From positions 1 through 64,000 of the forward strand of contig JAGNHN010000014.1 in NCBI GenBank assembly GCA_018001695.1: DNA of 64,000 bases, given 5' to 3'. Source of the stretch: Lentimicrobiaceae bacterium (lineage in GTDB: Bacteria > Bacteroidota > Bacteroidia > Bacteroidales > JAGNHN01). Made by a program: the position numbers and the translations under genes. This document shows, piece after piece, positions 1-64,000 of the stretch. Position 1 is the stretch's first letter. Every line of letters starts with the position of its first letter. A model generated the notes under the pieces. It did no database searches. It saw only the letters and a program-made list of their open reading frames with translations, and was not told the origin of the DNA.

Positions 1-185
1 TGCTACCCTGCAGTTCCAGAAACGGTGGAAAACCAAAATCCTTGGCTGGCCAACGATAGTAAACCAACTATTTATTTACTTTGAAAGCAGGATTAATGAC
101 AGTGACACAGTTTAGTGAGCACTCCCTATTGGATCAACATATTTCTGTAAAAACATATATTTGTAGTATTCAAAATCGCAGCAAC

Positions 186-914
186 ATGGAAAAGATAGAA
201 GCATTGGGATATATCCTTAAAAAGGAAACCCTGGCAACCCTGCATTATCCTTCTGAACTCAGTGATCTGGTGCTGGAAGACATGGCTCCCTACCCCGGCT
301 ATTACGACCTGTTCAATATTCCCCGCACTGAGAAGGAACTGCTGCCCCAGAGCATTTTCTTTGTTGTGCGTTCCTACCAGCAAAAAGAAGAAGATGACAT
401 GATCCGCGTCACGCAGCGTATCAAAGCTGCAAACCCTGATTATGTCTTTGATGCTGTGTTCGGCAATCTGACCGTCCTGAACGAGCCGGCCAACTGTATC
501 CGCTTGTATCTGAAGGATCTGGATCTTATCCCCAAGCTGCTGGACGCCTACCGCTCGGCCGGCGCCATCTTCGCCCGCCACCGTCAAATCCCCAACTTCA
601 CCAGCCTCATCAAACTGCGTAAGTTCTTCGAAATGGAAGCCCTGGACCAGGGACTTTATAAAGACAAGGACCAACCCGATACGTATTATTTGGAGATGCC
701 GGTGCCTTCGGATTGGGATACTTTCTACGAAGTGTACCAGAATATCAAGCATAGCTTCGAATTTAAATATTACGATGCCGCCATCGGTTCCTTCTATCGT
801 AAATGTGGTCTCATCGACTTCATTCGCCTTTATTCCCCGGATGCTTCCCTTTCGCAACTGAGCATGCTGCGCGATAAGTTCCGGTCAGAAGTGGTTCGCC
901 GTAATCCATCCTGA
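186..914 (+). CDS. Conserved-looking hypothetical protein
   Basis: I do not recognise a family. The reading frame stays open upstream to 81, but the 35 residues before the methionine at 186 look unlike a domain start, and the ATG at 186 (MEKIEALGYIL) is followed by ordinary soluble-protein sequence, so I place the start there (242 residues). There is no signal peptide and no membrane segment. The protein is rich in aromatic and charged residues (a KYYDAAIGSFYRK stretch near the C-terminus), which suggests a cytosolic alpha/beta protein. It lies on the same strand as queA and mobA, with a 72-base gap to the next gene. The alternative upstream start at 81 cannot be excluded. Confidence 0.7.
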   Translation: MEKIEALGYILKKETLATLHYPSELSDLVLEDMAPYPGYYDLFNIPRTEKELLPQSIFFVVRSYQQKEEDDMIRVTQRIKAANPDYVFDAVFGNLTVLNEPANCIRLYLKDLDLIPKLLDAYRSAGAIFARHRQIPNFTSLIKLRKFFEMEALDQGLYKDKDQPDTYYLEMPVPSDWDTFYEVYQNIKHSFEFKYYDAAIGSFYRKCGLIDFIRLYSPDASLSQLSMLRDKFRSEVVRRNPS

Positions 915-986
915 TCTTCACGGGCCTTATAGTCCATCCCGATGGAATACTGATCCGGATCCTTTGATTCTCCAGCCACACTATCC

Positions 987-1253
987 ATGAATGCCGAAGA
1001 ATTCATGCGCCTTCCCCAACGTGACCAGTTGGGTTATACCCTGGAAGCCGGGCGTGAACTGATGCATCGTATATATTTGTATTATATCGTCAAACTTTAT
1101 TTGGTCGAAGATTTCTATGTCGAACTTTGGTACCGGATGAACCAAAATCTCATCGATAAAATTCTTGTGGTAGATCTCGACGATGTCATACATCTTTATG
1201 AGAAGGAGATAGATATTTCAGACCTCTTTGGGAATGGTCGGATGGGAAAATGA
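987..1253 (+). CDS. Small hypothetical protein upstream of queA
   Basis: An 88-residue cytosolic protein with many tyrosine, leucine and acidic residues and a predicted helical core (LMHRIYLYYIVKLYLVEDFYVELWY). I do not recognise the family. Its stop codon overlaps the queA start in an ATGA arrangement (1250-1253), which supports a real translated gene coupled to queA. The strand-shadow reading in the same place has no such context. No motif allows a function to be proposed. Confidence 0.68.
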   Translation: MNAEEFMRLPQRDQLGYTLEAGRELMHRIYLYYIVKLYLVEDFYVELWYRMNQNLIDKILVVDLDDVIHLYEKEIDISDLFGNGRMGK

Positions 1254-2479
1254 ATATGATGGATGCATGGGACTTACCCGCTGCGGGTTTTCAATATGAT
1301 CTTCCTCCGGAAAAGATCGCCTTACACCCCCTGGCACAAAGGGATGCCTCTCGGCTGTTGATCAGCAACGGAATGGGTATTCAGGAGGATGTGTTCTCCT
1401 CTCTTCCCGCCCTGTTGCCAAACAATAGCCTGCTGGTGATCAATGATACGCGGGTGGTACACGCCAGGCTGGCATTCCGGAAGGACAGTGGTGCCCGTAT
1501 CGAGCTGTTCTGCCTGGAACCGGTGGATCCTTTCACGGAAATACAACAAGCATTCGGAGCTGCATCGGGTGTCGTCTGGAAATGCCTGGTAGGCAACGCC
1601 AGGAGATGGAAATCGGGCTCGCTGGCATTAAAGGGTGAGGGATTCAGCCTGTATGCCAGCTTGGAATCGAAGCTGCCAAAAGAAGCGCTGATCCGTTTCA
1701 GTTGGGAGCCATCCGCGTGGCCCTTTGGTAAAATACTCGAATACGCCGGACAGGTGCCCTTGCCTCCCTATATTCAGCGTGACCCTATCCCTGAAGATGA
1801 TCAGCGATACCAAACGACCTATGCCGCAGCCGACGGCAGCGTTGCAGCACCTACTGCCGGACTGCACTTTACAGAGGCGGTATTCAGGGAATTGCATGCC
1901 AGGAAGGTAGATGTCGCAAGGCTCACACTACATGTGGGAGCCGGAACCTTCCGCCCTGTCACATCAGATACAGTCCGCGACCACAGTATGCACCGGGAAC
2001 AACTGCTTGTGACCATCGACAGTATACGCCACATCCTGGAACACCCCGGAAACGTAATTGCCGTTGGCACTACCTCGGTCCGGGTACTGGAAAGTCTTTA
2101 CTGGTATGGATTATCACTCCTGCAGGATCCGGACCGTCCCTTTCATATTGATCAATGGGAGCCATACCGGCAGGATAAGGACGCATGCACACGCCGTGAG
2201 GCGCTTCATGCGGTTGTTAAATATATGGAGCGCAAGGGCATCACGGTTTTGCAGGGGAGCACCCAGCTGATGATCATACCTGGCTATACCTGGCGCACCA
2301 TCGATGGTATGATCACCAATTTTCACCAGCCCGGCAGCACCTTGCTGATGCTGGTGGCCGCTTTTATCGGGGATTATTGGAAAGAGGTATACAGATACGC
2401 ACTGGATCATGGTTTTCGCTTTCTCAGCTATGGGGATGCCTGTTTGTTTCTCCCTACTGCCAAAACACAGCTTACATGA
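1250..2479 (+). CDS. queA: S-adenosylmethionine:tRNA ribosyltransferase-isomerase QueA
   Basis: QueA transfers and isomerises the ribosyl part of S-adenosylmethionine onto preQ1 at the tRNA wobble position, giving epoxyqueuosine. Family signatures are clear: VINDTRVVHARL near residue 65, YAAADGSVAAPTAGLHFT around 195-210, LTLHVGAGTFRPV, then AVGTTSVRVLES and the C-terminal TNFHQPGSTLLML. At 409 residues it is longer than the roughly 350 of the E. coli protein; the extra length lies mainly in the segment before the final motif, a layout I associate with Bacteroidota. The ATG overlaps the stop of the upstream small gene, and its own stop overlaps the mobA start (ATGA at 2476-2479), so the three genes are probably co-translated. 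Confidence 0.96.
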   Translation: MNMMDAWDLPAAGFQYDLPPEKIALHPLAQRDASRLLISNGMGIQEDVFSSLPALLPNNSLLVINDTRVVHARLAFRKDSGARIELFCLEPVDPFTEIQQAFGAASGVVWKCLVGNARRWKSGSLALKGEGFSLYASLESKLPKEALIRFSWEPSAWPFGKILEYAGQVPLPPYIQRDPIPEDDQRYQTTYAAADGSVAAPTAGLHFTEAVFRELHARKVDVARLTLHVGAGTFRPVTSDTVRDHSMHREQLLVTIDSIRHILEHPGNVIAVGTTSVRVLESLYWYGLSLLQDPDRPFHIDQWEPYRQDKDACTRREALHAVVKYMERKGITVLQGSTQLMIIPGYTWRTIDGMITNFHQPGSTLLMLVAAFIGDYWKEVYRYALDHGFRFLSYGDACLFLPTAKTQLT

Positions 2480-3102
2480 CCGGAAAGCCTGCTATCGGTG
2501 GTATCGTCCTGGCTGGTGGCAAGAGCTGTCGCATGGGAGCAGACAAAGGCAGTATCCAATTGGACGGCTGCGCCCTGGTTGAGCTTGCAGCACGTAAGCT
2601 GGGCGAATGGTGTACCGAAGTCGTCATCAGTGCGAATGATCCCACCTATGCTCGCTATGGATACCGGCTTGTTCAGGATATTTACCCCTCACATGGGCCT
2701 ATGTCCGGTCTATACAGTGCCCTGCTGGAGCTGGATTACCCGCATAGCGTGGTACTGGCTGCAGATATGCCTTTGTTTCCATCGGCCTGGCTGGGTTATC
2801 TGATATCCGAATCAAACGGACATGAGATCGTCTTACCCATCGGACCGGGCGGTTTTCCTGAGCCTTTGTCGGGTGTTTACCCCCGCATTGTTTTGCCAGA
2901 GATAGCCTATTGCCTGGAAAATGGTTTGCTTGCCATGCAGGCTTTGCTGCAGCGTTTTCCGGTACGCTGTGTCAGGGTTCCTTCAGGAGAGAATATATCA
3001 CAGGAGGATGCCTTTCTGAATGTCAACACGCCTAAAGAGCTTGAGAAACTGGCTTCACGGGGTTACTACACAAGATTCGAAAACCGTGAAGGAGGGGAAT
3101 GA
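2476..3102 (+). CDS. mobA: Molybdenum cofactor guanylyltransferase, MobA family
   Basis: MobA attaches GMP from GTP to molybdopterin to make the guanine dinucleotide cofactor used by DMSO-reductase-family enzymes. The nucleotide-binding signature LAGGKSCRMGADKG is at the N-terminus, followed by QDIYPSHGPMSGLYSAL and the metal-binding AADMP motif; the C-terminal FLNVNTPKEL is also typical. The frame is open further upstream inside queA, but the ATG at 2476 overlaps the queA stop and starts directly before the signature, so I use it (208 residues). The molybdopterin oxidoreductase at 8208-10451 is a natural client. Related nucleotidyltransferases (MobA-like CTP transferases) are the main alternative. 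Confidence 0.87.
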   Translation: MTGKPAIGGIVLAGGKSCRMGADKGSIQLDGCALVELAARKLGEWCTEVVISANDPTYARYGYRLVQDIYPSHGPMSGLYSALLELDYPHSVVLAADMPLFPSAWLGYLISESNGHEIVLPIGPGGFPEPLSGVYPRIVLPEIAYCLENGLLAMQALLQRFPVRCVRVPSGENISQEDAFLNVNTPKELEKLASRGYYTRFENREGGE

Positions 3103-4270
3103 GCAGATATGGCTGAAGGCAGCCGTCGCGGGAAGCATCTGGGCTTCAGTGGAGATCATCGCCGGCAGTGCACTTCACAATATGCGGGTTCCCTTTTCCG
3201 GGTCGCTGCTGGCGGCCATGGGGGTGATTCTACTGACGGCCTTTGCCATGCGCTGGCGCACGACGGGGATGTTCTGGAGGGCAGGATTGATCTGTGCCCT
3301 GATGAAGTCGGTCTCTCCCAGCGCAGTCATTCTGGGCCCAATGACAGGGATCCTGCTCGAGGCAGTCCTGCTGGAGCTGGGGTTCCGGATATTCAGGTTT
3401 GGCCTGGCCGGCGCTGTCTTCGGTGGTATCATGGCCGTGTCGAGTGCCCTGCTGCACAAGATCATCAGCCTTACTATCCTATATGGAAGCGATATCCTGA
3501 CCATTTATGTCAACATTTTTCATTATGCCGCAAAACAGGTCAGGGTGCCCGATGCCGGTGTGACGGAACTGTTGCTGATCCTCACTGCCGGATATGCATT
3601 GCTCGGTAGTGGGGCAGGGTACCTGGGATACCTTGCCGGAAAGAAGCAGGACCTGCAGTCTTCGGCTTCAGATAAAACCGCAGGATGGCCAGAGCGCAAA
3701 ACCGGTCCTGCTCTCGGCCTGCCGCAACATCTGGCCTGGTTTTTCCTTCATTTGGTGGTCCTACCTCTGGGGCTGGTGGCCATCAGTGTGTGGCCGATGG
3801 AAGTATACCTCCCCTTGACGGGGCTCTATCTGGTTATGGTACTGTTCAGATACCGGGGTCTTTTTCAACGCCTTGCCAACAAATCTTTTTGGATCCAATT
3901 GTTGATTGTGGCCGTATTGAGTTCCCTGTTTTTTCGTAATCCGGCGGATGACTGGACATGGATCAACCGGCCCGGTCTGCGTGTCGGACTGGAGATGATG
4001 CTTCGGGCTGTCTTTGTCGTGATCACCTTCAGGGCATTGAGTTTCGAGCTCCGTCATCCCGCCATACGTCAGTTTTTACAGCGCATCGGATTCCGGAAGA
4101 CATCCGAGATGCTGGAAGTGGCGTTCGGTATGTTACCCGCTGTCGTACAAGGATTTCCACCTGTAAGGCAGTTGTTTCTGCATCCCGTCCGGTCGCTGGG
4201 CTCCCTGGTGGTCCTGGGTGATCGATTACTCGAAGAAGTGAAATACGGTAATGTTGAAGGCGATGCCTAG
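3020..4270 (+). CDS. Polytopic membrane protein of unknown function (possibly ECF-transporter-like)
   Basis: About 416 residues with roughly eight hydrophobic segments: five or six in the first half (WASVEIIAGSAL, LLAAMGVILLTAFAM, ILGPMTGILLEAVLLELGF, TELLLILTAGYALLG), a charged linker near residues 205-230, then three more. The first half recalls substrate-binding S components and the last 100 residues recall EcfT-type coupling proteins, but this is inference only and no ATPase is nearby. The start is uncertain: ATG at 3020 overlaps mobA by 83 bases, and GTG at 3086 would shorten it by 22 residues and reduce the overlap. Its TAG stop shares the CTAG at 4267-4270 with the convergent rhodanese gene. 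Confidence 0.72.
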   Translation: MSTRLKSLRNWLHGVTTQDSKTVKEGNEQIWLKAAVAGSIWASVEIIAGSALHNMRVPFSGSLLAAMGVILLTAFAMRWRTTGMFWRAGLICALMKSVSPSAVILGPMTGILLEAVLLELGFRIFRFGLAGAVFGGIMAVSSALLHKIISLTILYGSDILTIYVNIFHYAAKQVRVPDAGVTELLLILTAGYALLGSGAGYLGYLAGKKQDLQSSASDKTAGWPERKTGPALGLPQHLAWFFLHLVVLPLGLVAISVWPMEVYLPLTGLYLVMVLFRYRGLFQRLANKSFWIQLLIVAVLSSLFFRNPADDWTWINRPGLRVGLEMMLRAVFVVITFRALSFELRHPAIRQFLQRIGFRKTSEMLEVAFGMLPAVVQGFPPVRQLFLHPVRSLGSLVVLGDRLLEEVKYGNVEGDA

Positions 4271-4917
4271 CATCCGCCTTCGGTGACCGATTGCTTTTTT
4301 CGTTTTACCGGGGCAAGCTTTTCAGGCTGAGGTGCAGCGACATCTCGTGCTATTGACGGTGCCAGCCCGCTTTCATCACGTACACGGGTCATGATGGCCT
4401 CATAATCATAGCGGGGAAGTTCGCTGAAACTGTCCGGAGAAGGAGGTGCCAGGGTGTCGCGGTTCAGCCAGGCCCTGTAACCACCCTGGAGGACGTACAC
4501 CCTTTGCAATCCAAGCTGTTGCAGCAGCATCCATGGCCCAACGGCATCCTGCTGGTCGTCACCATAGAGGACAATATCCGTACCTTCCTTGTCCAGGTCG
4601 CGTAACATCTGTAAGCCTTTCTTGTCAAGCAATACATGTACCGGAATATTCAGGGCGCCGCTAAGATGTTGTTTATCAAATTCATATCCGGGGCGGATAT
4701 CCACAAGCAGAACGCCGGAAGCTGCAGGATTATCCATCTCTTGAAGGGTATTGGCCGCATACAGCAGCGGATGCTGCCGGGTCTTGCTCAAAGCGCCCGT
4801 CAAATCATCGGTATACTGAAGGGAAGGCCTGTCCACGCTCAGCAGTCCGACAAGGATCACGATCATGAAGGCAAGCACCAGCAACAGGAGTCGGTTCAAT
4901 TCATTTGGCTTTTTCAT
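4267..4917 (-). CDS. Membrane-anchored rhodanese-like protein without catalytic cysteine, C-terminal -EGGC
   Basis: A 216-residue protein: N-terminal membrane anchor (LLLLVLAFMIVILVGLL, residues 10-26), a rhodanese domain at about 65-150 (VLLVDIRPGYEFDKQHLSGALNIP, then VYVLQGGYRAWL), and a basic tail ending in KRKKQ-xxxx-EGGC. Active rhodaneses carry a cysteine directly after the strand that here reads IVLYGDDQQ; that position is glycine, so the loop cannot form the usual persulfide. The only tail cysteine is the very last residue. The anchor orients the domain to the periplasm. It is the last gene of the psr-like operon, 13 bases after its paralogue. A sulfur-carrier or scaffold role is inference. 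Confidence 0.88.
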   Translation of the reverse strand: MKKPNELNRLLLLVLAFMIVILVGLLSVDRPSLQYTDDLTGALSKTRQHPLLYAANTLQEMDNPAASGVLLVDIRPGYEFDKQHLSGALNIPVHVLLDKKGLQMLRDLDKEGTDIVLYGDDQQDAVGPWMLLQQLGLQRVYVLQGGYRAWLNRDTLAPPSPDSFSELPRYDYEAIMTRVRDESGLAPSIARDVAAPQPEKLAPVKRKKQSVTEGGC

Positions 4918-4930
4918 GGTCTTGCAGTAT

Positions 4931-5557
4931 TTAGCATCCTCCTTCCAATTTGGTTTGCTTCTTTCGTGGAGTAAGCGGCAGGCTTTGCTGCTGGGTGACA
5001 GGTTCCCCGGGGCTCAGGGCCGGGCTCCCGGCGCCAGTGAAGAACTGGCGGGCCCCCAGGCGGCAAAGATAGCGGTCATGCTCACTGCCTGCGTCTGATG
5101 GTGAAGGCTGACGAGGTTCCAAAATCGTCTCCACCCATTGGTCCAGTCCTCCTTTCATGATATGTATATGATTCATCTTCATTCTCTTGCACAACATCCA
5201 TGCCTGTTCTGCCAGCATACCATCGGCGGAGATAAAGACAATACTGCGGGTATCATCGGCAAGTACATCCAGGAAATCAGGTTGCATTAAGGAGTCGATC
5301 GGAATATTGATACTCCCGGGCAGGCTGAAGCGGGCGAACTCGGATCCAGGCCGTACATCAGCCAACAGGAGCAGGGGATCGCTGTCGATGATCATCTTCG
5401 CCACCTGGTCGGTTGTGTAATATCTTGTCTGGTCTTTGATTTCATCCAGCAGCTGATCCGGGGGTATTTCAGCAACATTGACCCGCATGGGGAGCAGCCA
5501 CAGCATGATTCCGGCCACCACGGCCAGAGCAGCAATCAGGAGATAGCGTGTATTCAT
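4931..5557 (-). CDS. Second membrane-anchored rhodanese-like protein, C-terminal -EGGC
   Basis: A 208-residue paralogue of the next gene: N-terminal anchor (LLIAALAVVAGIMLWLL), rhodanese domain (LLADVRPGSEFARFSLPGSINIP and IHIMKGGLDQW), then a long low-complexity linker and a tail ending RKKQTKLEGGC. The active-site loop reads IVFISADGML, with serine where the catalytic cysteine should be. There are cysteines in WMLCKRM, in the linker (YLCRL) and at the C-terminus. It lies 12 bases after the YeeE-like gene in the same operon. By analogy with Sud, which feeds polysulfide sulfur to PsrA in Wolinella, these proteins may pass sulfur to the reductase, but the chemistry must differ from a normal rhodanese. 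Confidence 0.88.
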   Translation of the reverse strand: MNTRYLLIAALAVVAGIMLWLLPMRVNVAEIPPDQLLDEIKDQTRYYTTDQVAKMIIDSDPLLLLADVRPGSEFARFSLPGSINIPIDSLMQPDFLDVLADDTRSIVFISADGMLAEQAWMLCKRMKMNHIHIMKGGLDQWVETILEPRQPSPSDAGSEHDRYLCRLGARQFFTGAGSPALSPGEPVTQQQSLPLTPRKKQTKLEGGC

Positions 5558-5569
5558 AGCGGGTGGGGG

Positions 5570-6181
5570 TTAGTATTCGACTTTACGGACACGTTTTTGA
5601 ATCAGCGCGGTTACATAGAACGCCATCAGCGCCATGACGATCAGGAGTAAGGCAAATAATCCGGCAGGAATATGGAGGGATTCATATACCCGGACACCGC
5701 CCAGGGAGTTCTTTTCGAACAGTGTCTGCAGCATCGGGAAGGCTTCGGAGAATATCAGGATCCCCAGAAACATCCCGCCGGTAAACACCAGGGCGTCGAT
5801 CTTGCCGATCGCCAATCCGCATATACTGGTCCCCGGACAAAAACCACCCAGGATGAAGCCCAGACCCATCACCACACCCCCCACGATGGCAGCCTGGATG
5901 TAATATGGGTTTACATATAACATATTGTAATCCAGCCACCCGGCATGGTTAAAGAAGAGTAGTCCACTCATCGCGGTAATGGCTGCGGTGAAGAATACGC
6001 GCAAAACGGTGAAGTCATATCCATAGAAAACACCGGCCAGCACCCGGGAGGAGGAAAATCCGGAGGACTCCAGGACAAACCCAAAAGCGATGCCTATCAG
6101 CAGGGCGATCAGGTTGTTCCAGTTTCCATCTATCAATTGGTTCGGAATAAGAGGTCCCATGGCATGTATGATTAGATCCAA
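5570..6181 (-). CDS. YeeE/YedE-family permease, C-terminal half
   Basis: Polytopic protein of 203 residues with five to six membrane helices and the family cysteine motif GGFCPGTSICG near residue 112. YeeE/YedE (TsuA) proteins take up thiosulfate or related sulfur compounds, passing the substrate between conserved cysteines. Here the family is split into two half-size proteins, this one and the gene just upstream, which it overlaps by 10 bases. An internal methionine at residue 8 would remove the overlap. Its position between the NrfD-like subunit and the rhodaneses points to handling of sulfur for the reductase. The substrate cannot be read from the sequence. Confidence 0.88.
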   Translation of the reverse strand: MDLIIHAMGPLIPNQLIDGNWNNLIALLIGIAFGFVLESSGFSSSRVLAGVFYGYDFTVLRVFFTAAITAMSGLLFFNHAGWLDYNMLYVNPYYIQAAIVGGVVMGLGFILGGFCPGTSICGLAIGKIDALVFTGGMFLGILIFSEAFPMLQTLFEKNSLGGVRVYESLHIPAGLFALLLIVMALMAFYVTALIQKRVRKVEY

Positions 6182-6702
6182 AGTTTTCTGAAGAAATAGG
6201 CAAAGATGTATCCAGAGCCGAAGATAGCGAGCATGGTCACGAAGCCGGCGGTGCTCAGGACGGCCATCCCACTGAGGGCGGCTCCGCTGGTACAGCCACG
6301 TCCCAGCTGTGAGCCGAAGCCGAACAGCATGCCACCGGCAGCAGCTGCCAGCAAGCGCACCCGCGAAGTGATGCGGGGAGCGTGTTCCACTTTGAACTTC
6401 AGCCGGCCTGCCAGTAGTCCGGACAGAAAAGCACCAGCCAGGACGCCGAGTACTTCAAAGACCAGCCAGTTGTTGAGCGGATGTTCATCATCGCTCAGAA
6501 ACTGACTATAATAGGCTGATTCTCTTGCATGATCCGGAGCAACAACATCCACTGTCGTCACAACGGCGCTTTTGACCGCTCCGCTGGCGCCCAGTCCCCG
6601 GCCAGTAATGAAAAAGGTGGCCAGCAAAATCAGGCCCAGGAGAAACCCGCCAAGGTAGGGGTTCAGATAGGGTTTTTTTTGATCTGATATCATGATATTC
6701 AA
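6172..6702 (-). CDS. YeeE/YedE-family permease, N-terminal half
   Basis: A 176-residue membrane protein: first helix at about 17-33, then a periplasmic loop of about 50 residues, helices at about 80-100 and 115-135, the cysteine motif GRGCTSGAALSG near residue 134, and a last helix. The family is linked to thiosulfate and sulfur-compound transport. It probably forms a heterodimeric permease with the following gene, because each half supplies one conserved cysteine motif. It starts 16 bases after the NrfD-like gene and is co-transcribed with it. The internal ATG at residue 4 is an equally possible start. Confidence 0.88.
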   Translation of the reverse strand: MNIMISDQKKPYLNPYLGGFLLGLILLATFFITGRGLGASGAVKSAVVTTVDVVAPDHARESAYYSQFLSDDEHPLNNWLVFEVLGVLAGAFLSGLLAGRLKFKVEHAPRITSRVRLLAAAAGGMLFGFGSQLGRGCTSGAALSGMAVLSTAGFVTMLAIFGSGYIFAYFFRKLWI

Positions 6703-6718
6703 TGTTTTATCTTAACAA

Positions 6719-7660
6719 TCAATAGAGATAACGGGTAAGTTGACCTGCCTCCACCATGATAAACCGGAACACCAGCCCCCCAAACAAAATCAAAAGAGAG
6801 GGGATGGCAACAGGCACATGGTAACCCCGGATCTCCAGTATTTCGAGGATAGCAGGAAATATCAGCCCCAGGACGACGACAAAGCCCCAGAATGAAACAG
6901 TAAAGGGACCGCCCAGGAAAAGATTTGCGGCTTCGATCTGGACAGCCGAGCTTGCCAGAAAACCCATAAAGAGGTGGACGATGAAAAACAATTCAATACC
7001 GATCAGTATAATGTCGATGCGGCTTAGCAGCCGTCGCTCTGCAGGATTTTTGGACATCCACATGGTTGCTGCGACACCTGTCGATAATCCGGACACCAGA
7101 AAGAGGGGGCCCAGCAGAGAGGTGTTCCACAAAGGGCGGGCGTTGAAGGCCGAGAGCAGGATACCGGTATAGATGCCCAGGATGATGGACAGGATGATCA
7201 GGGCCCAGGCCAGGGGTTTTCTGTTCCGGATCACCAATCCTTCAAAACGCTCCAACCACGCCCAGCGCCAGCGCCAGGATGGAATGGCTTCTTTCAGGTA
7301 GCTGGCGACCCAGAGGAAGGACAGTGGGGTGATGATCATCAGTACCCAGGCTCCCCATGACATGGGTGACTCCAGGCGGATCGTCATGTACAGGCGCCAG
7401 AAGTACAGCTCGTGTTTTAAATCCAGGAACAAAGCCAGCAAGCCTAGCACAAGGGCTCCCGGAACCAGAAACGGGGCCCATTTGACCACAGTCGGCATTT
7501 CCTTTTCTTTTCCGAGAATGGTATACAGGGCCGCAAAGAACAATATGCCGGCTGCCAGACCTCCCAGAAACAGATAGACCGGGATATGCCAGTGCCATAG
7601 GTTCAGGTATGGGTCGATACCCGGGTTCATTCGTCCACTTATCAGGATCTCTTCTTTCAT
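6719..7660 (-). CDS. psrC: NrfD/PsrC-type quinone-interacting membrane subunit
   Basis: A 313-residue integral membrane protein with about eight helices. The start region DPYLNLWHWHIPVYLFLGGLAAG is characteristic of NrfD/PsrC, as are the GAWVLMIITPLSFLW and GLSTGVAATMWM segments. The family carries no cofactor itself but exchanges electrons and protons between the quinone pool and the ferredoxin subunit of CISM-type enzymes. It sits 17 bases after psrB, matching the usual A-B-C order. It could serve a polysulfide, thiosulfate or tetrathionate reductase; the sulfur genes downstream favour a sulfur substrate, though which one is not visible. Confidence 0.9.
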   Translation of the reverse strand: MKEEILISGRMNPGIDPYLNLWHWHIPVYLFLGGLAAGILFFAALYTILGKEKEMPTVVKWAPFLVPGALVLGLLALFLDLKHELYFWRLYMTIRLESPMSWGAWVLMIITPLSFLWVASYLKEAIPSWRWRWAWLERFEGLVIRNRKPLAWALIILSIILGIYTGILLSAFNARPLWNTSLLGPLFLVSGLSTGVAATMWMSKNPAERRLLSRIDIILIGIELFFIVHLFMGFLASSAVQIEAANLFLGGPFTVSFWGFVVVLGLIFPAILEILEIRGYHVPVAIPSLLILFGGLVFRFIMVEAGQLTRYLY

Positions 7661-7677
7661 CTCTGAAAAAGTTATGC

Positions 7678-8211
7678 TTACATTAAAAAGAACAACTGGG
7701 GTTTGGTACCTGCTTCCGGCGCCAGCACCTTATACTTACGGTTTCGCAAGGCCAGGCTTACCTCACTGTTGGGATCATCCAGATCGCCGAAATACATACA
7801 TTTCGTAGGACAGACCTCAACACAGGCAGGCTTCTGCCCTTTGCGTATGCGGTGTATGCAGAATGTGCATTTATCGACATAGCCTTCCGGGTGGGAATAC
7901 CTGGCATCGTAGGGGCAGGACTGGATACAGGCACCACAGCCAATGCATTCCTTTGCAGTGACGAGGACAACGCCCCCTTCCACGATGTGGCTGGCACCGG
8001 TCGGGCAGCAGCGGACACAAGGGGCATTATCACAATGATTGCAGCGCTCAGAACGCAGTTCCAGCTCCACATTTGGATAGGTTCCATCGACCGTCTCAGC
8101 GATCCAGTCACGGCAATAGCCGATGGGAACATTGTTTTCGGTCTGGCAGGCAACGACGCAATCGCTGCATCCGACGCATTTACGCGTGTCAATGGCCATG
8201 GCGTACCTCAT
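7678..8211 (-). CDS. psrB: Four-cluster ferredoxin subunit, PsrB/PhsB type
   Basis: A 177-residue iron-sulfur protein with four cysteine sets: CVGCSDCVVAC with a partner cysteine in IGYC, CNHCDNAPCVRCCP, CIGCGACIQSCP and CTFCIHR with ACVEVCPTKC. These would bind four [4Fe-4S] clusters forming a wire between the membrane quinone subunit and the molybdenum subunit. There is no signal peptide; in this family the subunit is exported by hitchhiking on the Tat-targeted catalytic partner. Its ATG overlaps the psrA stop (8208-8211), indicating translational coupling and equal stoichiometry. Confidence 0.93.
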   Translation of the reverse strand: MRYAMAIDTRKCVGCSDCVVACQTENNVPIGYCRDWIAETVDGTYPNVELELRSERCNHCDNAPCVRCCPTGASHIVEGGVVLVTAKECIGCGACIQSCPYDARYSHPEGYVDKCTFCIHRIRKGQKPACVEVCPTKCMYFGDLDDPNSEVSLALRNRKYKVLAPEAGTKPQLFFLM

Positions 8212-10451
8212 GCTTCTACCTCCTTTCCGGGATTCTCAGTGACAAATGTGACGAAATTGCCCCGCATGCCGGTGCCGCCCATGAGGGGATCCAGCATGAC
8301 ACGGGTGATGAGTTCAGAATCATTGATGCCTTTGCCGAAGGCCCGTGTAAGCCATTTGTTGGAATGTCCGAACCCATGGACGATGTAAACCGAATCCCAG
8401 CGGATCCTTTCCGTTATCCTCACCTTCACGGGAAACGAGGAAATGACCTCATCCTGGTTCTTGAGCCATACATACTGACCATTTTGGATATCCCAGACTT
8501 TGGCCACCTTGGGATTGACCCAGAGGTTGTTTTCCTCCATCAGGTCGGTGAGGTTGGGGTTATTGGCGGTACGGCTGAAGGTATGCATCGGAGCGCGGCC
8601 ATAGTTGAGGCGGTAAAAACCTTCAGGTGGTTCAGGATGTGGGGTATATACCGGCATCGGATCAAAACCTGTGGCAGCAAGCTCTGCTGAATACAGTTCG
8701 ATTTTCCCGCTATCTGTGGGAAACTCATAATCCTCACCCTTTTCCAGATAAAGGCTGCGTGCCTGGCGGTCCATCTTTTTGACTCCCAGCCGTTGCATTT
8801 CTTCCAGTGAGGAACCCAGTTCTTTCAATTGCCAGTCAAGTACTTCCGTATAATCCTCGTAATCAAAGAAATCGCTTAAACCGAGCCGGTGACCAAGTTC
8901 TCTGGCCATCCACCAGGCCGGTTTTGTATCGTAGAGTGGCGCCACTGCCGGCATGCGCAGCGCGATCCAGGGATCACGCTGGGGAGAATCGCGCAATTCA
9001 TCATAGCGCTCCAGGTAGGTGCATTCAGGGAAGATGACATCGGCATAGCCGGTGATCTCCATGGGCATCGTATCCACCACCAGCATGAAGTCGAGGGCTT
9101 CCATGGCTGTGCTCCATTGTTTCTTATCGGGCATGGTCAGCGGAAGGTTGGTGCCTGCCACGATCCATGCATGGATGCGGTGGGTGTTTTCCGGTGAAGG
9201 AATAGAGGCTTCGATCAGGGCATTGGCAACGGCAAGCCCGGCAAACGGAAAGCGTCCGTTATGCGTGTCACGCCAGGTCCAGGAAGGCTTGGGATAAGGA
9301 GGATGCGGAAAATCAGGAACGGAAACATTGTCCTTGAAGTAGATACCTCCCCTTCGCCCATAGCTTCCGAGTAGGGCATTCAGGATGGCGATGGCCCGTG
9401 AACGCTGGGTATCATCACCATACCAGGTCACATGACGGCCTGGGTGGATGATCACGGAAGGGGCGGCATCGGCCATGGTGCGGGCTGTCTCCCGGATCAG
9501 ATGGGGTTCAATGGTTGTAATACCGTAGGCCCACTCAGGTGTAAAGGGTTGTACATGGCGCTTCAGTTCTTCAAAACCACTGGCGTAGCGGGAAATGTAC
9601 TCTTTGTCGTACCATTCCTCATTGATAAGCACATGCATCCATGCCAGTAACAAAGCCATATCTGTAGCAGGCTTTATCGGCAACCAGTAACGCGATTTGC
9701 TTGCAACAGTGGAGAAGCGGGGGTCTACGGTGATGAGCTGAATACCATTGTCGATGGCGTCCGACATCTCCTGGACCTGACTGTTGTGCATGTTTTCACC
9801 CAGGTGGGAGCCGATCAGTACCATACAGCGGGCATCCCGGATATCCAGTGGTTCGGGTGAACCCAGTCCGGATCCGAAGGTGAGGGCGAAACCTACCTCA
9901 CGTGGGCCGCGGCACTGGGCAAAGGAAGGGGCGACGATATTTGCAGAACCCATGGCTTTGAGGAGATGCGAGAAATGCGTCCCGGCGGATCCGTGGTTGA
10001 AGAGTGCGATGCTTTCCGGCCCATGGCGATCAGCAATCTCCCGCAGTCTTTGCGTCACAAGATCGAGTGCTTCCTCCCAGCTGGCTTCGCGGAAGGTCTG
10101 CTTCCCATTGTCTTCCACCCTGATAAGTGGCCGTTTCAGGCGGTCTCTGTCATGAAACATCCCGACGCCACCAGTTCCACGCGGGCATAAGCGTCCGTTG
10201 CAATGCGGGTCTTCCGGATGGCCAATCACCTTTTTGATGTCCCCGGACCCGTCGCTATAAGCCCATCCTGCACATTTCCAGAAACATACTTCGCAATAGG
10301 TCGGCGTGCGGCTGAGGGTATCCCTGTCCATGGCAGTAAGCCGTGTTGCCAGGGAAGATCCTTTGGCCCAACGCAGGGTTCCGGCCCCGATAGCCAGACC
10401 TCCTAAACCCAGTGCTGAAATCCTGATGAATTCTCTTCTTGAGCTTTTCAT
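8208..10451 (-). CDS. psrA: Molybdopterin oxidoreductase, polysulfide/thiosulfate reductase type catalytic subunit
   Basis: A 747-residue DMSO-reductase-family enzyme. The N-terminus carries a twin-arginine signal (SRREFIRISALGLGGLAIG), so it is exported folded to the periplasm. A proximal [4Fe-4S] site is formed by C53, C56, C60 and C89 (YCEVCFWKC, later GRLCPRG). The probable molybdenum ligand is C180 in AQCRGPREVGF; cysteine there fits the PsrA/PhsA group rather than serine (DMSO reductase) or aspartate (NarG). The C-terminal molydopterin dinucleotide-binding domain includes RAPMHTFSRTANNP. First gene of the operon with psrB, psrC, the split permease and rhodaneses. Polysulfide, thiosulfate, tetrathionate or arsenate-like substrates remain possible; context favours sulfur. 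Confidence 0.88.
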   Translation of the reverse strand: MKSSRREFIRISALGLGGLAIGAGTLRWAKGSSLATRLTAMDRDTLSRTPTYCEVCFWKCAGWAYSDGSGDIKKVIGHPEDPHCNGRLCPRGTGGVGMFHDRDRLKRPLIRVEDNGKQTFREASWEEALDLVTQRLREIADRHGPESIALFNHGSAGTHFSHLLKAMGSANIVAPSFAQCRGPREVGFALTFGSGLGSPEPLDIRDARCMVLIGSHLGENMHNSQVQEMSDAIDNGIQLITVDPRFSTVASKSRYWLPIKPATDMALLLAWMHVLINEEWYDKEYISRYASGFEELKRHVQPFTPEWAYGITTIEPHLIRETARTMADAAPSVIIHPGRHVTWYGDDTQRSRAIAILNALLGSYGRRGGIYFKDNVSVPDFPHPPYPKPSWTWRDTHNGRFPFAGLAVANALIEASIPSPENTHRIHAWIVAGTNLPLTMPDKKQWSTAMEALDFMLVVDTMPMEITGYADVIFPECTYLERYDELRDSPQRDPWIALRMPAVAPLYDTKPAWWMARELGHRLGLSDFFDYEDYTEVLDWQLKELGSSLEEMQRLGVKKMDRQARSLYLEKGEDYEFPTDSGKIELYSAELAATGFDPMPVYTPHPEPPEGFYRLNYGRAPMHTFSRTANNPNLTDLMEENNLWVNPKVAKVWDIQNGQYVWLKNQDEVISSFPVKVRITERIRWDSVYIVHGFGHSNKWLTRAFGKGINDSELITRVMLDPLMGGTGMRGNFVTFVTENPGKEVEA

Positions 10452-10807
10452 ATTTGATAATTAATCCTTTACGCTGATTCAAAGCATACAATAGATGCAA
10501 ATAATTATCTATATGTATTCTGATTCAAAATTAGGGACTTATCTTAAACCGGGCCTCAAACGAAATAAGCATTGACAATATATTGATGTGTTTGATTAAC
10601 AGGTCAATATTATTAGAAGCATTTAAAGTGGGTGATTTATCAGATCTTTAAATATCAGTTTAACAATACGATACATCTTTCTTTAGAATCTATATAAATT
10701 GCAGCTGAATGGGTCATCCTGCGGATTCAGGAACCGTTTGAAGCGCCCCCGGGTGTTCGAGTGCCTAAAATTGTACCTTAGTAAGCCGCATTACAGCAAG
10801 GAAAGTG
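10452..10807. promoter_or_regulatory. Divergent control region between psr-like operon and Rieske/cytochrome b genes
   Basis: An AT-rich stretch of 356 bases without a gene, lying between two oppositely directed respiratory operons, so it should hold both promoters. I see no exact TAnnTTTG element on either strand. Visible symmetry includes TTGAT-N6-GTCAA at 10592-10607, the perfect palindrome CAATATATTG at 10576-10585, and the arms ATTGAC (10571-10576) and GTCAAT (10603-10608). These resemble, but do not match, FNR/CRP-family sites: the canonical FNR spacing is four bases. A redox or sulfur-responsive regulator is plausible; none is encoded nearby. Confidence 0.45.
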
Positions 10808-11224
10808 ATGAAATCCAGGATGGCAGGGTGGCGTTTGGACCGCCGTAATTTTCTCAGGATGACAGGTTACCTGTTGTTTTTGCCATTGATCTACCTTACC
10901 GGGCGCACTTTGAAACAAAAGGAGGCACTGCAGGGAGCGCGTGAATGGCACCTGCCCATGCCTGCTCCGGGTGAAGTGGCGTTTCATGGCCCTGTGATAT
11001 TGATCAATGAGGGTAGTGACAAATCTGTCCGGGCCTATGCTTCAGCATGCACCCATCTGGGTTGCAGGATTGAGCGTCTTGAAAACAATCTGCTCATCTG
11101 CCCATGCCATGGCTCACGTTACGACCTGGATGGCAAACCGGTTCAGGGTCCTGCCGTGAAATCATTGCAAAGTCTACCCTTGGAAGTAATGGAAGACACC
11201 CTCACCGTTAACGTCACTGTCTGA
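10808..11224 (+). CDS. Rieske iron-sulfur protein with Tat-like signal
   Basis: A 138-residue Rieske [2Fe-2S] protein. The cluster-binding motifs are CTHLGC and CPCHGSRYD, each giving one cysteine and one histidine ligand plus the disulfide cysteines typical of high-potential Rieske proteins. The N-terminus RLDRRNFLRMTGYLLFLPLIYL looks like a twin-arginine signal kept as a membrane anchor. A GTG lies directly before the ATG at 10808; I chose the ATG. The cytochrome b gene follows after 3 bases, so the two form a Rieske/cytochrome b complex that oxidises quinol (or reduces quinone) at the periplasmic face. Confidence 0.93.
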   Translation: MKSRMAGWRLDRRNFLRMTGYLLFLPLIYLTGRTLKQKEALQGAREWHLPMPAPGEVAFHGPVILINEGSDKSVRAYASACTHLGCRIERLENNLLICPCHGSRYDLDGKPVQGPAVKSLQSLPLEVMEDTLTVNVTV

Positions 11225-11227
11225 GCC

Positions 11228-13975
11228 ATGAAGCAGGTCGACCACCTTACGTACAAACCGTGGCGCTTTCTATCCATATCATTGGGAACATGGAGCATTG
11301 CTGCCTTTCTGATTTGCGTTCTGAGTGGCATCATCCTCACGCTTCCTTTTGACATTAATAATGCGTATGCCAGCATCAGCCGCCTGATGATCCTGAATCC
11401 GGCTGCAGCCTTTTTCCGTAACCTGCATTACTGGAGCGCACAGGTCTTTCTCATTATCACCCTCTTACATTTCATTGACTACCTGCTCCGTTATCCTTTG
11501 GGCAGTATTACTTATGGGATATGGGCCCGCCTGGTCTTCTCCCTGCTGGTAGTGTTCTTTGTCATGTTATCGGGATTCATGCTTAAATCAGACCATGACA
11601 GTTTACAGGCCTACCGCATCCTGGACGCCTTGTTTGACGCCCTGCCCCTTGCCGGGCCGGCGCTGGGCGATTTCCTCCTCGGTAAGGAGGCAGATATGCA
11701 GATTGTTTATGTTCACCACATTGCTACGGCCACATTGATCCTGCTCATAATCATTTTTGAGCATACGCGTAGAATTTGGGGAAACTGGAAAGCCTGGACA
11801 CTCAGCCTGGTTGCGCTCTCTTCTTTGTCGCTTTTCCTCAGTGCTCCTTTACACGACAACCTGGAACCCCTGGTACGGGGGCCCTGGTATTTCCTGGGCT
11901 TGCAGGAACTACTGCATTGGCTGCATAAAGGCGTCTGGGCCTGGTGGCTTTTGTTCTTGCTGTTGGCCGGCCTGCTGATCCTGCCCATGCTGAAGATACC
12001 GTCTTACCGTTGGTTACGTAATGCCTTGCTTGTGTCAGGAATGGTATATGCTATCATCACCCTGGAGGCCTTTCTTTTCCGGGCTGAAGCCTGGTCTTTC
12101 TCGCTCCCCTGGAATGAGTCCCGCGCCATGCAAAGACTCTTTCCCATGAGAGCCGGCGGTCTGGGATGGATGGCACAGAACACGGCACTTGCCAGCCAAT
12201 CCTGGCATACGAAGGATGGGAGGCATGAATCCTGTATGAACTGCCATACCGGTATGACGGGTTTCTCTCCTTCCCATGATCCTCAGGCACTCGGTTGTTA
12301 TATCTGTCATCGCGGCAATCCCTATAGTATGAACAAAACGCTGTCGCACAGGGGCATGCTCACTGTTCCCGGGAACCTGGACCAGGCTCAGCTTAGCTGC
12401 GGGACGCCATCCTGCCATCCCGACATCACGGTCCGGGTGGGCGCCTCCATCATGACGACCCTGAGTGGGCTGGTGACCGTCAACCGCTACGTTTTTGGAG
12501 AATCAGACACCCTGGATGCCCTGGTGCATATCGCCGGTCTGGGCCAGACAGCCGCCGACAACCACCTGCGGGATCTCTGTGCGTCCTGTCATCTGGGGAG
12601 TAAGAAAGTCGCCCCCGGCCCCATGGATGAGATGCATCTGGGTGGTGGCTGTAATGCCTGCCACCTGCATTATGATGCCCGTGCCAGAGCAGCTTTCATT
12701 GCACGGCGGACCCATCCCGGCAGGGATACACTGCTTCCGTTGGTGCATCCCAGGCTGGACCTTCAGATTACCAACGACCGTTGCTTCGCCTGCCACAGCC
12801 GCTCCGGAAGGATCTCCACCAGTTATGAAGGCTGGCATGAAACAACATGGCAGGCTGGTCAGGTGGCCGGACAATCGGGATTCAGGGTGCTGGAAGACAA
12901 ACGCGTATTTCGATATGTCTTTGCCGATGTTCATCACAGCAAGGGCCTGGAATGCATAGATTGCCACCTTTCATGGGAATTGATGGGCGACGGCAGCCTG
13001 TATGCCCATAAAGAAGACCAGGTCAGGATACGTTGTACGGATTGTCATCCTTCAAGCTATCAGGCATTTCGTTTCAATGACAGGACCGATGCCGATGCCC
13101 GGAAAATACTGGCCTTGCAGACCCCGTCCACCAGTAAGTCCTATCTGCAAACAGCCCTGGGCGGTTATACCCTCTGGAACACGGGTAGAGACAGTAATGG
13201 CACTACTTACCTTCAGGGGAAAGTGAACGGCCGGAGTTACATTTTAAAGCCCAGCGCACCGGATTGCCAGCAGGGTACGGTTCATGAAAAGCTCAGTTGC
13301 GCGGCGTGTCATACAGCATGGACACCCACCTGCATAGGTTGCCACAACACATACGATCCCAGGGTTCAGGGTTTTGATCTGCTTGCCCAGAAGGACATCA
13401 AAGGAGCCTGGTCTGAGCATATCGGTTTGTTCTTATCCGATGTTCCCACCTTGGGCGTGCGCATTAACAAAACCGGGGAGGCGGAATATGTACCCTGCGC
13501 TCCCGGCATGATCCTGACCGTGGACCGGGGCAGCTACCGGGGTAAGCCGGATCAGGATGTGGCCTACAAGCGGCTGTTTGCACCGGTTCAGCCACATACG
13601 GTTCAGGCTGTGGGGCTGGATTGCAAGGCATGTCATAAGAATCCTGTGGCACTCGGCTTTGGAAGAGGCGAACTGACTTACGATATCCGCGATGGTAAAG
13701 GATACTGGCGTTTCTCGCCCCGCTTTGCCAACCGCATTGAAGATAACCTGCCGGAAGATGCCTGGACCGGCTTTATGGATGGCCGTAAGGGACAAGCAAC
13801 CCGGCATACACTGCGGCCTATGTCAACGGAGGAGCAGCAACGCATGCTGCGTGTCGGGGCCTGCCTGCATTGCCATGCGTCCACCTCGATGGTTATGAAG
13901 GAAAGTCTCCGCACCTATGAGCAGATGCTCAAGCAATTGCCGCCACAATGTATCCTCCCAGTATTCCAGAAATGA
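11228..13975 (+). CDS. Cytochrome b fused to multiheme cytochrome c
   Basis: A 915-residue fusion. Residues 1-300 are a cytochrome b/b6-type membrane domain with the two heme-ligating histidine pairs H67/H81 (HX13H) and H164/H179 (HX14H, the spacing of cytochrome b6) plus further helices to about 290. From 336 on it is a periplasmic multiheme cytochrome with 11 CXXCH motifs (cysteines at 336, 357, 451, 475, 519, 576, 603, 691, 702, 799 and 879) and one CX4CH (C391). With the Rieske protein just upstream it should form an alternative quinol:cytochrome c oxidoreductase whose electron acceptor is built in. The partner enzyme is not shown by the sequence; the psr-like operon is the divergent neighbour. 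Confidence 0.92.
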   Translation: MKQVDHLTYKPWRFLSISLGTWSIAAFLICVLSGIILTLPFDINNAYASISRLMILNPAAAFFRNLHYWSAQVFLIITLLHFIDYLLRYPLGSITYGIWARLVFSLLVVFFVMLSGFMLKSDHDSLQAYRILDALFDALPLAGPALGDFLLGKEADMQIVYVHHIATATLILLIIIFEHTRRIWGNWKAWTLSLVALSSLSLFLSAPLHDNLEPLVRGPWYFLGLQELLHWLHKGVWAWWLLFLLLAGLLILPMLKIPSYRWLRNALLVSGMVYAIITLEAFLFRAEAWSFSLPWNESRAMQRLFPMRAGGLGWMAQNTALASQSWHTKDGRHESCMNCHTGMTGFSPSHDPQALGCYICHRGNPYSMNKTLSHRGMLTVPGNLDQAQLSCGTPSCHPDITVRVGASIMTTLSGLVTVNRYVFGESDTLDALVHIAGLGQTAADNHLRDLCASCHLGSKKVAPGPMDEMHLGGGCNACHLHYDARARAAFIARRTHPGRDTLLPLVHPRLDLQITNDRCFACHSRSGRISTSYEGWHETTWQAGQVAGQSGFRVLEDKRVFRYVFADVHHSKGLECIDCHLSWELMGDGSLYAHKEDQVRIRCTDCHPSSYQAFRFNDRTDADARKILALQTPSTSKSYLQTALGGYTLWNTGRDSNGTTYLQGKVNGRSYILKPSAPDCQQGTVHEKLSCAACHTAWTPTCIGCHNTYDPRVQGFDLLAQKDIKGAWSEHIGLFLSDVPTLGVRINKTGEAEYVPCAPGMILTVDRGSYRGKPDQDVAYKRLFAPVQPHTVQAVGLDCKACHKNPVALGFGRGELTYDIRDGKGYWRFSPRFANRIEDNLPEDAWTGFMDGRKGQATRHTLRPMSTEEQQRMLRVGACLHCHASTSMVMKESLRTYEQMLKQLPPQCILPVFQK

Positions 13976-14089
13976 AGGGTTTGCTGATCACCAGAAATTC
14001 AATTATGTGTTATCTTTACATTATCAAAACCAGGGGATGTAACTTTCTGCGGGGACCGGCGTCACATATGTTACACAAACGATACAAAC

Positions 14090-14557
14090 ATGCATAGCAG
14101 GAGATTATACCGCAGCCGGACATCACGTATGCTCGGTGGTGTGGCAGGAGGACTGGCAGAGTATTTCGACATTGATCCCATCATCATGCGCCTGGTGTTT
14201 CTGGGCCTGGTGTTCTTCGGTGGCGGAGGTGTCATCATTTACATAATAATGTGGATTGTTGTACCTGAAAATCCGGAGAATCCTTTTTTTAATGCATACA
14301 ACGCAAACGAAAATCCTATGAACGAATCTCAGGAATTCCAGTCGAAACCCAATTTCGAAGAAGAAAAACCAGTGAAGGAACCCAGGGCGAACCAGGGCGG
14401 ACTGATGGCAGGGTTGATCCTGATCACTCTCGGCGTCCTTTTCCTGGTGGAGCGCTTTATCCCCAGGGTAGATTTTGGGGATTTATGGCCGGCCTTGCTC
14501 ATTGTGGCCGGTATCGCGCTGCTGTTCAATGCATCCACTAAGACAAAAAAGCTTTGA
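14090..14557 (+). CDS. PspC-domain membrane protein
   Basis: A 155-residue protein. The N-terminal PspC domain is clear (LYRSRTSRMLGGVAGGLAEYF, then a hydrophobic helix ending in IIMWIVVPENP). After an acidic, low-complexity linker (about 70-105) comes a pair of short hydrophobic segments, GLMAGLILITLGVLFLVERF and WPALLIVAGIALLF, of the LiaI/LiaF transmembrane type. PspC proteins belong to envelope-stress systems, though many Bacteroidota copies are of unknown role. The stop overlaps the start region of the next gene, which begins with the same type of membrane pair, so the two probably work together. Confidence 0.88.
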   Translation: MHSRRLYRSRTSRMLGGVAGGLAEYFDIDPIIMRLVFLGLVFFGGGGVIIYIIMWIVVPENPENPFFNAYNANENPMNESQEFQSKPNFEEEKPVKEPRANQGGLMAGLILITLGVLFLVERFIPRVDFGDLWPALLIVAGIALLFNASTKTKKL

Positions 14558-14559
14558 TT

Positions 14560-15495
14560 ATGACCTACAAAAGAGTGTTCTGGGGTGTTATCCTCGTCCT
14601 GATCGGTGTCCTGGTCCTTCTCAAAAACCTGGACATGATTCATTTCAGCTGGTTCGCTTTCTGGCGTCTCTGGCCTTTACTGCTCATCTTATGGGGTATA
14701 TCCGTCCTGCCTATCAAGGATTGGATTAAGCTATCGGTGACCTTCCTTGCCATTGCAGCAACTTTCTGGATCGCTTCGGAAAGCGGCAATCTGAAGATGG
14801 GACCCTGTGAGAAATCTGATCACTACAGCTGGGGCTGGGATGACTGGGATGGTACAGAAGAGGGCTTGCAAGGACGTGAGACCCAGGTGATCCGCGAGAA
14901 AATGGATTCCAGCATACGGTTTGCCGTATTGAAGATGACAGCTGCCGCGGGTTCGTTCGACATCAGAGGAAAAACCGATGACCTGCTCTTCTTCAGACGT
15001 TCCGGCATGGTGGGGCAATATGAGATGACACGGCAAATGGAAGGTGAAACCTGTACCCTGAATTTCCAGATCCGTGAAAAAAATATCACCAGCAGCAACG
15101 ATGGAAACCGCGTTGTTATGCGACTCAATGCACTGCCGGTATGGGATCTCGATCTGGATGTGGGTGCCGCTGAGATTGACTTCGACATGAGTGAATACCA
15201 GGTCAAAAATGTAGATATTGACGGTGGCGCCGCTTCCATGAAACTGCGCTTCGGGAACATGGCCCCGGAGGTTAACATCGACATTGATGCCGGGGCTTCT
15301 TCCATTACCCTTTATATTCCGAAAGATGCGGGATGCAAGGTGGACATGGACACTTTTGTAACTGGAAAGACCCTGGATGGCTTTGAGCGCCTATCCAGGG
15401 GAAATTACCAGACCCCTGGATATGATACAGCTTCGGTGCGGTTTTTTGTCAAACTTGATGCAGCCGTTTCCGATCTCAAGATTGAACGTTACTGA
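14560..15495 (+). CDS. LiaF/DUF5668-type membrane protein with beta-helix C-terminus
   Basis: About 311 residues. The N-terminus has three or four hydrophobic segments (FWGVILVLIGVLVLL, WPLLLILWGISVL, LSVTFLAIAATFWIA) like those at the end of the preceding PspC protein. The remainder is a repetitive beta-rich domain with alternating D/A/S steps (LDLDVGAAEIDFDMS, NVDIDGGAASMKLRF, NIDIDAGASSITLYI), as in the C-terminal domains of LiaF-like proteins. The upstream TTG in frame overlaps the preceding stop; I use the ATG at 14560. An envelope-stress role is inferred from the pairing with PspC, and no regulator gene is adjacent. Confidence 0.82.
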   Translation: MTYKRVFWGVILVLIGVLVLLKNLDMIHFSWFAFWRLWPLLLILWGISVLPIKDWIKLSVTFLAIAATFWIASESGNLKMGPCEKSDHYSWGWDDWDGTEEGLQGRETQVIREKMDSSIRFAVLKMTAAAGSFDIRGKTDDLLFFRRSGMVGQYEMTRQMEGETCTLNFQIREKNITSSNDGNRVVMRLNALPVWDLDLDVGAAEIDFDMSEYQVKNVDIDGGAASMKLRFGNMAPEVNIDIDAGASSITLYIPKDAGCKVDMDTFVTGKTLDGFERLSRGNYQTPGYDTASVRFFVKLDAAVSDLKIERY

Positions 15496-15567
15496 TACTA
15501 TCTGGTCTTAAAACTTGATTCCTTACTGCTCTTTAATCCGCTAGCGATGAAGCTGCCAATCATTGCC

Positions 15568-15575
15568 TAACTTTG
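15568..15575 (+). promoter_or_regulatory. Bacteroidota -7 element upstream of tatC
   Basis: TAACTTTG fits the TAnnTTTG -7 consensus of the Bacteroidota housekeeping sigma factor and ends 14 bases before the tatC ATG. No convincing -33 TTTG is seen at the right distance. It argues against the longer in-frame TTG start at 15563, which would begin upstream of the expected transcription start. Confidence 0.42.
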
Positions 15576-15589
15576 GGGCCCTTGAAGTT

Positions 15590-16432
15590 ATGGCAGAAGA
15601 ATACAGCAATAAGCAGGAAAAGAAAAAAGACAACGGAAAGGAGATGACTTTCTGGGAGCATCTTGATGCGCTCCGGGGTCATCTTTTTCGTTCCCTTATG
15701 GCGGTAACTGCATTTACGATACTGGCATTTGTCAATCGTAAAGTACTATTTGATAAGATCATACTTGCTCCGAAGGAAGCGGATTTCCCCACCAACAGAA
15801 TGCTGTGTAAGCTGGGTGACCTTCTGAACACACCCCAGCTCTGCCTGGGAAATCTGGAGTTGAATATCATCAACATCCAGTTGAGCGGGCAGTTTCTTAC
15901 CCATATGTACATTTCCCTGGCAGCGGGCGTAGTGCTGGCGCTGCCCTATATCGTTTGGGAAATATTCCGCTTTATTGAGCCTGGACTCTATGAACATGAG
16001 CGCAAATATGCCCGCGGAGGTGTATGGATTACCTCTCTCCTCTTTATCACGGGCGTCCTGTTCAGCTACTTTCTGATCGTACCGCTTACGATACAATTCC
16101 TTGGAGGCTATCAGGTGAGTGCATCTGTTGCCAATCAGATCGCGCTCGGGTCGTACATCAAGACCGTGGTATCGGTGAGTTTTGCGGTTGGGCTGGTGTT
16201 TGAGCTGCCCGTGCTCATTTATTTCCTTGCCCGCACCGGTATCGTGACCGCCGCATGGATGCGTAAGAACAGAAAGATAATGCTGGTGCTTACCCTGGTT
16301 CTTTCAGCCATTATTACACCCCCCGATGTCTTTAGCCAAATCATGGTAGCCATCCCACTCATTATCCTGTATGAATTCAGTATCAGGATTGCAGCGAAGG
16401 TGGAAAAGAAACGGGTCGTATCGATGGATTAA
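15590..16432 (+). CDS. tatC: Twin-arginine translocase subunit TatC
   Basis: A 280-residue membrane protein with six helices and TatC signatures: TFWEHLDALRGHLFRS at the N-terminus (the conserved glutamate and arginine region binding the signal peptide), PYIVWEIFRFIEPGLYEHERKYARG, FELPVLIYFLARTGIV and the ending ALSAIITPPDVFSQIMVAIPLIILYEFSI. It exports folded proteins with RR signals; PsrA and the Rieske protein in this window are likely clients. The start is at 15590, supported by the -7 element just upstream. Its stop overlaps the convergent hydrolase gene by four bases. No tatA-like gene is seen here. Confidence 0.97.
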   Translation: MAEEYSNKQEKKKDNGKEMTFWEHLDALRGHLFRSLMAVTAFTILAFVNRKVLFDKIILAPKEADFPTNRMLCKLGDLLNTPQLCLGNLELNIINIQLSGQFLTHMYISLAAGVVLALPYIVWEIFRFIEPGLYEHERKYARGGVWITSLLFITGVLFSYFLIVPLTIQFLGGYQVSASVANQIALGSYIKTVVSVSFAVGLVFELPVLIYFLARTGIVTAAWMRKNRKIMLVLTLVLSAIITPPDVFSQIMVAIPLIILYEFSIRIAAKVEKKRVVSMD

Positions 16433-17238
16433 TCACCCTCTCCCGTTGCATCAGGCATAAATTCACAATGACGTCCGAGGAATTTGCTAAAGACAGCACA
16501 AAGTTCCCGTGGCTTGTCGGCATGTACCCAATGGGTTGCCCCCGCAATGGTGGCAATCTGTGCCTGTGGGAAACAGGATCGGATAAGGGGAATATCTGTA
16601 TCGATGATATAATCTGATTTTCCGCCCCTTACAAAAAGAGCCTCACCGACAAAGGTCTTCATACAGGGCACATCATCAAACACCAGATCCAGTTGTTCAC
16701 TGATGGTGTGGACATTGGGCCGCCAGGCCAGTACGTCGGGCAATGGCCGGTACAGGTTCTTCAGAATAAACAATTGTATGCGCTTGTCAGGGACGTATCT
16801 TCCCAACAGCTCTGCCACGTCCTGCCTGCGCTTCACGATGCTGAAATCGATGCTCAGCATGGCTGACAGCATCATCTGATGGATGGCACGTGGGGGATAC
16901 CGCCTGGGGCTGATATCGACCACAATGAGACGATCCACCACGTCCGGATGATCCTGAACGAATTGCATGGCTACTTTGCCTCCCATTGAATGTCCGATCA
17001 GAATTGGTTTCCGGAGATTGTGGGTATCTATGAATCCCGCCAGGTCCGAGACCAGAGAGGAATAATCGAAAGTGGCGCTGTGCGGGGATTGTCCATGATT
17101 ACGCTGATCAGGAATATAGACCGAATACTTTTCCGCTAGGCGCTTACCAATAGTGACCCAGTTGTCTGAAATCCCCAGCAATCCATGCAATATTATGAGC
17201 GGTTGTCCGCTGCCGTAATGACGATAAAACAGTTCCAT
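16429..17238 (-). CDS. Alpha/beta-hydrolase (YbfF-like esterase)
   Basis: A 269-residue cytosolic alpha/beta-hydrolase. Visible elements: the oxyanion-hole strand IILHGLLGISDNW, DQRNHGQSPHS, the nucleophile elbow IGHSMGGKVAMQF, the strand FVRGGKSDYI that usually precedes the acidic residue, and the catalytic histidine in GATHWVHADKP. The arrangement matches the YbfF/ABHD11 group, which hydrolyses acyl esters; the natural substrate is unknown. It is monocistronic on the minus strand, convergent with tatC. Confidence 0.9.
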   Translation of the reverse strand: MELFYRHYGSGQPLIILHGLLGISDNWVTIGKRLAEKYSVYIPDQRNHGQSPHSATFDYSSLVSDLAGFIDTHNLRKPILIGHSMGGKVAMQFVQDHPDVVDRLIVVDISPRRYPPRAIHQMMLSAMLSIDFSIVKRRQDVAELLGRYVPDKRIQLFILKNLYRPLPDVLAWRPNVHTISEQLDLVFDDVPCMKTFVGEALFVRGGKSDYIIDTDIPLIRSCFPQAQIATIAGATHWVHADKPRELCAVFSKFLGRHCEFMPDATGEGD

Positions 17239-17320
17239 GCGCTTTCAGAATGAAGTAGCTTTCCTTTGATACTGATTTCCGGAATGCAGGTCCGGTCCGA
17301 CAAAAATACCAAATGAAATG

Positions 17321-17328
17321 TAGCTTTG
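17321..17328 (+). promoter_or_regulatory. -7 element that decides the cation transporter start
   Basis: TAGCTTTG matches TAnnTTTG. Transcription would begin about 17335, after the in-frame ATG at 17330, so that ATG should not be in the mRNA and the next in-frame ATG at 17381 becomes the preferred start. No clear -33 box was found. Confidence 0.4.
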
Positions 17329-17380
17329 TATGAACCTAAAAGGCGTTATCCTTGGAAATAAAGCATCGCTGCGTAATAGG

Positions 17381-18181
17381 ATGAGACAAACGGAATTTCA
17401 CATACCTGGCATGGATTGTCCGTCGGAGGAACAGATTATTCGCCTCAGATTAGGCGAGATGGATAAAGTACACCATCTCCGCTTTGACCTGAATGAGCGC
17501 AAGTTGTGGGTCACACATGAGCTGGATGAGGCCTTTCTTTACAACAACTTACTTCCGCTTGGTTTCGGAGCCAGAATAATTCGCACACAGGAAGGGGTTG
17601 AAAACGTACCGGAAGAAGTCGCCGTTCAGAGAAGAGCCCTGATATACGTGTTGTTGATCAATGCTTTCTTCTTCATGGCTGAGCTGGTGGCAGGTCTGAT
17701 CTCAGGCTCGATGGGGCTTCTGGCAGATTCATTAGACATGCTGGCCGATGCCCTTGTTTATACCCTGAGCCTCCTGGCCACCGGGCGGGGTATGCGTTCC
17801 AGGCGTCAAGTGGCCCGCATCAGTGGCTACTTCCAGCTTTCCCTTGCCGTTCTGGGTTTTGCGGAGGTTCTGCGACGGTTTCTGTCGGAGAGCGCAATGC
17901 CAGATCATCTCACCATGATCTGGGTGTCCATGCTGGCCCTGCTGGGCAACCTGGCGTGTTTATGGATACTGCGGCGCGCCGCCAGTCAGGACGTCCATAT
18001 GAAAGCCAGCTGGATCTTCACTTCCAATGATGTAGCTGCCAATCTCGGTGTGATAATCGCGGGAATATGTGTACTCTGGTTAGGCTCCAGCCTTCCGGAT
18101 CTGATCATCGGAACACTCGTATTTCTGTTGGTCGCCAGGGGGGCCTGGCGGATCCTGAAACTCAGCAGGGCATCCCGGTAA
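17381..18181 (+). CDS. CDF-type cation transporter with N-terminal metal-associated domain
   Basis: About 266 residues: an N-terminal HMA-like domain (FHIPGMDCPSEE, with a single cysteine), then six helices from about residue 85. Helix 2 carries LLADSLDMLADALVY and helix 5 carries KASWIFTSNDVAANLGVI. Typical zinc CDF proteins have HxxxD pairs; here the positions are D-x3-D and N-D, so the metal site is of a variant type and the substrate is unclear. A short form without a cytosolic C-terminal domain. The longer in-frame start at 17330 is less likely because of the promoter position. Efflux of a divalent metal across the inner membrane is the family role. Confidence 0.83.
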   Translation: MRQTEFHIPGMDCPSEEQIIRLRLGEMDKVHHLRFDLNERKLWVTHELDEAFLYNNLLPLGFGARIIRTQEGVENVPEEVAVQRRALIYVLLINAFFFMAELVAGLISGSMGLLADSLDMLADALVYTLSLLATGRGMRSRRQVARISGYFQLSLAVLGFAEVLRRFLSESAMPDHLTMIWVSMLALLGNLACLWILRRAASQDVHMKASWIFTSNDVAANLGVIIAGICVLWLGSSLPDLIIGTLVFLLVARGAWRILKLSRASR

Positions 18182-18208
18182 TAATAATGCTATCTGGCAG
18201 TCATTCGA

Positions 18209-19933
18209 CTATTTTACGGCTTTCCACTGCTGAATATCAGCAGGTTGTAGCGCAGGCATTTCCAGCTTGAGCTTCTTCCGCAGTCCATTAAGCTCCCCTG
18301 CCAGTTTGTTTTCATCCTGTTCCTGAAGGATAGCCAGGGTTTGTATCCCCTTTTTCCGCAAAACAGCGATCCAGTCCTGAGGCACTCCGGCGCCAATGAA
18401 AATTTCATCACCATCTGCCAACTCCCTTTTTTCAGGTCGCATCTGGGGGAAGAACAGGACATCCTGGATGGAGGGACTGTTCGTCATGATCATGGCCAGC
18501 CTGTCGATTCCAATACCCAGTCCGGCCGTGGGAGGCATCCCGTACTCCAGGGCCCGCAGAAAATCCTCATCCAGGACCATGGATTCCTGGTCTCCCCTGC
18601 GACCAAGTTCAAGCTGTGCTTCGAAACGCTCTCTTTGATCGATGGGATCGTTGAGCTCAGAAAAGGCATTGCAGATCTCTTTCCCGTTGCAGATGGCCTC
18701 GAAGCGCTCGACAACACCTTCACGGCTCCGGTGTTTCTTGGCAAGGGGCGACATCTCAATGGGATAATCCATGATAAACGTGGGCTGAATCAACTGGTGC
18801 TCACAACATTCCCCGAAAATCTCGTCAATAAGTTTACCTTTCCCCATGGTTGGGTCAACCGGTACATTCAGCTTCCTGGCTGTTTCCCGGAGCTGATCCT
18901 CGTCCATACCCGATATATCTATCCCCGTGAAATGCGCGATCGCCTCGAACATGGTAAAGCGCTTCCATGGTCGTTTGAAGTCAATCAGATGATCTCCAAC
19001 CTGAACCTGGGTAGTGCCATGCAGGCTAAGGGCGGTATCTTCCACCATTTCCTCCACAAGATCCATCATCCAGGCATAGTCACGGTATGCGACATACAGC
19101 TCCATCTGTGTAAACTCGGGGTTATGAAAACGGCTCATCCCCTCGTTGCGGAAGTCTTTTGAAAATTCATACACCCCATCAAATCCTCCCACAATGAGTC
19201 GCTTCAGGTAGAGCTCATTCGCGATCCGGAGGTAGAGGGTCATGTCCAGTGTATTATGATAGGTTTTAAAGGGACGGGCGGCAGCACCACCATACAGGGG
19301 CTGCAGTACCGGCGTTTCAACCTCAAGGTATCCCCTGTTATTGAGAAATTGCCGCATGGCATTCACGATCGCGGTACGCTGAATAAAGGTCTTCTTAACC
19401 TGGGGATTAACAATCAGGTCAAGGTAGCGCTGACGGTACCGCTGATCCGGATCTGTGAAAGCATCATATAACTTGCCATCTTTCTCCTTAACAACAGGCA
19501 GTGGCCGCAGGGATTTGGCCAGGAGGCTGAACTGGCGGACATGAATGGTGATCTCTCCCATCTGCGTCCGGAATGCAAACCCTTCTATACCAATAATATC
19601 GCCTATGTCAAGCAGCTTCTTAAACACCTCGTTGTACAGGGTTTTATCTTCTGTCGGGCAAACATCATCGCGTTTGATGTAGAGCTGTATTCTTCCTGAG
19701 GCATCCTGAAGTTCAACGAAAGAAGCAGCTCCCATGATGCGGCGGCTCATAATGCGACCCGCCATCCTGACATGGTCAAAGTGTGTTGAACCGTCCCTGT
19801 AGTTTTCAAGAATTTCAGCGCTCTGATGACTGACTTCAAAAGACGCAGCAGGATAGGGATTGATCCCAAGATCCATCAGTTGCTGCAATGCATTGCGTCG
19901 AAATTGCTCCTGTTCGCTCAGTTCCAAATGCAT
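18209..19933 (-). CDS. lysS: Lysyl-tRNA synthetase, class II
   Basis: A 574-residue class II enzyme charging tRNA-Lys. An N-terminal OB-fold anticodon-binding domain (VRMAGRIMSRRIMGAASFVEL, IQLYIKRDD) precedes the catalytic core with motif 2 (FRNEGMSRFHNPEFTQMELY) and motif 3 (GLGIGIDRLAMIMTNS, DVLFFPQMRPE). After motif 3 there is an extra extension of about 65 residues, longer than in E. coli and common in Bacteroidota. I use the methionine at 19933 (MHLELSEQEQFRR) rather than the one six codons earlier, because a -7 element lies between 19949 and 19956. Confidence 0.98.
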   Translation of the reverse strand: MHLELSEQEQFRRNALQQLMDLGINPYPAASFEVSHQSAEILENYRDGSTHFDHVRMAGRIMSRRIMGAASFVELQDASGRIQLYIKRDDVCPTEDKTLYNEVFKKLLDIGDIIGIEGFAFRTQMGEITIHVRQFSLLAKSLRPLPVVKEKDGKLYDAFTDPDQRYRQRYLDLIVNPQVKKTFIQRTAIVNAMRQFLNNRGYLEVETPVLQPLYGGAAARPFKTYHNTLDMTLYLRIANELYLKRLIVGGFDGVYEFSKDFRNEGMSRFHNPEFTQMELYVAYRDYAWMMDLVEEMVEDTALSLHGTTQVQVGDHLIDFKRPWKRFTMFEAIAHFTGIDISGMDEDQLRETARKLNVPVDPTMGKGKLIDEIFGECCEHQLIQPTFIMDYPIEMSPLAKKHRSREGVVERFEAICNGKEICNAFSELNDPIDQRERFEAQLELGRRGDQESMVLDEDFLRALEYGMPPTAGLGIGIDRLAMIMTNSPSIQDVLFFPQMRPEKRELADGDEIFIGAGVPQDWIAVLRKKGIQTLAILQEQDENKLAGELNGLRKKLKLEMPALQPADIQQWKAVK

Positions 19934-19948
19934 AATGAAAAATTTGTG

Positions 19949-19956
19949 CAAAGATA
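19949..19956 (-). promoter_or_regulatory. -7 element of lysS
   Basis: Read on the minus strand this is TATCTTTG, matching TAnnTTTG, 15 bases before the lysS ATG at 19933. It lies in the short gap after recO, showing lysS has its own promoter. No -33 TTTG is evident at 17-23 bases. Confidence 0.45.
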
Positions 19957-19984
19957 GTCAAATCCCTGCCTGCAGGGCCTGTCT

Positions 19985-20725
19985 TCACGCCTGGGAAGCC
20001 AGTACCTGTGCCAGCACATGGTGGGATTTCACCTCGCCCATCCCACTCAAATGGACCTGGCAATAACGGATCAATGTATGCAGAAGTTCGCGTCTCAAAA
20101 AGGCCGGGATGTTTCCCAGGCTATAGGAAGCCTCTGGGAGTCGGAGAACCATTGCAAGCCAACTGCTGAGATCTGCCGGAATCTGATAGGGGTCGGAGGC
20201 ATCAGGCTCACGGAAAAGACCTTCTGTCAGGCTGAAGCATGTTTTCCTTTTATCGTGGTTGTCAAGTGGCGTCAGGCCGAGGAAGGGCATCAGCCTGATC
20301 AGAAACAATACCGGGAAATCCCGCTTCCAGAGCTGAGCTTCGTCGAGCAGCAGCAGGTTTTCCCATATAAAAGCAAAGAGCGGCGGATTGGCTTCCTCCT
20401 CCCGGATCACCTTAAACAATATCTCATTCATAAAGAGCAAAATACTGCTCCGTTCCAGGTCAAATGGGATAAGACGATAAGGATGGGAGATAAGCATCTC
20501 CTTGACATATTGTAAGTTATGACCTCTGCGATGGTAGGCCACAATGTCCAGCAAGGCCAGGGGCTCCAGATGCGCCAGTTTTCCACCTGCCTTCTTCCCG
20601 CTGACACCTTTAATAAGATAGGATTGCAGGCCCAACTGTTCAGTATAAACCTTAACAATCAGGCTGTTCTCTGCATACCTAAATTTGTGCAGCACTATTC
20701 CACGGGTATGGATCATCTCGGACAT
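19985..20725 (-). CDS. recO: DNA repair protein RecO
   Basis: A 246-residue protein with the RecO N-terminal OB-fold (TRGIVLHKFRYAENSLIVKVYTE, then SYLIKGVSG) and an all-helical C-terminal part. RecO anneals SSB-coated strands and with RecR loads RecA in gap repair. The zinc-binding cysteines of some RecO proteins are not present, which is usual for many lineages. It is upstream of lysS on the same strand and divergent from the S46 peptidase. Confidence 0.93.
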   Translation of the reverse strand: MSEMIHTRGIVLHKFRYAENSLIVKVYTEQLGLQSYLIKGVSGKKAGGKLAHLEPLALLDIVAYHRRGHNLQYVKEMLISHPYRLIPFDLERSSILLFMNEILFKVIREEEANPPLFAFIWENLLLLDEAQLWKRDFPVLFLIRLMPFLGLTPLDNHDKRKTCFSLTEGLFREPDASDPYQIPADLSSWLAMVLRLPEASYSLGNIPAFLRRELLHTLIRYCQVHLSGMGEVKSHHVLAQVLASQA

Positions 20726-20891
20726 ACGAATATCAAAGATCGTATTTCAGCCTTACATGATAACACAAACCTGATAAACTGATCTTGTCCCTGATGCAGG
20801 ATTGGATAGCTTGAATAATTTTTGTTTCTTTATCGCCCTTTAATATTGCCGATCTAATCACCTCATATTCAATATTTAAAATCTTACATTC

Positions 20892-23057
20892 ATGAAAAAG
20901 ATCAAAAACAACCTGCGCCTGAAGGCTGCGATGCTGATGGTGTTTGTGGTGCCTTTTATGTCGACCAGGGCTGACGAAGGCATGTGGTTGCCTTTCCTCA
21001 TCCAGCAATACAACCTGCAGGATATGGTGCGCCTGGGCTGCAGGCTCAGTGCGGAAGATATTTACGCTATCAACCAGGCCTCTCTGAAAGACGCCATCGT
21101 CATGCTCGATGGTGGAGGATGTACAGGGGAGATGATCTCTGCGGATGGGTTATTGCTAACCAATCACCACTGCGGATACGACAATGTCAGGTATCACAGC
21201 ACCGTAGAAAAAGACTACACCATTCAGGGTTTTTGGGCTAAGACGCGGAAAGATGAGTTGCCCAATCCCGGGAAGACAGCCACCTTCCTGGTTCGTATGG
21301 CCGATGTAACCGATCAGGTTCTGGATTCCGTGACTTCTTTGACGGGAGAGAAAGAAAGAGAAATGTTGGTCTCCAATGCCATTCGCCGCATTCTGGAAGG
21401 AATGGAAGAAGAGGAAGGCCTCATGGCAACCATTGAGAGCATGTTTGAAGGAAATGGTTACTATCTTTTTGTTTATGAAACCTTTACAGATGTCAGGCTG
21501 GTAGGAGCGCCTCCAAAATCCATTGGAAACTTTGGTGGAGATACGGATAACTGGATGTGGCCCAGGCATACGGGAGACTTCACCCTGTTCCGGGTCTATA
21601 CAGGTCCGGATGGAAAACCGGCCGAATATCATGAGAACAACATACCTTACAAGCCCAGGCATTTTCTGAAAATATCCCTGAAAGGCGTTCAGGAAAATGA
21701 CTTTGCCATGATCATGGGTTACCCCGGCTCCACTGACCGTCATCTTCCTTCAGATGGTGTTGCCTTAAGAATCAGTCAGATAAACCCGGCTACGGTGAAA
21801 CTCCGTGCCAGTAAAATGGCCATTCTTAAAGAGGTAATGGATGCCGATGATGCCATGCGGATCATGTATACCTCCAAGTTTGAATACCTTGGAAATTTCT
21901 GGAAGAAAGACCTGGAAGAGATGAAGGCGCTGCAAAGGCTGAAGGTCTACGACAAAAAGCGGACCATGGAAGATGCTTTTGCTGATTGGGCGCAGGCGGA
22001 TAGCAAACGCAGCAAAATTTACGGTGATGTGATCAGGGATATCAGGGCCGTTTATGCTGCAAGGGAGAAGAACAAGTATCACCTTGCCCGCACCTATTTT
22101 GTTGAAACCCTGGTGGATGCCAACCTCATGTTATTGGCATACAGGACCAACGGCTTATATTGGATGCTTGCCGAAGGGAAAGCCAGCGAGGAAGCGATCA
22201 ATGAGATGCGCGAAACAGCCAGGGAATTGTATGCCGAATACAACCCCCAGATTGACCAGAAGATCCTGGCAGCGATGCTCAAGGCCTGGTACGAAGACCT
22301 TCCTCAGGCCATGCATCTGGATATCATGAATACCGTGCAGAAGAAATACAAGGGTGATTTCGAGCGCTACACACGTGCGGTCTACGCCAAATCTGTCTTT
22401 GCTACACCAGAGCGGTTCCAGGCTTTTCTGAATAATCCCAGTGCCAAGATACTTGATAAAGATCCGGGCTTCGAAGCCATGCGTTCTGTGGGTATATTCT
22501 GGCAGCGTTACCGTCAGGCGGAAGAAGAAAATACCGTCAAGCTGGAACGCGCCCGCCGTCTGTACCTGGCAGGGATACAAGAGATGTACCCGGATCGGAA
22601 GTTCTATCCTGATGCCAATTCCACCATGCGGTTAACCTATGGCAGTGTCAAACCCTACCATCCCCGCGATGCTGTTTATTATCATTACCAAACCTTCCTT
22701 GAAGGCGTTATGGAAAAGGAAAATCCTGATAGCGAGGAGTTCATCGTTCCTGCCAAACTCAAGGAGCTTTTCAAGGCCAAGGATTATGGTGAATATGCAG
22801 ATAACGGTCGTATGCCGGTTTGCTTCCTGACCACCAATGATATTACCGGCGGAAATTCCGGGAGCCCGGTCATGAATGCCGATGGTCATTTGATTGGAAC
22901 AGCTTTCGATGGCAATAGTGATGCCATGAGCAGTGACGTGGAGTTTGACCCTGTGTTGCAGAGAACCATCGTTTGTGATATCCGGTATGTTTTGTTTGTC
23001 ATTGACAAATTTGCCGGGGCCAGGCACCTCATCGACGAAATGGTGCTGGTCAGGTAG
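20892..23057 (+). CDS. S46-family dipeptidyl-peptidase, DPP7-like
   Basis: A 721-residue exported peptidase with an N-terminal signal peptide (cleavage probably after STRA, near residue 27). The chymotrypsin-like catalytic residues are visible: histidine in LLLTNHHCGYDN (about residue 93) and serine 658 in GGNSGSPVMNADG. S46 enzymes remove dipeptides from periplasmic oligopeptides. In the family the residue following FD near position 673 sets the specificity: arginine gives DPP11 (acidic P1), glycine gives DPP7 (hydrophobic P1). Here it is Gly674 in FDGNSD, so DPP7-like. A second exported peptidase gene follows, suggesting a peptide-utilisation pair. Confidence 0.93.
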   Translation: MKKIKNNLRLKAAMLMVFVVPFMSTRADEGMWLPFLIQQYNLQDMVRLGCRLSAEDIYAINQASLKDAIVMLDGGGCTGEMISADGLLLTNHHCGYDNVRYHSTVEKDYTIQGFWAKTRKDELPNPGKTATFLVRMADVTDQVLDSVTSLTGEKEREMLVSNAIRRILEGMEEEEGLMATIESMFEGNGYYLFVYETFTDVRLVGAPPKSIGNFGGDTDNWMWPRHTGDFTLFRVYTGPDGKPAEYHENNIPYKPRHFLKISLKGVQENDFAMIMGYPGSTDRHLPSDGVALRISQINPATVKLRASKMAILKEVMDADDAMRIMYTSKFEYLGNFWKKDLEEMKALQRLKVYDKKRTMEDAFADWAQADSKRSKIYGDVIRDIRAVYAAREKNKYHLARTYFVETLVDANLMLLAYRTNGLYWMLAEGKASEEAINEMRETARELYAEYNPQIDQKILAAMLKAWYEDLPQAMHLDIMNTVQKKYKGDFERYTRAVYAKSVFATPERFQAFLNNPSAKILDKDPGFEAMRSVGIFWQRYRQAEEENTVKLERARRLYLAGIQEMYPDRKFYPDANSTMRLTYGSVKPYHPRDAVYYHYQTFLEGVMEKENPDSEEFIVPAKLKELFKAKDYGEYADNGRMPVCFLTTNDITGGNSGSPVMNADGHLIGTAFDGNSDAMSSDVEFDPVLQRTIVCDIRYVLFVIDKFAGARHLIDEMVLVR

Positions 23058-23276
23058 GTTAATCCTCATGCTGAACGGAATACCTCCTTCATACTGACCG
23101 GAAACGGACAGCAACTGTCGCCGTGTGAACAACTTAAACCAGGCTATTGCAAGGATGTGTCTTGTTTTTTATTCATTATCAAACAGTTATGAATCCTGGC
23201 ACAATTTATGATCAATCAATGCTCAGGTTTGTCAGGCCTACTTGGAATTTAATATTCTGGTTATCAGGATGTTTTT

Positions 23277-23284
23277 TACATTTG
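23277..23284 (+). promoter_or_regulatory. -7 element of the S9 peptidase gene
   Basis: TACATTTG fits TAnnTTTG and lies 49 bases before the chosen ATG at 23334, in the 276-base gap after the S46 gene. No clear -33 box at the usual distance. It indicates that the S9 gene is transcribed separately from the S46 gene. Confidence 0.38.
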
Positions 23285-23333
23285 CGGCGATTTTGAAAAG
23301 ATGATTCATCCCATACCCAAAACCCAAACCATT

Positions 23334-25250
23334 ATGAAGAAACAACTTCTTTATGTTGCAGTAGCCATTGGATTCACCGGTGCAGCCTTCACCCTTGGTT
23401 CGTGCGGACCCAAAAAGGAAGCCGCCGCCAAGTTGATCCCGATGGAAGACTTCTTCCGCAATCCGGAGAAAACGGCTTATCAGATCTCTCCGGATGGCAA
23501 GTATTATTCCTACCTGGCCCCCTATGAAACCAGGATGAACATCTTTGTGCAGGAAATCGGCAAGGAAAATGTGATTCAGCTCACCAGTGACACCGCCAGG
23601 GATATCATGGGATATTTCTGGGCCAACAATGAGCGCATTGTTTACTTACGCGATATTGGTGGCGATGAAAACTACAAACTGTTTGCCATCAATGCCGACG
23701 GCAGCAATCCTGTTGCCCTCACCGACTTCCCGGGTGTACGTACCCAGATCATCGACGATCTTCCTGAGATCGAAGATGAGATGATTGTTGGCATGAACAA
23801 GCGCATTCCTCAGGTCTTTGACCCTTACCGCCTGAATATTGAGACGGGTGAGCTCACCATGCTGTATGAAAACCCGGGTAATATCCAGGGCTGGATGACC
23901 GACCACGAAGGTAAACTCAGGGTAGCAACCGCCATCGAAGATGGGGTGAACACCACACTTCTTTACAGAGATAATGAAGAGGAGCCTTTCCGTACAGTCC
24001 TGACAACGTCATTCAAAGAATCTATTGATCCTCAGTTCTTTACATTTGACAACAAGTATGTCTATGCTGTCAGTAACCTGGGCCGTGACAAAACCGCTGC
24101 TATCGTGTTTGATATTGCCAACGGTAAGGAGCTTGAGCTGCTGTATGAGAACCCGGAGTTTGACGTCAACCGTATGTCCTATTCCCGTAAGCGCAAAGTG
24201 CTGCAGGCTGCTTACTTCGAGTCCTGGAAACGTGAACGCTACTATTTCGACGAAGAGTTCAAGGGTTTGATTGGTAAGATCGAGCAAAAGCTTGGTACCG
24301 AAGGGAATTACAACCTCGGTATTTATGACATGACGAAGGAAGAGGATAAGTACATCGTTGGCAAATCCAGTGACCGCGCCATGACAACATATTATTTATA
24401 TGATGTCAATACAGATGAACTGACCTTTATCCATCAGGTAACACCCTGGCTCGATGAAAATGAAATGGCTGAGGTCAAACCCGTAACCTATACCGCCAGA
24501 GATGGAATGACCATCCATGGATACCTCACCATTCCCAAGGGCAAGGAAGCCAAGAACCTTCCTGTGATTGTCAATGTGCACGGGGGTCCCTGGGCACGTG
24601 ACAGCTGGGGCTTCAATCCTGAGATCCAGTTCCTTGCAAACCGCGGTTATGCTGTTTTCCAGATGAACTTCCGTGGTTCGACGGGTTATGGACGGGCTTT
24701 CTGGGAAGCATCATTCAAGCAGTGGGGACAGGCCATGCAGGACGATGTAACAGACGGTGTTCAGTGGCTGATCAGCCAGGGCATTGCTGATCCCAAGCGT
24801 GTTGTGATTTATGGCGCCAGCTATGGTGGCTATGCCACCCTGATGGGCATCGTGAAGGAACCGGATCTGTTTGCTGCAGCTGTTGATTATGTGGGAGTAT
24901 CTAACCTTTTCACCTTTATGCAGACCATTCCGCCTTACTGGGAACCCATGTTGCAGATGATGTATGAAATGGTTGGAAATCCGCAGGCCGACAGCCTGAT
25001 GATGGCTCAGAATTCACCTGCCCTGCAGGCTGAAAGGATCAAAACGCCGCTGTTTATCGCACAGGGCGCCAACGACCCCAGGGTGAACAAAGCTGAGTCA
25101 GATCAGATGGTGGCTGCATTGCAGGCCCGCGGTATTGAAGTGGAATACATGGTAAAAGACAATGAAGGTCATGGTTTCTACAATGAAGAAAACCGCTTTG
25201 ATTTCTATCGTGCCATGGAGGCCTTCCTCGCAAAGCATATCACTCAATAA
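23334..25250 (+). CDS. S9-family prolyl-oligopeptidase-like lipoprotein
   Basis: A 638-residue lipoprotein: N-terminal signal with lipobox TLGSC, then a beta-propeller domain (about 45-390) and a C-terminal alpha/beta-hydrolase domain. The catalytic triad is legible: Ser496 in YGASYGGYATLMG, Asp581 in GANDPRV and His613 in NEGHGFYNEENR. The propeller restricts access to short peptides, as in acylaminoacyl or dipeptidyl peptidases. I start at the methionine of MKKQLLYVAVAIGF, since the 11 upstream in-frame residues do not suit a signal. A strong terminator follows. Confidence 0.94.
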   Translation: MKKQLLYVAVAIGFTGAAFTLGSCGPKKEAAAKLIPMEDFFRNPEKTAYQISPDGKYYSYLAPYETRMNIFVQEIGKENVIQLTSDTARDIMGYFWANNERIVYLRDIGGDENYKLFAINADGSNPVALTDFPGVRTQIIDDLPEIEDEMIVGMNKRIPQVFDPYRLNIETGELTMLYENPGNIQGWMTDHEGKLRVATAIEDGVNTTLLYRDNEEEPFRTVLTTSFKESIDPQFFTFDNKYVYAVSNLGRDKTAAIVFDIANGKELELLYENPEFDVNRMSYSRKRKVLQAAYFESWKRERYYFDEEFKGLIGKIEQKLGTEGNYNLGIYDMTKEEDKYIVGKSSDRAMTTYYLYDVNTDELTFIHQVTPWLDENEMAEVKPVTYTARDGMTIHGYLTIPKGKEAKNLPVIVNVHGGPWARDSWGFNPEIQFLANRGYAVFQMNFRGSTGYGRAFWEASFKQWGQAMQDDVTDGVQWLISQGIADPKRVVIYGASYGGYATLMGIVKEPDLFAAAVDYVGVSNLFTFMQTIPPYWEPMLQMMYEMVGNPQADSLMMAQNSPALQAERIKTPLFIAQGANDPRVNKAESDQMVAALQARGIEVEYMVKDNEGHGFYNEENRFDFYRAMEAFLAKHITQ

Positions 25251-25273
25251 TCCTGAATTACTTATATAATCAG

Positions 25274-25306
25274 AAGGGGCTGCCTTGATTTTGGCAGCCC
25301 CTTTTT
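25274..25306 (+). terminator. Rho-independent terminator after the S9 peptidase
   Basis: An 11-bp perfect stem (AAGGGGCTGCC / GGCAGCCCCTT) with an 8-base loop, followed by a run of T. It lies 23 bases after the stop codon. Confidence 0.93.
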
Positions 25307-25332
25307 ATATTCAATAATGTCATTCCCTGAAT

Positions 25333-27684
25333 CTAATGAATCACCAGGATCTTACTGACCATCGTTTCGGAACCGTCCTCGTTGGTGATAAAGACAAGGT
25401 AAACCCCTGTACTGACCCGGTCACCCGCAAAGTTTTTTCCATGCCATATCGCCTGACCCCCTTCGGCACGGGTGCTGTAAACCAAAGCTCCTGAGATATC
25501 CGTGATCTTAACATCTGCATCCGTCACCAGCCCTTTGACGGCAATGGGGCCTTCATAACCTTCCCTCACCGGATTGGGATAAGCATACACATTCTCATTG
25601 ACTTCTCGGCCTGCGGTAGCAGTAGCTTTGTATGAAATTATGCCGGCATCGGTTCCAAAAAACACCTCCCCTGTCTCATGATTGATGGCAATATCGGTAA
25701 TGGTATTGGATAGCAACGGCGAATTGGTGGTGTTGAAATTCAGGATCTGCTGGGTTCCGTCGGGTGACATGAGGAATACTCCAGCACGGTCGGTTCCAAG
25801 CCATTTCCGGTTGGCGCCGTCGACTGCAATAGCTGTCACGGTTTCTTTTTCCAGCAACGGCTCCAGGTATCCGCCTTCCTCTACCAATACCTGCTGTGCG
25901 TCAAAATTATAACCACTGAAGACATTTTCTGGTGTATAAAAAATGGCAACGCCGGCATCTGTCCCAACCCATACCTCTCCATCCCGGTCCATGGCGATAG
26001 AGAAAACCCTGGATCCGGGAAGATTGCCTTTCCCGATTCCGGATGTCAGAATAGCGGCCTTATCATCAGAGGTTTGCGAAAGTGTTTGATTATCATTGAA
26101 TACCAACACTTTACTTCCACGCATCAAAGCCCATTTCTGCCCTATCCGGTCAATGATCAGCTTTCCTACCTCGACCTGCGTCGCTCCGAAGGCTAGGTTG
26201 CCCAGGGCAAACGATTGCCATTCTCCGTTGGGCTTCAATACAGAAAGAAGGTTGTTTGCACCCGAATTACTGGCCCATAGATTCCCCTGGCCATCGAAGG
26301 CAATGCCCCCGACCTTTATTTCTTCCAGTGCAATGGCACCGGGTGTCGACAGCGTAGAGTTGGACTTGTTATAAACATTGACAAGCTTGTTATTCCTGAA
26401 CTCATAAACACCTAGTCCCCAGGTCGCCACCATCACCCTGGCCGGGTTTCCGGGGTCCTGCACAGCCACCATCAGGTCATAGGTTGTGTCAAAAGCCGCC
26501 AGGTTGGTACGGTCCAGGGATGTCCACTTTTCCTGAGAAAACTGGCTCAGCGTGGCTGGTATATAATTGTTACCCCATTGCAGGTTCATGCCGCCTGGGA
26601 CTACCCATAAACTGTTATTTATCAATGACATGCCATAAACACCATTTGTGAACGGGCCGTCAGGTTTGATGATCTGAATACTCCAGGTATTCCAGTTACG
26701 AACCAGTCCCTGGTATCGGTCAGCTATCCAGAAGTGGTTGTCTTTATCCAGCACAACATCCAAAGGATAAGGCAGGAAACTGGTATCAGGCTGCAAATAT
26801 GTCCAGGTCCTCCCCAATACCTGAAACGCAGTATCATAGGTGGTGATGTCACCATTATTGACAACGATAAGCCGGTTGTCATGCGTCACCCTGATGGCAT
26901 TCTTTGTGTAAGCTTCGCTGTTGGGCATGACGTGCCAGTTCCCACCCGGCGCATCTCTGTAGAAGAGTGTGTCTTTGTTGAAAGCCGGGTTGGACTTATT
27001 GATAACCAGCCGGTTGTTGAATAAAGCAATCGCGTTGAAGGCGGATAATGGGCCTGGCATCTGATTATCCCGTTCCCAGGCCTGATAATCAGCCAGATTG
27101 GGATGATCGAGACGGGCTTTGTACAGCCCTTTTTCTGTGGCTGCGAAAAGATACTCTCCATCGCTGGTCATATCAAGCACATTTAGGGCGGTGCCATCCG
27201 GACCGATATAATAGGTATCCCTGATCTCCTCCCGGATCAGGTCCACGACAACGATGCCGAAGCCTGCACAGAGGTAGGCCAGTGGACCCCTGATCATGAT
27301 TCTGTTGATCGTTTTATTCCCTAGTATGGGCTTGCGTTTTATATCAGGAATATTTACCACCTTCCCGGGTCGAATCAGATCGATATTGGTATTGCTGTAA
27401 GCCACTACCAGCGTCTTGTATTCGTTGGAATAGCTGATGGAGCGAATGCCGAAATCTGATAGGGCATTGATTTTGGTCAACCGGTGTACACTATTGTCAC
27501 TTTTCTGATAATAGAAAAGGTTATAGGGTGTGGCGGCATAGATGCGGTCGCCGGCATCGGCAACACTGACAACATGATTATAGGGGAGATGATCCCGCCA
27601 CTGTCCGATGGCGATGCCCTGAGCCGGTGTAAACGCTGGTCCGTATAACAGAAAAACCAGCAAGAGTATTTTCAATAAGTTCAT
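25333..27684 (-). CDS. porZ: T9SS component PorZ-like two-propeller protein
   Basis: A 783-residue exported protein: signal peptide (LKILLLVFLLYGPAFTPAQG), two seven-bladed beta-propellers (first with WRDHLPYNHVVSVADAG, then NLFYYQKSDNSVHRLTK and IVVVDLIREEIRDTYYIG; second with GEVWVGTDAGVAIF and KWLGTDRAGVFLM), and a C-terminal T9SS sorting domain (VYAYPNPV, ending in SKILVIH). The domain order, length and first-propeller sequence match PorZ, a surface-exposed part of the type IX attachment complex. I start at 27684; the open frame to 27789 lacks signal-peptide character. In several Bacteroidota recO and porZ are adjacent; here lysS is on one side and two peptidase genes lie between them. 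Confidence 0.85.
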   Translation of the reverse strand: MNLLKILLLVFLLYGPAFTPAQGIAIGQWRDHLPYNHVVSVADAGDRIYAATPYNLFYYQKSDNSVHRLTKINALSDFGIRSISYSNEYKTLVVAYSNTNIDLIRPGKVVNIPDIKRKPILGNKTINRIMIRGPLAYLCAGFGIVVVDLIREEIRDTYYIGPDGTALNVLDMTSDGEYLFAATEKGLYKARLDHPNLADYQAWERDNQMPGPLSAFNAIALFNNRLVINKSNPAFNKDTLFYRDAPGGNWHVMPNSEAYTKNAIRVTHDNRLIVVNNGDITTYDTAFQVLGRTWTYLQPDTSFLPYPLDVVLDKDNHFWIADRYQGLVRNWNTWSIQIIKPDGPFTNGVYGMSLINNSLWVVPGGMNLQWGNNYIPATLSQFSQEKWTSLDRTNLAAFDTTYDLMVAVQDPGNPARVMVATWGLGVYEFRNNKLVNVYNKSNSTLSTPGAIALEEIKVGGIAFDGQGNLWASNSGANNLLSVLKPNGEWQSFALGNLAFGATQVEVGKLIIDRIGQKWALMRGSKVLVFNDNQTLSQTSDDKAAILTSGIGKGNLPGSRVFSIAMDRDGEVWVGTDAGVAIFYTPENVFSGYNFDAQQVLVEEGGYLEPLLEKETVTAIAVDGANRKWLGTDRAGVFLMSPDGTQQILNFNTTNSPLLSNTITDIAINHETGEVFFGTDAGIISYKATATAGREVNENVYAYPNPVREGYEGPIAVKGLVTDADVKITDISGALVYSTRAEGGQAIWHGKNFAGDRVSTGVYLVFITNEDGSETMVSKILVIH

Positions 27685-27935
27685 AGGCAAAAAAAAATTG
27701 AACCTGCAACTAAACTGGAATTCCTGAGAATTATTGCAGGCAACCCGCTTTCCGGCTGCAGGTCTCCCATTCTCAAAGATGGATGTCACTGCCTGGCCGG
27801 TTTTCCAAAGGTAAGACCTTCCACTTTCAACGCAGCTTCTTTTTCCTTTTCAGCATGAAAGATTTCCTAACTTAGTCGGCTGTTTCCGGCCACGGAAAGG
27901 TTCAGTTAACTCATCTTTAACCAATAGAAAGTACT

Positions 27936-29339
27936 ATGACACAAAAGGTACAGAAGCTGTTGTCTGAGTCAAAGGCAGCACGCTGGACAGCGCTGATTCT
28001 CGTCTCCCTGACGATGATGGCTGCCTATTTCTTCGTCGACATGATCGCGCCCCTGCAGACGCTGATGTTAAAGAACTACGCCTGGGAGCCGGATGTATAT
28101 GGCTTCTTTTCCGGATCGGAGTACATGTTAAATGTGCTTGGTTTTCTGATCATTTCCGGGATCATTCTGGACAAGATGGGAATACGCTTCACCGGAATGA
28201 CTGCCGCCACGACGATGTTACTGGGAGGATTGATAAAATACTATGGATTAACCCCTTACTTCAATGAAGGCGGCTTCGCATTTGATTTCTTCAATTCCTT
28301 CTGGCCCAATATGCCTGCATCCGCCAAGGTGGCCTCCATTGGATATGCCATTTTTGGTATTGGGGTGGAGATGGCTGGTATTACGGTATCCAAGACCATC
28401 GTGAAATGGTTTAAGGGCAAGGAGTTAGCCCTGGCGATGGGTATGGAGATGGCCACGGCACGTTTGGGCGCTTCAATCGCATTCTTCTTCTCGGCAGCCA
28501 TTGCCGGAGTAGGAACACCACAGGAAAACCCTCTGAACTCGATTTTCTTCGGGCTGTCCCTGCTGGCCATCGGTTTCCTGACATTCCTGGTGTACGTATT
28601 CATGGATGCCAAAATTGATAAACAAACAGCAGATGCCGGTGAAGAAGGCCCATCTGAAGAATTCCGGCTGAGTGATATTGGAAAGATATTGACAAACAAA
28701 GGTTTCTTGCTCATTTCACTGCTTTGTGTGCTCTTTTATTCCGGCGTTTTCCCCTTCCTGAAGTATGCTGTAAATATGATGGAGAACAAGCTCGATATCT
28801 CCGGGGCTACAGGTGGTTACATTGCTGGTTTGCTCCCGGTAGGCACCATCATACTTACGCCACTGATCGGATATTTCCTGGACACCAAAGGCAAAGGTGC
28901 AACCCTGATGATCTTTGGTGCGGCCCTGCTGACCTTAGCACATTTGACCTTTGCGCTGGTTCCGTTAAACATGGCCCTGGCCATCGTCTCTATCGTTGTA
29001 CTGGGGGTGGCTTTCTCGCTGGTTCCCGCGTCGATGTGGCCTTCGGTTCCGAAAATTGTGGAAGACCGTTATCTCGGCTCTGCCTATGCCCTGGTTTTCT
29101 GGATCCAGAACATCGGTCTGATGTTCTTTCCCTGGCTCATCGGCGTGGTGCTGAAGGCACTGAATCCCGGTGTTGCTGAGAGAATACAGGCAGGTGATGC
29201 AACCGCATTCTATGATTATACCGGCCCTATGCTCATTTTTGCCGGATTGGGGATGTCCGCGATTTTCCTGGCCTTCCTGCTCAAACGGGAAGACAGGAAG
29301 AAGGGTTATGGACTGGAGGCTCCTAACAAGCAGAAATAA
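27936..29339 (+). CDS. Major facilitator superfamily transporter
   Basis: A 467-residue inner-membrane protein with about 12 helices, the first at about 17-35 (ALILVSLTMMAAYFFVDMI). MFS character appears in ILDKMGIRFTGMTAATTMLLGG (loop 2-3) and the symmetric loop FLDTKGKGATLMIFG in the second half, with a long cytosolic central loop (KIDKQTADAGEEGPSEEFRL). The substrate is not evident. It is transcribed alone and followed by a strong hairpin terminator. Confidence 0.9.
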   Translation: MTQKVQKLLSESKAARWTALILVSLTMMAAYFFVDMIAPLQTLMLKNYAWEPDVYGFFSGSEYMLNVLGFLIISGIILDKMGIRFTGMTAATTMLLGGLIKYYGLTPYFNEGGFAFDFFNSFWPNMPASAKVASIGYAIFGIGVEMAGITVSKTIVKWFKGKELALAMGMEMATARLGASIAFFFSAAIAGVGTPQENPLNSIFFGLSLLAIGFLTFLVYVFMDAKIDKQTADAGEEGPSEEFRLSDIGKILTNKGFLLISLLCVLFYSGVFPFLKYAVNMMENKLDISGATGGYIAGLLPVGTIILTPLIGYFLDTKGKGATLMIFGAALLTLAHLTFALVPLNMALAIVSIVVLGVAFSLVPASMWPSVPKIVEDRYLGSAYALVFWIQNIGLMFFPWLIGVVLKALNPGVAERIQAGDATAFYDYTGPMLIFAGLGMSAIFLAFLLKREDRKKGYGLEAPNKQK

Positions 29340-29358
29340 CAAGGTATTGATAAAGACG

Positions 29359-29392
29359 AAGCCGCCGCAACCCAGGTTGCGGCGGCTTTCTT
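29359..29392 (+). terminator. Terminator between the MFS gene and tRNA-Phe
   Basis: A very strong GC stem (AAGCCGCCGCAACC / GGTTGCGGCGGCTT) followed by TTCTTC. Because tRNA-Phe converges from the other side, the hairpin may terminate both transcripts; on the minus strand it is followed by a weaker T-rich stretch. Confidence 0.88.
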
Positions 29393-29400
29393 CTGCCCGG

Positions 29401-29473
<73 letters not shown>

Positions 29474-29490
29474 TTTTTGTTTCGGGACGG

Positions 29491-29521
29491 CAAAGATAAG
29501 CCCAATTTTCGGGGCAACAAA
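29491..29521 (-). promoter_or_regulatory. Promoter of tRNA-Phe, Bacteroidota type
   Basis: On the minus strand: -33 TTTG (29521-29518), a 19-base spacer, then -7 TATCTTTG (29498-29491). This matches the TTTG/TAnnTTTG consensus fully. The predicted start of transcription lies about ten bases before the mature tRNA 5' end. Confidence 0.75.
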
Positions 29522-29552
29522 ATTTTTTACCCCTTTCTCTGTTCTAAAGTTC

Positions 29553-29560
29553 TAATTTTG
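29553..29560 (+). promoter_or_regulatory. -7 element of coaX
   Basis: TAATTTTG matches TAnnTTTG and ends only 6 bases before the coaX ATG at 29567, implying an extremely short or absent leader. It rules out the longer upstream reading frame (from 29447), which also runs through the tRNA gene. Confidence 0.45.
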
Positions 29561-29566
29561 GCGCTT

Positions 29567-30316
29567 ATGCATGATGAGGGTCAATACCTTGCCATTGATA
29601 TTGGCAACCAACGCGGGAAGGCTGTGCTTTTTGAAGGTGCCGTCATCCGTGAGCGTATGGTATTCGCCTCATCAGATCCTTCTCCGCTGGTGTCCAGGAT
29701 GAAAGAATGGCCGGAGATACCGCCTGTGGCCATCAGCATGGTCAGTCGTCCGGGCGATCCCTTGCTGCCTTTTCTAGAGCAAAACACCCACCTACTGCAG
29801 GTGAACGGACGCACCAATGTTCCCCTGGCCATAGGTTATCACACTCCGGATACCCTGGGCGCTGACAGGCTGGCCGCAGCTTGCGGAGCCTTCTCCCGCT
29901 TCCCGGACCGCAATCTGCTAGTCATCGATGCCGGAACCTGCATCACCATAGATATTGTGGATGAATCGGGTACCTTCCTGGGAGGAAGTATTTCTCCAGG
30001 CCTTGCCATGCGTGCCCGGGCCATGCATTCCTTCACCGAAAGATTACCTTTGGTTGATGCAACATCAGACTATTCCCTTGTTGGTAAGGATACCCAGACA
30101 TCCCTGGGTAGCGGAGCACTCATGGGCATAGTCACCGAAATCGAAGGCAGGATCAACAGACTAAACAATGATTTTCCCGGCTTATTGGTGGTCATGACCG
30201 GCGGTGATGTCTTGACCTTGTGTAAGAAAATAAATTTTAACATATTTGTCATGCCCGACCTGGTTTGCTGGGGCTTGAGGGCGATTCTACTTCACCATGA
30301 AATTATTCAGAATTAG
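29567..30316 (+). CDS. coaX: Type III pantothenate kinase
   Basis: A 249-residue cytosolic kinase of the ASKHA fold performing the first step of coenzyme A synthesis. Signatures: the phosphate-1 motif AIDIGNQRGKAV, GADRLAAACGAF, VIDAGTCITIDIV and GGSISPGLAMRARAMHSFTERLP, and the adenosine motif TGGDV. The start at 29567 is supported by the promoter element and homology to the N-terminal strand. Its 3' end overlaps the next gene by 20 bases. Type III kinases are not feedback-inhibited by CoA and often need K+ or NH4+. Confidence 0.97.
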   Translation: MHDEGQYLAIDIGNQRGKAVLFEGAVIRERMVFASSDPSPLVSRMKEWPEIPPVAISMVSRPGDPLLPFLEQNTHLLQVNGRTNVPLAIGYHTPDTLGADRLAAACGAFSRFPDRNLLVIDAGTCITIDIVDESGTFLGGSISPGLAMRARAMHSFTERLPLVDATSDYSLVGKDTQTSLGSGALMGIVTEIEGRINRLNNDFPGLLVVMTGGDVLTLCKKINFNIFVMPDLVCWGLRAILLHHEIIQN

Positions 30317-31586
30317 CACCTTATTTCTGCTGGGACTGGTATTTGCCAGCAATTCTGCGATTTGGGCCCAGACGCAAACCCGGATAAGTTCCCCTTATTC
30401 CAGATTTGGAATCGGAGACTTATACAGAATCAGCAATCCACGGTTTATGGGTGCTGGAGGATACAGCCTCGGACTGAGAGATCCCGGGACCATCAACTAC
30501 CAGAATCCAGCCTCCTATACCTCCCTTGATACCCTTTCCTTCGTGTTTGAAGGAGGGATTCTTGACCAATACTTCACCATCAAATCAACCCAGGCTTCGG
30601 CTTCCAATAATTATATCACCCTCGGTTACCTGAATTTTGGCATTCCCGTCACCCGCTGGTGGAAAACCAGTTTTGGGCTGCTCCCCTTTAGCAATGTCGG
30701 TTATAATATTTCCGATGATGATGTGATCGATAATATTGGTCCGGTATCATACCTGTATGAAGGCTCTGGCGGGATTAACCAACTCTACTGGGGCCACGGT
30801 TTTAGCATAACACCCAGGCTTAGTGCAGGTTTTAATGCCGCTTACCTTTTTGGCACCCTGGATAAGCGCCGGAGCGCCATCTTTCCGGATACCTCCTATA
30901 GTTTCAACCTGCGGTTTATCGATCAGGATATATACCACGATGTCCTGCTCACCTTCGGACTGCAATATGATCATCTCCTGCGCAATAATCACTACCTGCG
31001 GGTCGGAGCTATTTATGGTCATAAAACCAATATCCGGAGCACCAATGACCAGATTGCCTACACCTTTGCCAAGGGAAGTACCGGTATTGAATTTCCAAAG
31101 GACACCATCGTTCAGACCTCCGGAGAAAAAGGTGATGTCGTTTTTCCGCAGCGCTTCGGCATGGGACTGACCATCGGAAAACAGAACCGATGGGAAGCAG
31201 GTATGGACTACCAATGGCAGCGCTGGGAGACCTATGCCGCTCATGGCATCAGGGATTCACTTCGTAACAGTGCCCAAATCTCAGCCGGTGTTCAGTTCAT
31301 CCCCGACTATGCATCCGTCTCAAATTATTGGGAGAAAATCACTTACCGCTTTGGATTACGTTATGAATCTACATATCTCGAATTAAAAGAAAATCAACTT
31401 TCAGAAGTTGGCATAAGTTTTGGATTAGGTTTACCGCTGAGACGTTCCCGCTCAACCCTGAATGTGGGCATGGAATTCGGCAGAAGGGGAACAACAGCCG
31501 ATAATCTGATACAGCAAAACTTTGTCAGGTTCTCATTCGGGGTATCTGTTTACGAGCGATGGTTTGTCAAGCGCAGATATGATTAA
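30297..31586 (+). CDS. Outer-membrane beta-barrel protein
   Basis: A 429-residue exported protein with a signal peptide (LFLLGLVFASNSAIWAQ). The mature part starts with RISSPYSRFGIGDLYRISNPRFMGAGGYSLGLRDP, the usual N-terminus of a Bacteroidota FadL-like/PorP-like outer-membrane protein family, and contains alternating aromatic beta-strands to the end (SFGVSVYERWFVKRRYD). The ligand is unknown. It overlaps coaX and is followed after 14 bases by the TPR genes, a gene order that occurs together with lptC and CNNM genes, so a role in envelope biogenesis is likely but inferred. Confidence 0.86.
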   Translation: MKLFRISTLFLLGLVFASNSAIWAQTQTRISSPYSRFGIGDLYRISNPRFMGAGGYSLGLRDPGTINYQNPASYTSLDTLSFVFEGGILDQYFTIKSTQASASNNYITLGYLNFGIPVTRWWKTSFGLLPFSNVGYNISDDDVIDNIGPVSYLYEGSGGINQLYWGHGFSITPRLSAGFNAAYLFGTLDKRRSAIFPDTSYSFNLRFIDQDIYHDVLLTFGLQYDHLLRNNHYLRVGAIYGHKTNIRSTNDQIAYTFAKGSTGIEFPKDTIVQTSGEKGDVVFPQRFGMGLTIGKQNRWEAGMDYQWQRWETYAAHGIRDSLRNSAQISAGVQFIPDYASVSNYWEKITYRFGLRYESTYLELKENQLSEVGISFGLGLPLRRSRSTLNVGMEFGRRGTTADNLIQQNFVRFSFGVSVYERWFVKRRYD

Positions 31587-31600
31587 CGAGGGATAGAGAG

Positions 31601-32959
31601 ATGAAAACAGTGAAAAGTATCAAATGGGCCATCCTGCTTGCGATGGCAGCCATGGTGGGGACCTTCTCTGCCACAGGCCAGACTGAAAACCAGGATATGG
31701 GACCGCGCTATGGAGAGGATAGCGCTACCTGCGTCATGAACATCTCCCTATACCGGGAGTTCTTTAAGCAATGGCGGTCTTCAAACTACCAGAGCAATAC
31801 CGTTCTGGATGCTTTCAGGCCTTGGAGATGGGTCATTCTCAACTGTCCAAGAGGAACGCAAAACGCATATATAGACGGACCCAAGATCATGGAATACATG
31901 ATCAACAATGCTGAAAACACAGCCTTACGCGAAAAGTATATCGACACCCTGATGATGGTTTACGATCAGCGCATCAAGTATTTTGGCAATGAGGGATTTG
32001 TGCTGGGGCGTAAAGGAGTGGATCTTTTCCAATTTAGGCCTTCTGCTGCCAAAGATGTCTATAACATCCTGAAGCGCAGTATCGAATTAGAAGGAATGGA
32101 ATCTCCTTCTGCTGTTTTGGTCTATTATTTCAGGGCTGCCGTGACCATGGTTGAAAAAGGCGAAGCTGAGAAATCATTGGTGATGGACACCTATAATGAT
32201 ATCAGCGATATCCTTGACTGGAATGCTGTCAACCACCCTGAAAGGGCTGAAAACTATGAAAGTGCCCGCAATAACATTGAGCTGGCGTTCCAACCTTATG
32301 CCAGTTGTGAAGACCTCATCGCCGTCTTTACCGACAAGATGAAGGCCAACCCCAATGACCCGGTCCTGCTCAAAAAGATCGGAACCATGATGGAACGGAA
32401 AGGTTGTACTGACAGTGACCTGTATTTCGAAGCCTCCGTCCAGCTCTATGAGATTGAACCCAGCCCTGAATCTGCTTTCCAGATAGGAAAAATGTATTAT
32501 AAGAGGGAAAATTACGGAAAATCAGCACAATACCTGGTTCAGGCTGAAGGGATGAGCAACCAGAACACCGTTGCAGATGCCATGCTCTTGCTTGCCAATG
32601 CGTATTTCAACATGAAGCAGTATCAGAACGCCCGCAGTGCTGCCCAAAAGGCCCTGAAAGCGAAGCCTGAAGACGGCCGGCCTTATATGCTTATCGGTGA
32701 CCTTTATGCTGCCAGCGCATCCGAATGCGGCGACAACAAACTCACAGTACGTGTTGCCTTCTGGGCCGCTGTTGACAAGTATTACCAGGCCAAATCAACG
32801 GATCCCTCCCTTGAAACAGAAGCCAATGCCAAAATCAATACCTATTCTGCTTACTTTCCACCGGCAGCAGATATCTTCTTCTACGAGCTGACAGAAGGTC
32901 AAAGCTATACAGTAGGCTGCTGGATCAACGAAACAACCAGGGTGAGGGCACTGAAATAG
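31601..32959 (+). CDS. Exported TPR protein, first tandem copy
   Basis: A 452-residue protein with signal peptide (AILLAMAAMVGTFSATGQ) and tetratricopeptide-like helices, clearest at 310-380 (AFQIGKMYYKRENYGKSAQYL, ADAMLLLANAYFNMKQYQNARSAAQKALK). Conserved blocks shared with the next gene include RYGEDSATCVMNISLYREF, DQRIKYFGNEGFVLGRKGVDL and the ending EGQSYTVGCWINETT. The protein presumably scaffolds periplasmic envelope factors; no enzymatic motif is seen. A terminator follows, so the two copies are separately transcribed. Confidence 0.88.
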   Translation: MKTVKSIKWAILLAMAAMVGTFSATGQTENQDMGPRYGEDSATCVMNISLYREFFKQWRSSNYQSNTVLDAFRPWRWVILNCPRGTQNAYIDGPKIMEYMINNAENTALREKYIDTLMMVYDQRIKYFGNEGFVLGRKGVDLFQFRPSAAKDVYNILKRSIELEGMESPSAVLVYYFRAAVTMVEKGEAEKSLVMDTYNDISDILDWNAVNHPERAENYESARNNIELAFQPYASCEDLIAVFTDKMKANPNDPVLLKKIGTMMERKGCTDSDLYFEASVQLYEIEPSPESAFQIGKMYYKRENYGKSAQYLVQAEGMSNQNTVADAMLLLANAYFNMKQYQNARSAAQKALKAKPEDGRPYMLIGDLYAASASECGDNKLTVRVAFWAAVDKYYQAKSTDPSLETEANAKINTYSAYFPPAADIFFYELTEGQSYTVGCWINETTRVRALK

Positions 32960-33009
32960 CCGGTTATTCCGGACCATTGCAGGAGTGTAAACTGATTAAG
33001 AAAAGGTTA

Positions 33010-33044
33010 AGCATGGTCCAAATCCACAAGGCCATGCTTTTTTT
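33010..33044 (+). terminator. Terminator between the TPR paralogues
   Basis: Stem AGCATGG-T-CC / GGCCATGCT with one bulged T, a 10-base loop and seven Ts. It lies 51 bases after the first TPR gene. Confidence 0.85.
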
Positions 33045-33045
33045 G

Positions 33046-33053
33046 TATTTTTG
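33046..33053 (+). promoter_or_regulatory. -7 element of the second TPR gene
   Basis: TATTTTTG fits TAnnTTTG, directly after the terminator, with the ATG 36 bases downstream. No -33 box is clear because the preceding bases belong to the hairpin. Confidence 0.42.
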
Positions 33054-33088
33054 CCGTTAATATCAATTCAGAAGCAATAGATCGCGAA

Positions 33089-34414
33089 ATGATGAAGAAA
33101 TGGATGGTTCTTTTTGTTGTGACTGCCTCGCTGATGAGCAATGTGGTCATGGCACAGCGTTATGGTGAGGACAGCATGGCCTGTATCACCAATCTTTCCC
33201 TGTATATAGAAGATTATAAACTCTACAGAGAAGGTACCGGCAGCGCGGAATCGGTCGAGAATATGATCGAAGCATGGGGCTGGGTATTCAGAAACTGCCC
33301 GCAGGCAACTGAGAATATTTATGTTGATGGATCCACCATCATGGACCTGAAAATTGAACGTGCCAAAGACGAGAAGCTTAAAGCCAGGCTGATCGACACC
33401 CTTATGATGATGTATGATCAGCGCATCAAATACTTTGGCAAGGAAGGATTCGTGCTGGGGCGTAAAGGCGTAGACCTATACGTGAAAGCTCCGGAACGAT
33501 ATGCTGAAGCATTTGCAATCCTGAAAAAATCCATCGATCTGGAGAAATCCAATTCGAGCAATGCTGTCCTGGTATATTATTTCAGGCTGGCTGCAAAAAT
33601 GGCCTCGGCCGGAAAGATTGAAAAATCTGCTGTTGTAGATGCTTATGACCTGGTCATCAATATTCTCGAGCAGAATCTGCAGAATGAACCTGCCAAAGCC
33701 GCCGGCTTTGAAACTGCTATCCGGAATGTCGAGCTGACTTTTGAGCCGTATGCAAGCTGCACAGACCTGGTGGGTATCTACCAGGGAAAGATTGACAAAG
33801 CTGCACAGGATGCTGAAGCGTTGAGAAAAATCATCCGCGTGCTGGATAAAAAGAATTGTGTCGACAATGATGTGTATTTCAAAGCCAATGAGGACCTTTT
33901 TAAGCTGGAACCCATCCCTGCTTCGGCCTACCTTATCGGGAAGATGTACCTGCGCCGCAATGATTATGCCCAGGCTGCCGAATACCTGAGCAAGGGAACC
34001 AGCATGGAAAATACCATCGACCGTGCCGATTGCCATCTGCTGCTGGCCCATGCGCTTGTCAATCTCAGGAACTTTCAGCGCGCAAGAACTTCAGCCCTGG
34101 CTGCTGCCGATCTCAGACCCAGCGACGGCAGACCCTATCTCCTGATCGGAGATATGTATGCCATTACTGCCCCGGATTGCGGCGATAACAAACTGACCAA
34201 ACGCGTAGCCTATTGGGCCGCAGTCGACAAATACATCAGGGCAAAAACCATCGATCCAAGCCTGGAGAAAGAGGCCAATGAAAAGATCGCTACCTATTCC
34301 AGGTATTTCCCGGTGAAAGAGGATGTTTTCTTCTATGAACTCAGTGAGGGACAATCATATACGGTTGGTTGCTGGATCAATGAAACCACGACAGTCAGGG
34401 CACTCAGACAATAA
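33089..34414 (+). CDS. Exported TPR protein, second tandem copy
   Basis: A 441-residue paralogue of the preceding gene, with a signal peptide (VLFVVTASLMSNVVMAQ) followed at once by RYGEDSMACITNLSLYIEDYKLY. TPR helices are visible around 285-370 (AYLIGKMYLRRNDYAQAAEYL, CHLLLAHALVNLRNFQRAR). The C-terminus EGQSYTVGCWINETTTVRAL is almost identical to that of the first copy, so this block is under strong constraint. The ATG is doubled (33089 and 33092). Its last 35 bases overlap lptC, implying coupling with lipopolysaccharide transport. Confidence 0.88.
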   Translation: MMKKWMVLFVVTASLMSNVVMAQRYGEDSMACITNLSLYIEDYKLYREGTGSAESVENMIEAWGWVFRNCPQATENIYVDGSTIMDLKIERAKDEKLKARLIDTLMMMYDQRIKYFGKEGFVLGRKGVDLYVKAPERYAEAFAILKKSIDLEKSNSSNAVLVYYFRLAAKMASAGKIEKSAVVDAYDLVINILEQNLQNEPAKAAGFETAIRNVELTFEPYASCTDLVGIYQGKIDKAAQDAEALRKIIRVLDKKNCVDNDVYFKANEDLFKLEPIPASAYLIGKMYLRRNDYAQAAEYLSKGTSMENTIDRADCHLLLAHALVNLRNFQRARTSALAAADLRPSDGRPYLLIGDMYAITAPDCGDNKLTKRVAYWAAVDKYIRAKTIDPSLEKEANEKIATYSRYFPVKEDVFFYELSEGQSYTVGCWINETTTVRALRQ

Positions 34415-34991
34415 TACCGGCTTGCATAAATTTCGGGTACTTTTTGGAGTGATTCCGGTGATGACCCTCCTCCTGGGTTTGATATTCATTTCCTGTGAAA
34501 ATGATATGCAGACCATTCAGGAGCTTACCGCAAGAGATACTTTACCGGAGGAAATGGCCATGGATATCCAGCTTATTTACAGCGACTCAGGCCGGATCCG
34601 GGCCATGCTGACCAGCCCCTTACTGCTGCGCTATCAGGACGAACAACCCAGGCTGGAATTCCCCGACGGTATCTATGTCGTGTTTTATGATTCTCTGATG
34701 AACATCCGGTCGGATATCCGCGCCAACCGGGCCGTTTCCTGGCTGAATACATCCATTATGGAAGGCCATGGAGATGTTGTGGTGAATAATTACTACCGGT
34801 CCGAAAAGATCAACACAGAGCATATGATCTGGAGCCAGAATGAGCACCGGATTTACGGCCATACCTTCGTTAAGATCACAACACCTGATAAAGTCCTTTA
34901 CGGAGATGAAGGATTCGAAGCCGATGAGAACCTGGATCGCTGGACCATCCGCAAACCCAGGGGAAGCTTTGTCATTCCTGATGATGAATAA
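34380..34991 (+). CDS. lptC: LPS export protein LptC
   Basis: About 203 residues: membrane anchor or lipoprotein signal (VIPVMTLLLGLIFISCEND), then a beta-jellyroll with typical LptC strands (LIYSDSGRIRAMLTSPLLLRYQ, LEFPDGIYVVFYDS, IRANRAVSW, HMIWSQNEHRIYGHTFVKITTP, GEGFEAD-like YGDEGFEADENLDRW). LptC passes lipopolysaccharide from the LptBFG transporter to the periplasmic bridge. I begin at the methionine at 34380 because the frame upstream lies inside the TPR gene. The cysteine in ISCEN suggests a lipoprotein, common for LptC in this phylum. Confidence 0.88.
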   Translation: MKPRQSGHSDNNTGLHKFRVLFGVIPVMTLLLGLIFISCENDMQTIQELTARDTLPEEMAMDIQLIYSDSGRIRAMLTSPLLLRYQDEQPRLEFPDGIYVVFYDSLMNIRSDIRANRAVSWLNTSIMEGHGDVVVNNYYRSEKINTEHMIWSQNEHRIYGHTFVKITTPDKVLYGDEGFEADENLDRWTIRKPRGSFVIPDDE

Positions 34992-34999
34992 TTTTGACC

Positions 35000-35007
35000 T
35001 ACCTTTG
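35000..35007 (+). promoter_or_regulatory. -7 element of the CNNM-type gene
   Basis: TACCTTTG matches TAnnTTTG and ends 14 bases before the ATG at 35022. No -33 TTTG at the usual spacing. Confidence 0.4.
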
Positions 35008-35021
35008 TAGGTAATCTGACC

Positions 35022-36290
35022 ATGGCCGTCATCACTGTCATCATCATCACCCTCCTCCTTTCTGCCTTTTTCTCAGGCATGGAGATTGCCTTTGTCAACG
35101 CCAACAAGCTGAAAATTGAGGTAGACAAAAAACAGGGCAAACTGTCTGGCCGTATCTTGTCTGCTTTTGCCAGACGCCCTTCGCGCTTTCTCAGTGCCAT
35201 GCTCCTGGGAAATAACATTGCACTGGTGCTATATGGGACTGCCTTCGTGTTATTAATCCGCCAGCAAATGCAACTTCGGTTGCCGGCGCGTCTTGACCAT
35301 GAATGGATCATGATCCTGCTGATCAGTCTGATGGCCACCACCCTCTTACTCATTTTTGCAGAACTCCTTCCTAAATTACTCTTTCGTATCAATCCGAACC
35401 GGATTCTGTCGGCCCTTGCCATTCCTGCGCTATTGATTTACATCCTGCTCTATCCCATTATGCTACTCATGACCGGCATGGCTGAAGTGATCCTGAGAAC
35501 GGTGTTCAGAATCCGTTTCACCACGGAAACATACCGCTTCAGTGTGCTTGACCTGGATGAATATGTGCGGGAGTTTGCCCCTGAAGAAGACCAGCCTGAA
35601 GAACATGTCCAGGCTATGCAGATCTTTCAGAATGCCATGGATTTTCGCAATGTCAAGCTGCGTGAATGCATGGTTCCACGACCTGAAATAAAAGCCCTCG
35701 AAGCTGAGGATACAGTTCACGAACTTAGAAAAACCCTTGTCGCATCCGGCTTTTCTAAAATATTGATTTATAAGGATAGCATCGACAATGTCATAGGATA
35801 TGCACATGCTTTTGACCTGTTCCGCTATCCGGATTCAATAAATTCTGTGTTGAAGCCTGTCATTTTTTTTCCTGAAACCATGCTGGCCAGTGATGCACTG
35901 AGTCATCTTATTCGTGAACACAAGAGCCTTGCTGTGGTCGTGGATGAATTCGGTGGTACCTCCGGGCTCGTTACCACGGAAGACATCATCGAAGAAATCT
36001 TGGGAGAAATTGACGATGAATTTGATGTGGAAGACCTGACAGAAAGACAACTGAGTGATGACGAATTCCTTTTCTCGGCAAGGCTGGAGATCGATTACCT
36101 GAATGAGACCTACCGTCTGGATTTGCCGGAGGGAGAAGAATACGAAACCCTGGCCGGACTGATTCTTGAACATAACCAGAATATTCCTGAGAAAGGCGAG
36201 GAGATCAGCATTGACAGGTTCATCTTTACGATCACACAAGCCACAAGTACCCGTATAGAACAGGTGCACCTCCGCGTTTTGGATGAATAA
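35022..36290 (+). CDS. CNNM/CorC-type (hemolysin-family) membrane protein
   Basis: A 422-residue protein: an N-terminal DUF21 membrane domain with about four helices (LLLSAFFSGMEIAFVNANKLK is the hallmark start), a CBS-domain pair at about 200-330 (MVPRPEIKALEAEDTVHELRK; VDEFGGTSGLVTTEDIIEEILGEIDDEFD) and a C-terminal CorC/HlyC domain (FLFSARLEIDYLNETYRLDLP). Members act in Mg2+ or other cation transport, controlled by nucleotide binding to the CBS domains; older hemolysin names are not meaningful. It stands between lptC and ppiD. Confidence 0.93.
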   Translation: MAVITVIIITLLLSAFFSGMEIAFVNANKLKIEVDKKQGKLSGRILSAFARRPSRFLSAMLLGNNIALVLYGTAFVLLIRQQMQLRLPARLDHEWIMILLISLMATTLLLIFAELLPKLLFRINPNRILSALAIPALLIYILLYPIMLLMTGMAEVILRTVFRIRFTTETYRFSVLDLDEYVREFAPEEDQPEEHVQAMQIFQNAMDFRNVKLRECMVPRPEIKALEAEDTVHELRKTLVASGFSKILIYKDSIDNVIGYAHAFDLFRYPDSINSVLKPVIFFPETMLASDALSHLIREHKSLAVVVDEFGGTSGLVTTEDIIEEILGEIDDEFDVEDLTERQLSDDEFLFSARLEIDYLNETYRLDLPEGEEYETLAGLILEHNQNIPEKGEEISIDRFIFTITQATSTRIEQVHLRVLDE

Positions 36291-36357
36291 CACACTGTTC
36301 CGTTGACCTGGCCAAACCAGGGCCGGGAAAATAATTTCCAGACTTGAACTTTCTTTA

Positions 36358-36365
36358 TACCTTTG
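36358..36365 (+). promoter_or_regulatory. -7 element of ppiD
   Basis: TACCTTTG, 24 bases before the ATG at 36390; a TTTC at 36335-36338 lies 19 bases upstream as an imperfect -33 box. The in-frame TTG at 36363 overlaps the element and is therefore rejected as a start. Confidence 0.48.
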
Positions 36366-36389
36366 CAAACTCGAAAAAATCTGATAGTT

Positions 36390-38507
36390 ATGGCGGTAAT
36401 TGGCAAGATTCGTAAACGTTCAGGACTGTTGGTCGTAATCATTGGGGTCGCCCTGGCAGCATTTGTACTGGGAGACTTTCTGAACCCCGGCTCGCGCAGG
36501 CGTACATCCAATGATATTGGCATCATTGCAGGAGAGAATATCACATATAATGAGTTCAATACACGGGCTGAGGAGCAGCTGGAACAAATGCGGCAGCGGA
36601 TGAATACTGACCGCCTGAGCGCAGATGAGATATTTCAGACAAGGCAGATGACCTGGAACCAGATGGTGAATGATATCATCATGGGAGTGGAATTTGAGAA
36701 GCTGGGACTTGCCCTTTCCTCCGATGAGCTCTTCGATCAGGTGCAGGGGCCGAATCCCCATCCTTTCATCACACAAAACTTCATTAACCCGGAAACCGGG
36801 CAATATGATAGGAATATGGTGATCAATTACCTGAAGAACCTGGATAATATGGAGGCCGAAGGACGCAACCAATGGCTGACGCTGGAGAAGGCGATTAAGC
36901 AGGACAGGATCGCTACCAAGTACAAGAATCTTCTTTCCAAAGCCTATTATGTTCCCAGGCAGTTCGCCGAGATGGAATACAAGGATCGCAATACCATGGC
37001 CCAGGTCAGGGTGGCCACCCTTCGCTATAACTCCATCCCCGATGACCAGGTGAGTGTGACCGATGAGGACTTCAAGAAGTATTACGAGGAAAACAAGTAT
37101 CGCTTCCAGCAGGAAGAAGGGCGGGATATTGAATACGTAGTATTTGAAGTGCAACCCTCCGCAGAGGATCAGGCACGTGCACAGAAAGAGATACAGGACA
37201 TCTACAATGATTTTCTGCAGGCAACAGATATGCAATCCTTCGTCAATGCCAATTCCGACGACAGGTATGACAGCACTTACAAAATGGCTGGCCAGCTTTC
37301 TCCATACCTCGACACAACGCTGTTCAACGCGCAGGTTGGCACCATCGTTGGGCCCTATTTTGATAATGGAAACTTCTATGTGGCCAAGCTGACAGATGTA
37401 CAAATGCGCCCTGACTCTATGAAAGCCAGCCATCTTCTCATTTCATATCAGGGTGCCGCCAATGCAGATCCTGCTGTAACCCGTACCAAGGATCAGGCTA
37501 AAGCCATGGCCGACAGTCTTGCCAACATCCTGAAGCTTAATCCTGGCTTGATGGAGGTGATGGCCCGTCAGCACAGCAATGATGGCAGTGTAAACCAAAA
37601 CGGGGGTGACCTTGGTTGGTTCGCGGACCAAACAATGGTGGGGCCCTTTAACGAAGCAGTCATCAATACCCAGACAGGACAGGTCACTGAGGCCGAAACA
37701 GCATTTGGTTACCATATTATCCTGGTTACCGGAAAGAAGGATCCTGTCCGCAAGGCCAGGATAGCCATGGTGCGCCGCGCTATGGACCCCAGTGCCAAAA
37801 CATTCCAGGATGTTTACACCGTGGCCAGCCAGTTCGCTGGTGACAATACAACAGCCCAACTCTTCGACCAGGCCGTGACCCAACAGGGCCTGAATAAGAG
37901 AATGGCACCACAGGTAAAGCGCATGGACAACCGGCTTCCCGGCGTTGAAAATCCCAGGTCCATTATACAATGGGCTTATCTGGAGACGACCGAAAAAGGT
38001 GCCGTGTCGGGTGTCTTTGACATGGAAGGCAATTATGTTGTAGCCTTACTGAAGGAAGTTTATGAAAAAGGCATCGCACCCCTGGAAGTGATCAAACCCA
38101 ATATCCAGCCGCTGGTAATTCGCGATAAGAAGGCTGAAATGCTCATTGAGAAATTCAAACAGGCCGGCTCCGACCTTTATCAGATTGCCATGGCAACCGG
38201 TGCCCAGGTCGATACGCTCAACAATGTCACCTTTGCCTCTTTCAATCTGCCAATGCTGGGACCAGAGCCCGAAGTGACTGGTATGATCTTTGCCATTCCC
38301 ACACAACAGTTAAGTGAACCCGTTAAAGGAAACAACGGCGTCTATATGTTGTTGGTCGATGCACGCACTGCTCCCCAGCCTAAAGAGGATTATACGCTTG
38401 ATGTCATGCCGATGATCAGGAATTTCGAAGGAAAGATCAATCAGCAATATTTCACGGTGCTTGAGAAACTATTTGAAATAGAAGACAACAGACATCTGTA
38501 CTTCTAA
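36390..38507 (+). CDS. ppiD: Periplasmic peptidyl-prolyl isomerase, PpiD/SurA type
   Basis: A 705-residue membrane-anchored chaperone. A single N-terminal helix (SGLLVVIIGVALAAFVLGDFL) is followed by a SurA-N-like helical region, a parvulin (rotamase) domain at about 340-450 (KASHLLISYQGA, HSNDGSVNQNGGDLGWF, VGPFNEAVINTQTGQVTEAETAFGYHIILVTG) and a C-terminal helical part. It assists folding of outer-membrane proteins at the periplasmic face. In the cluster with lptC and an outer-membrane barrel this fits envelope biogenesis. A good terminator follows. Confidence 0.88.
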   Translation: MAVIGKIRKRSGLLVVIIGVALAAFVLGDFLNPGSRRRTSNDIGIIAGENITYNEFNTRAEEQLEQMRQRMNTDRLSADEIFQTRQMTWNQMVNDIIMGVEFEKLGLALSSDELFDQVQGPNPHPFITQNFINPETGQYDRNMVINYLKNLDNMEAEGRNQWLTLEKAIKQDRIATKYKNLLSKAYYVPRQFAEMEYKDRNTMAQVRVATLRYNSIPDDQVSVTDEDFKKYYEENKYRFQQEEGRDIEYVVFEVQPSAEDQARAQKEIQDIYNDFLQATDMQSFVNANSDDRYDSTYKMAGQLSPYLDTTLFNAQVGTIVGPYFDNGNFYVAKLTDVQMRPDSMKASHLLISYQGAANADPAVTRTKDQAKAMADSLANILKLNPGLMEVMARQHSNDGSVNQNGGDLGWFADQTMVGPFNEAVINTQTGQVTEAETAFGYHIILVTGKKDPVRKARIAMVRRAMDPSAKTFQDVYTVASQFAGDNTTAQLFDQAVTQQGLNKRMAPQVKRMDNRLPGVENPRSIIQWAYLETTEKGAVSGVFDMEGNYVVALLKEVYEKGIAPLEVIKPNIQPLVIRDKKAEMLIEKFKQAGSDLYQIAMATGAQVDTLNNVTFASFNLPMLGPEPEVTGMIFAIPTQQLSEPVKGNNGVYMLLVDARTAPQPKEDYTLDVMPMIRNFEGKINQQYFTVLEKLFEIEDNRHLYF

Positions 38508-38542
38508 GATTATACTTCTAAGATAAGCTTGCAATATCTTCA

Positions 38543-38577
38543 AGCCGTCTCAGCTAACCCGGGGCGGCTTTTTTTAT
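38543..38577 (+). terminator. Terminator after ppiD
   Basis: Stem AGCCGTCTC / GGGGCGGCT (with G-T pairs), loop of nine bases, then eight Ts. It sits between convergent genes and is T-rich only on the plus strand. Confidence 0.85.
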
Positions 38578-38578
38578 T

Positions 38579-40753
38579 TTACTTCTTCTTCCTGAACCAA
38601 CGAAGGAAGCGTTTCGAAGGAACCGGTTGGTCATAGATACTGCCTTGGAGGTCCAGCATGTACAAACCCCGTCCAAAGGAGGAAGCATACACCAGCATCT
38701 TCTTCTCATCTACCTCCAGATCGGATATGATCAGAGGCGGAAGACCCTGACCCAGGGGTTGCCAATCCCCTTTTCCGTGACGGCTGATAAAGACACCGGC
38801 ATCTGTTGCGGCAATCAACCAACCTGACGGCAGATAGCGCATCCGGTTTACTGGTACATTGCGCAATCCACCGGATACATTTTCCCAGCTTTCACCGCCA
38901 TCCCGGCTGTGAAAGACTTTATAGTTTATCCCCTGATTGTCGGTCCAGAAACCGTCCAGGCTTACCCATAATTCATGGGCATGACGGGGGTGTATGAGCA
39001 GATCGGTAATTCCGGCCCAACGGACCCCTGCCAGGGTCTCTGAGATATCCTTCCAATCCTTACCTGCGTTCACTGATTTGAACACCTTCCCGGCTGTAAC
39101 ATCTCCCCAGCAAGGCTCGCCGAAAGCAGCATAATATACTTCAGGATCAGCAACCGAAACGGCAAGAGCCACCAGTCTGTCACCCACGTTGATGGCATGA
39201 TCCCTGCGGAAATCGGTGATTTTGTCCCAGGCTTTGCCTGCATCCTGCGAGATAAAAACATCCTGGTATCCTGCCAAAAGGGTTCCATTCTCTTCAGGAT
39301 GAGAAATCAAGGGCCGGTCGTTTCTTCCTGGGGAAGACAGATAAGACAGGTCTTTCCAGCTTTTCCCCCCATCCTGGCTTTGTTTCATTCCGGGCAAACC
39401 ACTATGTACTGTGATAATAACCGTGTCGCTACGGCTACGCAGAAAAACGCCTTCATAGGCATCTCCATAAATACCCACATTGCGCCAGATCCCCTCTTCA
39501 AACATCAACGCCCCAAGATCCTGGGTTCCACCCAGTACCCTGGATCTCTCCGGATCCAGGGCAATCCTCCAAAATTGGGTTACGCCCAGTCCGTCGCCAC
39601 TGATATCTGTCCATGTGTCTCCTCCATCCAATGACACAGAAACACCCCCATCATGACCAACGTAGATATGATCATGGTCCTTGCCTTCGAGGACCTGCAT
39701 CCCTCTGGCGTCCACATGCATCCACCGGGGGCTGGGGTAGCGATTGCTGCTGATAACATTGAATTGCCGTCCCCCATCCAGCGAACGGTGCATCAGAACA
39801 CCTCCTGCGTATAGAACCGACGTGTCGTGGCGGCCGACATCAAACTCCATTTTCCAGCCATCCACGTTCACCTGCCAGGGCGAATGCGTGCCGCGGGTAG
39901 CAAAGGTTTTTCCTCCGTCTGAGGAGTGCGAGACAACGATACCCCGCTGACTTTCTGTGGAATACAGAGCCCATATATGTCCGCCGTACCGCGGATGAAC
40001 AGCAAGAGCCACCCGGTGAATGCGCTCCCCCTCTGGCGCATCCATAAGATGATTGTCCCAACTTCTGCCTTCATCACTGCTATACCAGAAAGACTGTCCA
40101 CCCAGATAAAGAACATCCGGGTTTCCGGGATCAAGCTCCATATCATACAGCTTTTCACCAGGTGTTGAGAGAATAGAAGTCCAGTTTTGGCCGGCATCCC
40201 AGCTTCGCATCAGCTCAGAACCGGCACCTTCATGTAGCAAGGCGTAGATAGTGCCAGGATGCAAAGGATGCATGATGAGCTTACGAACACTGACTTTTCT
40301 GCCCTGAAAGGCCTCAGGATCAAACGTCAGACCGGTGGGTTTCCAATGAGTGCCTTCATCTTCACTGACCCAAACACCTAGGCCATATTGACGGTTATAA
40401 GATGTTGTTCCGGTACCCATATAATAACGCCCTGGAGCAAAAGGATCTGCAACGATACTTCCTACACCGGTTACCAACGGAAGCTGACCATCAGTAAGGT
40501 TTTCCCAATGGATACCTCCGTCACGTGTCCGAAACAGACCGCCGGTATTGCTGCCGGCGAACAGAAACAAGGGATTGGCAGGATTGACATATAAGCCTTG
40601 TATCAGGCCCATCCCGTTAGCGCATAAACCTTCCTGCTTAAAAGCAGGAAGATGCTGAGGCCCCAGCCATTTCCAGTTGGGCATGTCCTGCTGTCCATAA
40701 CTGACTGTAACGGTCAGGGTAAGATAAAGTAACGAGAATATTTTTGAACGCAT
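38579..40753 (-). CDS. Exported sialidase-fold (BNR/Asp-box) repeat protein
   Basis: A 724-residue protein with signal peptide (IFSLLYLTLTVTVSYGQ). The rest consists of beta-propeller repeats with at least eight Asp-box motifs (S/T-x-D-x-G-x-x-W/F), e.g. RTRDGGIHW, VSEDEGTHW, SSDEGRSW, SSDGGKTF, SLDGGDTW, SQDGGKSW, SRDGGESW. This fold occurs in sialidases, VPS10-like and photosystem-assembly proteins; no catalytic arginine triad could be identified, so an enzymatic role is not supported. It has no T9SS sorting domain. The basic tail (RFLRWFRKKK) is unusual. The gene ends just after the ppiD terminator. Confidence 0.87.
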   Translation of the reverse strand: MRSKIFSLLYLTLTVTVSYGQQDMPNWKWLGPQHLPAFKQEGLCANGMGLIQGLYVNPANPLFLFAGSNTGGLFRTRDGGIHWENLTDGQLPLVTGVGSIVADPFAPGRYYMGTGTTSYNRQYGLGVWVSEDEGTHWKPTGLTFDPEAFQGRKVSVRKLIMHPLHPGTIYALLHEGAGSELMRSWDAGQNWTSILSTPGEKLYDMELDPGNPDVLYLGGQSFWYSSDEGRSWDNHLMDAPEGERIHRVALAVHPRYGGHIWALYSTESQRGIVVSHSSDGGKTFATRGTHSPWQVNVDGWKMEFDVGRHDTSVLYAGGVLMHRSLDGGRQFNVISSNRYPSPRWMHVDARGMQVLEGKDHDHIYVGHDGGVSVSLDGGDTWTDISGDGLGVTQFWRIALDPERSRVLGGTQDLGALMFEEGIWRNVGIYGDAYEGVFLRSRSDTVIITVHSGLPGMKQSQDGGKSWKDLSYLSSPGRNDRPLISHPEENGTLLAGYQDVFISQDAGKAWDKITDFRRDHAINVGDRLVALAVSVADPEVYYAAFGEPCWGDVTAGKVFKSVNAGKDWKDISETLAGVRWAGITDLLIHPRHAHELWVSLDGFWTDNQGINYKVFHSRDGGESWENVSGGLRNVPVNRMRYLPSGWLIAATDAGVFISRHGKGDWQPLGQGLPPLIISDLEVDEKKMLVYASSFGRGLYMLDLQGSIYDQPVPSKRFLRWFRKKK

Positions 40754-40759
40754 TGAAGT

Positions 40760-42019
40760 CTACAATAGGTTGAGCCGGTATGTATCCAACCTGATGAAAA
40801 CGAATAGCATAAGTGTAAACGCCCACAGTGAGGAACCTCCATAACTGATATAAGGTAACGGAATCCCGATGACAGGAATGAGACCAATGGTCATACCGAT
40901 ATTGATGGCAAAATGGAAAAACAATATCGAAGCCACGGAATAGCCGTAGACACGGCTGAAGACAGACCTTTGCCGCTCTGCCTGCCCCAGCAGGCGGGTG
41001 AACAGCCAGAGGAAGAGGATCAACAGGAGACTGGACCCCAAAAATCCCCATTCTTCGCCTACTGTACAAAAAATGAAGTCAGTACTCTGCTCCGGCACGA
41101 AATTATATTTCGTCTGGGTTCCCTGTAAGAATCCCTTACCAACCCAACCTCCGGATCCAATGGCTATTTTGGATTGATGAACATTATAGCCGGCACCTTT
41201 CAGGTCCGTTTTCTGACCCAGCAATACCTCGATGCGGCTACGCTGATGCTCCTTCAGGATTTCATGGAAAGCATAGTCCACCGTGAAGACAAATCCGGCA
41301 GAACCCACAAACATCCATAGAAGAACCCATAATATGCGTTTGTTCCGCTTCATCATCATGTATGTACCTAAACCAAGCAGTGCCAGGCCGATCAGGATAA
41401 TGATCTTATCCACCAGCAGTGTCACAATAAAAAGGAAAATGGCAATGAATCCGAACAATAAGATGTTGCCGGACAACCCTTCGCGGTAAAGCACCAGGAA
41501 AAAGGACAGGAATACCAAAGCTGAGCCTGTATCATGTTGCAGCAATGTCAGGGCTGCAGGGAGTCCAATAATCAAGGCCACGGTCAGTCGAGTCTGCAGA
41601 CTGTCCATCCGGACATTTAACCCTCCAAGGAAACGGGATAAAGCCAGGGCCGTTCCTATTTTCGCAAATTCTGAGGGCTGCAGTCCGACATTTCCGAAAC
41701 CAAGCCATGATTTAGAGCCCGATACTTCTTTCCCGAACAGTAACACGGCAATCAGGGCGAGAATGGTTATGGCATATATCACATAAGCGAACGCATTAAA
41801 AAACTTGGGATCCGTGAGCATTACCAGGAGGATGATGAGCAGGGAGGAAGCGATCCAAACCAGCTGACGGCCATGGTTACGGGTCATATCCAGGAGGTAG
41901 CTGTGCTGTTCACTGTAGACGGCCGAATAGATATTCAGCCATCCCAGGATCACCAGCACGGCATACAATCCGATCAGGATCCAGTCGGTGCTACTCGATA
42001 TGTTCTGCCGTGTTCTCAA
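40760..42019 (-). CDS. rodA: Peptidoglycan glycosyltransferase RodA
   Basis: A 419-residue SEDS-family membrane protein with ten helices that polymerises lipid II for side-wall growth. Signatures: KSWLGFGNVGLQPSEFAKIGTALALSRFL, the loop GKGFLQGTQTKYNFVPEQSTDFIFCTVGEEWGF and the end IGLIPVIGIPLPYISYGGSSL. It overlaps its partner mrdA by 29 bases, the common mrdA-rodA pairing. The mreBCD genes, often upstream in this phylum, are not next to it here. Confidence 0.97.
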   Translation of the reverse strand: MRTRQNISSSTDWILIGLYAVLVILGWLNIYSAVYSEQHSYLLDMTRNHGRQLVWIASSLLIILLVMLTDPKFFNAFAYVIYAITILALIAVLLFGKEVSGSKSWLGFGNVGLQPSEFAKIGTALALSRFLGGLNVRMDSLQTRLTVALIIGLPAALTLLQHDTGSALVFLSFFLVLYREGLSGNILLFGFIAIFLFIVTLLVDKIIILIGLALLGLGTYMMMKRNKRILWVLLWMFVGSAGFVFTVDYAFHEILKEHQRSRIEVLLGQKTDLKGAGYNVHQSKIAIGSGGWVGKGFLQGTQTKYNFVPEQSTDFIFCTVGEEWGFLGSSLLLILFLWLFTRLLGQAERQRSVFSRVYGYSVASILFFHFAINIGMTIGLIPVIGIPLPYISYGGSSLWAFTLMLFVFIRLDTYRLNLL

Positions 42020-43829
42020 TTTCGATCAGTTTAAAATCCAATATCCGCTGCTCCTTCAAGGTATCACTGATGCTGCGGTTCAGGTATTTTTCGATCATCA
42101 GGCTGGCGATGGGTGCAGCCCATGTCCCGCCAAAACCGGCATTTTCCACATACACAACAATGGCAATCTTTGGATTGTCCTTGGGGGCAAAAGCGAAGAA
42201 TCCGGAATGGTCTTCCCCATGAGGGTTTTGCACTGTTCCGGTCTTCCCGCAGACACTGATGCCTTCAATGCGTGCACGTGCTGCCGTCCCTCCTGCTTCT
42301 GATACAACACTTTCCATGGCATCAGCCACAATGTCAAAGTAATGTCTGGAAACGCCGCTTTCATGTTTCTCCAGCAACTCTGGCCGGGGATAATCTTCTC
42401 CTTTGACTTCTTTAAGAAGATGTGGTGTGTGATAATAACCCCTGTTGGCAATCAGAGCAGCCAGGTTGGCCATTTGCAGCGGAACGACTTGTACTTCTCC
42501 CTGACCGATACTGTTTGAATAAATCGTACTGAAGGCCCAGCGATGGGATCCGTACCAGCGGTCATAAAAGGCCACATCTGGCATAAAACCAGGCTGTTCC
42601 GATGGAATATCAATGCCTAGCTTATGTCCCAGCCCAAATTTTGTTACCATAGCATGCCAAAGCCTGAGTCCATCCTCAGCATCCCTGTAGATATTCGAAC
42701 TCTTTCCGGATTGGATGATACGTCTGTAGACTGAATAGAAATATGGGTTACAGGAGTATTGTATGGCACGGTGTACATCATAGGCCGGCGGATGATCGTG
42801 ACAGTTTACAAGGCTGCGGTTGCAGGGAAATCCCGTTGATGGTTGGATAGCGCCCATTTCCAAGCCAACCAGTGCCTGTACAATTTTAAAAATACTACCA
42901 GGGGAATAGTTTGCCATCAAAGCCCTGTTAAACAAGGGTTTGATGGGATCTTCCATCAGTGTCTGATAGTTAGTTCCCCGGATACGCCCTACCAAAAGGT
43001 TAGGGTCATAGGCTGGTGCACTGACCATGGCAAGGATCTCACCCGTTGCAGGCTCGATCGCCACGATACTACCCACCTTATGGGCCATCAGCTTCTCTCC
43101 GAATGCCTGCAATTCTGCATCCAGGGTCAGTACAATGTCGCTCCCTTTAACGGCAGTTGTATCGTACTTCCCTTCCTGAAAACGCCCAACTTCACGGTTG
43201 TGTACATCTACCATAATCAGTTTGGATCCCTTGCGCCCCCGGAGCAGATTCTCATAACTTTTCTCGATCCCGCTAATCCCAATGTAATCTCCGGAGCGAT
43301 AGTAAGGGTCTTTCTCAGTGATACGCTGGCTCACCTCTCCGACATACCCAAGGACATGGGCTGCCATGGGCTGGGGATAGCTCCGCAGGGTACGTGGTTG
43401 CACAAAAAAGCCCGGGAATTGATAAAGTTTTTCTTCCAGAAAACCAAAAGCCTCCTTGGATAGTTGGTTAACAAAGGCCGAAGGTTTGAAATAGGAATAC
43501 TCACGCGCTGTCTGTAACCTTGACCGCACTTCTTCCACCGTTATTCCCGTCAGGTTGCATAATTCCGTTGTATCGAAATCCTTTACCTGCCCTGGTATAA
43601 CCATGAGGTCATAGGCTGCTTCGTTGTACACCAATAAATCGCCATGCCGGTCATATACCAGTCCGCGTGCCGGATAAATGGTCATGTTACGCAGCACATT
43701 GCTTTGAGCGTAAACAACATAGCTGTCGTCAACCACCTGCAGATAGAATAGACGCATGATATAAATCAGCCCTATCAGGAGGAAACCTCCCGTGATGATG
43801 AACCTGCGGTTGGCATACACATTCTTCAT
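41991..43829 (-). CDS. mrdA: Penicillin-binding protein 2 (elongasome transpeptidase)
   Basis: A 612-residue class B penicillin-binding protein: N-terminal anchor (FIITGGFLLIGLIYIMRLFYL), a pedestal domain (RNMTIYPARGLVYDRHGDLL) and the transpeptidase domain with the SxxK motif at Ser312-Lys315 (SPGSIFK), SxN as SCN (IQYSCNPYF) and KTG (CGKTGTVQNP). It crosslinks the glycan strands made by RodA during cell elongation. The gene overlaps rodA. The start after the anchor is clear; a lipoprotein gene lies 27 bases upstream. Confidence 0.97.
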   Translation of the reverse strand: MKNVYANRRFIITGGFLLIGLIYIMRLFYLQVVDDSYVVYAQSNVLRNMTIYPARGLVYDRHGDLLVYNEAAYDLMVIPGQVKDFDTTELCNLTGITVEEVRSRLQTAREYSYFKPSAFVNQLSKEAFGFLEEKLYQFPGFFVQPRTLRSYPQPMAAHVLGYVGEVSQRITEKDPYYRSGDYIGISGIEKSYENLLRGRKGSKLIMVDVHNREVGRFQEGKYDTTAVKGSDIVLTLDAELQAFGEKLMAHKVGSIVAIEPATGEILAMVSAPAYDPNLLVGRIRGTNYQTLMEDPIKPLFNRALMANYSPGSIFKIVQALVGLEMGAIQPSTGFPCNRSLVNCHDHPPAYDVHRAIQYSCNPYFYSVYRRIIQSGKSSNIYRDAEDGLRLWHAMVTKFGLGHKLGIDIPSEQPGFMPDVAFYDRWYGSHRWAFSTIYSNSIGQGEVQVVPLQMANLAALIANRGYYHTPHLLKEVKGEDYPRPELLEKHESGVSRHYFDIVADAMESVVSEAGGTAARARIEGISVCGKTGTVQNPHGEDHSGFFAFAPKDNPKIAIVVYVENAGFGGTWAAPIASLMIEKYLNRSISDTLKEQRILDFKLIEIENTAEHIE

Positions 43830-43856
43830 GCTATTGGGGCTGTCATTTTTATGCCA

Positions 43857-44369
43857 TCAGGGCTTCCTGATGATAATGTCCGGCGTCATGATGGTGTCGC
43901 TGTGGTGCAGCGCTCTGTCAACTATAAAAGCACTGAACCTGATCGTGTCATACGGAGAGGAAAAATTGTTGATGTATAGCTCCACCTGGATATCGCCCTT
44001 CAGTGGCTTATTTCCGTCGCCTTCCCAAAGGGGCGGTATGCGGGAATTGTTTGTAAATGGCAGATTAACAGCTATATATTCACCCTGTTGCTTTTCATAA
44101 TAGGTGATGAAGAAGTTATAATAATACATGCTGGCGGTATCGTAGGGCGGCTGGATTTCCTGACTACCCAGACCAATATCACCATCTCCATCGGTAAAAG
44201 AGATGACGAGCAGGCCCTTGTCATCATAACCTAATCCGTTGTTGATCTTGGAAAAGGATTTAAACTCGATGCGAGGAATATCCGGGTAATCCTCTTTCTT
44301 GATGCAGGACACCAGCAGGCTAGAGATAACTAACACGAACAGTCCGTATGAGATGGTCTTGTTCAGCAT
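43857..44369 (-). CDS. Hypothetical lipoprotein upstream of mrdA
   Basis: A 170-residue protein with a lipoprotein signal (lipobox LLVSC, cysteine at residue 22). The mature part is beta-rich with a DGDGDIGLG run that may bind calcium, followed by PYDTASMYYYNFFITYYEKQQG. I do not recognise a named family. It is 27 bases upstream of mrdA on the same strand, so it is probably co-transcribed with the elongasome genes, though a functional link is not shown. Confidence 0.8.
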   Translation of the reverse strand: MLNKTISYGLFVLVISSLLVSCIKKEDYPDIPRIEFKSFSKINNGLGYDDKGLLVISFTDGDGDIGLGSQEIQPPYDTASMYYYNFFITYYEKQQGEYIAVNLPFTNNSRIPPLWEGDGNKPLKGDIQVELYINNFSSPYDTIRFSAFIVDRALHHSDTIMTPDIIIRKP

Positions 44370-44423
44370 ACCACAAAGTTACGCATTATGCAGCATGACA
44401 AAGGAATCACAGTTCCGGTTTTT

Positions 44424-45119
44424 TCATTCTCCTGTCATGTCCTGAAACAGGCTGACAGGAGTTGGCGGAGCGGCTTGAAAAATGCTGGCGTCATCATTGC
44501 GTGGCGAGTTCACCTTATTGCTAATAGGATAGGCATACATCAGCTCTTCCGGATATGGTTGCAGTAAAGGCAGTACCTGTTCCGGATCTTTGGAAGTTAG
44601 ATAGGTATGATGGCTTTGCACAGGTAAGATCACCGGCATGCGGTCATGGATCTCCTGCATCATCATGTTAGGTCTTGTTGTTAGGATGCTGAATGTATGT
44701 AGCTGATGTCCCTCCGCATCTTTCCATTCTTCCCAGATTCCTGCCATGGCAAAAGCCAGGTGGTCCTTCATGAGGATGCGATATGGCGCTTTTTTTCCAT
44801 TTTTCTTCCATTCGAAAAATCCGTCAGCAGGTACCAGACAGCGCCTCAGCCGGAAAGCCTGTCGGAAGGCAGGTTTACTCTCAACAGTCTCCGAGCGGGC
44901 ATTAATCATTTTATTGCCAATACGTATATCAGCTGCCCAGGATGGCACCAATCCCCAGCGCATCCATTGTGCTTCACGCCTTTCCTGCATGGTGATCACC
45001 AGCATCTGCTGACCTGGAGCACCATTGTACCGGGGAACATACATACTCCGGTCCAGGGTAACATCAAAGAGTTTCTCTATCTCATCTTCCTGTACCGTAA
45101 GGGAAAACCTGCCACACAT
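44424..45119 (-). CDS. SRAP-domain protein (YedK/HMCES family)
   Basis: A 231-residue DNA-protein crosslinking enzyme. After removal of Met1, Cys2 (MCGRFSLT) becomes the N-terminal nucleophile that forms a stable thiazolidine with abasic sites in single-stranded DNA, protecting them from error-prone processing. Other conserved elements: the asparagine/arginine run MINARSETV, CLVPADGFFEW and the active histidine in HDRMPVIL. Transcribed divergently from elbB. The initiator methionine is fixed by the requirement for Cys2. Confidence 0.95.
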   Translation of the reverse strand: MCGRFSLTVQEDEIEKLFDVTLDRSMYVPRYNGAPGQQMLVITMQERREAQWMRWGLVPSWAADIRIGNKMINARSETVESKPAFRQAFRLRRCLVPADGFFEWKKNGKKAPYRILMKDHLAFAMAGIWEEWKDAEGHQLHTFSILTTRPNMMMQEIHDRMPVILPVQSHHTYLTSKDPEQVLPLLQPYPEELMYAYPISNKVNSPRNDDASIFQAAPPTPVSLFQDMTGE

Positions 45120-45192
45120 GGATCTAATACTTTTACCATGTAAATGTATGAAATTGTCATCCTGGTTTGTCTTTGACCCTTTTGAGACAGGA

Positions 45193-45224
45193 TTTGATTT
45201 TTTGTTGTCCGCCAGCTATTTTTG
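45193..45224 (+). promoter_or_regulatory. Promoter of elbB
   Basis: -33 TTTG (45193-45196), a 20-base spacer and -7 TATTTTTG (45217-45224); transcription would start about 45231, shortly before the ATG at 45246. It makes the upstream in-frame ATG at 45222 unusable. Confidence 0.72.
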
Positions 45225-45245
45225 TATGGAACAAACGAGAAGTAT

Positions 45246-45896
45246 ATGAAAAAATTCGCAGTTATCCTCGCCGGATGCGGGGTATATGACGGAGCTGAGA
45301 TCCATGAGGCCACCCTGAGTATGCTGGCGATTGCTCAGCAGGGTGCCTCTTATGCCTTGTTTGCCCCGGATAAGCCACAGCATCATGTGGTCAATCATCT
45401 GACCGGCGAAGTGATGCCTGAAACGCGGAATGTGCTGGTCGAGTCAGCCCGGATTCCACGCGGGCAGATCAGGCCTTTAACGCAGTTGTCTGTGGGAGAA
45501 TTCGACGCACTCATGTTACCGGGCGGGTTTGGGGTAGCCAAAAACCTCTGCACCTTCGCGATGGAAGGCGATGCAATGACAATTGATCCTGAGGTTGAGC
45601 GCGTATTGAAAGCCGCCCATGCTGCCGGCATACCTATAGGGGCGCTCTGCATATCCCCTGTAATACTGGCGCGTTTATTTTCAGGTGCTATGCTCACCAT
45701 TGGGCAGGACAAAGGGACAGCCACTGCGGTCGAAAGCATGGGTGCCCGTCATATGCTGACCAGTCATGGCGAAGTCACCATTGATGAAAGGAATAAGCTA
45801 TTTACAACCCCCTGCTATATGCTTGACGCACGTATCACGGACATTGCCGATGGTGCCAGCCACATTGTGAGAGCCATGCTGGACTTTATGCAATGA
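45246..45896 (+). CDS. elbB: ElbB-type glyoxalase (DJ-1/PfpI superfamily)
   Basis: A 216-residue cytosolic protein of the DJ-1/PfpI fold. Signatures: ILAGCGVYDGAEIHEA at the N-terminus, ALMLPGGFGVAKNLCTFA, and the nucleophile elbow GALCISPVILA with the catalytic cysteine. E. coli ElbB (GlxI-related, first linked to isoprenoid synthesis) has glyoxalase activity in vitro; its physiological role is unclear. The start is set at 45246 because the promoter overlaps the earlier ATG. Confidence 0.94.
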   Translation: MKKFAVILAGCGVYDGAEIHEATLSMLAIAQQGASYALFAPDKPQHHVVNHLTGEVMPETRNVLVESARIPRGQIRPLTQLSVGEFDALMLPGGFGVAKNLCTFAMEGDAMTIDPEVERVLKAAHAAGIPIGALCISPVILARLFSGAMLTIGQDKGTATAVESMGARHMLTSHGEVTIDERNKLFTTPCYMLDARITDIADGASHIVRAMLDFMQ

Positions 45897-45900
45897 AATA

Positions 45901-45935
45901 GAAAAACCCGGAATGTCATGGGTGCATTCCGGGTT
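45901..45935 (-). terminator. Terminator between elbB and the repeat-protein gene
   Basis: An 11-bp stem (AACCCGGAATG / CATTCCGGGTT) with a 9-base loop. On the minus strand it is followed by TTTTTC, so it best serves the repeat-protein gene ending at 46016; it may also stop the convergent elbB transcript. Confidence 0.82.
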
Positions 45936-46015
45936 GGGGTTATACCCCTTGCATGGGCTTCCACTTGGTTTGTCAGGGATTGTCGAGAGGGGGGAAGCCG
46001 GAGAGAGGTGGGTGA

Positions 46016-46510
46016 TTATTTTACACTGTAATTCGTCTTCATTGCCAGGCTGGCATGAATGCTGTCCGGCGTGTCATTCCCATAGGACGCATCCTTGTCC
46101 TTTTTGGAAATCAAACACTTATCAAAGGCAGCGTTCTTCAGGTGGCGGTTATTAACGATGCATTGTGTATCGAAGGGGATGTCATCCACATAGGCTTCTT
46201 CCGGAAGGTTGAAGTCAGTGTTCATCACCATTGCATGCGTATCGAAAGGAATGTCATCTACATACGCTTCATCTGGTAACTGGGCACCGGCCTGCATGGC
46301 CACCATGGCCGTGTTGAACGGAATATCGTCCACATATTGTTCTTCCGGCATGCTAATTGCTTTACCATACACGAGTGCAGTGGTGTTAAAAGGGATGTCT
46401 TCGACATAAGCCTCTTCTTCCAGTGTATACCTGTAAGCTGGTACATGAGCGAAAAAGTATGCTGGATTGATGAGGGCGGCAAGTATCGCGGAGATGATAT
46501 ATGTTTTCAT
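46016..46510 (-). CDS. Small exported protein with four 24-residue YVDDIPF repeats
   Basis: A 164-residue protein starting with a signal-like hydrophobic stretch (YIISAILAALINPAYFF). Four repeats of exactly 24 residues follow, with tyrosines at 35, 59, 83 and 107, each with the core Y-V-(D/E)-D-I-P-F-(D/N)-T preceded by acidic residues (EEEAYVED, PEEQYVDD, PDEAYVDD, PEEAYVDD). The last 45 residues are polar, with two cysteines. I have no named family for it. Short linear repeats of this type suggest a binding array, perhaps for calcium or a partner protein, but this is only an inference. It is monocistronic. Confidence 0.8.
   Translation of the reverse strand: MKTYIISAILAALINPAYFFAHVPAYRYTLEEEAYVEDIPFNTTALVYGKAISMPEEQYVDDIPFNTAMVAMQAGAQLPDEAYVDDIPFDTHAMVMNTDFNLPEEAYVDDIPFDTQCIVNNRHLKNAAFDKCLISKKDKDASYGNDTPDSIHASLAMKTNYSVK
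46154..46423 (-). repeat. Four in-frame repeats of 72 bp
   Basis: Within the preceding coding region, repeat starts (tyrosine codons) are at 46408, 46336, 46264 and 46192, an exact 72-base period. The residues YVxDIPFxT are invariant apart from one E/D and one N/D exchange, while the spacers differ, so selection on the protein rather than recent DNA duplication maintains the core. Confidence 0.9.
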
Positions 46511-46728
46511 GTTCGTTCGGGTATTAGGTAATGTGATTTGTTTCTAACATTAATCGTGCCAAACTTTGCAACACTCTGATTATCTGTTTTTAACAAGCGT
46601 TCATCCGGATGATTTGTTTGTTGACTTGTGCTTGTCCCGGACACGGTTGTCCGTTTGTGAACAGATGTTTCACGTCGTGTTCAATGATAGGACGGAGGAG
46701 GATACAGAAAGTTACAGAATGGGTTGCG

Positions 46729-47400
46729 CTATTTGCCCGAAATTATTATAACAATCTCACCTCTAGGCTGTTGTGAGGTAAAGCGCGCGACAAGTTCTCC
46801 CAGGTCAGAGCGTAAAACTTCCTGATGGATCTTGGAAATCTCCCGGACAACGGCAGCAGGACGTTTTGGTCCAAAGGCGTCGCTGAGCTGGGTCAGGGTC
46901 TTTAGCAAGCGGTGAGGAGATTCGTAAAGGACTACCGTCCTGCTTTCTTCCGCCAAGGCCATGATCCGTGTCTGGCGTCCCTTTTTCTGGGGAAGGAATC
47001 CTTCAAAAACAAAGCGGTCACACGGAAAACCCGACATAACCAGGGCGGGGACGAAGGCGGTCGGACCGGGTAGGCAATCCACCTCCACACCGGCTTGTAT
47101 ACATGCCCTGGCCAGTAAGAACCCCGGATCACTAATGCCGGGCGTACCGGCATCACTGACCAACGCCAGGTGAGCGCCATCCAACATACGACGAACAAGG
47201 ACATCCGTGATATAATGCTCATTATGTGCATGATAGCTTTGCACAGGCTTGGTAATCCCATGCTTCTGCATCAACACACGCGTGGTGCGTGTGTCCTCTG
47301 CCAACAAAGCATCGGCCTGCTGTAATACCTCCAACGCCCGGAGGGTGATATCCCCGAGGTTACCGATCGGCGTTGGAACGATGGTGAGCTTACCGCTCAT
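46729..47400 (-). CDS. rsmI: 16S rRNA (cytidine-1402-2'-O)-methyltransferase RsmI
   Basis: A 223-residue SAM-dependent methyltransferase of the tetrapyrrole-methylase fold. The signatures are VPTPIGNLGDITLRALEVL, AEDTRTTRVLMQKHGI, LALVSDAGTPGISDPGF and FVFEGFLPQKKGRQ. It methylates the ribose of C1402 in the ribosomal P site. Its ATG overlaps the stop of the upstream M28 peptidase gene in ATGA fashion (47397-47400). The C-terminus is at the family's usual short length, with no extra domain. Confidence 0.97.
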   Translation of the reverse strand: MSGKLTIVPTPIGNLGDITLRALEVLQQADALLAEDTRTTRVLMQKHGITKPVQSYHAHNEHYITDVLVRRMLDGAHLALVSDAGTPGISDPGFLLARACIQAGVEVDCLPGPTAFVPALVMSGFPCDRFVFEGFLPQKKGRQTRIMALAEESRTVVLYESPHRLLKTLTQLSDAFGPKRPAAVVREISKIHQEVLRSDLGELVARFTSQQPRGEIVIIISGK

Positions 47401-48665
47401 GGCTGCATTCTTAATTCGGCAAAACGACGTAGAATGGTGAACACTTCATTGTATTTCGTCAATGGCAGTTTATCTGCCTTATCATCCAGCGTATGGTATT
47501 CCCGGTGCTCTTTCCCCATTGTAAAGATAAAGAAGGCCGGAACACCACGTCGATGAAACGGATAATGGTCTGAATTCCGGGATACCCCGCCTGCCGTCAC
47601 AGCCGGCAAAAGGCTGTCGGTAGCGTTGATACCTGCCATTACCTCAAAAGCCTCCGGATGTGTGGTGCCACTGACCACCCGGATGCCATCACTGCCTGTC
47701 CCTACCATATCAAGGTTGATGACAAACCGGATCTGATCCAGCGGGACCAGAGGATGGGCCGCAAAATATTCTGATCCATGCAATCCGCTCTCCTCCGCTG
47801 CACAGGCAAGGAAACCGACAGACCAGCGCGGGGGATGTTTTGCAAAAAACCGCGCCAGATCCATGATCATGGCAGTGCCGGAGGCGTTATCATTGGCCCC
47901 CGGAAACAAGGCATCCGGACCCAGCATGCCCAGATGATCATAATGGGCTGTGAACAGAATCATGGAGTCCGGCTCATGGGTTCCTGTGATCATGCCAAAA
48001 ACATTAAACACCTCATATTCCCAATGAGGCACCGCCCGGATATTCAACGTTATTTCCCTTGCCTTTGCAGGCCACGCCTCAGCCTTCACATCCAGCAGCA
48101 CCTGGTTGCGATGTGGCAGGGATCCTGACTGCGACCAGTATATCTTTCGGTCACTTAACCTGATCAGTCCTTTCCCTCCAATGGGATCCACCCATCGAAG
48201 CGAGTCTGAAAACTGCCTTATGGCTTTTTCCTCTCCCGGACTTGGAATTACCGTGAATACCATAGGATCAGCCAGCAGCCTCTTGTGACGGCGTTGTATG
48301 ATATCCTTTGGCTTCAATGTCCGGACCCGGTATGTTCCCTGTATGGAAGGTGACTGAGGCGCAACGAGGAAGTCCCTTCCGGGGACGAGAGCTTTGCCAT
48401 CGACGATCAGTTCCACCGGGCCAGGGAAAGTATTAATCGAAATATCAAGGGGTTGGAGATAATCCTGACGCATCGGTTTCAAACCGGCAACTGCCATTTC
48501 CCTGGCAAGAAAGCGGGCGGCTTTGCCCATACCATCATCAATAAAACCCCTTCCGGAAAAGGCAGGTGAGGCCAGGGTGTCAATCAGCCATCTCGCATAT
48601 TCTTTGTCCTGCGCATGAAGCTGCCATGTCAGGCATAGCAGCAGAACAACTACCAGCTTCTTCAT
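47397..48665 (-). CDS. Exported M28-family metallopeptidase
   Basis: A 422-residue zinc aminopeptidase with signal peptide (LVVVLLLCLTWQLHAQ). The metal-binding residues are legible: H in FTAHYDHLG, D in GANDNASG, the EE pair in CAAEESGLHGSEYF, D in INLDMVGTG and the late H in YHTLDDKADKL. An inserted PA-like region (about 100-190) lies before the catalytic domain, as in bacterial leucine aminopeptidases. I begin at the methionine at 48665 ([10 protein letters not shown]); the longer frame overlaps the next upstream gene, whose stop shares one base with this ATG. It probably releases N-terminal residues from peptides in the periplasm. Confidence 0.93.
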   Translation of the reverse strand: MKKLVVVLLLCLTWQLHAQDKEYARWLIDTLASPAFSGRGFIDDGMGKAARFLAREMAVAGLKPMRQDYLQPLDISINTFPGPVELIVDGKALVPGRDFLVAPQSPSIQGTYRVRTLKPKDIIQRRHKRLLADPMVFTVIPSPGEEKAIRQFSDSLRWVDPIGGKGLIRLSDRKIYWSQSGSLPHRNQVLLDVKAEAWPAKAREITLNIRAVPHWEYEVFNVFGMITGTHEPDSMILFTAHYDHLGMLGPDALFPGANDNASGTAMIMDLARFFAKHPPRWSVGFLACAAEESGLHGSEYFAAHPLVPLDQIRFVINLDMVGTGSDGIRVVSGTTHPEAFEVMAGINATDSLLPAVTAGGVSRNSDHYPFHRRGVPAFFIFTMGKEHREYHTLDDKADKLPLTKYNEVFTILRRFAELRMQP

Positions 48666-49573
48666 TATAAATATCTTCTCTTGATAATCAATTGGAGTTT
48701 CTGACAAGCCTCACTTTCCTCATCCCATTCATAACGGCTGGCCAGGTGTTTCAGAAAGATGGCAGCTTCAGGATAAGCTGCGAAGCCATTCAGGTTAGCC
48801 ACAGCTTCTTCAAAAGCAGGCTGGTCACCTTTGAAAAGGGTATTGATAAAGAGAAAGCGCTCATTAATACCCAGGGCAGATTTGATGTCCTGGATACGGT
48901 TTTGCTGCAGCTTATCCGCGAGGGTGCTGCCATTCTGGACCGCTTCCAATTTATCGTGCAGGCTGGGCTGGTTGGTCTTAAGCTTATCGGCCAGGGTACT
49001 CACCGCTTCTTTGCTCTCTTTGGTGCGGCTCGACTGAGCCTGATCCGTCCGGGATTCGGGTATGCCCAGGTCGGCAGGTCTTTTAGGAATAGTATACCGG
49101 GGCTGAGGTGGGGCTGATTCCGTCACCGGAGGAACATGGGGCGTCTCAGATATCCCGTTCTCAACCGGCATAGGCGCCGGCGCTGGTGCAGGGGGCGTCT
49201 CAACAACTACCGGGGATTCCTTTACAGGAGGAGGTAAGGGGTCAACAACAGTAGGCGATGTTTGCTGTGCGGGCGTCTGAATGACAGGTGCGGCCGGGAC
49301 TGGTGCCGGACCTGGCATCTGTCTGGTTGCCGGAGCCTGGTGTTCGGAAGGTGACAGCTCACTATTTGCCGGTTGGATGACCGACCTGCCACCCTCCCGT
49401 GTATTATTTTTGTTCAAATCAACATAGGCCTGGTAAAGCTGGCGGATATTGCCCATGACCAGGTCCAGCTCAATCTGCGGAATCTTCCCGCTATGCCGGC
49501 TGATGGTTTCGGTTTCTTCCAAAATGATTTCCAGTAATCCGGCTATCTCCTGTAAAATCTGACGCTGATCCAT
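48665..49573 (-). CDS. Proline-rich hypothetical protein
   Basis: A 302-residue cytosolic-looking protein in three parts: a helical N-terminus (about 1-60, [19 protein letters not shown]), a low-complexity region rich in Pro, Ala and Val (about 75-160), and a conserved-looking helical C-terminus (about 195-302, [17 protein letters not shown] and then [31 protein letters not shown]). The C-terminal block resembles a domain I have seen in Bacteroidota hypothetical proteins. It shares a base with the M28 start and heads that operon. No enzyme motif is seen. Confidence 0.78.
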
Positions 49574-49814
49574 ATTGACCTCTTTTATATCCTGCCTGAC
49601 CGCGATGCAATCCCGGCTTGTTCCGGCAAAAATAAACGCAAATCATACACAAATCGCATCCATACCGGAGACAGTCTACTGCCTCCTGCTTAAATTGTCA
49701 GCGCTGATGGATTTACCAACAGGAACAAACCATACACATGGCAGGCTTTCTCAATTTTGCTACTTTTACCACTTCGAATTCCTACTCATCCCCTATACGT
49801 GTAAAAGCACAGGC

Positions 49815-50408
49815 ATGATATTTCTGGAGAACAACAGGACGGCAAAAGAACGCAATGGCTGGATTGAAGTCATCTGTGGCTCCATGTTCTCAGGAAAAAC
49901 AGAAGAACTGATACGCCGGCTGAAGCGCGCCCGCATCGCGAAGCAAAAAGTAGAGATATTCAAACCAGAAGTGGATCAGCGATATCACCAAACCAAAATC
50001 GTCTCCCATGACGAGCAAAGCATCCAATCCACCCCGGTTAAAACGGCATCCCAGATCCTGCTTCTCACAGGGGATGTGGACGTTGTTGGCATCGATGAGG
50101 CCCAATTTTTCGACGACAGCCTGCCGGATATCTGCAATATCCTTGCCAATAAAGGGATGCGGGTGATCGTGGCCGGGCTGGACATGGATTACCGGGGTGT
50201 TCCGTTTGGACCTATGCCCAGGTTATTGGCCATTGCTGAGTTTATAACCAAGACGCATGCCATTTGCATGCGGTGCGGAAACCTGGCCAATTATTCTCAC
50301 CGTATCAGCATGGCCCAGGAACTGGTGCTTCTGGGAGAAAAAGAAACCTACGAACCCCTGTGCCGGGATTGCTTCAATCGCGCGAATAAAAATCAGGTAG
50401 GGAAGTAA
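49815..50408 (+). CDS. tdk: Thymidine kinase
   Basis: A 197-residue class II thymidine kinase for thymidine salvage. It shows the P-loop [15 protein letters not shown], the lasso region, the DEAQFF Walker-B-like motif, [16 protein letters not shown], and a zinc ribbon formed by CMRCG and CRDCF. The frame is open far upstream, but the ATG at 49815 lies directly before [13 protein letters not shown], giving the usual length. It is divergent from the proline-rich gene and convergent with the small lipoprotein. Confidence 0.97.
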
Positions 50409-50425
50409 AAGCGGTTGAAATACTG

Positions 50426-50788
50426 TTATTCACTCAGATAAACAGTACGTTCCTCTGATTTTCCAGGTTTTAAACGGATAACCGTCGATCCTGTAAGGGT
50501 GGTATGCCCTCCGTTACTGCCTGTATCGATGGTTGCCAGCACATCCAGAATGGCTTCCAACTTAAAGGTATGGCGGAACTGCCCGCTCAGATCTGTAACC
50601 CCCTCAACACTAATGGCATTTTTCTGAAGAAAAACCCTGGCATAGGGCACAACCTTGGTAGTATCTCCAAGATATCTCACGGTGATCACTGCTTCCATGT
50701 CTTTGTTCTCCTTTTCGCAGGAGGAAATGAAAACCAGGCCAGCCAGCGCCATCAACGGAAGCAGTAGGCGAATTCCTTTGAGCAACAT
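50426..50788 (-). CDS. Small hypothetical lipoprotein
   Basis: A 120-residue lipoprotein (lipobox ISSC, cysteine at residue 24). The mature part looks like a single beta-sandwich domain (EAVITVRYLGDTTKVVPYARVFLQ, GVTDLSGQFRHTFKLEAIL) of the carboxypeptidase-regulatory/prealbumin-like type, in which a FRHTF-like strand follows a turn; this is inference from pattern. The first residues overlap the presumed cyclophilin promoter region in the divergent direction. Confidence 0.8.
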   Translation of the reverse strand: MLLKGIRLLLPLMALAGLVFISSCEKENKDMEAVITVRYLGDTTKVVPYARVFLQKNAISVEGVTDLSGQFRHTFKLEAILDVLATIDTGSNGGHTTLTGSTVIRLKPGKSEERTVYLSE

Positions 50789-50811
50789 CCTTGTTATTTT
50801 TTGTACTTTTG
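50777..50811 (+). promoter_or_regulatory. Promoter of the cyclophilin-pheS operon
   Basis: -33 TTTG (50777-50780) and -7 TACTTTTG (50804-50811), spacer 23 bases, at the upper end of the accepted range. The next element is the ATG at 50851. The longer open frame from 50791 begins before this -7 box, supporting the shorter start. Confidence 0.55.
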
Positions 50812-50850
50812 CCTGTTACCGCATCAAAGGTACGAAAACTATTGTTGCTT

Positions 50851-51495
50851 ATGAAAAAATCATGGATCATCTTAATGGCATTCTTAATGCCCGTCATTAT
50901 GGTACAAGCACAGGAAAACAGCTCCACGAAGCGAGCTAAGGTGGTCATTGTGACCGATATGGGTGAAATCGAGATGGAGTTGTACAATGAGACCCCACTC
51001 CACAGGGATAATTTCCTCAAACTGGCCCGCGAAGGCTATTACAATGGTTCCATTTTCCACCGGGTCATCAATCAGTTTATGATCCAGGGGGGTGGTGGCG
51101 CTGACGGCAACAGTGACCCCGGCTATACCGTTCCGGCTGAGATTGTTCCGGCTTTCTTCCATCACAGGGGTGCCCTGTGTGCCGCCCGCATGCCGGATCA
51201 GGTTAATCCCAAAAAAGCATCTTCAGGCAGCCAGTTTTACATCGTGCATGGTCGCACCTTCACCGATCAGGAATTGACCGCTTATGGTGCCCGCACCGGC
51301 AAAAGCTGGACAGAAGCCCAGAAAGCTGAGTACCGCACCAAAGGTGGCGCACCCCATCTGGATGGCGATTACACCGTGTATGGCAGGGTTACCAAGGGGA
51401 TGGAAGTTGTGGACAAGATCGCTGCTGTGCAGACGGGTGATGCCAACCGTCCTATCAAGGAAGTGAAAATGACGGTCAGAATCCTGCAGGAATAA
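50851..51495 (+). CDS. Exported cyclophilin-type peptidyl-prolyl isomerase
   Basis: A 214-residue isomerase with a signal peptide (SWIILMAFLMPVIMVQAQ). Cyclophilin hallmarks: HRDNFLKLAREGYYNGSIFHRVINQFMIQGG, with the catalytic arginine, and ASSGSQFYIVHG. It contains an insertion near residues 130-165 (FTDQELTAYGARTGKSWTEAQKAEY) found in many Bacteroidota homologues. It assists folding in the periplasm. pheS begins 13 bases after its stop, probably in one operon. Confidence 0.95.
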   Translation: MKKSWIILMAFLMPVIMVQAQENSSTKRAKVVIVTDMGEIEMELYNETPLHRDNFLKLAREGYYNGSIFHRVINQFMIQGGGGADGNSDPGYTVPAEIVPAFFHHRGALCAARMPDQVNPKKASSGSQFYIVHGRTFTDQELTAYGARTGKSWTEAQKAEYRTKGGAPHLDGDYTVYGRVTKGMEVVDKIAAVQTGDANRPIKEVKMTVRILQE

Positions 51496-51508
51496 TCCGA
51501 AGGTTTTT

Positions 51509-52531
51509 ATGAAAGACAAGATCCAAGTCCATGTGCACGAGGTCCAAAACTGGGCACCGCGTGACCTGGAAGAGTTGGAGGCATTGCGTATCCATTTTTT
51601 GTCGCGCAAAGGCGTGCTGCAGCAGCTTTTTGCTGAATTCAAAGACGTAGACCCTGCCGACCGCAAGGAAATGGGTCGACTGCTGAATGAGCTGAAGGAA
51701 CTGGCACAAGACCGGTTTAACAGCCTCAGGGACAGCCTCCAAACAGGCACTCAAAGCAGCGGTCCGGCGATCGACCTGACACGCCCTGCCTTGCAACAGC
51801 CGCTCGGTGGGCGGCATCCCATCAACCTGGTCAGAAGGCAGATCATCGAGGTGTTCTCCCGTCTGGGATTTGTGGTGGCCGAAGGACCCGAAATAGAAAG
51901 CGACTGGTATAATTTCTCGGCCCTGAATTTTCCTCCTGAACATCCGGCCAGGGATATGCAGGACACTTTCTTTGTAGCCCGTGACCCGGACGTGCTGCTG
52001 CGCACACATACCTCAAATGTGCAGATCCGGGTGATGCAGTCTCAGCAACCCCCTGTCCGCATTCTCGCACCAGGCCGGGTGTTTCGCAACGAAGCCATCT
52101 CCGCCAGGGCCCACTGCATCTTTCACCAGGTCGAAGGACTCTATGTCGACAAGGGCGTTTCATTTGCCGATCTCAAACAGGTCCTGCTGTATTTCGCAAA
52201 GGAGATGTTCGGAGAAGAAACGCAGATACGACTGCGTCCGTCTTATTTCCCCTTCACTGAGCCCTCCGCTGAAATGGATATCTCATGCAATATCTGTAAA
52301 GGCGCAGGATGCCCCATCTGCAAATACACCGGATGGGTGGAAATCCTGGGTTGTGGCATGGTCGACCCCCAGGTGCTCCGCAATTGCCATATCGATCCGG
52401 AAGTATACAGCGGATACGCTTTCGGGATGGGCATAGAACGCATCACCCTCCTCAAATACAGGGTGCGCGACCTTCGTCTCTTTTTTGAAAACGACATGCG
52501 GTTCCTCCGTCAGTTTCATCCGGTTCTCTAA
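51509..52531 (+). CDS. pheS: Phenylalanyl-tRNA synthetase alpha subunit
   Basis: A 340-residue class II catalytic subunit. An N-terminal coiled coil (about 1-80) binds tRNA-Phe; motif 2 is VFRNEAISARAHCIFHQVEGLYVD and motif 3 is GYAFGMGIERITLLKY. Before the LGCGMVDPQVL strand there is a small cysteine cluster (ISCNICKGAGCPICKYTGW), a possible zinc knuckle absent from the E. coli protein. The pheT gene is not in the window. It is followed by a perfect hairpin terminator. Confidence 0.98.
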   Translation: MKDKIQVHVHEVQNWAPRDLEELEALRIHFLSRKGVLQQLFAEFKDVDPADRKEMGRLLNELKELAQDRFNSLRDSLQTGTQSSGPAIDLTRPALQQPLGGRHPINLVRRQIIEVFSRLGFVVAEGPEIESDWYNFSALNFPPEHPARDMQDTFFVARDPDVLLRTHTSNVQIRVMQSQQPPVRILAPGRVFRNEAISARAHCIFHQVEGLYVDKGVSFADLKQVLLYFAKEMFGEETQIRLRPSYFPFTEPSAEMDISCNICKGAGCPICKYTGWVEILGCGMVDPQVLRNCHIDPEVYSGYAFGMGIERITLLKYRVRDLRLFFENDMRFLRQFHPVL

Positions 52532-52563
52532 ACCCGTCATCACGGAACGGAAAATATCACTTT

Positions 52564-52590
52564 AACCTCCGGGCCTCCGGAGGTTTTTTT
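52564..52590 (+). terminator. Terminator after pheS
   Basis: A perfect 9-bp stem (AACCTCCGG / CCGGAGGTT) with GCCT loop and seven Ts, 33 bases after the pheS stop. Confidence 0.92.
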
Positions 52591-52591
52591 G

Positions 52592-52599
52592 TATGTTTG
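52592..52599 (+). promoter_or_regulatory. -7 element of the DHOD-like gene
   Basis: TATGTTTG fits TAnnTTTG, directly after the pheS terminator and 26 bases before the ATG at 52626. No -33 TTTG is visible, because the hairpin occupies that position. Confidence 0.38.
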
Positions 52600-52625
52600 T
52601 CTGATACCTTAATACATTGCTTGAT

Positions 52626-53615
52626 ATGATTGACCTGTCCACAACCTACCTCGGCCTCAGATTGCGTAATCCCCTGATCGCCGGCAGTTCCGGCCTTACC
52701 AATTCGCTGGAAGACCTGATAAAGCTGGAAAAAAATGGGGCCGCTGCCGTGGTGCTTAAATCCATCTTCGAAGAAGAGATTGTGCTCGAGCTCGAGCATA
52801 CCTTTAGTCAGATGTCCTCCCAGGGCTTTATCTACCCTGAAACGATGGAGTATTTTGATTATGATGAGATTGAAGATACTGTGTCTGGCTATCTTAAACT
52901 GATCAGGGATGCCAAAGCCCACTTGCAGATTCCGGTCATTGCCAGCATCAACTGTGTCACTGCCCAGAAATGGACCCATTTTGCCAAAGAAATCGAAGAC
53001 GCAGGTGCTGATGCGCTTGAACTGAATGCTTTCATCCTGCCTTCCGACTTCAGTCGCACGGGGACTGACTTTGAGCAGGTGTATTTCGATATTATAACAG
53101 AGGTCAGGAAACACATCAGCATTCCTATTGCACTTAAAGTCAGTTATTTCTTTTCCAACCTCGGCCCTTTTATCCAGCGTTTGTCCACCTCAGGCGTCAG
53201 CGGCCTTGTGCTGTTCAACCGCTTCTATAATCCTGATTTTGATATTGATAAGATGCAGGTAACTGCCACAAATGTGCTGAGCAGCCCCCAGGAAATTTCA
53301 ACCTCCCTGCGTTGGGTCGCGATACTGTCAGAACGGGTTTCCTGCGACCTGGCAGCCTCCACGGGGATCCACGATGGCAAAGGTGCCGTCAAACAGATTC
53401 TGGCAGGAGCTCAGGCCGTTCAGGTAGCTTCTGCACTTTATCTGCATGGCCCCGAGCATTTACAGGGAATGTTGCGGGAGATGGAAGACTGGATGGAAGA
53501 AAAGGGGTACACCTCACTGGATCAATTCAGGGGTAAGATGAGCCAGACCAGGAGCAAAAACCCGGCTGCTTATGAGCGTGTACAGTTCATGAAGTACTTC
53601 AAAGACAGGCAATAA
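52626..53615 (+). CDS. Dihydroorotate-dehydrogenase-like flavoprotein
   Basis: A 329-residue TIM-barrel protein of the DHOD superfamily. It begins IDLSTTYLGLRLRNPLIAGSSGLT, the class 1 start that binds FMN, with ASINCVTAQKW, ALELNAFILPSDF, ALKVSYFFSNLG and AASTGIHDGKGAVKQILAGAQAVQVASALY (phosphate-binding end of the barrel). Class 1 enzymes have a catalytic cysteine or serine after the N in the fourth strand region; here I see NAFILPS, so the active base is not obvious. It may be a paralogue without pyrimidine-synthesis activity. It is transcribed alone. Confidence 0.88.
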   Translation: MIDLSTTYLGLRLRNPLIAGSSGLTNSLEDLIKLEKNGAAAVVLKSIFEEEIVLELEHTFSQMSSQGFIYPETMEYFDYDEIEDTVSGYLKLIRDAKAHLQIPVIASINCVTAQKWTHFAKEIEDAGADALELNAFILPSDFSRTGTDFEQVYFDIITEVRKHISIPIALKVSYFFSNLGPFIQRLSTSGVSGLVLFNRFYNPDFDIDKMQVTATNVLSSPQEISTSLRWVAILSERVSCDLAASTGIHDGKGAVKQILAGAQAVQVASALYLHGPEHLQGMLREMEDWMEEKGYTSLDQFRGKMSQTRSKNPAAYERVQFMKYFKDRQ

Positions 53616-53618
53616 GCC

Positions 53619-54320
53619 TCAACCTACGACCAGTTTAAACCCCACCCCGTGAACATTGAGCAGGTTGACACGGGGATCCTCCTTCAGGTATTTTCTGAGC
53701 TTGGTGATGTAGACATCCATGCTGCGGGCGTTGAAATAAGAATCATCGTGCCAGATGGTTTGCAGGGCAGCCGTGCGGTCCAGGACCTGGTTCAGGTTCA
53801 GGCATAACAGGCGAAGCAGGTCGGCTTCACGTGTCGTGAGCTTCTGGCTTTTCTCGCCGATGGTGAGGGTTTGCCGGATATGGTCAAACACATATCCCCC
53901 GATGCGGAACACTTGTTTGTCCGGAGCCAATTCGTCCGGCAGGGCCCTTCTCAGTACTGCCGACATCCGCGCCAGCAGCTCCTCCATGCTGAAGGGTTTG
54001 GTGATATAGTCATCCGCCCCGGCCTGAAAACCCTTTAAAACATCTTCCTGCAGGGATTTGGCCGTCACGAAGAGGATGGGAACCAGCTTGTCGATGGCCC
54101 GGATCTCCTGTGCAAGGGTGAAGCCATCCTTGACCGGCATCATCACGTCGATGATGCAGAAATTCACTTCCCCTTCCCGGAACACCTCAAGGGCCTCCTG
54201 CCCGTTCACACACAAGCGCGTGGGATAACCCTTGGCTTCCAGGTATGACCGCAGGATATTTCCCAGGTTGCGGTCATCTTCAGCCAGCAATACCTTGATC
54301 TTGTTTTCCATAGCATTCAT
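53619..54320 (-). CDS. OmpR-family response regulator, RprY-like
   Basis: A 233-residue regulator: an N-terminal receiver domain with acidic pocket AEDD, the phosphorylated aspartate in CIIDVMMPVKDG, and the lysine in DDYITKPF; then a winged-helix DNA-binding domain at about 135-230 (LTTREADLLRLLCLNLNQVLDR, SMDVYITKLRKYLKEDPRVNLLNVHGVGFKLV). It forms an operon with the histidine kinase, which lies 12 bases upstream. RprY of Bacteroides is the nearest family I recognise. The methionine at residue 4 is an alternative start. Confidence 0.93.
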   Translation of the reverse strand: MNAMENKIKVLLAEDDRNLGNILRSYLEAKGYPTRLCVNGQEALEVFREGEVNFCIIDVMMPVKDGFTLAQEIRAIDKLVPILFVTAKSLQEDVLKGFQAGADDYITKPFSMEELLARMSAVLRRALPDELAPDKQVFRIGGYVFDHIRQTLTIGEKSQKLTTREADLLRLLCLNLNQVLDRTAALQTIWHDDSYFNARSMDVYITKLRKYLKEDPRVNLLNVHGVGFKLVVG

Positions 54321-54332
54321 ATTTTACGCCGG

Positions 54333-55904
54333 TCAACCCTGACCTTCCAGGTGTTGCGGCAGAAAGAACCGGAACTCTGACCCTTTGTTCAGCTCACTCT
54401 CCAAACCTACGACGCCTCCATGTTGCTCCACAATGGCTTTCACATAACTCAGGCCCAGTCCAAAACCCTTAAAATCATGGACATCTCCCGTTGGAACCCG
54501 GTATAGTTTATCAAAAACCTTGCGCTGATGCGCTTTGCTGATGCCGATGCCGTTATCCGCCACCTTCACCCATATACCCTGTTCATTGTTTTCTGTTGTG
54601 ATGCGTATTTCAGGTTTGCGTGGTGTATACTTATTGGCATTGTCAAGCAGGTTATAAATAACATTGGACACATGCACCCTGTCGGCCACCACCTGACTGT
54701 TACCGGCATGAAGTGCCATGGCAATGGTGCCATCCTTTATCTCAACCTGAATACGGATGTTGCGTATGACGTCTTCAATGACATGATGCAGGTCGAACTT
54801 TTCCTGCTTTAACCGGACCTGTCCTTTTTCGATGATGGCCGTCTGAAGGATTTTTTCCGCCATCACCCCCAGGCGTTTGTTTTCTTCACTGATGATGGAG
54901 ATGTAGCTGTTGTAAAGCGATTCTGATTTTTGGATATCACTGTCGGTCAGTGCCTCGCAAGCCAGCGCCACCGTGGATATGGGCGTTTTGAACTCATGTG
55001 TCATATTGTTGATGAAATCATTCTTCATCTCGGCAAACTTTCGCTGTCTGAGCACCACATTGATGCTGTATGCAAAGGTGAGGATGATGATGACCAGAAA
55101 GAGAATGGATATCCCCGTCATGCCCCAGAGCTGAAACAGGAGGGTATGACGTTCTCCGGGGAATCGGATCAGGAGATAGTCAGGTATGGCGCGGTGTTCG
55201 GAAGGGAAGAGCGGGAATACCATGCCTTTACGCAGTAGTAGTTCCGGATTGGCGCCGGGTTTTTGAATGACGAAAGCGTTGTGGCTGGGGTTATAGACGC
55301 CGAATTCAAAATCCATATGGATGCCGCGGGCGGCCAGTCCTTCCCTAAGCAGGGTGTCAATACTGCCAGCACTAAGCCGCTCTTCAATGGCCGGCATGCT
55401 ACCTTGCAGTATGATCTCGTCGAGCAGCTTGTCCATGAGAATCTGCTTTTTATGCCGCAGGTGCAGGCTGTCAAAGCGTTGATAGAGGTCTTGCTTATGC
55501 CGGGCTGTATCCTGCGCTAGTAGTTCAGGTACGGCTTCGGGGTCGATGACCAGTTGCCGGCTGTTGTCTCCCACCTCACTGCCCTGCCATTGCTGGTCAG
55601 ATTGATTTGGACTTCCTATCCGGGGCTGGCTGCGTAGGTGCTGATCGAGGGTACGCCGGAGGGAGTCCATGACCTCCAGGACGAGGGCATGATGATCTGC
55701 AGCGGGATCTGTCTTCAGGTAAAGGCCTGCCTCCTGCCATTCCATCTGATATATCGCCTGCCGCACGGCATGGTCTACCGCCAGCCGGAAATTGGCTTCC
55801 CTTATGGTAAGCCCGTTCCGGATCCAGTACACCTGGATGGCTACCAGGCCCATCATGGCAATGCCTGCCAGGGCGATAATCCAAATAAGCGCTTTACGAT
55901 CCAT
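54333..55904 (-). CDS. Sensor histidine kinase, RprX-like
   Basis: A 523-residue membrane kinase. Helix 1 is at about 5-25 (ALIWIIALAGIAMMGLVAIQVYWI), a periplasmic sensor of about 235 residues follows, then a second helix (ISILFLVIIILTFAYSIN) and the cytoplasmic catalytic part with the H-box NDFINNMTHEFKTPISTVAL (phosphorylated histidine), N-box NVIYNLLDNANKYT and G-boxes VADNGIGIS and GFGLGLSYVKAI. The sensor signal is unknown. The start is set at 55904 because the upstream TTG codon lies within the -7 element. Confidence 0.92.
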   Translation of the reverse strand: MDRKALIWIIALAGIAMMGLVAIQVYWIRNGLTIREANFRLAVDHAVRQAIYQMEWQEAGLYLKTDPAADHHALVLEVMDSLRRTLDQHLRSQPRIGSPNQSDQQWQGSEVGDNSRQLVIDPEAVPELLAQDTARHKQDLYQRFDSLHLRHKKQILMDKLLDEIILQGSMPAIEERLSAGSIDTLLREGLAARGIHMDFEFGVYNPSHNAFVIQKPGANPELLLRKGMVFPLFPSEHRAIPDYLLIRFPGERHTLLFQLWGMTGISILFLVIIILTFAYSINVVLRQRKFAEMKNDFINNMTHEFKTPISTVALACEALTDSDIQKSESLYNSYISIISEENKRLGVMAEKILQTAIIEKGQVRLKQEKFDLHHVIEDVIRNIRIQVEIKDGTIAMALHAGNSQVVADRVHVSNVIYNLLDNANKYTPRKPEIRITTENNEQGIWVKVADNGIGISKAHQRKVFDKLYRVPTGDVHDFKGFGLGLSYVKAIVEQHGGVVGLESELNKGSEFRFFLPQHLEGQG

Positions 55905-55913
55905 AGGATGAGA

Positions 55914-55921
55914 CAAATATA
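55914..55921 (-). promoter_or_regulatory. -7 element of the two-component operon
   Basis: On the minus strand it reads TATATTTG, matching TAnnTTTG, and ends 9 bases before the ATG at 55904. It overlaps the possible TTG start at 55916. Confidence 0.42.
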
Positions 55922-56019
55922 AACCGCAGCAGGGCCCGGACTTCCGCGGCTTAACACTTTTTAACGTTTCTTAAGCTCCATTAACAGCTTTGGCATATTT
56001 TGTGATGTAGTTTTGTGAC

Positions 56020-56137
56020 TGCTTATGCACATGCAACATACCGCGTAAGTTGTTTAAATCCCTCGTGCTACCTGCCTGCACAGCACGTTTTGGTTTTTGG
56101 TTTTGGTTAGAGGCCGCCCCCAGGGTGGCCTCTTTTA
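56020..56137 (+). ncRNA. Candidate small RNA ending in a strong terminator
   Basis: A -7-like TAGTTTTG (56008-56015) with a TTTG at 55989-55992 (spacer 15, slightly short) would start a transcript near 56020. It would carry a hairpin CGTGCT...AGCACG (56064-56087), a GT-rich single-stranded stretch and the terminator hairpin (56109-56137), giving about 118 bases. A seven-codon frame (ATG at 56025 to TAA at 56048) lies at its 5' end. I do not recognise a named RNA family. Evidence is by eye only. Confidence 0.35.
56109..56137 (+). terminator. Orphan strong terminator
   Basis: An 11-bp stem (AGAGGCCGCCC / GGGTGGCCTCT) with a 3-base loop followed by TTTTAT. No protein gene ends in front of it on the plus strand, so it most likely ends an untranslated RNA. 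Confidence 0.85.
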
Positions 56138-56702
56138 TAATAACAATGGAAGAACCTTTCCGGGTGAGAAAGATATATAACCCTGATCTGAACCCTTTGT
56201 CCGCTTTCATGCTTCCTCCCGATTATCCTTACCAATCGACAATCGCTTCCCTCAGCCTATCTTCTTCTGTTTCCTTCTGACAGGAAGGGTAAATATGATT
56301 GTTTTTGTCCTATGCTTACATTAAATCCTTGAGTGGTATTCATTAGTAAGGCTGAATTATGAAATCTCAACGCAGATAACCCGTGCAAATAGCCACCCGC
56401 CCAAAACGGGAACCATCCTCCACGCGGGTATAAAAATGACAGTCCAGAACAAAGTTCATTTACTAAACCATTGATCATATGCCACTTTTATGATGAGGGC
56501 TGTTCCCTATGCCCCTTATCTGGAGATACAGTCATATCATGACACGACTCCTAATACGCTCCCTGTCAATATTTTATCATATGTGCTTAATAATCCTTCG
56601 TGCTGATGTAATTTATATTAATTCTTAATACCTCTTGGTATATATTTACCCGGATTGTCATTGTTGTTGTACGAATTCCTCCGCCGGTAAAACCTTTACG
56701 CC

Positions 56703-57671
56703 ATGTTTCGAACGCTCTTTGTTATCGGATTAATGTGTGCTGCCCCTTTGATATTTTCTCAAAGCATTGAAAGGCAACTATTTGGAACATCAGGCTCCAG
56801 TGTGCAGCAAGGAAGCCATTGGATTGCGTTCTCTCTGGGTGAACCCATCACCTCCCAGGGCGCAGCCAACGGATTGATCCTGACCCAGGGGTTCCACCAA
56901 CCCGAAGTAAGGGTGCAAATAGATCAGCTACTGCTGGCCCGGGCCTTTCTGCAAGGTCCTTACAACAACGGCATCATGAATACGCAGTTAAGTACGCTTG
57001 GATACCTCCCCCTGACTCAACCCTACCATACTGCTCCCTGGCTCTACAACGGAAACGAAGCCCTGGTCCAGGTGCCTGCCAATGCCGTCGACTGGATTCT
57101 GGTGGAGCTGCGATCACACCCCGATACCATCGTGGCCCGAAGGGCCGGTCTTCTGCTCAACGATGGACGTATCATGGACATGGATGGGCAGGAAGGTCTG
57201 CGCTTCTCTCAGGTGCTGCCCGGTAACTATTTTCTTGTGATAGACCATCGTAACCATATGCCGGTGATGACCGCCCAGGCTGTCCCGGTACCCAGTCAGC
57301 AGGTCTACGACCTTGCCAGCACCGGTGGACTGCAGCTTTATGGAGGCAATGCGTCAGCCATCCCGCTCAGCGGGGGCAATCGTGGCCTGGTGGCCGGGGA
57401 TATCAACAAGAACAGGCAACTCAAGTATAGCGGATCAGGCAATGACCGCAGCCTGATCCTGCAGGCCATCGTGAACCAGACCGGTTCCACCTCTATCAAT
57501 ACAGTCATCAATGGCTATTATCACCAGGATGTCAACCTCAACGGGCAGGTACGCTATAGCGGCGCCGGCAATGATGCCGCCCTGATTATTCAGAATTTGG
57601 TAAACCTCACCGGAAACACCTCCATCAATACCGTATTCAACAGCCCTGTTCCGCAGGGAGTCCAGAAGTAA
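56703..57671 (+). CDS. Exported protein with dockerin-like repeats
   Basis: A 322-residue protein with signal peptide (FVIGLMCAAPLIFSQ). The first part (LFGTSGSSVQQGSHWIAFSLGEPITSQGAANGLILTQGFHQP) is a leader common on surface proteins of this phylum. The C-terminal 90 residues have two calcium-loop-like repeats, D-I-N-K-N-R-x6-GSGND and D-V-N-L-N-G-x6-GAGND, each followed by LILQ/LIIQ helices, as in dockerin-like modules. A T9SS sorting domain is not evident. The gene stops 20 bases before the giant surface protein, so the two may be co-expressed. Confidence 0.8.
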   Translation: MFRTLFVIGLMCAAPLIFSQSIERQLFGTSGSSVQQGSHWIAFSLGEPITSQGAANGLILTQGFHQPEVRVQIDQLLLARAFLQGPYNNGIMNTQLSTLGYLPLTQPYHTAPWLYNGNEALVQVPANAVDWILVELRSHPDTIVARRAGLLLNDGRIMDMDGQEGLRFSQVLPGNYFLVIDHRNHMPVMTAQAVPVPSQQVYDLASTGGLQLYGGNASAIPLSGGNRGLVAGDINKNRQLKYSGSGNDRSLILQAIVNQTGSTSINTVINGYYHQDVNLNGQVRYSGAGNDAALIIQNLVNLTGNTSINTVFNSPVPQGVQK

Positions 57672-57691
57672 AAAAATATAAATCAAGTACG

Positions 57692-60600
57692 ATGAAACGA
57701 TTCGTTTTACTCAGCACGATCATCTGTATCTCCGGATTTCTGCTGGCACAGGTACCTCAGGCTATTCAATATCAGGCCGTCATCAGAGATGCACAGGGTA
57801 ATCCGCTCGCATCTCAGTTCATTCGCCTGCGTATCTCAGTGTTGACAGACAGCCTGACAGGCCTGTCGGAATACACCGAGACCCATCAGGTTATGACAAC
57901 GAACCTGGGCATGGTACACCTTGCCATCGGGCAGGGCAGTGTGGTGTATGGACAGTTTTCATCCATCCACTGGGGCAGCGGTCCGCGCTATGCCAGGGTG
58001 GAGCTGGACATGGCCCTGAACGGCACTTATACCTTGCTGGCAACCACGCAATTATTATCTGTACCTTATGCACTGTATGCCGGCAGCAGTGGTATAGTGC
58101 AAATGAGCAGTCAACAAAGGGATGCCTTGACTAACCCACCAACAGGTATGCAGATCATCAATACCGACAATGGCTGTTTCAATGTTTTCAATGGGAATTT
58201 CTGGATAGAAATGTGTGGACAATGCGTACCCCAACCCGACCCTGCCTTCGCCGGACAGGATATGCTGGGTTTATCCGGAACCCAGGTCCAGTTACAGGCC
58301 AACCAGCCGGTGCACGGAATCGGGATCTGGTCGGTGATAAACGGCAGCGGCGGCATAATTGACGATGCCAGTCAACACAATAGCTCCTTCACGGGCCATC
58401 CAGGGGCAGTATATACCTTAGTCTGGACGATTTCCAACAGTTGCGGGAGCAGTTCCGACACCGTTCAAATCGGCTTCGCCTGTGATCCGCAGTATATCCC
58501 GGCTGATGCCGGCAGCGACGTGGCCATATGCCCGGGAGGCTGTGCCCAGTTGACCGCTTCGGGAGGCGTATCCTACCTTTGGAATACGCAGGAGCAACAG
58601 GCTAGCATACAAGTATGCCCATCCCAGACCACGACCTATTATGTCACGGTGACCGACGACTATGGTTGCACGGCAGAAGCATCCGTGACGGTGACTGTTA
58701 ATCCCTTCCCGAATGCTAATGCAGGCCCGGACGTGAGTATATGCATGGGAGAATGTACCCAGCTTCAGGCCAGTGGGGGATCGACATATCTCTGGAGCAC
58801 CCAGGAAACCACGGCAGACATCCAGGTTTGTCCTGTTCAAACCACCACCTATACCGTCACCGCCACCGATGCCCAGGGTTGCGTGGCTACGGCCGAGGTT
58901 GTAGTAACGGTGCGGCTCCTTCCGGTTGCCAATGCCGGACAGGATGTGAGTGTATGTTCAGACGAATGTGCTCATTTGCAGGTCAGTGGGGGAGCAACGT
59001 ATCTCTGGAGTACCCAAGAAACCACGGCTGAGATACAGGTCTGTCCTGCACAAACCACAACCTATGGTGTGACCGTGAGCGATGTTCATGGTTGCATGGC
59101 CAGTGATGAGGTGACGGTAACCGTCAATGCGCTGCCCGTGGCAGATGCAGGACAGGACACAGCCATCTGCCCTGGAGATTGCACCCAACTCCTGGCGAGC
59201 GGCGGAACCACTTACCTTTGGAGCACCCAGGAAACCACGGCTGAGATACAGGTCTGTCCTGCACAAACCACCACCTATATCGTCATCGTGAGCGATGTTC
59301 ATGGCTGTATGGACAGCGATGAGGTGACGGTAAGCGTCAATGCACCGCCCGTGGCAGATGCTGGGCAGGATACCGCGATCTGCCCTGGAGATTGCGCCCA
59401 ACTCCTGGCGAGCGGAGGAACCACCTATCTCTGGAGCACGCAGGCAACCACGGCAGGCATACAGGTTTGCCCTACCACAGTTACCAAATACTACCTGACA
59501 GTAACTGATTTGAATGCTTGCTCTGCCGTGGATTCGGTAATCGTGGAGATGCTGCCTTTACCTGACCTGCCAAATGCCGGACCGGATAACCTCAATATCG
59601 CGGGTACAACTGCCACCCTGCAAGCCAATACACCTGTCATTGGCAGCGGGCAATGGTCCATCATTATTGGACAGGGAGGTAGTTTTGCAGATGATACTGT
59701 CGCGACAACCCAGTTCACAGGGCAGGTAGGACAGAGCTATATGCTGGTTTGGACCATCAGCACGGTTTGCGCGAGTTTAAGCGATACCGTTATGATCGCC
59801 TTCCCTTATCAGCAAACCTTTGTACAATGTGGTGATTCACTGACGGATACGCGTGACGGACAAATCTATCCAACCGTTCAGATCGGCACCCAGTGCTGGA
59901 TGGCGAAGAACCTGAATTTGGGTACCCTGATCACTGCTACCAGCGAGCAGATGAATAATACCACCATCGAAAAGTACTGTTATAACGACAATGTCAGTAA
60001 TTGCGATATATATGGCGGGTTGTATCAATGGGATGAAATGATGGATTACACCACCACCGAAGGTGCGCAGGGGATTTGCCCCGATGGCTGGCATCTTCCC
60101 ACAGATGGTGAATGGTGCACGCTGACTACTTTCCTGGATCCCACGGTTAACTGCAATCTTACAGGATCGTTTGGCACAGATGCAGGAGGAAAAATGAAAG
60201 ATACGGGCACCACGTATTGGAATACGGTCAATGTCGGTGCTACCAACAGCAGTGGCTTCTCGGCACTCCCTGCCGGTTACCGGTACAACGGAATCATCTA
60301 TTTTCTAAATGCTACCGCTGCCTTTTGGTCGTCCACCGAGACATACTACTCCAATGGGACTTACTGGTACTTGCAGAACAACAGTGCCGCGGTTTACCGC
60401 GACATCCTTGGCAAAACCCTCGGGTTCTCGGTGCGCTGCCTGTTGGATACTACGCTAGCTTGCACCCCCCAGCCCGACCAGGCCAATGCCGGACCGGATA
60501 AGCTCAATATCGCAGGTACAACAACCAGCCTGCAAGCCAATACACCCGTCAATGGCAGCGGGCAGTGGTCTATCATCAGCGGACAGGGCGGCAGTTTTGC

Positions 60601-61381
60601 GGATGATACGCTCGCGACAAGCCTGTTTACTGGGCAGGCGGGAGAGACCTATGTCCTGGTATGGACCATCTCAAATCAGTGCGGAAGTACAAGTGATACG
60701 GTTCAAATCGGGTTTGCTCAAACTACTCCTGGATTTGGCCAGTGCGGAGATACCTTAACAGATGCCCGTGATGGAAATACCTACAATACAGTGTTAATTG
60801 GCACCCAATGCTGGATGAAGGAGAACCTGGCCTATTTGCCATCAGTAAGCCCTTCAAATCAGGGCTCAGAAACGACACCTTATTATTATGTCTATAATTA
60901 CCAGGGTACAGACATAACTACTGCCAAAGCAACAAGTAATTATCAGACTTACGGCGTCTTGTACAACTGGCCGGCAGCCATGGCCGGCCATGCCAGCAGC
61001 AATGCTGTCCCCAGCGGGGTGCAGGGCGTCTGTCCGACTGGTTGGCATATACCAAGCGATGGAGAATGGACACAACTGTTAACTTATCTCGGCGGCACAA
61101 CGATTGCCGGCGGAAAATTAAAAGAAGTGGGTACTTCACATTGGTTTAATCCAAATACCGGAGCTACAGACATCAGTGGGTTTACGGCTCTTCCGGCTGG
61201 CGGGCGCTACCCAAATGGCATTTTCAATTACCTTGGGCACTTCATTTATTTTTGGGCAGCTACCGAGTATAGCAGCGCAAATGCCTGGACCAGCGGCCTG
61301 TACTATAATCTTGAATCTGTATATTGGCTCAACTACAGCAAGAGCTTCGGCTTCTCGGTGCGTTGCATTAAAAATAACTGA
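57692..61381 (+). CDS. Giant repeat surface protein with FISUMP domains
   Basis: A 1229-residue exported protein (signal ...CISGFLLAQ). After an N-terminal domain (about 20-150) comes one ANTPV/GQGG-type module (about 187-262), five Ig/PKD-like repeats of exactly 71 residues (about 272-626; hallmarks DAG-x-D, C-x3-C, SGG-x-TYLWSTQ and IQVCP-x-QTTTY), a second ANTPV/GQGG module, a FISUMP domain (CGDSLTDTRDGQIYPTVQIGTQCWMAKNL to GFSVRCLL), a third module and a second FISUMP domain ending SFGFSVRCIKNN. Paired cysteines suggest disulfides within each repeat. Adhesion or surface-layer role is likely but inferred. No canonical T9SS sorting domain is seen. Confidence 0.9.
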   Translation: MKRFVLLSTIICISGFLLAQVPQAIQYQAVIRDAQGNPLASQFIRLRISVLTDSLTGLSEYTETHQVMTTNLGMVHLAIGQGSVVYGQFSSIHWGSGPRYARVELDMALNGTYTLLATTQLLSVPYALYAGSSGIVQMSSQQRDALTNPPTGMQIINTDNGCFNVFNGNFWIEMCGQCVPQPDPAFAGQDMLGLSGTQVQLQANQPVHGIGIWSVINGSGGIIDDASQHNSSFTGHPGAVYTLVWTISNSCGSSSDTVQIGFACDPQYIPADAGSDVAICPGGCAQLTASGGVSYLWNTQEQQASIQVCPSQTTTYYVTVTDDYGCTAEASVTVTVNPFPNANAGPDVSICMGECTQLQASGGSTYLWSTQETTADIQVCPVQTTTYTVTATDAQGCVATAEVVVTVRLLPVANAGQDVSVCSDECAHLQVSGGATYLWSTQETTAEIQVCPAQTTTYGVTVSDVHGCMASDEVTVTVNALPVADAGQDTAICPGDCTQLLASGGTTYLWSTQETTAEIQVCPAQTTTYIVIVSDVHGCMDSDEVTVSVNAPPVADAGQDTAICPGDCAQLLASGGTTYLWSTQATTAGIQVCPTTVTKYYLTVTDLNACSAVDSVIVEMLPLPDLPNAGPDNLNIAGTTATLQANTPVIGSGQWSIIIGQGGSFADDTVATTQFTGQVGQSYMLVWTISTVCASLSDTVMIAFPYQQTFVQCGDSLTDTRDGQIYPTVQIGTQCWMAKNLNLGTLITATSEQMNNTTIEKYCYNDNVSNCDIYGGLYQWDEMMDYTTTEGAQGICPDGWHLPTDGEWCTLTTFLDPTVNCNLTGSFGTDAGGKMKDTGTTYWNTVNVGATNSSGFSALPAGYRYNGIIYFLNATAAFWSSTETYYSNGTYWYLQNNSAAVYRDILGKTLGFSVRCLLDTTLACTPQPDQANAGPDKLNIAGTTTSLQANTPVNGSGQWSIISGQGGSFADDTLATSLFTGQAGETYVLVWTISNQCGSTSDTVQIGFAQTTPGFGQCGDTLTDARDGNTYNTVLIGTQCWMKENLAYLPSVSPSNQGSETTPYYYVYNYQGTDITTAKATSNYQTYGVLYNWPAAMAGHASSNAVPSGVQGVCPTGWHIPSDGEWTQLLTYLGGTTIAGGKLKEVGTSHWFNPNTGATDISGFTALPAGGRYPNGIFNYLGHFIYFWAATEYSSANAWTSGLYYNLESVYWLNYSKSFGFSVRCIKNN
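58505..59569 (+). repeat. Five tandem 213-bp in-frame repeats
   Basis: Repeat starts (the D/N of D-A-G) lie at 58505, 58718, 58931, 59144 and 59357, an exact 213-base period. Repeats 3 and 4 share a run of about 40 identical bases near AAACCACGGCTGAGATACAG, and repeats 4 and 5 share long identical segments from GATTGCNCCC on, so recent duplication or gene conversion has occurred. Repeats 1 and 2 are more divergent. Confidence 0.93.
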
Positions 61382-61826
61382 GTCTGTTTTCTTAATTGAG
61401 GACATTCGTAACAGGCATTAAACCCGGCACAGGGTATTTCGTTTCGTGTTGTAGAAGATCAGACCTACTGCATCTCCTCCTGACCTGATCCAAACCGGTG
61501 TTGCAGTAGTAATTTGCATAAAGGCCGGTAATCCATCATTTTATGTTTGCAATGTCTTTTTTATCTCTACAAAAGGAAATGCATCTGACATTATGTGTTC
61601 TCAAATAGTGAAACATGAAATAGGAACTGTTTAAGGAAATCAGCCATGACAATCGGTTTAAATATGTCGCAGGAGCAAAGATGAAATGACTTTGAGATTG
61701 CACTGAAAAAGATGACCCAAATACTCGCTAAATAGCATAACAATTAGTGAATATATTCTCCTAAAGTAGTATCATTGTGGAAGAACTTCCTGGTAGTAAA
61801 CGGTCCCGACCATAAGCCGGATAAAA
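61382..61826. other. Intergenic region (445 bases)
   Basis: AT-rich stretch with no coding region of credible character. One perfect inverted repeat is visible: CTACTGCA (61465-61472) and TGCAGTAG (61502-61509) with a loop of 29 bases, not followed by a T run, so not a typical terminator. The promoter of the thioredoxin-like gene must lie near its end, but no exact TAnnTTTG element was found. Confidence 0.55.
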
Positions 61827-63221
61827 ATGGTATTTTACAGCAAAATACTGGCTTTCCTCTTTGCGATTTCGAGCCTACACGCCCAGGCCCAATACACCAT
61901 TCTGGGAAAATTCCCGCCCCTGGCTCAACAGCAGGTAAAACTTGTTGGTTTTGAAGGGTTTGATATCTATACCATAGATGCAGCAAAAGTGCAGGAAGAT
62001 GGTTCATTTACCCTGAATTACAAGGATAAGGACCTGGGCATGGGCTACCTGGCGGCCGAAGACAACAAGGCGTTTTTTGTCATCCTTGACAAGGAAGGAT
62101 TGCAATTTGAGGGAGAGGTGCTTTCACTTCCGGAAACGGTGAAAATCATCTCCGGGATGCAGAATCAGCTTTTTGGGCAGTACGCCTCCGAACATCCCCG
62201 CAGGGAACAGGCGCTGAGTGCATGGATTTACCTGGAGCGAATGTATGCTCTGAATACCCTTTTCAGCATCCATGCCTTGCCCAGGGAAGCCATAGCGGCT
62301 GAAAAGCAGCGGATCAGGGCCGAAGACCAGGCTTTTCTCGATGGCCTGGATCCGGGAAGCTATGTAAGCTGGTTCCTGCCCACCCGCAAGCTGGTCAGCT
62401 CGGTCTCTACCATTGCCCAGTACCGGGCTGCAGAGATACCGGAAACCGTGGAAGCATTCCGGAAGATGGACTACACCGACGCTCGGCTCTATAAAAGCGG
62501 GCTCTTCAAGGAAGCCATCGAAAGCCATTTCTGGCTTCTGGAAAACAGCGGACGATCCCTTGATTCGGTATATATCGAGATGCATATTTCCATCGATCGT
62601 ATGATGGAATACCTGATAAAAGACGAGCATAAGCTAAACAAAGTCACAGATTACCTCTTCAACCTTCTCGAGCGGCACAGCCTGTTCGGCGCATCGGAAT
62701 ACCTGGCCCTGAAGGTTCTCAATGAAGTCAGCTGTACCATCAACCAGGACCTTGCCGCGCAGCTCGAAAGCTACCGGGCCATGAAAACCGGGAATACGGC
62801 GCCTGACTTCGTTTTAGGAGGAGATGTGCTGGCGCCTGGGCATGAGCCTTCTGCTTTACCCCGAAAGCTTTCCGGACTGAAGAACAAATATACCGTTCTT
62901 GTATTTGCAGCAAGCTGGTGTCCGGCATGCCCTGCCGAGCTTTCCCAGATGGCCGGCGTTTATCAGAAGTGGAAAAACCATGACGTGGAGGTGGTTTTGG
63001 TGTCCCTGGACGAAAACAAGCAGGCTTTCACGGATTTTGCCGGCAAGTTTCCGTTTATCAGCATCTGCGATTATCTGAAATGGAATAGTCCGGTAGTCAA
63101 ATCCTATCACGTCTTTGGCACCCCAACGCTGTATTTATTAGACCAGCAACGCACCATCCTTCTGAGGCCCACGTCTGTCCGGCAAATGGATGCCTGGGTG
63201 GATTGGTATCTGAAGCAATAA
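61827..63221 (+). CDS. Exported TlpA/ResA-type thioredoxin-fold protein
   Basis: A 464-residue protein with signal peptide (KILAFLFAISSLHAQAQ). The first part (about 20-330) is a Bacteroidota DUF4369-like domain and a helical insertion; the C-terminal 140 residues are a TlpA-type thioredoxin fold with the redox motif CPAC (FAASWCPACPAEL) and a cis-proline segment FGTPTLYLL. Such proteins reduce or oxidise periplasmic thiols, for example in cytochrome c maturation. The large cytochrome c in this window is a possible but unproven client. It is followed by pgi. Confidence 0.9.
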   Translation: MVFYSKILAFLFAISSLHAQAQYTILGKFPPLAQQQVKLVGFEGFDIYTIDAAKVQEDGSFTLNYKDKDLGMGYLAAEDNKAFFVILDKEGLQFEGEVLSLPETVKIISGMQNQLFGQYASEHPRREQALSAWIYLERMYALNTLFSIHALPREAIAAEKQRIRAEDQAFLDGLDPGSYVSWFLPTRKLVSSVSTIAQYRAAEIPETVEAFRKMDYTDARLYKSGLFKEAIESHFWLLENSGRSLDSVYIEMHISIDRMMEYLIKDEHKLNKVTDYLFNLLERHSLFGASEYLALKVLNEVSCTINQDLAAQLESYRAMKTGNTAPDFVLGGDVLAPGHEPSALPRKLSGLKNKYTVLVFAASWCPACPAELSQMAGVYQKWKNHDVEVVLVSLDENKQAFTDFAGKFPFISICDYLKWNSPVVKSYHVFGTPTLYLLDQQRTILLRPTSVRQMDAWVDWYLKQ

Positions 63222-63392
63222 CGCACTTGTCTTGCACCATGTATGGCTGAAGGATCCTGGAAAACAGTTTAGCCTGCGATGGTCACACAGGACAACCGCT
63301 TCTTCCTTCGCAGCATTGCAGGATACCTGTTTTTTCCCCATCTTTATCCTTCCGTTGCAGGAAGTATGCGCTAACCTTAACATCTCAGCACT

Positions 63393-64000
63393 ATGAAACC
63401 ACTCACATTATCGACAGAATATATTTCTTCCTTTGTTAAAGAACAGGAAATCCTGTCCATGCAGGCCGAGGTGTTCCGTCACAGAGACACACTCATGCAA
63501 GGCAAAGGTCCGGGCGCCGATTTCCTGGGCTGGATACGCCTGCCGTCAGGGACCAAAGAGGACATTTTACATAAGGTCAACTCTGAAGCGGCCAGGCTGG
63601 CCGGGATGTGTGAGGTGATCGTCGTTATTGGCATTGGCGGTTCCTATCTGGGTACCCGGGCTGTGATCGAAGCCCTGCAGGACCCTTTGCGCAGGAAGCC
63701 TTACCATTTGAATACCAAAACACCGGAAATTCTCTATGCAGGTCATCACCTGTCTTCAGAATACATGCATGCTTTGATGTCGTATCTGCAGGACAAAGAG
63801 GTGGGGCTCATCGTGATTTCCAAATCGGGTACCACCACCGAGCCAGCCATGGCTTTCAGGCTGCTCAAAGCCATGCTGGAGCATAGATACGGGAAGCAGC
63901 AGGCCTCCCGGCGCATCATCGCCATTACAGATGCCAGCCGGGGAGCTTTACGCCAGCTGACCAATGCCGAGGGCTATGCTTCCTTCGTTATTCCGGATGA
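63393..64000 (+). CDS. pgi: Glucose-6-phosphate isomerase, 5' part (cut by the window end)
   Basis: The frame opens at the ATG at 63393 and continues past base 64000 without a stop, so only about 202 residues of some 450 are visible. The start reads MKPLTLSTEYISSFVKEQ. Signatures: VVIGIGGSYLGTRAVIEAL (N-terminal sugar-phosphate isomerase pattern) and the sugar-binding motif IVISKSGTTTEPAMAFRLL. It interconverts glucose 6-phosphate and fructose 6-phosphate in the cytosol. The short length class fits Firmicutes/Bacteroidota-type enzymes. Confidence 0.95.
   Translation, partial: MKPLTLSTEYISSFVKEQEILSMQAEVFRHRDTLMQGKGPGADFLGWIRLPSGTKEDILHKVNSEAARLAGMCEVIVVIGIGGSYLGTRAVIEALQDPLRRKPYHLNTKTPEILYAGHHLSSEYMHALMSYLQDKEVGLIVISKSGTTTEPAMAFRLLKAMLEHRYGKQQASRRIIAITDASRGALRQLTNAEGYASFVIPD

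Follow-up and report, generated by a model that had tools for sequence, protein, structure and literature searches.

Membrane-anchored rhodaneses without a loop cysteine and with a conserved C-terminal cysteine arm: candidate sulfur carriers beside a split YeeE channel in Bacteroidota

The window, a stretch of 64,000 nucleotides of contig JAGNHN010000014.1 (GCA_018001695.1) from a Lentimicrobiaceae bacterium, carries an operon whose genes follow one another on the same strand in the order PhsA/PsrA-type molybdenum enzyme, 4Fe-4S subunit, NrfD, YeeE2, YeeE1, RhoA and, last, RhoB. The labels RhoA and RhoB are used here for the 208 aa product of 4931-5557 and the 216 aa product of 4267-4917, respectively. 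The features of the locus are as follows.

4267..4917, reverse strand: RhoB, membrane-anchored rhodanese without loop cysteine, C-terminal EGGC (ORF, Pfam, AF2, PDB fold matches)
4270..4377, reverse strand: flexible basic arm of RhoB, residues 181-216, ending KRKKQSVTEGGC; low pLDDT, almost no secondary structure
4549..4563, reverse strand: lost active-site loop of RhoB, GDDQQ, residues 119-123, placed by alignment
4931..5557, reverse strand: RhoA, membrane-anchored rhodanese without loop cysteine, C-terminal EGGC (ORF, Pfam, AF2 pLDDT 90)
4934..5023, reverse strand: flexible basic arm of RhoA, residues 179-208, ending RKKQTKLEGGC; disordered in AF2
5216..5230, reverse strand: lost active-site loop of RhoA, SADGM, residues 110-114; relatives S-N-[GD]-[DS]
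5570..6181, reverse strand: YeeE1, first half of a split YeeE/TsuA (Sulf_transp) channel, cysteine motif GG-x-C-P-G (PF04143)
6172..6702, reverse strand: YeeE2, second half of the split YeeE/TsuA channel (PF04143)
6719..7660, reverse strand: NrfD/PsrC membrane subunit (PF03916)
7678..8211, reverse strand: PsrB-type 4Fe-4S subunit (Pfam)
8208..10451, reverse strand: PhsA/PsrA-type molybdopterin reductase (PF00384), Tat-type signal SRREFI
10805..13975, forward strand: Rieske protein and cytochrome b/multihaem c fusion, divergent neighbours (ORFs, Pfam)

RhoA and RhoB both retain a rhodanese domain, the RhoB/RhoA pair matching PF00581 (Rhodanese) with 60.9 and 52.5 bits against a cut-off of 22.2 in Pfam, and Foldseek comparison of the window proteins with the PDB returns mainly rhodaneses. 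PF00581 is the only domain that the Pfam scan assigns to the two proteins, with no match to the SoxY domain PF13501. Each is anchored in the membrane by one N-terminal helix, and judging from the basic N-terminus that precedes this helix both would be expected to face the same side as the molybdenum enzyme. The active-site loops read IVLYGDDQQ in RhoB and IVFISADGM in RhoA, and since a cysteine is absent from both, the two proteins lack the defining feature of a catalytic rhodanese sulfurtransferase. The chains end in ...PVKRKKQSVTEGGC (RhoB) and ...TPRKKQTKLEGGC (RhoA). The terminal cysteine is the sole cysteine in the whole RhoB chain; RhoA has the additional residues Cys124 and Cys165, neither of which is conserved. 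In AF2 models based on 50-51-sequence alignments the rhodanese domain is confident (mean pLDDT over the whole chain 84 for RhoB and 90 for RhoA) and the last 30-36 residues are predicted to be disordered. The first-pass annotation of the window had described two adjacent, membrane-anchored proteins of rhodanese fold without a loop cysteine that both end in EGGC, and the ORFs, Pfam and AF2 bear this out exactly.

The molybdenum enzyme has Thermus thermophilus 2vpw as its closest solved relative (E=1.6e-194, the next at 2e-47) and scores 457 bits with the NCBIfam PhsA equivalog, under the 694 cut-off, and is therefore called PhsA/PsrA-like. Its Tat-type signal SRREFI indicates that it works outside the cytoplasm. 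PF04143, the Sulf_transp domain with its pore cysteines, is recognised on both YeeE halves; the cysteine motif of YeeE1 is found in 162/165 homologues and a stricter YeeE2 motif in 103/165, and YeeE2 C137 aligns with the TsuA pore residue Cys293 (8j4c/6leo; residue number counted from the alignment). YeeE halves adjoin the RhoA-type gene (type A) in 100/100 loci, and relatives of NrfD, PsrB and the molybdenum enzyme are located near 91, 85 and 82 of these 100, respectively, many of the loci without such a relative being contig ends or a variant with an octaheme cytochrome. Among named genomes, Draconibacterium mangrovi GM2-18 and Maribellus maritimus 5E3 possess the operon. One locus at a contig end (L242) has RhoA and RhoB next to NrfD-PsrB-Mop with no YeeE between them. 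The Rieske protein and cytochrome b/multihaem c neighbours are a probable electron-transfer partner, in an association that is less conserved (27/100 type-A loci have a Rieske relative at a distance of up to 6 kb). A MobA-like gene is also located close by in the window.

A chance origin of the tail is rejected by a genome scan, by the other ORFs of related loci and by a conservation census. In the 3.24-Mb genome that the window comes from, a scan of both strands for GGC followed by a stop gives 41 DNA hits, against 32 for a reversed control pattern; 36 of the 41 were translated, both window genes among them, and RhoA and RhoB are the only credible genes, accompanied by two spurious 93-aa ORFs. 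A GGC tail is present in 0/1058 non-rhodanese ORFs of at least 200 aa from related loci, and a final C of any kind in 11. The census employed HMMs of the type A and type B (RhoB-type) domains, with the tail excluded, on 115 loci, drawn in part from the same order and in part from named genomes. Identical proteins entered the count a single time, some MAG contigs overlap those of the unnamed loci, and the 80 named loci had been ranked by full-length comparison, tail included. A terminal (G)GC followed by 0-2 residues is kept in 99/100 type-A relatives and in 85/89 type-B relatives (86/89 counting one CPDLN variant), which are otherwise 25-50% identical; apart from the final G-C, only a handful of rhodanese positions are invariant across the alignments. 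A single window protein used as query against the genome contigs finds no relative. A phylum-wide profile search of 395 genomes, in which many matches stopped short of the tail, adds 42 further operon copies with context from distant families, all of which end in Cys or Cys+1 (42/42), often as KKKEGC, REGC or RMGC in place of GGC. The rhodanese proteins of one locus (L094) end in SGGCGG.

Only 3/100 type-A proteins, all of one lineage with the loop FYCNDD, and 2/89 type-B proteins have a loop cysteine. It had been foreseen that the tail might prove accidental or that homologues might restore the loop cysteine; the terminal cysteine is instead conserved, and restoration is rejected by the absence of a loop cysteine from 97/100 type-A and 87/89 type-B relatives. 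The loops have the consensus S-N-[GD]-[DS] in type A and G-x-D-Q-L-Q in type B, and since they are kept in new, non-random forms the pocket is probably still under selection. A median of 58 residues follows the domain, and the median net charge of the 12 residues before GGC is +4.

Many relatives have E, M or D in place of the second glycine of GGC and still keep the cysteine, which marks the cysteine as the fixed residue and the second glycine as a variable one. This substitution bears on the least probable of the explanations considered here, in which the ending is a processing or sorting tag, either cleaved at GG-C to expose a GG thiocarboxylate carrier after the logic of ThiS/QbsE or serving as a C-terminal sorting signal. 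Precursors of the type -GG-Cx are known and the tails resemble them, and tails common to a genome are also what a recognised tag would produce; however, the fold is that of a rhodanese and not ubiquitin-like, adenylation needs ATP, which is absent from the periplasm, and a sorting signal would be placed on proteins that their N-terminus already anchors. A GG-C tag is disfavoured because the glycine varies and the cysteine does not.

The tails of one genome resemble each other. In one locus (L087) the RhoB tail is KPIAHKKKKQAAAGGCE, and the tails of RhoA (RPIAHKKKKQAAAGGCE) and of a third rhodanese, RhoC (IPVHKKKKQAAAGGCE), are nearly identical to it; in another (L086) VPVKKKQVGGGCE is common to the tails of RhoA, RhoB and RhoC. 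Comparison of the 15 residues before GGC in 56 non-redundant loci gives a RhoA-RhoB tail identity of 55% within the same locus; for pairs from different loci it is 24% (p about 5e-5 by permutation), and RhoA tails are likewise 24% identical to the RhoA tails of other loci (56 loci). The domains behave differently, with identities of 48% for A-A, 38% for B-B, 29% for A-B of the same locus and 28% for A-B of different loci. Matching tail residues use the same codon in 304/629 cases, where codon usage in the operon predicts 280, and codon identity between the tails exceeds 80% in only 1/56 loci. Recent DNA copying is therefore not the main cause of the matched tails, and gene conversion is disfavoured. 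On the simplest reading, both arms are probably recognised by a single partner surface. The bulk charge of the tail shows no correlation with the bulk charge of Mop or YeeE; for PsrB the relation is rho=-0.27 (p=0.02, uncorrected).

Matched tails, together with the presence of two or three proteins per locus that each have one terminal cysteine, could also be read as the mark of a structural or redox tether, in which the terminal cysteines of RhoA, RhoB and, in tandem loci, RhoC form intermolecular disulfides for assembly or as a redox response. We regard such a tether as quite unlikely. In several distant genomes (L244, L257 and L270 among them) a single tailed protein occurs as a YeeE fusion and the stretch fetched around it contains no further rhodanese, and the glycine preceding the cysteine and the sulfur-enzyme partners suit a carrier better.

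The redox module of the operon is not constant. Elsewhere in the phylum, in other families, RhoA forms the C-terminal part of a fusion with YeeE1. The module beside this fusion comprises a cytochrome b561 and an octaheme cytochrome that TIGR04315, the tetrathionate-reductase family, recognises with 568 bits (cut-off 375). Outside family f77, 34/41 octaheme-positive genomes have the octaheme gene and a type-A rhodanese on one contig, about 4 kb apart at most; a 35th such genome (G282) is outside the profile list, but its rhodanese is fused and ends in SGGC. In f77 SoxY is common, and the two octaheme loci read there have neither YeeE nor a tailed rhodanese. The rhodanese-domain genes beside other, divergent YeeE copies in two loci (L275 and L281) carry no tail. 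The alternation of the molybdenum and octaheme modules means that two unrelated enzymes acting on S-S bonds share the same arm proteins and channel. Of the partners named by the first-pass annotation, YeeE therefore stands, being near-constant and sometimes fused, and an exclusive pairing with a PsrA-type reductase does not. The same alternation weighs on the suggestion that the terminal cysteine handles a metal or cofactor, by binding a metal or by inserting sulfur into the molybdenum cofactor as an FdhD-like maturation factor. This suggestion draws on the adjacent molybdenum enzyme and the nearby MobA-like gene; we hold it to be very unlikely, as the same tail is found beside an octaheme module without a molybdenum enzyme, which disfavours a maturation role, and sulfuration of the molybdenum cofactor takes place in the cytoplasm.

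Tandem rhodaneses with an intact loop cysteine carry the tail as well in 18/27 cases. The arm is therefore an addition to the loop cysteine and not merely its replacement, which counts against a simple view of the carrier as a stand-in for that residue. The proposal that the terminal cysteine replaces the loop cysteine accordingly survives in part: the loss is real in both types, and a pure substitution is contradicted by the proteins that keep both. These tandem proteins also speak against a relocated catalytic cysteine, whereby the tail would fold into the empty rhodanese pocket, its own or that of the partner, and perform ordinary rhodanese chemistry there. Conservation of the altered loops (S-N-[GD]-D in type A, G-N-D-Q-L-Q in type B) suggests a pocket under selection, and the arm is long enough to reach it; however, AF2 predicts the tail to be disordered and not docked, and the tails co-vary between paralogues whereas the domains do not. 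Relocation is in our judgement unlikely.

As regards known systems, the first-pass annotation had looked to Sud and DsrC for the closest analogue, a choice that gives way to SoxY. Sud is the polysulfide-sulfur transferase of Wolinella, a periplasmic rhodanese that serves a PsrABC-type reductase through its rhodanese loop cysteine. RhoA and RhoB share with Sud the rhodanese fold and the role proposed here of a periplasmic sulfur carrier for such a reductase, but they are without the loop cysteine that Sud uses. DsrC is a cytoplasmic protein that carries sulfur on a flexible C-terminal arm with two arm cysteines; the likeness lies in the arm, whereas RhoA and RhoB have a rhodanese fold and one conserved arm cysteine. 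The best explanation by analogy is that the closest functional counterpart of the tailed rhodaneses is the GGCGG arm of SoxY, a periplasmic carrier, as they are presumed to be, with a glycine-flanked cysteine at the extreme C-terminus. A passage of PMC6067878, there citing Sauve 2007, has sulfur bound by the cysteine of the SoxY GGCGG sequence, and it has been considered conceivable that the SoxY cysteine passes sulfur on to the cysteines of SoxT, a YeeE-like channel (PMC11582611). Some soxY variants adjoin YeeE/D with dmsAB and others adjoin otr, the octaheme tetrathionate reductase (PMC11237559), which are the same kinds of partner as those of the tailed rhodaneses. SoxY itself is found in other genomes of the phylum, where GGCGG ends 10/10 of the SoxY loci read as a control, and a phylum-level search gives no match in the window genome. 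RhoA and RhoB differ from SoxY in their rhodanese fold without PF13501, in their membrane anchor and in the 0-2 residues after the cysteine, the final GG being missing in the window pair. Membership in SoxY, Sud or DsrC is rejected, a defining feature of each being absent. The YeeE/TsuA-YeeD/TsuB and SoxT-SoxY pairs likewise combine a Sulf_transp channel with a small cysteine sulfur carrier (PMC11582611, PMC11073785), but YeeD/TusA is cytoplasmic, whereas here the carrier would lie outside and the channel is split over two genes. LbpA of the sHdr pathway is a further sulfur-pathway carrier with a cysteine near the C-terminus that is often glycine-flanked (PMC6067878); it differs in its lipoyl domain and its cytoplasmic pathway. 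Open-access full texts yielded no description of GGC-tailed rhodaneses without a loop cysteine, which is weak evidence of absence.

With the terminal cysteine near-invariant, the tail disordered in AF2 and the YeeE and PsrA-type context conserved, the swinging arm originally suggested gains support, and we favour, as rather probable, a model in which RhoA and RhoB are swinging-arm sulfur carriers on a dead rhodanese scaffold that operate between the YeeE channel and the reductase of the operon. According to this model, two periplasm-facing proteins held in the membrane by their N-terminal helix would have catalytically dead rhodanese domains that now act as docking or positioning scaffolds. 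Each would extend a basic, flexible arm some 30-40 residues long, in which the cysteine is last or next-to-last and has Gly(-Gly) before it, and this cysteine would carry sulfane sulfur as a persulfide or thiosulfonate, as the arm cysteine of SoxY GGCGG does. The arm would then shuttle sulfur between the split YeeE/TsuA channel, at its opening to the periplasm, and the active site of the operon's own periplasmic reductase. This reductase would be the PhsA/PsrA-type molybdenum enzyme in the window and the octaheme type in other families. The arms of one genome would share their tail sequence because both have to be recognised by one and the same partner surface. We infer the sulfur loading of the terminal cysteine, its contact with YeeE and the reductase and the direction of flow from the sequences and their conservation, the loss of the loop cysteine, the co-variation of the tails, the predicted disorder, the gene neighbourhood and the fusion to YeeE. 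Besides the tandem proteins with an intact loop cysteine, several points count against a carrier: no dedicated sulfur-loading enzyme for the arm was identified, the charge of the tails does not follow that of Mop or YeeE, the L242 locus has no YeeE between the rhodaneses and the reductase genes, and YeeE typically works as an importer together with a TusA-like protein of the cytoplasm, none of which came to notice here. A broader and more tentative proposal, which we consider possible, is that of a phylum-wide relay, functionally a 'Sox without SoxYZ', in which one to three arm proteins per genome with a shared, genome-specific cysteine tail would transfer protein-bound sulfane sulfur between YeeE and interchangeable redox modules of the PhsA/PsrA or octaheme type.

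If the model is true, the swinging arm of SoxY was invented a second time, convergently, on a scaffold that had lost its own catalytic cysteine. Many Bacteroidota in which a sulfur carrier had gone unrecognised would gain a defined operon for sulfur handling. Two questions would also find an answer, namely what trades sulfur with the YeeE channel on its outer face and which substrate the octaheme 'tetrathionate reductases' of these bacteria use. Should the wider relay hold as well, the natural substrate of the octaheme family would be sulfur on a protein arm and not a free anion. The matching of arms within a genome would be an unusual natural record of co-adaptation, usable to locate the receptor surface. 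Overall, the tailed rhodaneses would link three poorly understood protein families across the phylum.

The rhodanese pair RhoA and RhoB, which lack the active-site loop cysteine and end in an EGGC tail, is joined in some related loci by a tandem rhodanese as the third operon gene:

L080, 11281-12402, tandem rhodanese
L086, 7238-8326, tandem rhodanese
L087, 6303-7445, tandem rhodanese
L155, 7082-8212, tandem rhodanese
L174, 10955-12076, tandem rhodanese

These proteins retain the loop cysteine (in L087 in just one of the two loops), frequently have a lipoprotein-like N-terminus, and carry a tail matching that of RhoA and RhoB of their own genome. Loop cysteines are also retained by rhodaneses with other tails, two of them in L094, another genome of the same order as the window:

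L094, 9630-10175, minus strand, C-terminus SGGCGG
L094, 13156-13644, minus strand, C-terminus SGGCGG
L149, 631-1203, plus strand, loop CKKGKR, acidic tail leading to GGC
L158, 1352-1870, plus strand, loop CKKGKR, acidic tail leading to GGC

The ending of the L094 pair is identical to the SoxY arm motif, and the L149 and L158 proteins are a type of their own. The divergent branch of L252, L253, L255 and L273 shares an RMGC ending and an adjoining YeeE; neither a Mo enzyme nor an octaheme gene was found in the stretches fetched.

Rare copies lack the terminal cysteine:

L084, 6022-6636, minus strand
L132, 10569-11201, plus strand
L091, 8306-9427, plus strand

In all three loci the adjoining paralogue retains it, and assembly frameshifts may have caused some of the losses.

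The window operon itself is flanked on both sides:

2377-3102, plus strand, MobA-like protein
3020-4270, plus strand, 416-aa membrane protein, convergent with RhoB
10805-11224, plus strand, Rieske protein, divergent from the operon
11228-13975, plus strand, 915-aa fusion of cytochrome b and multihaem c domains, directly after the Rieske gene

The first, recognised by eye from its LAGGKS-R-MG-DK motif and lying near the Mo enzyme, is probably a Mo-cofactor nucleotidyltransferase, and the membrane protein gave no Pfam match at E≤0.001. The Rieske protein and the fusion are an unusual bc-like quinol module; relatives lie beside roughly one in four of the related loci.
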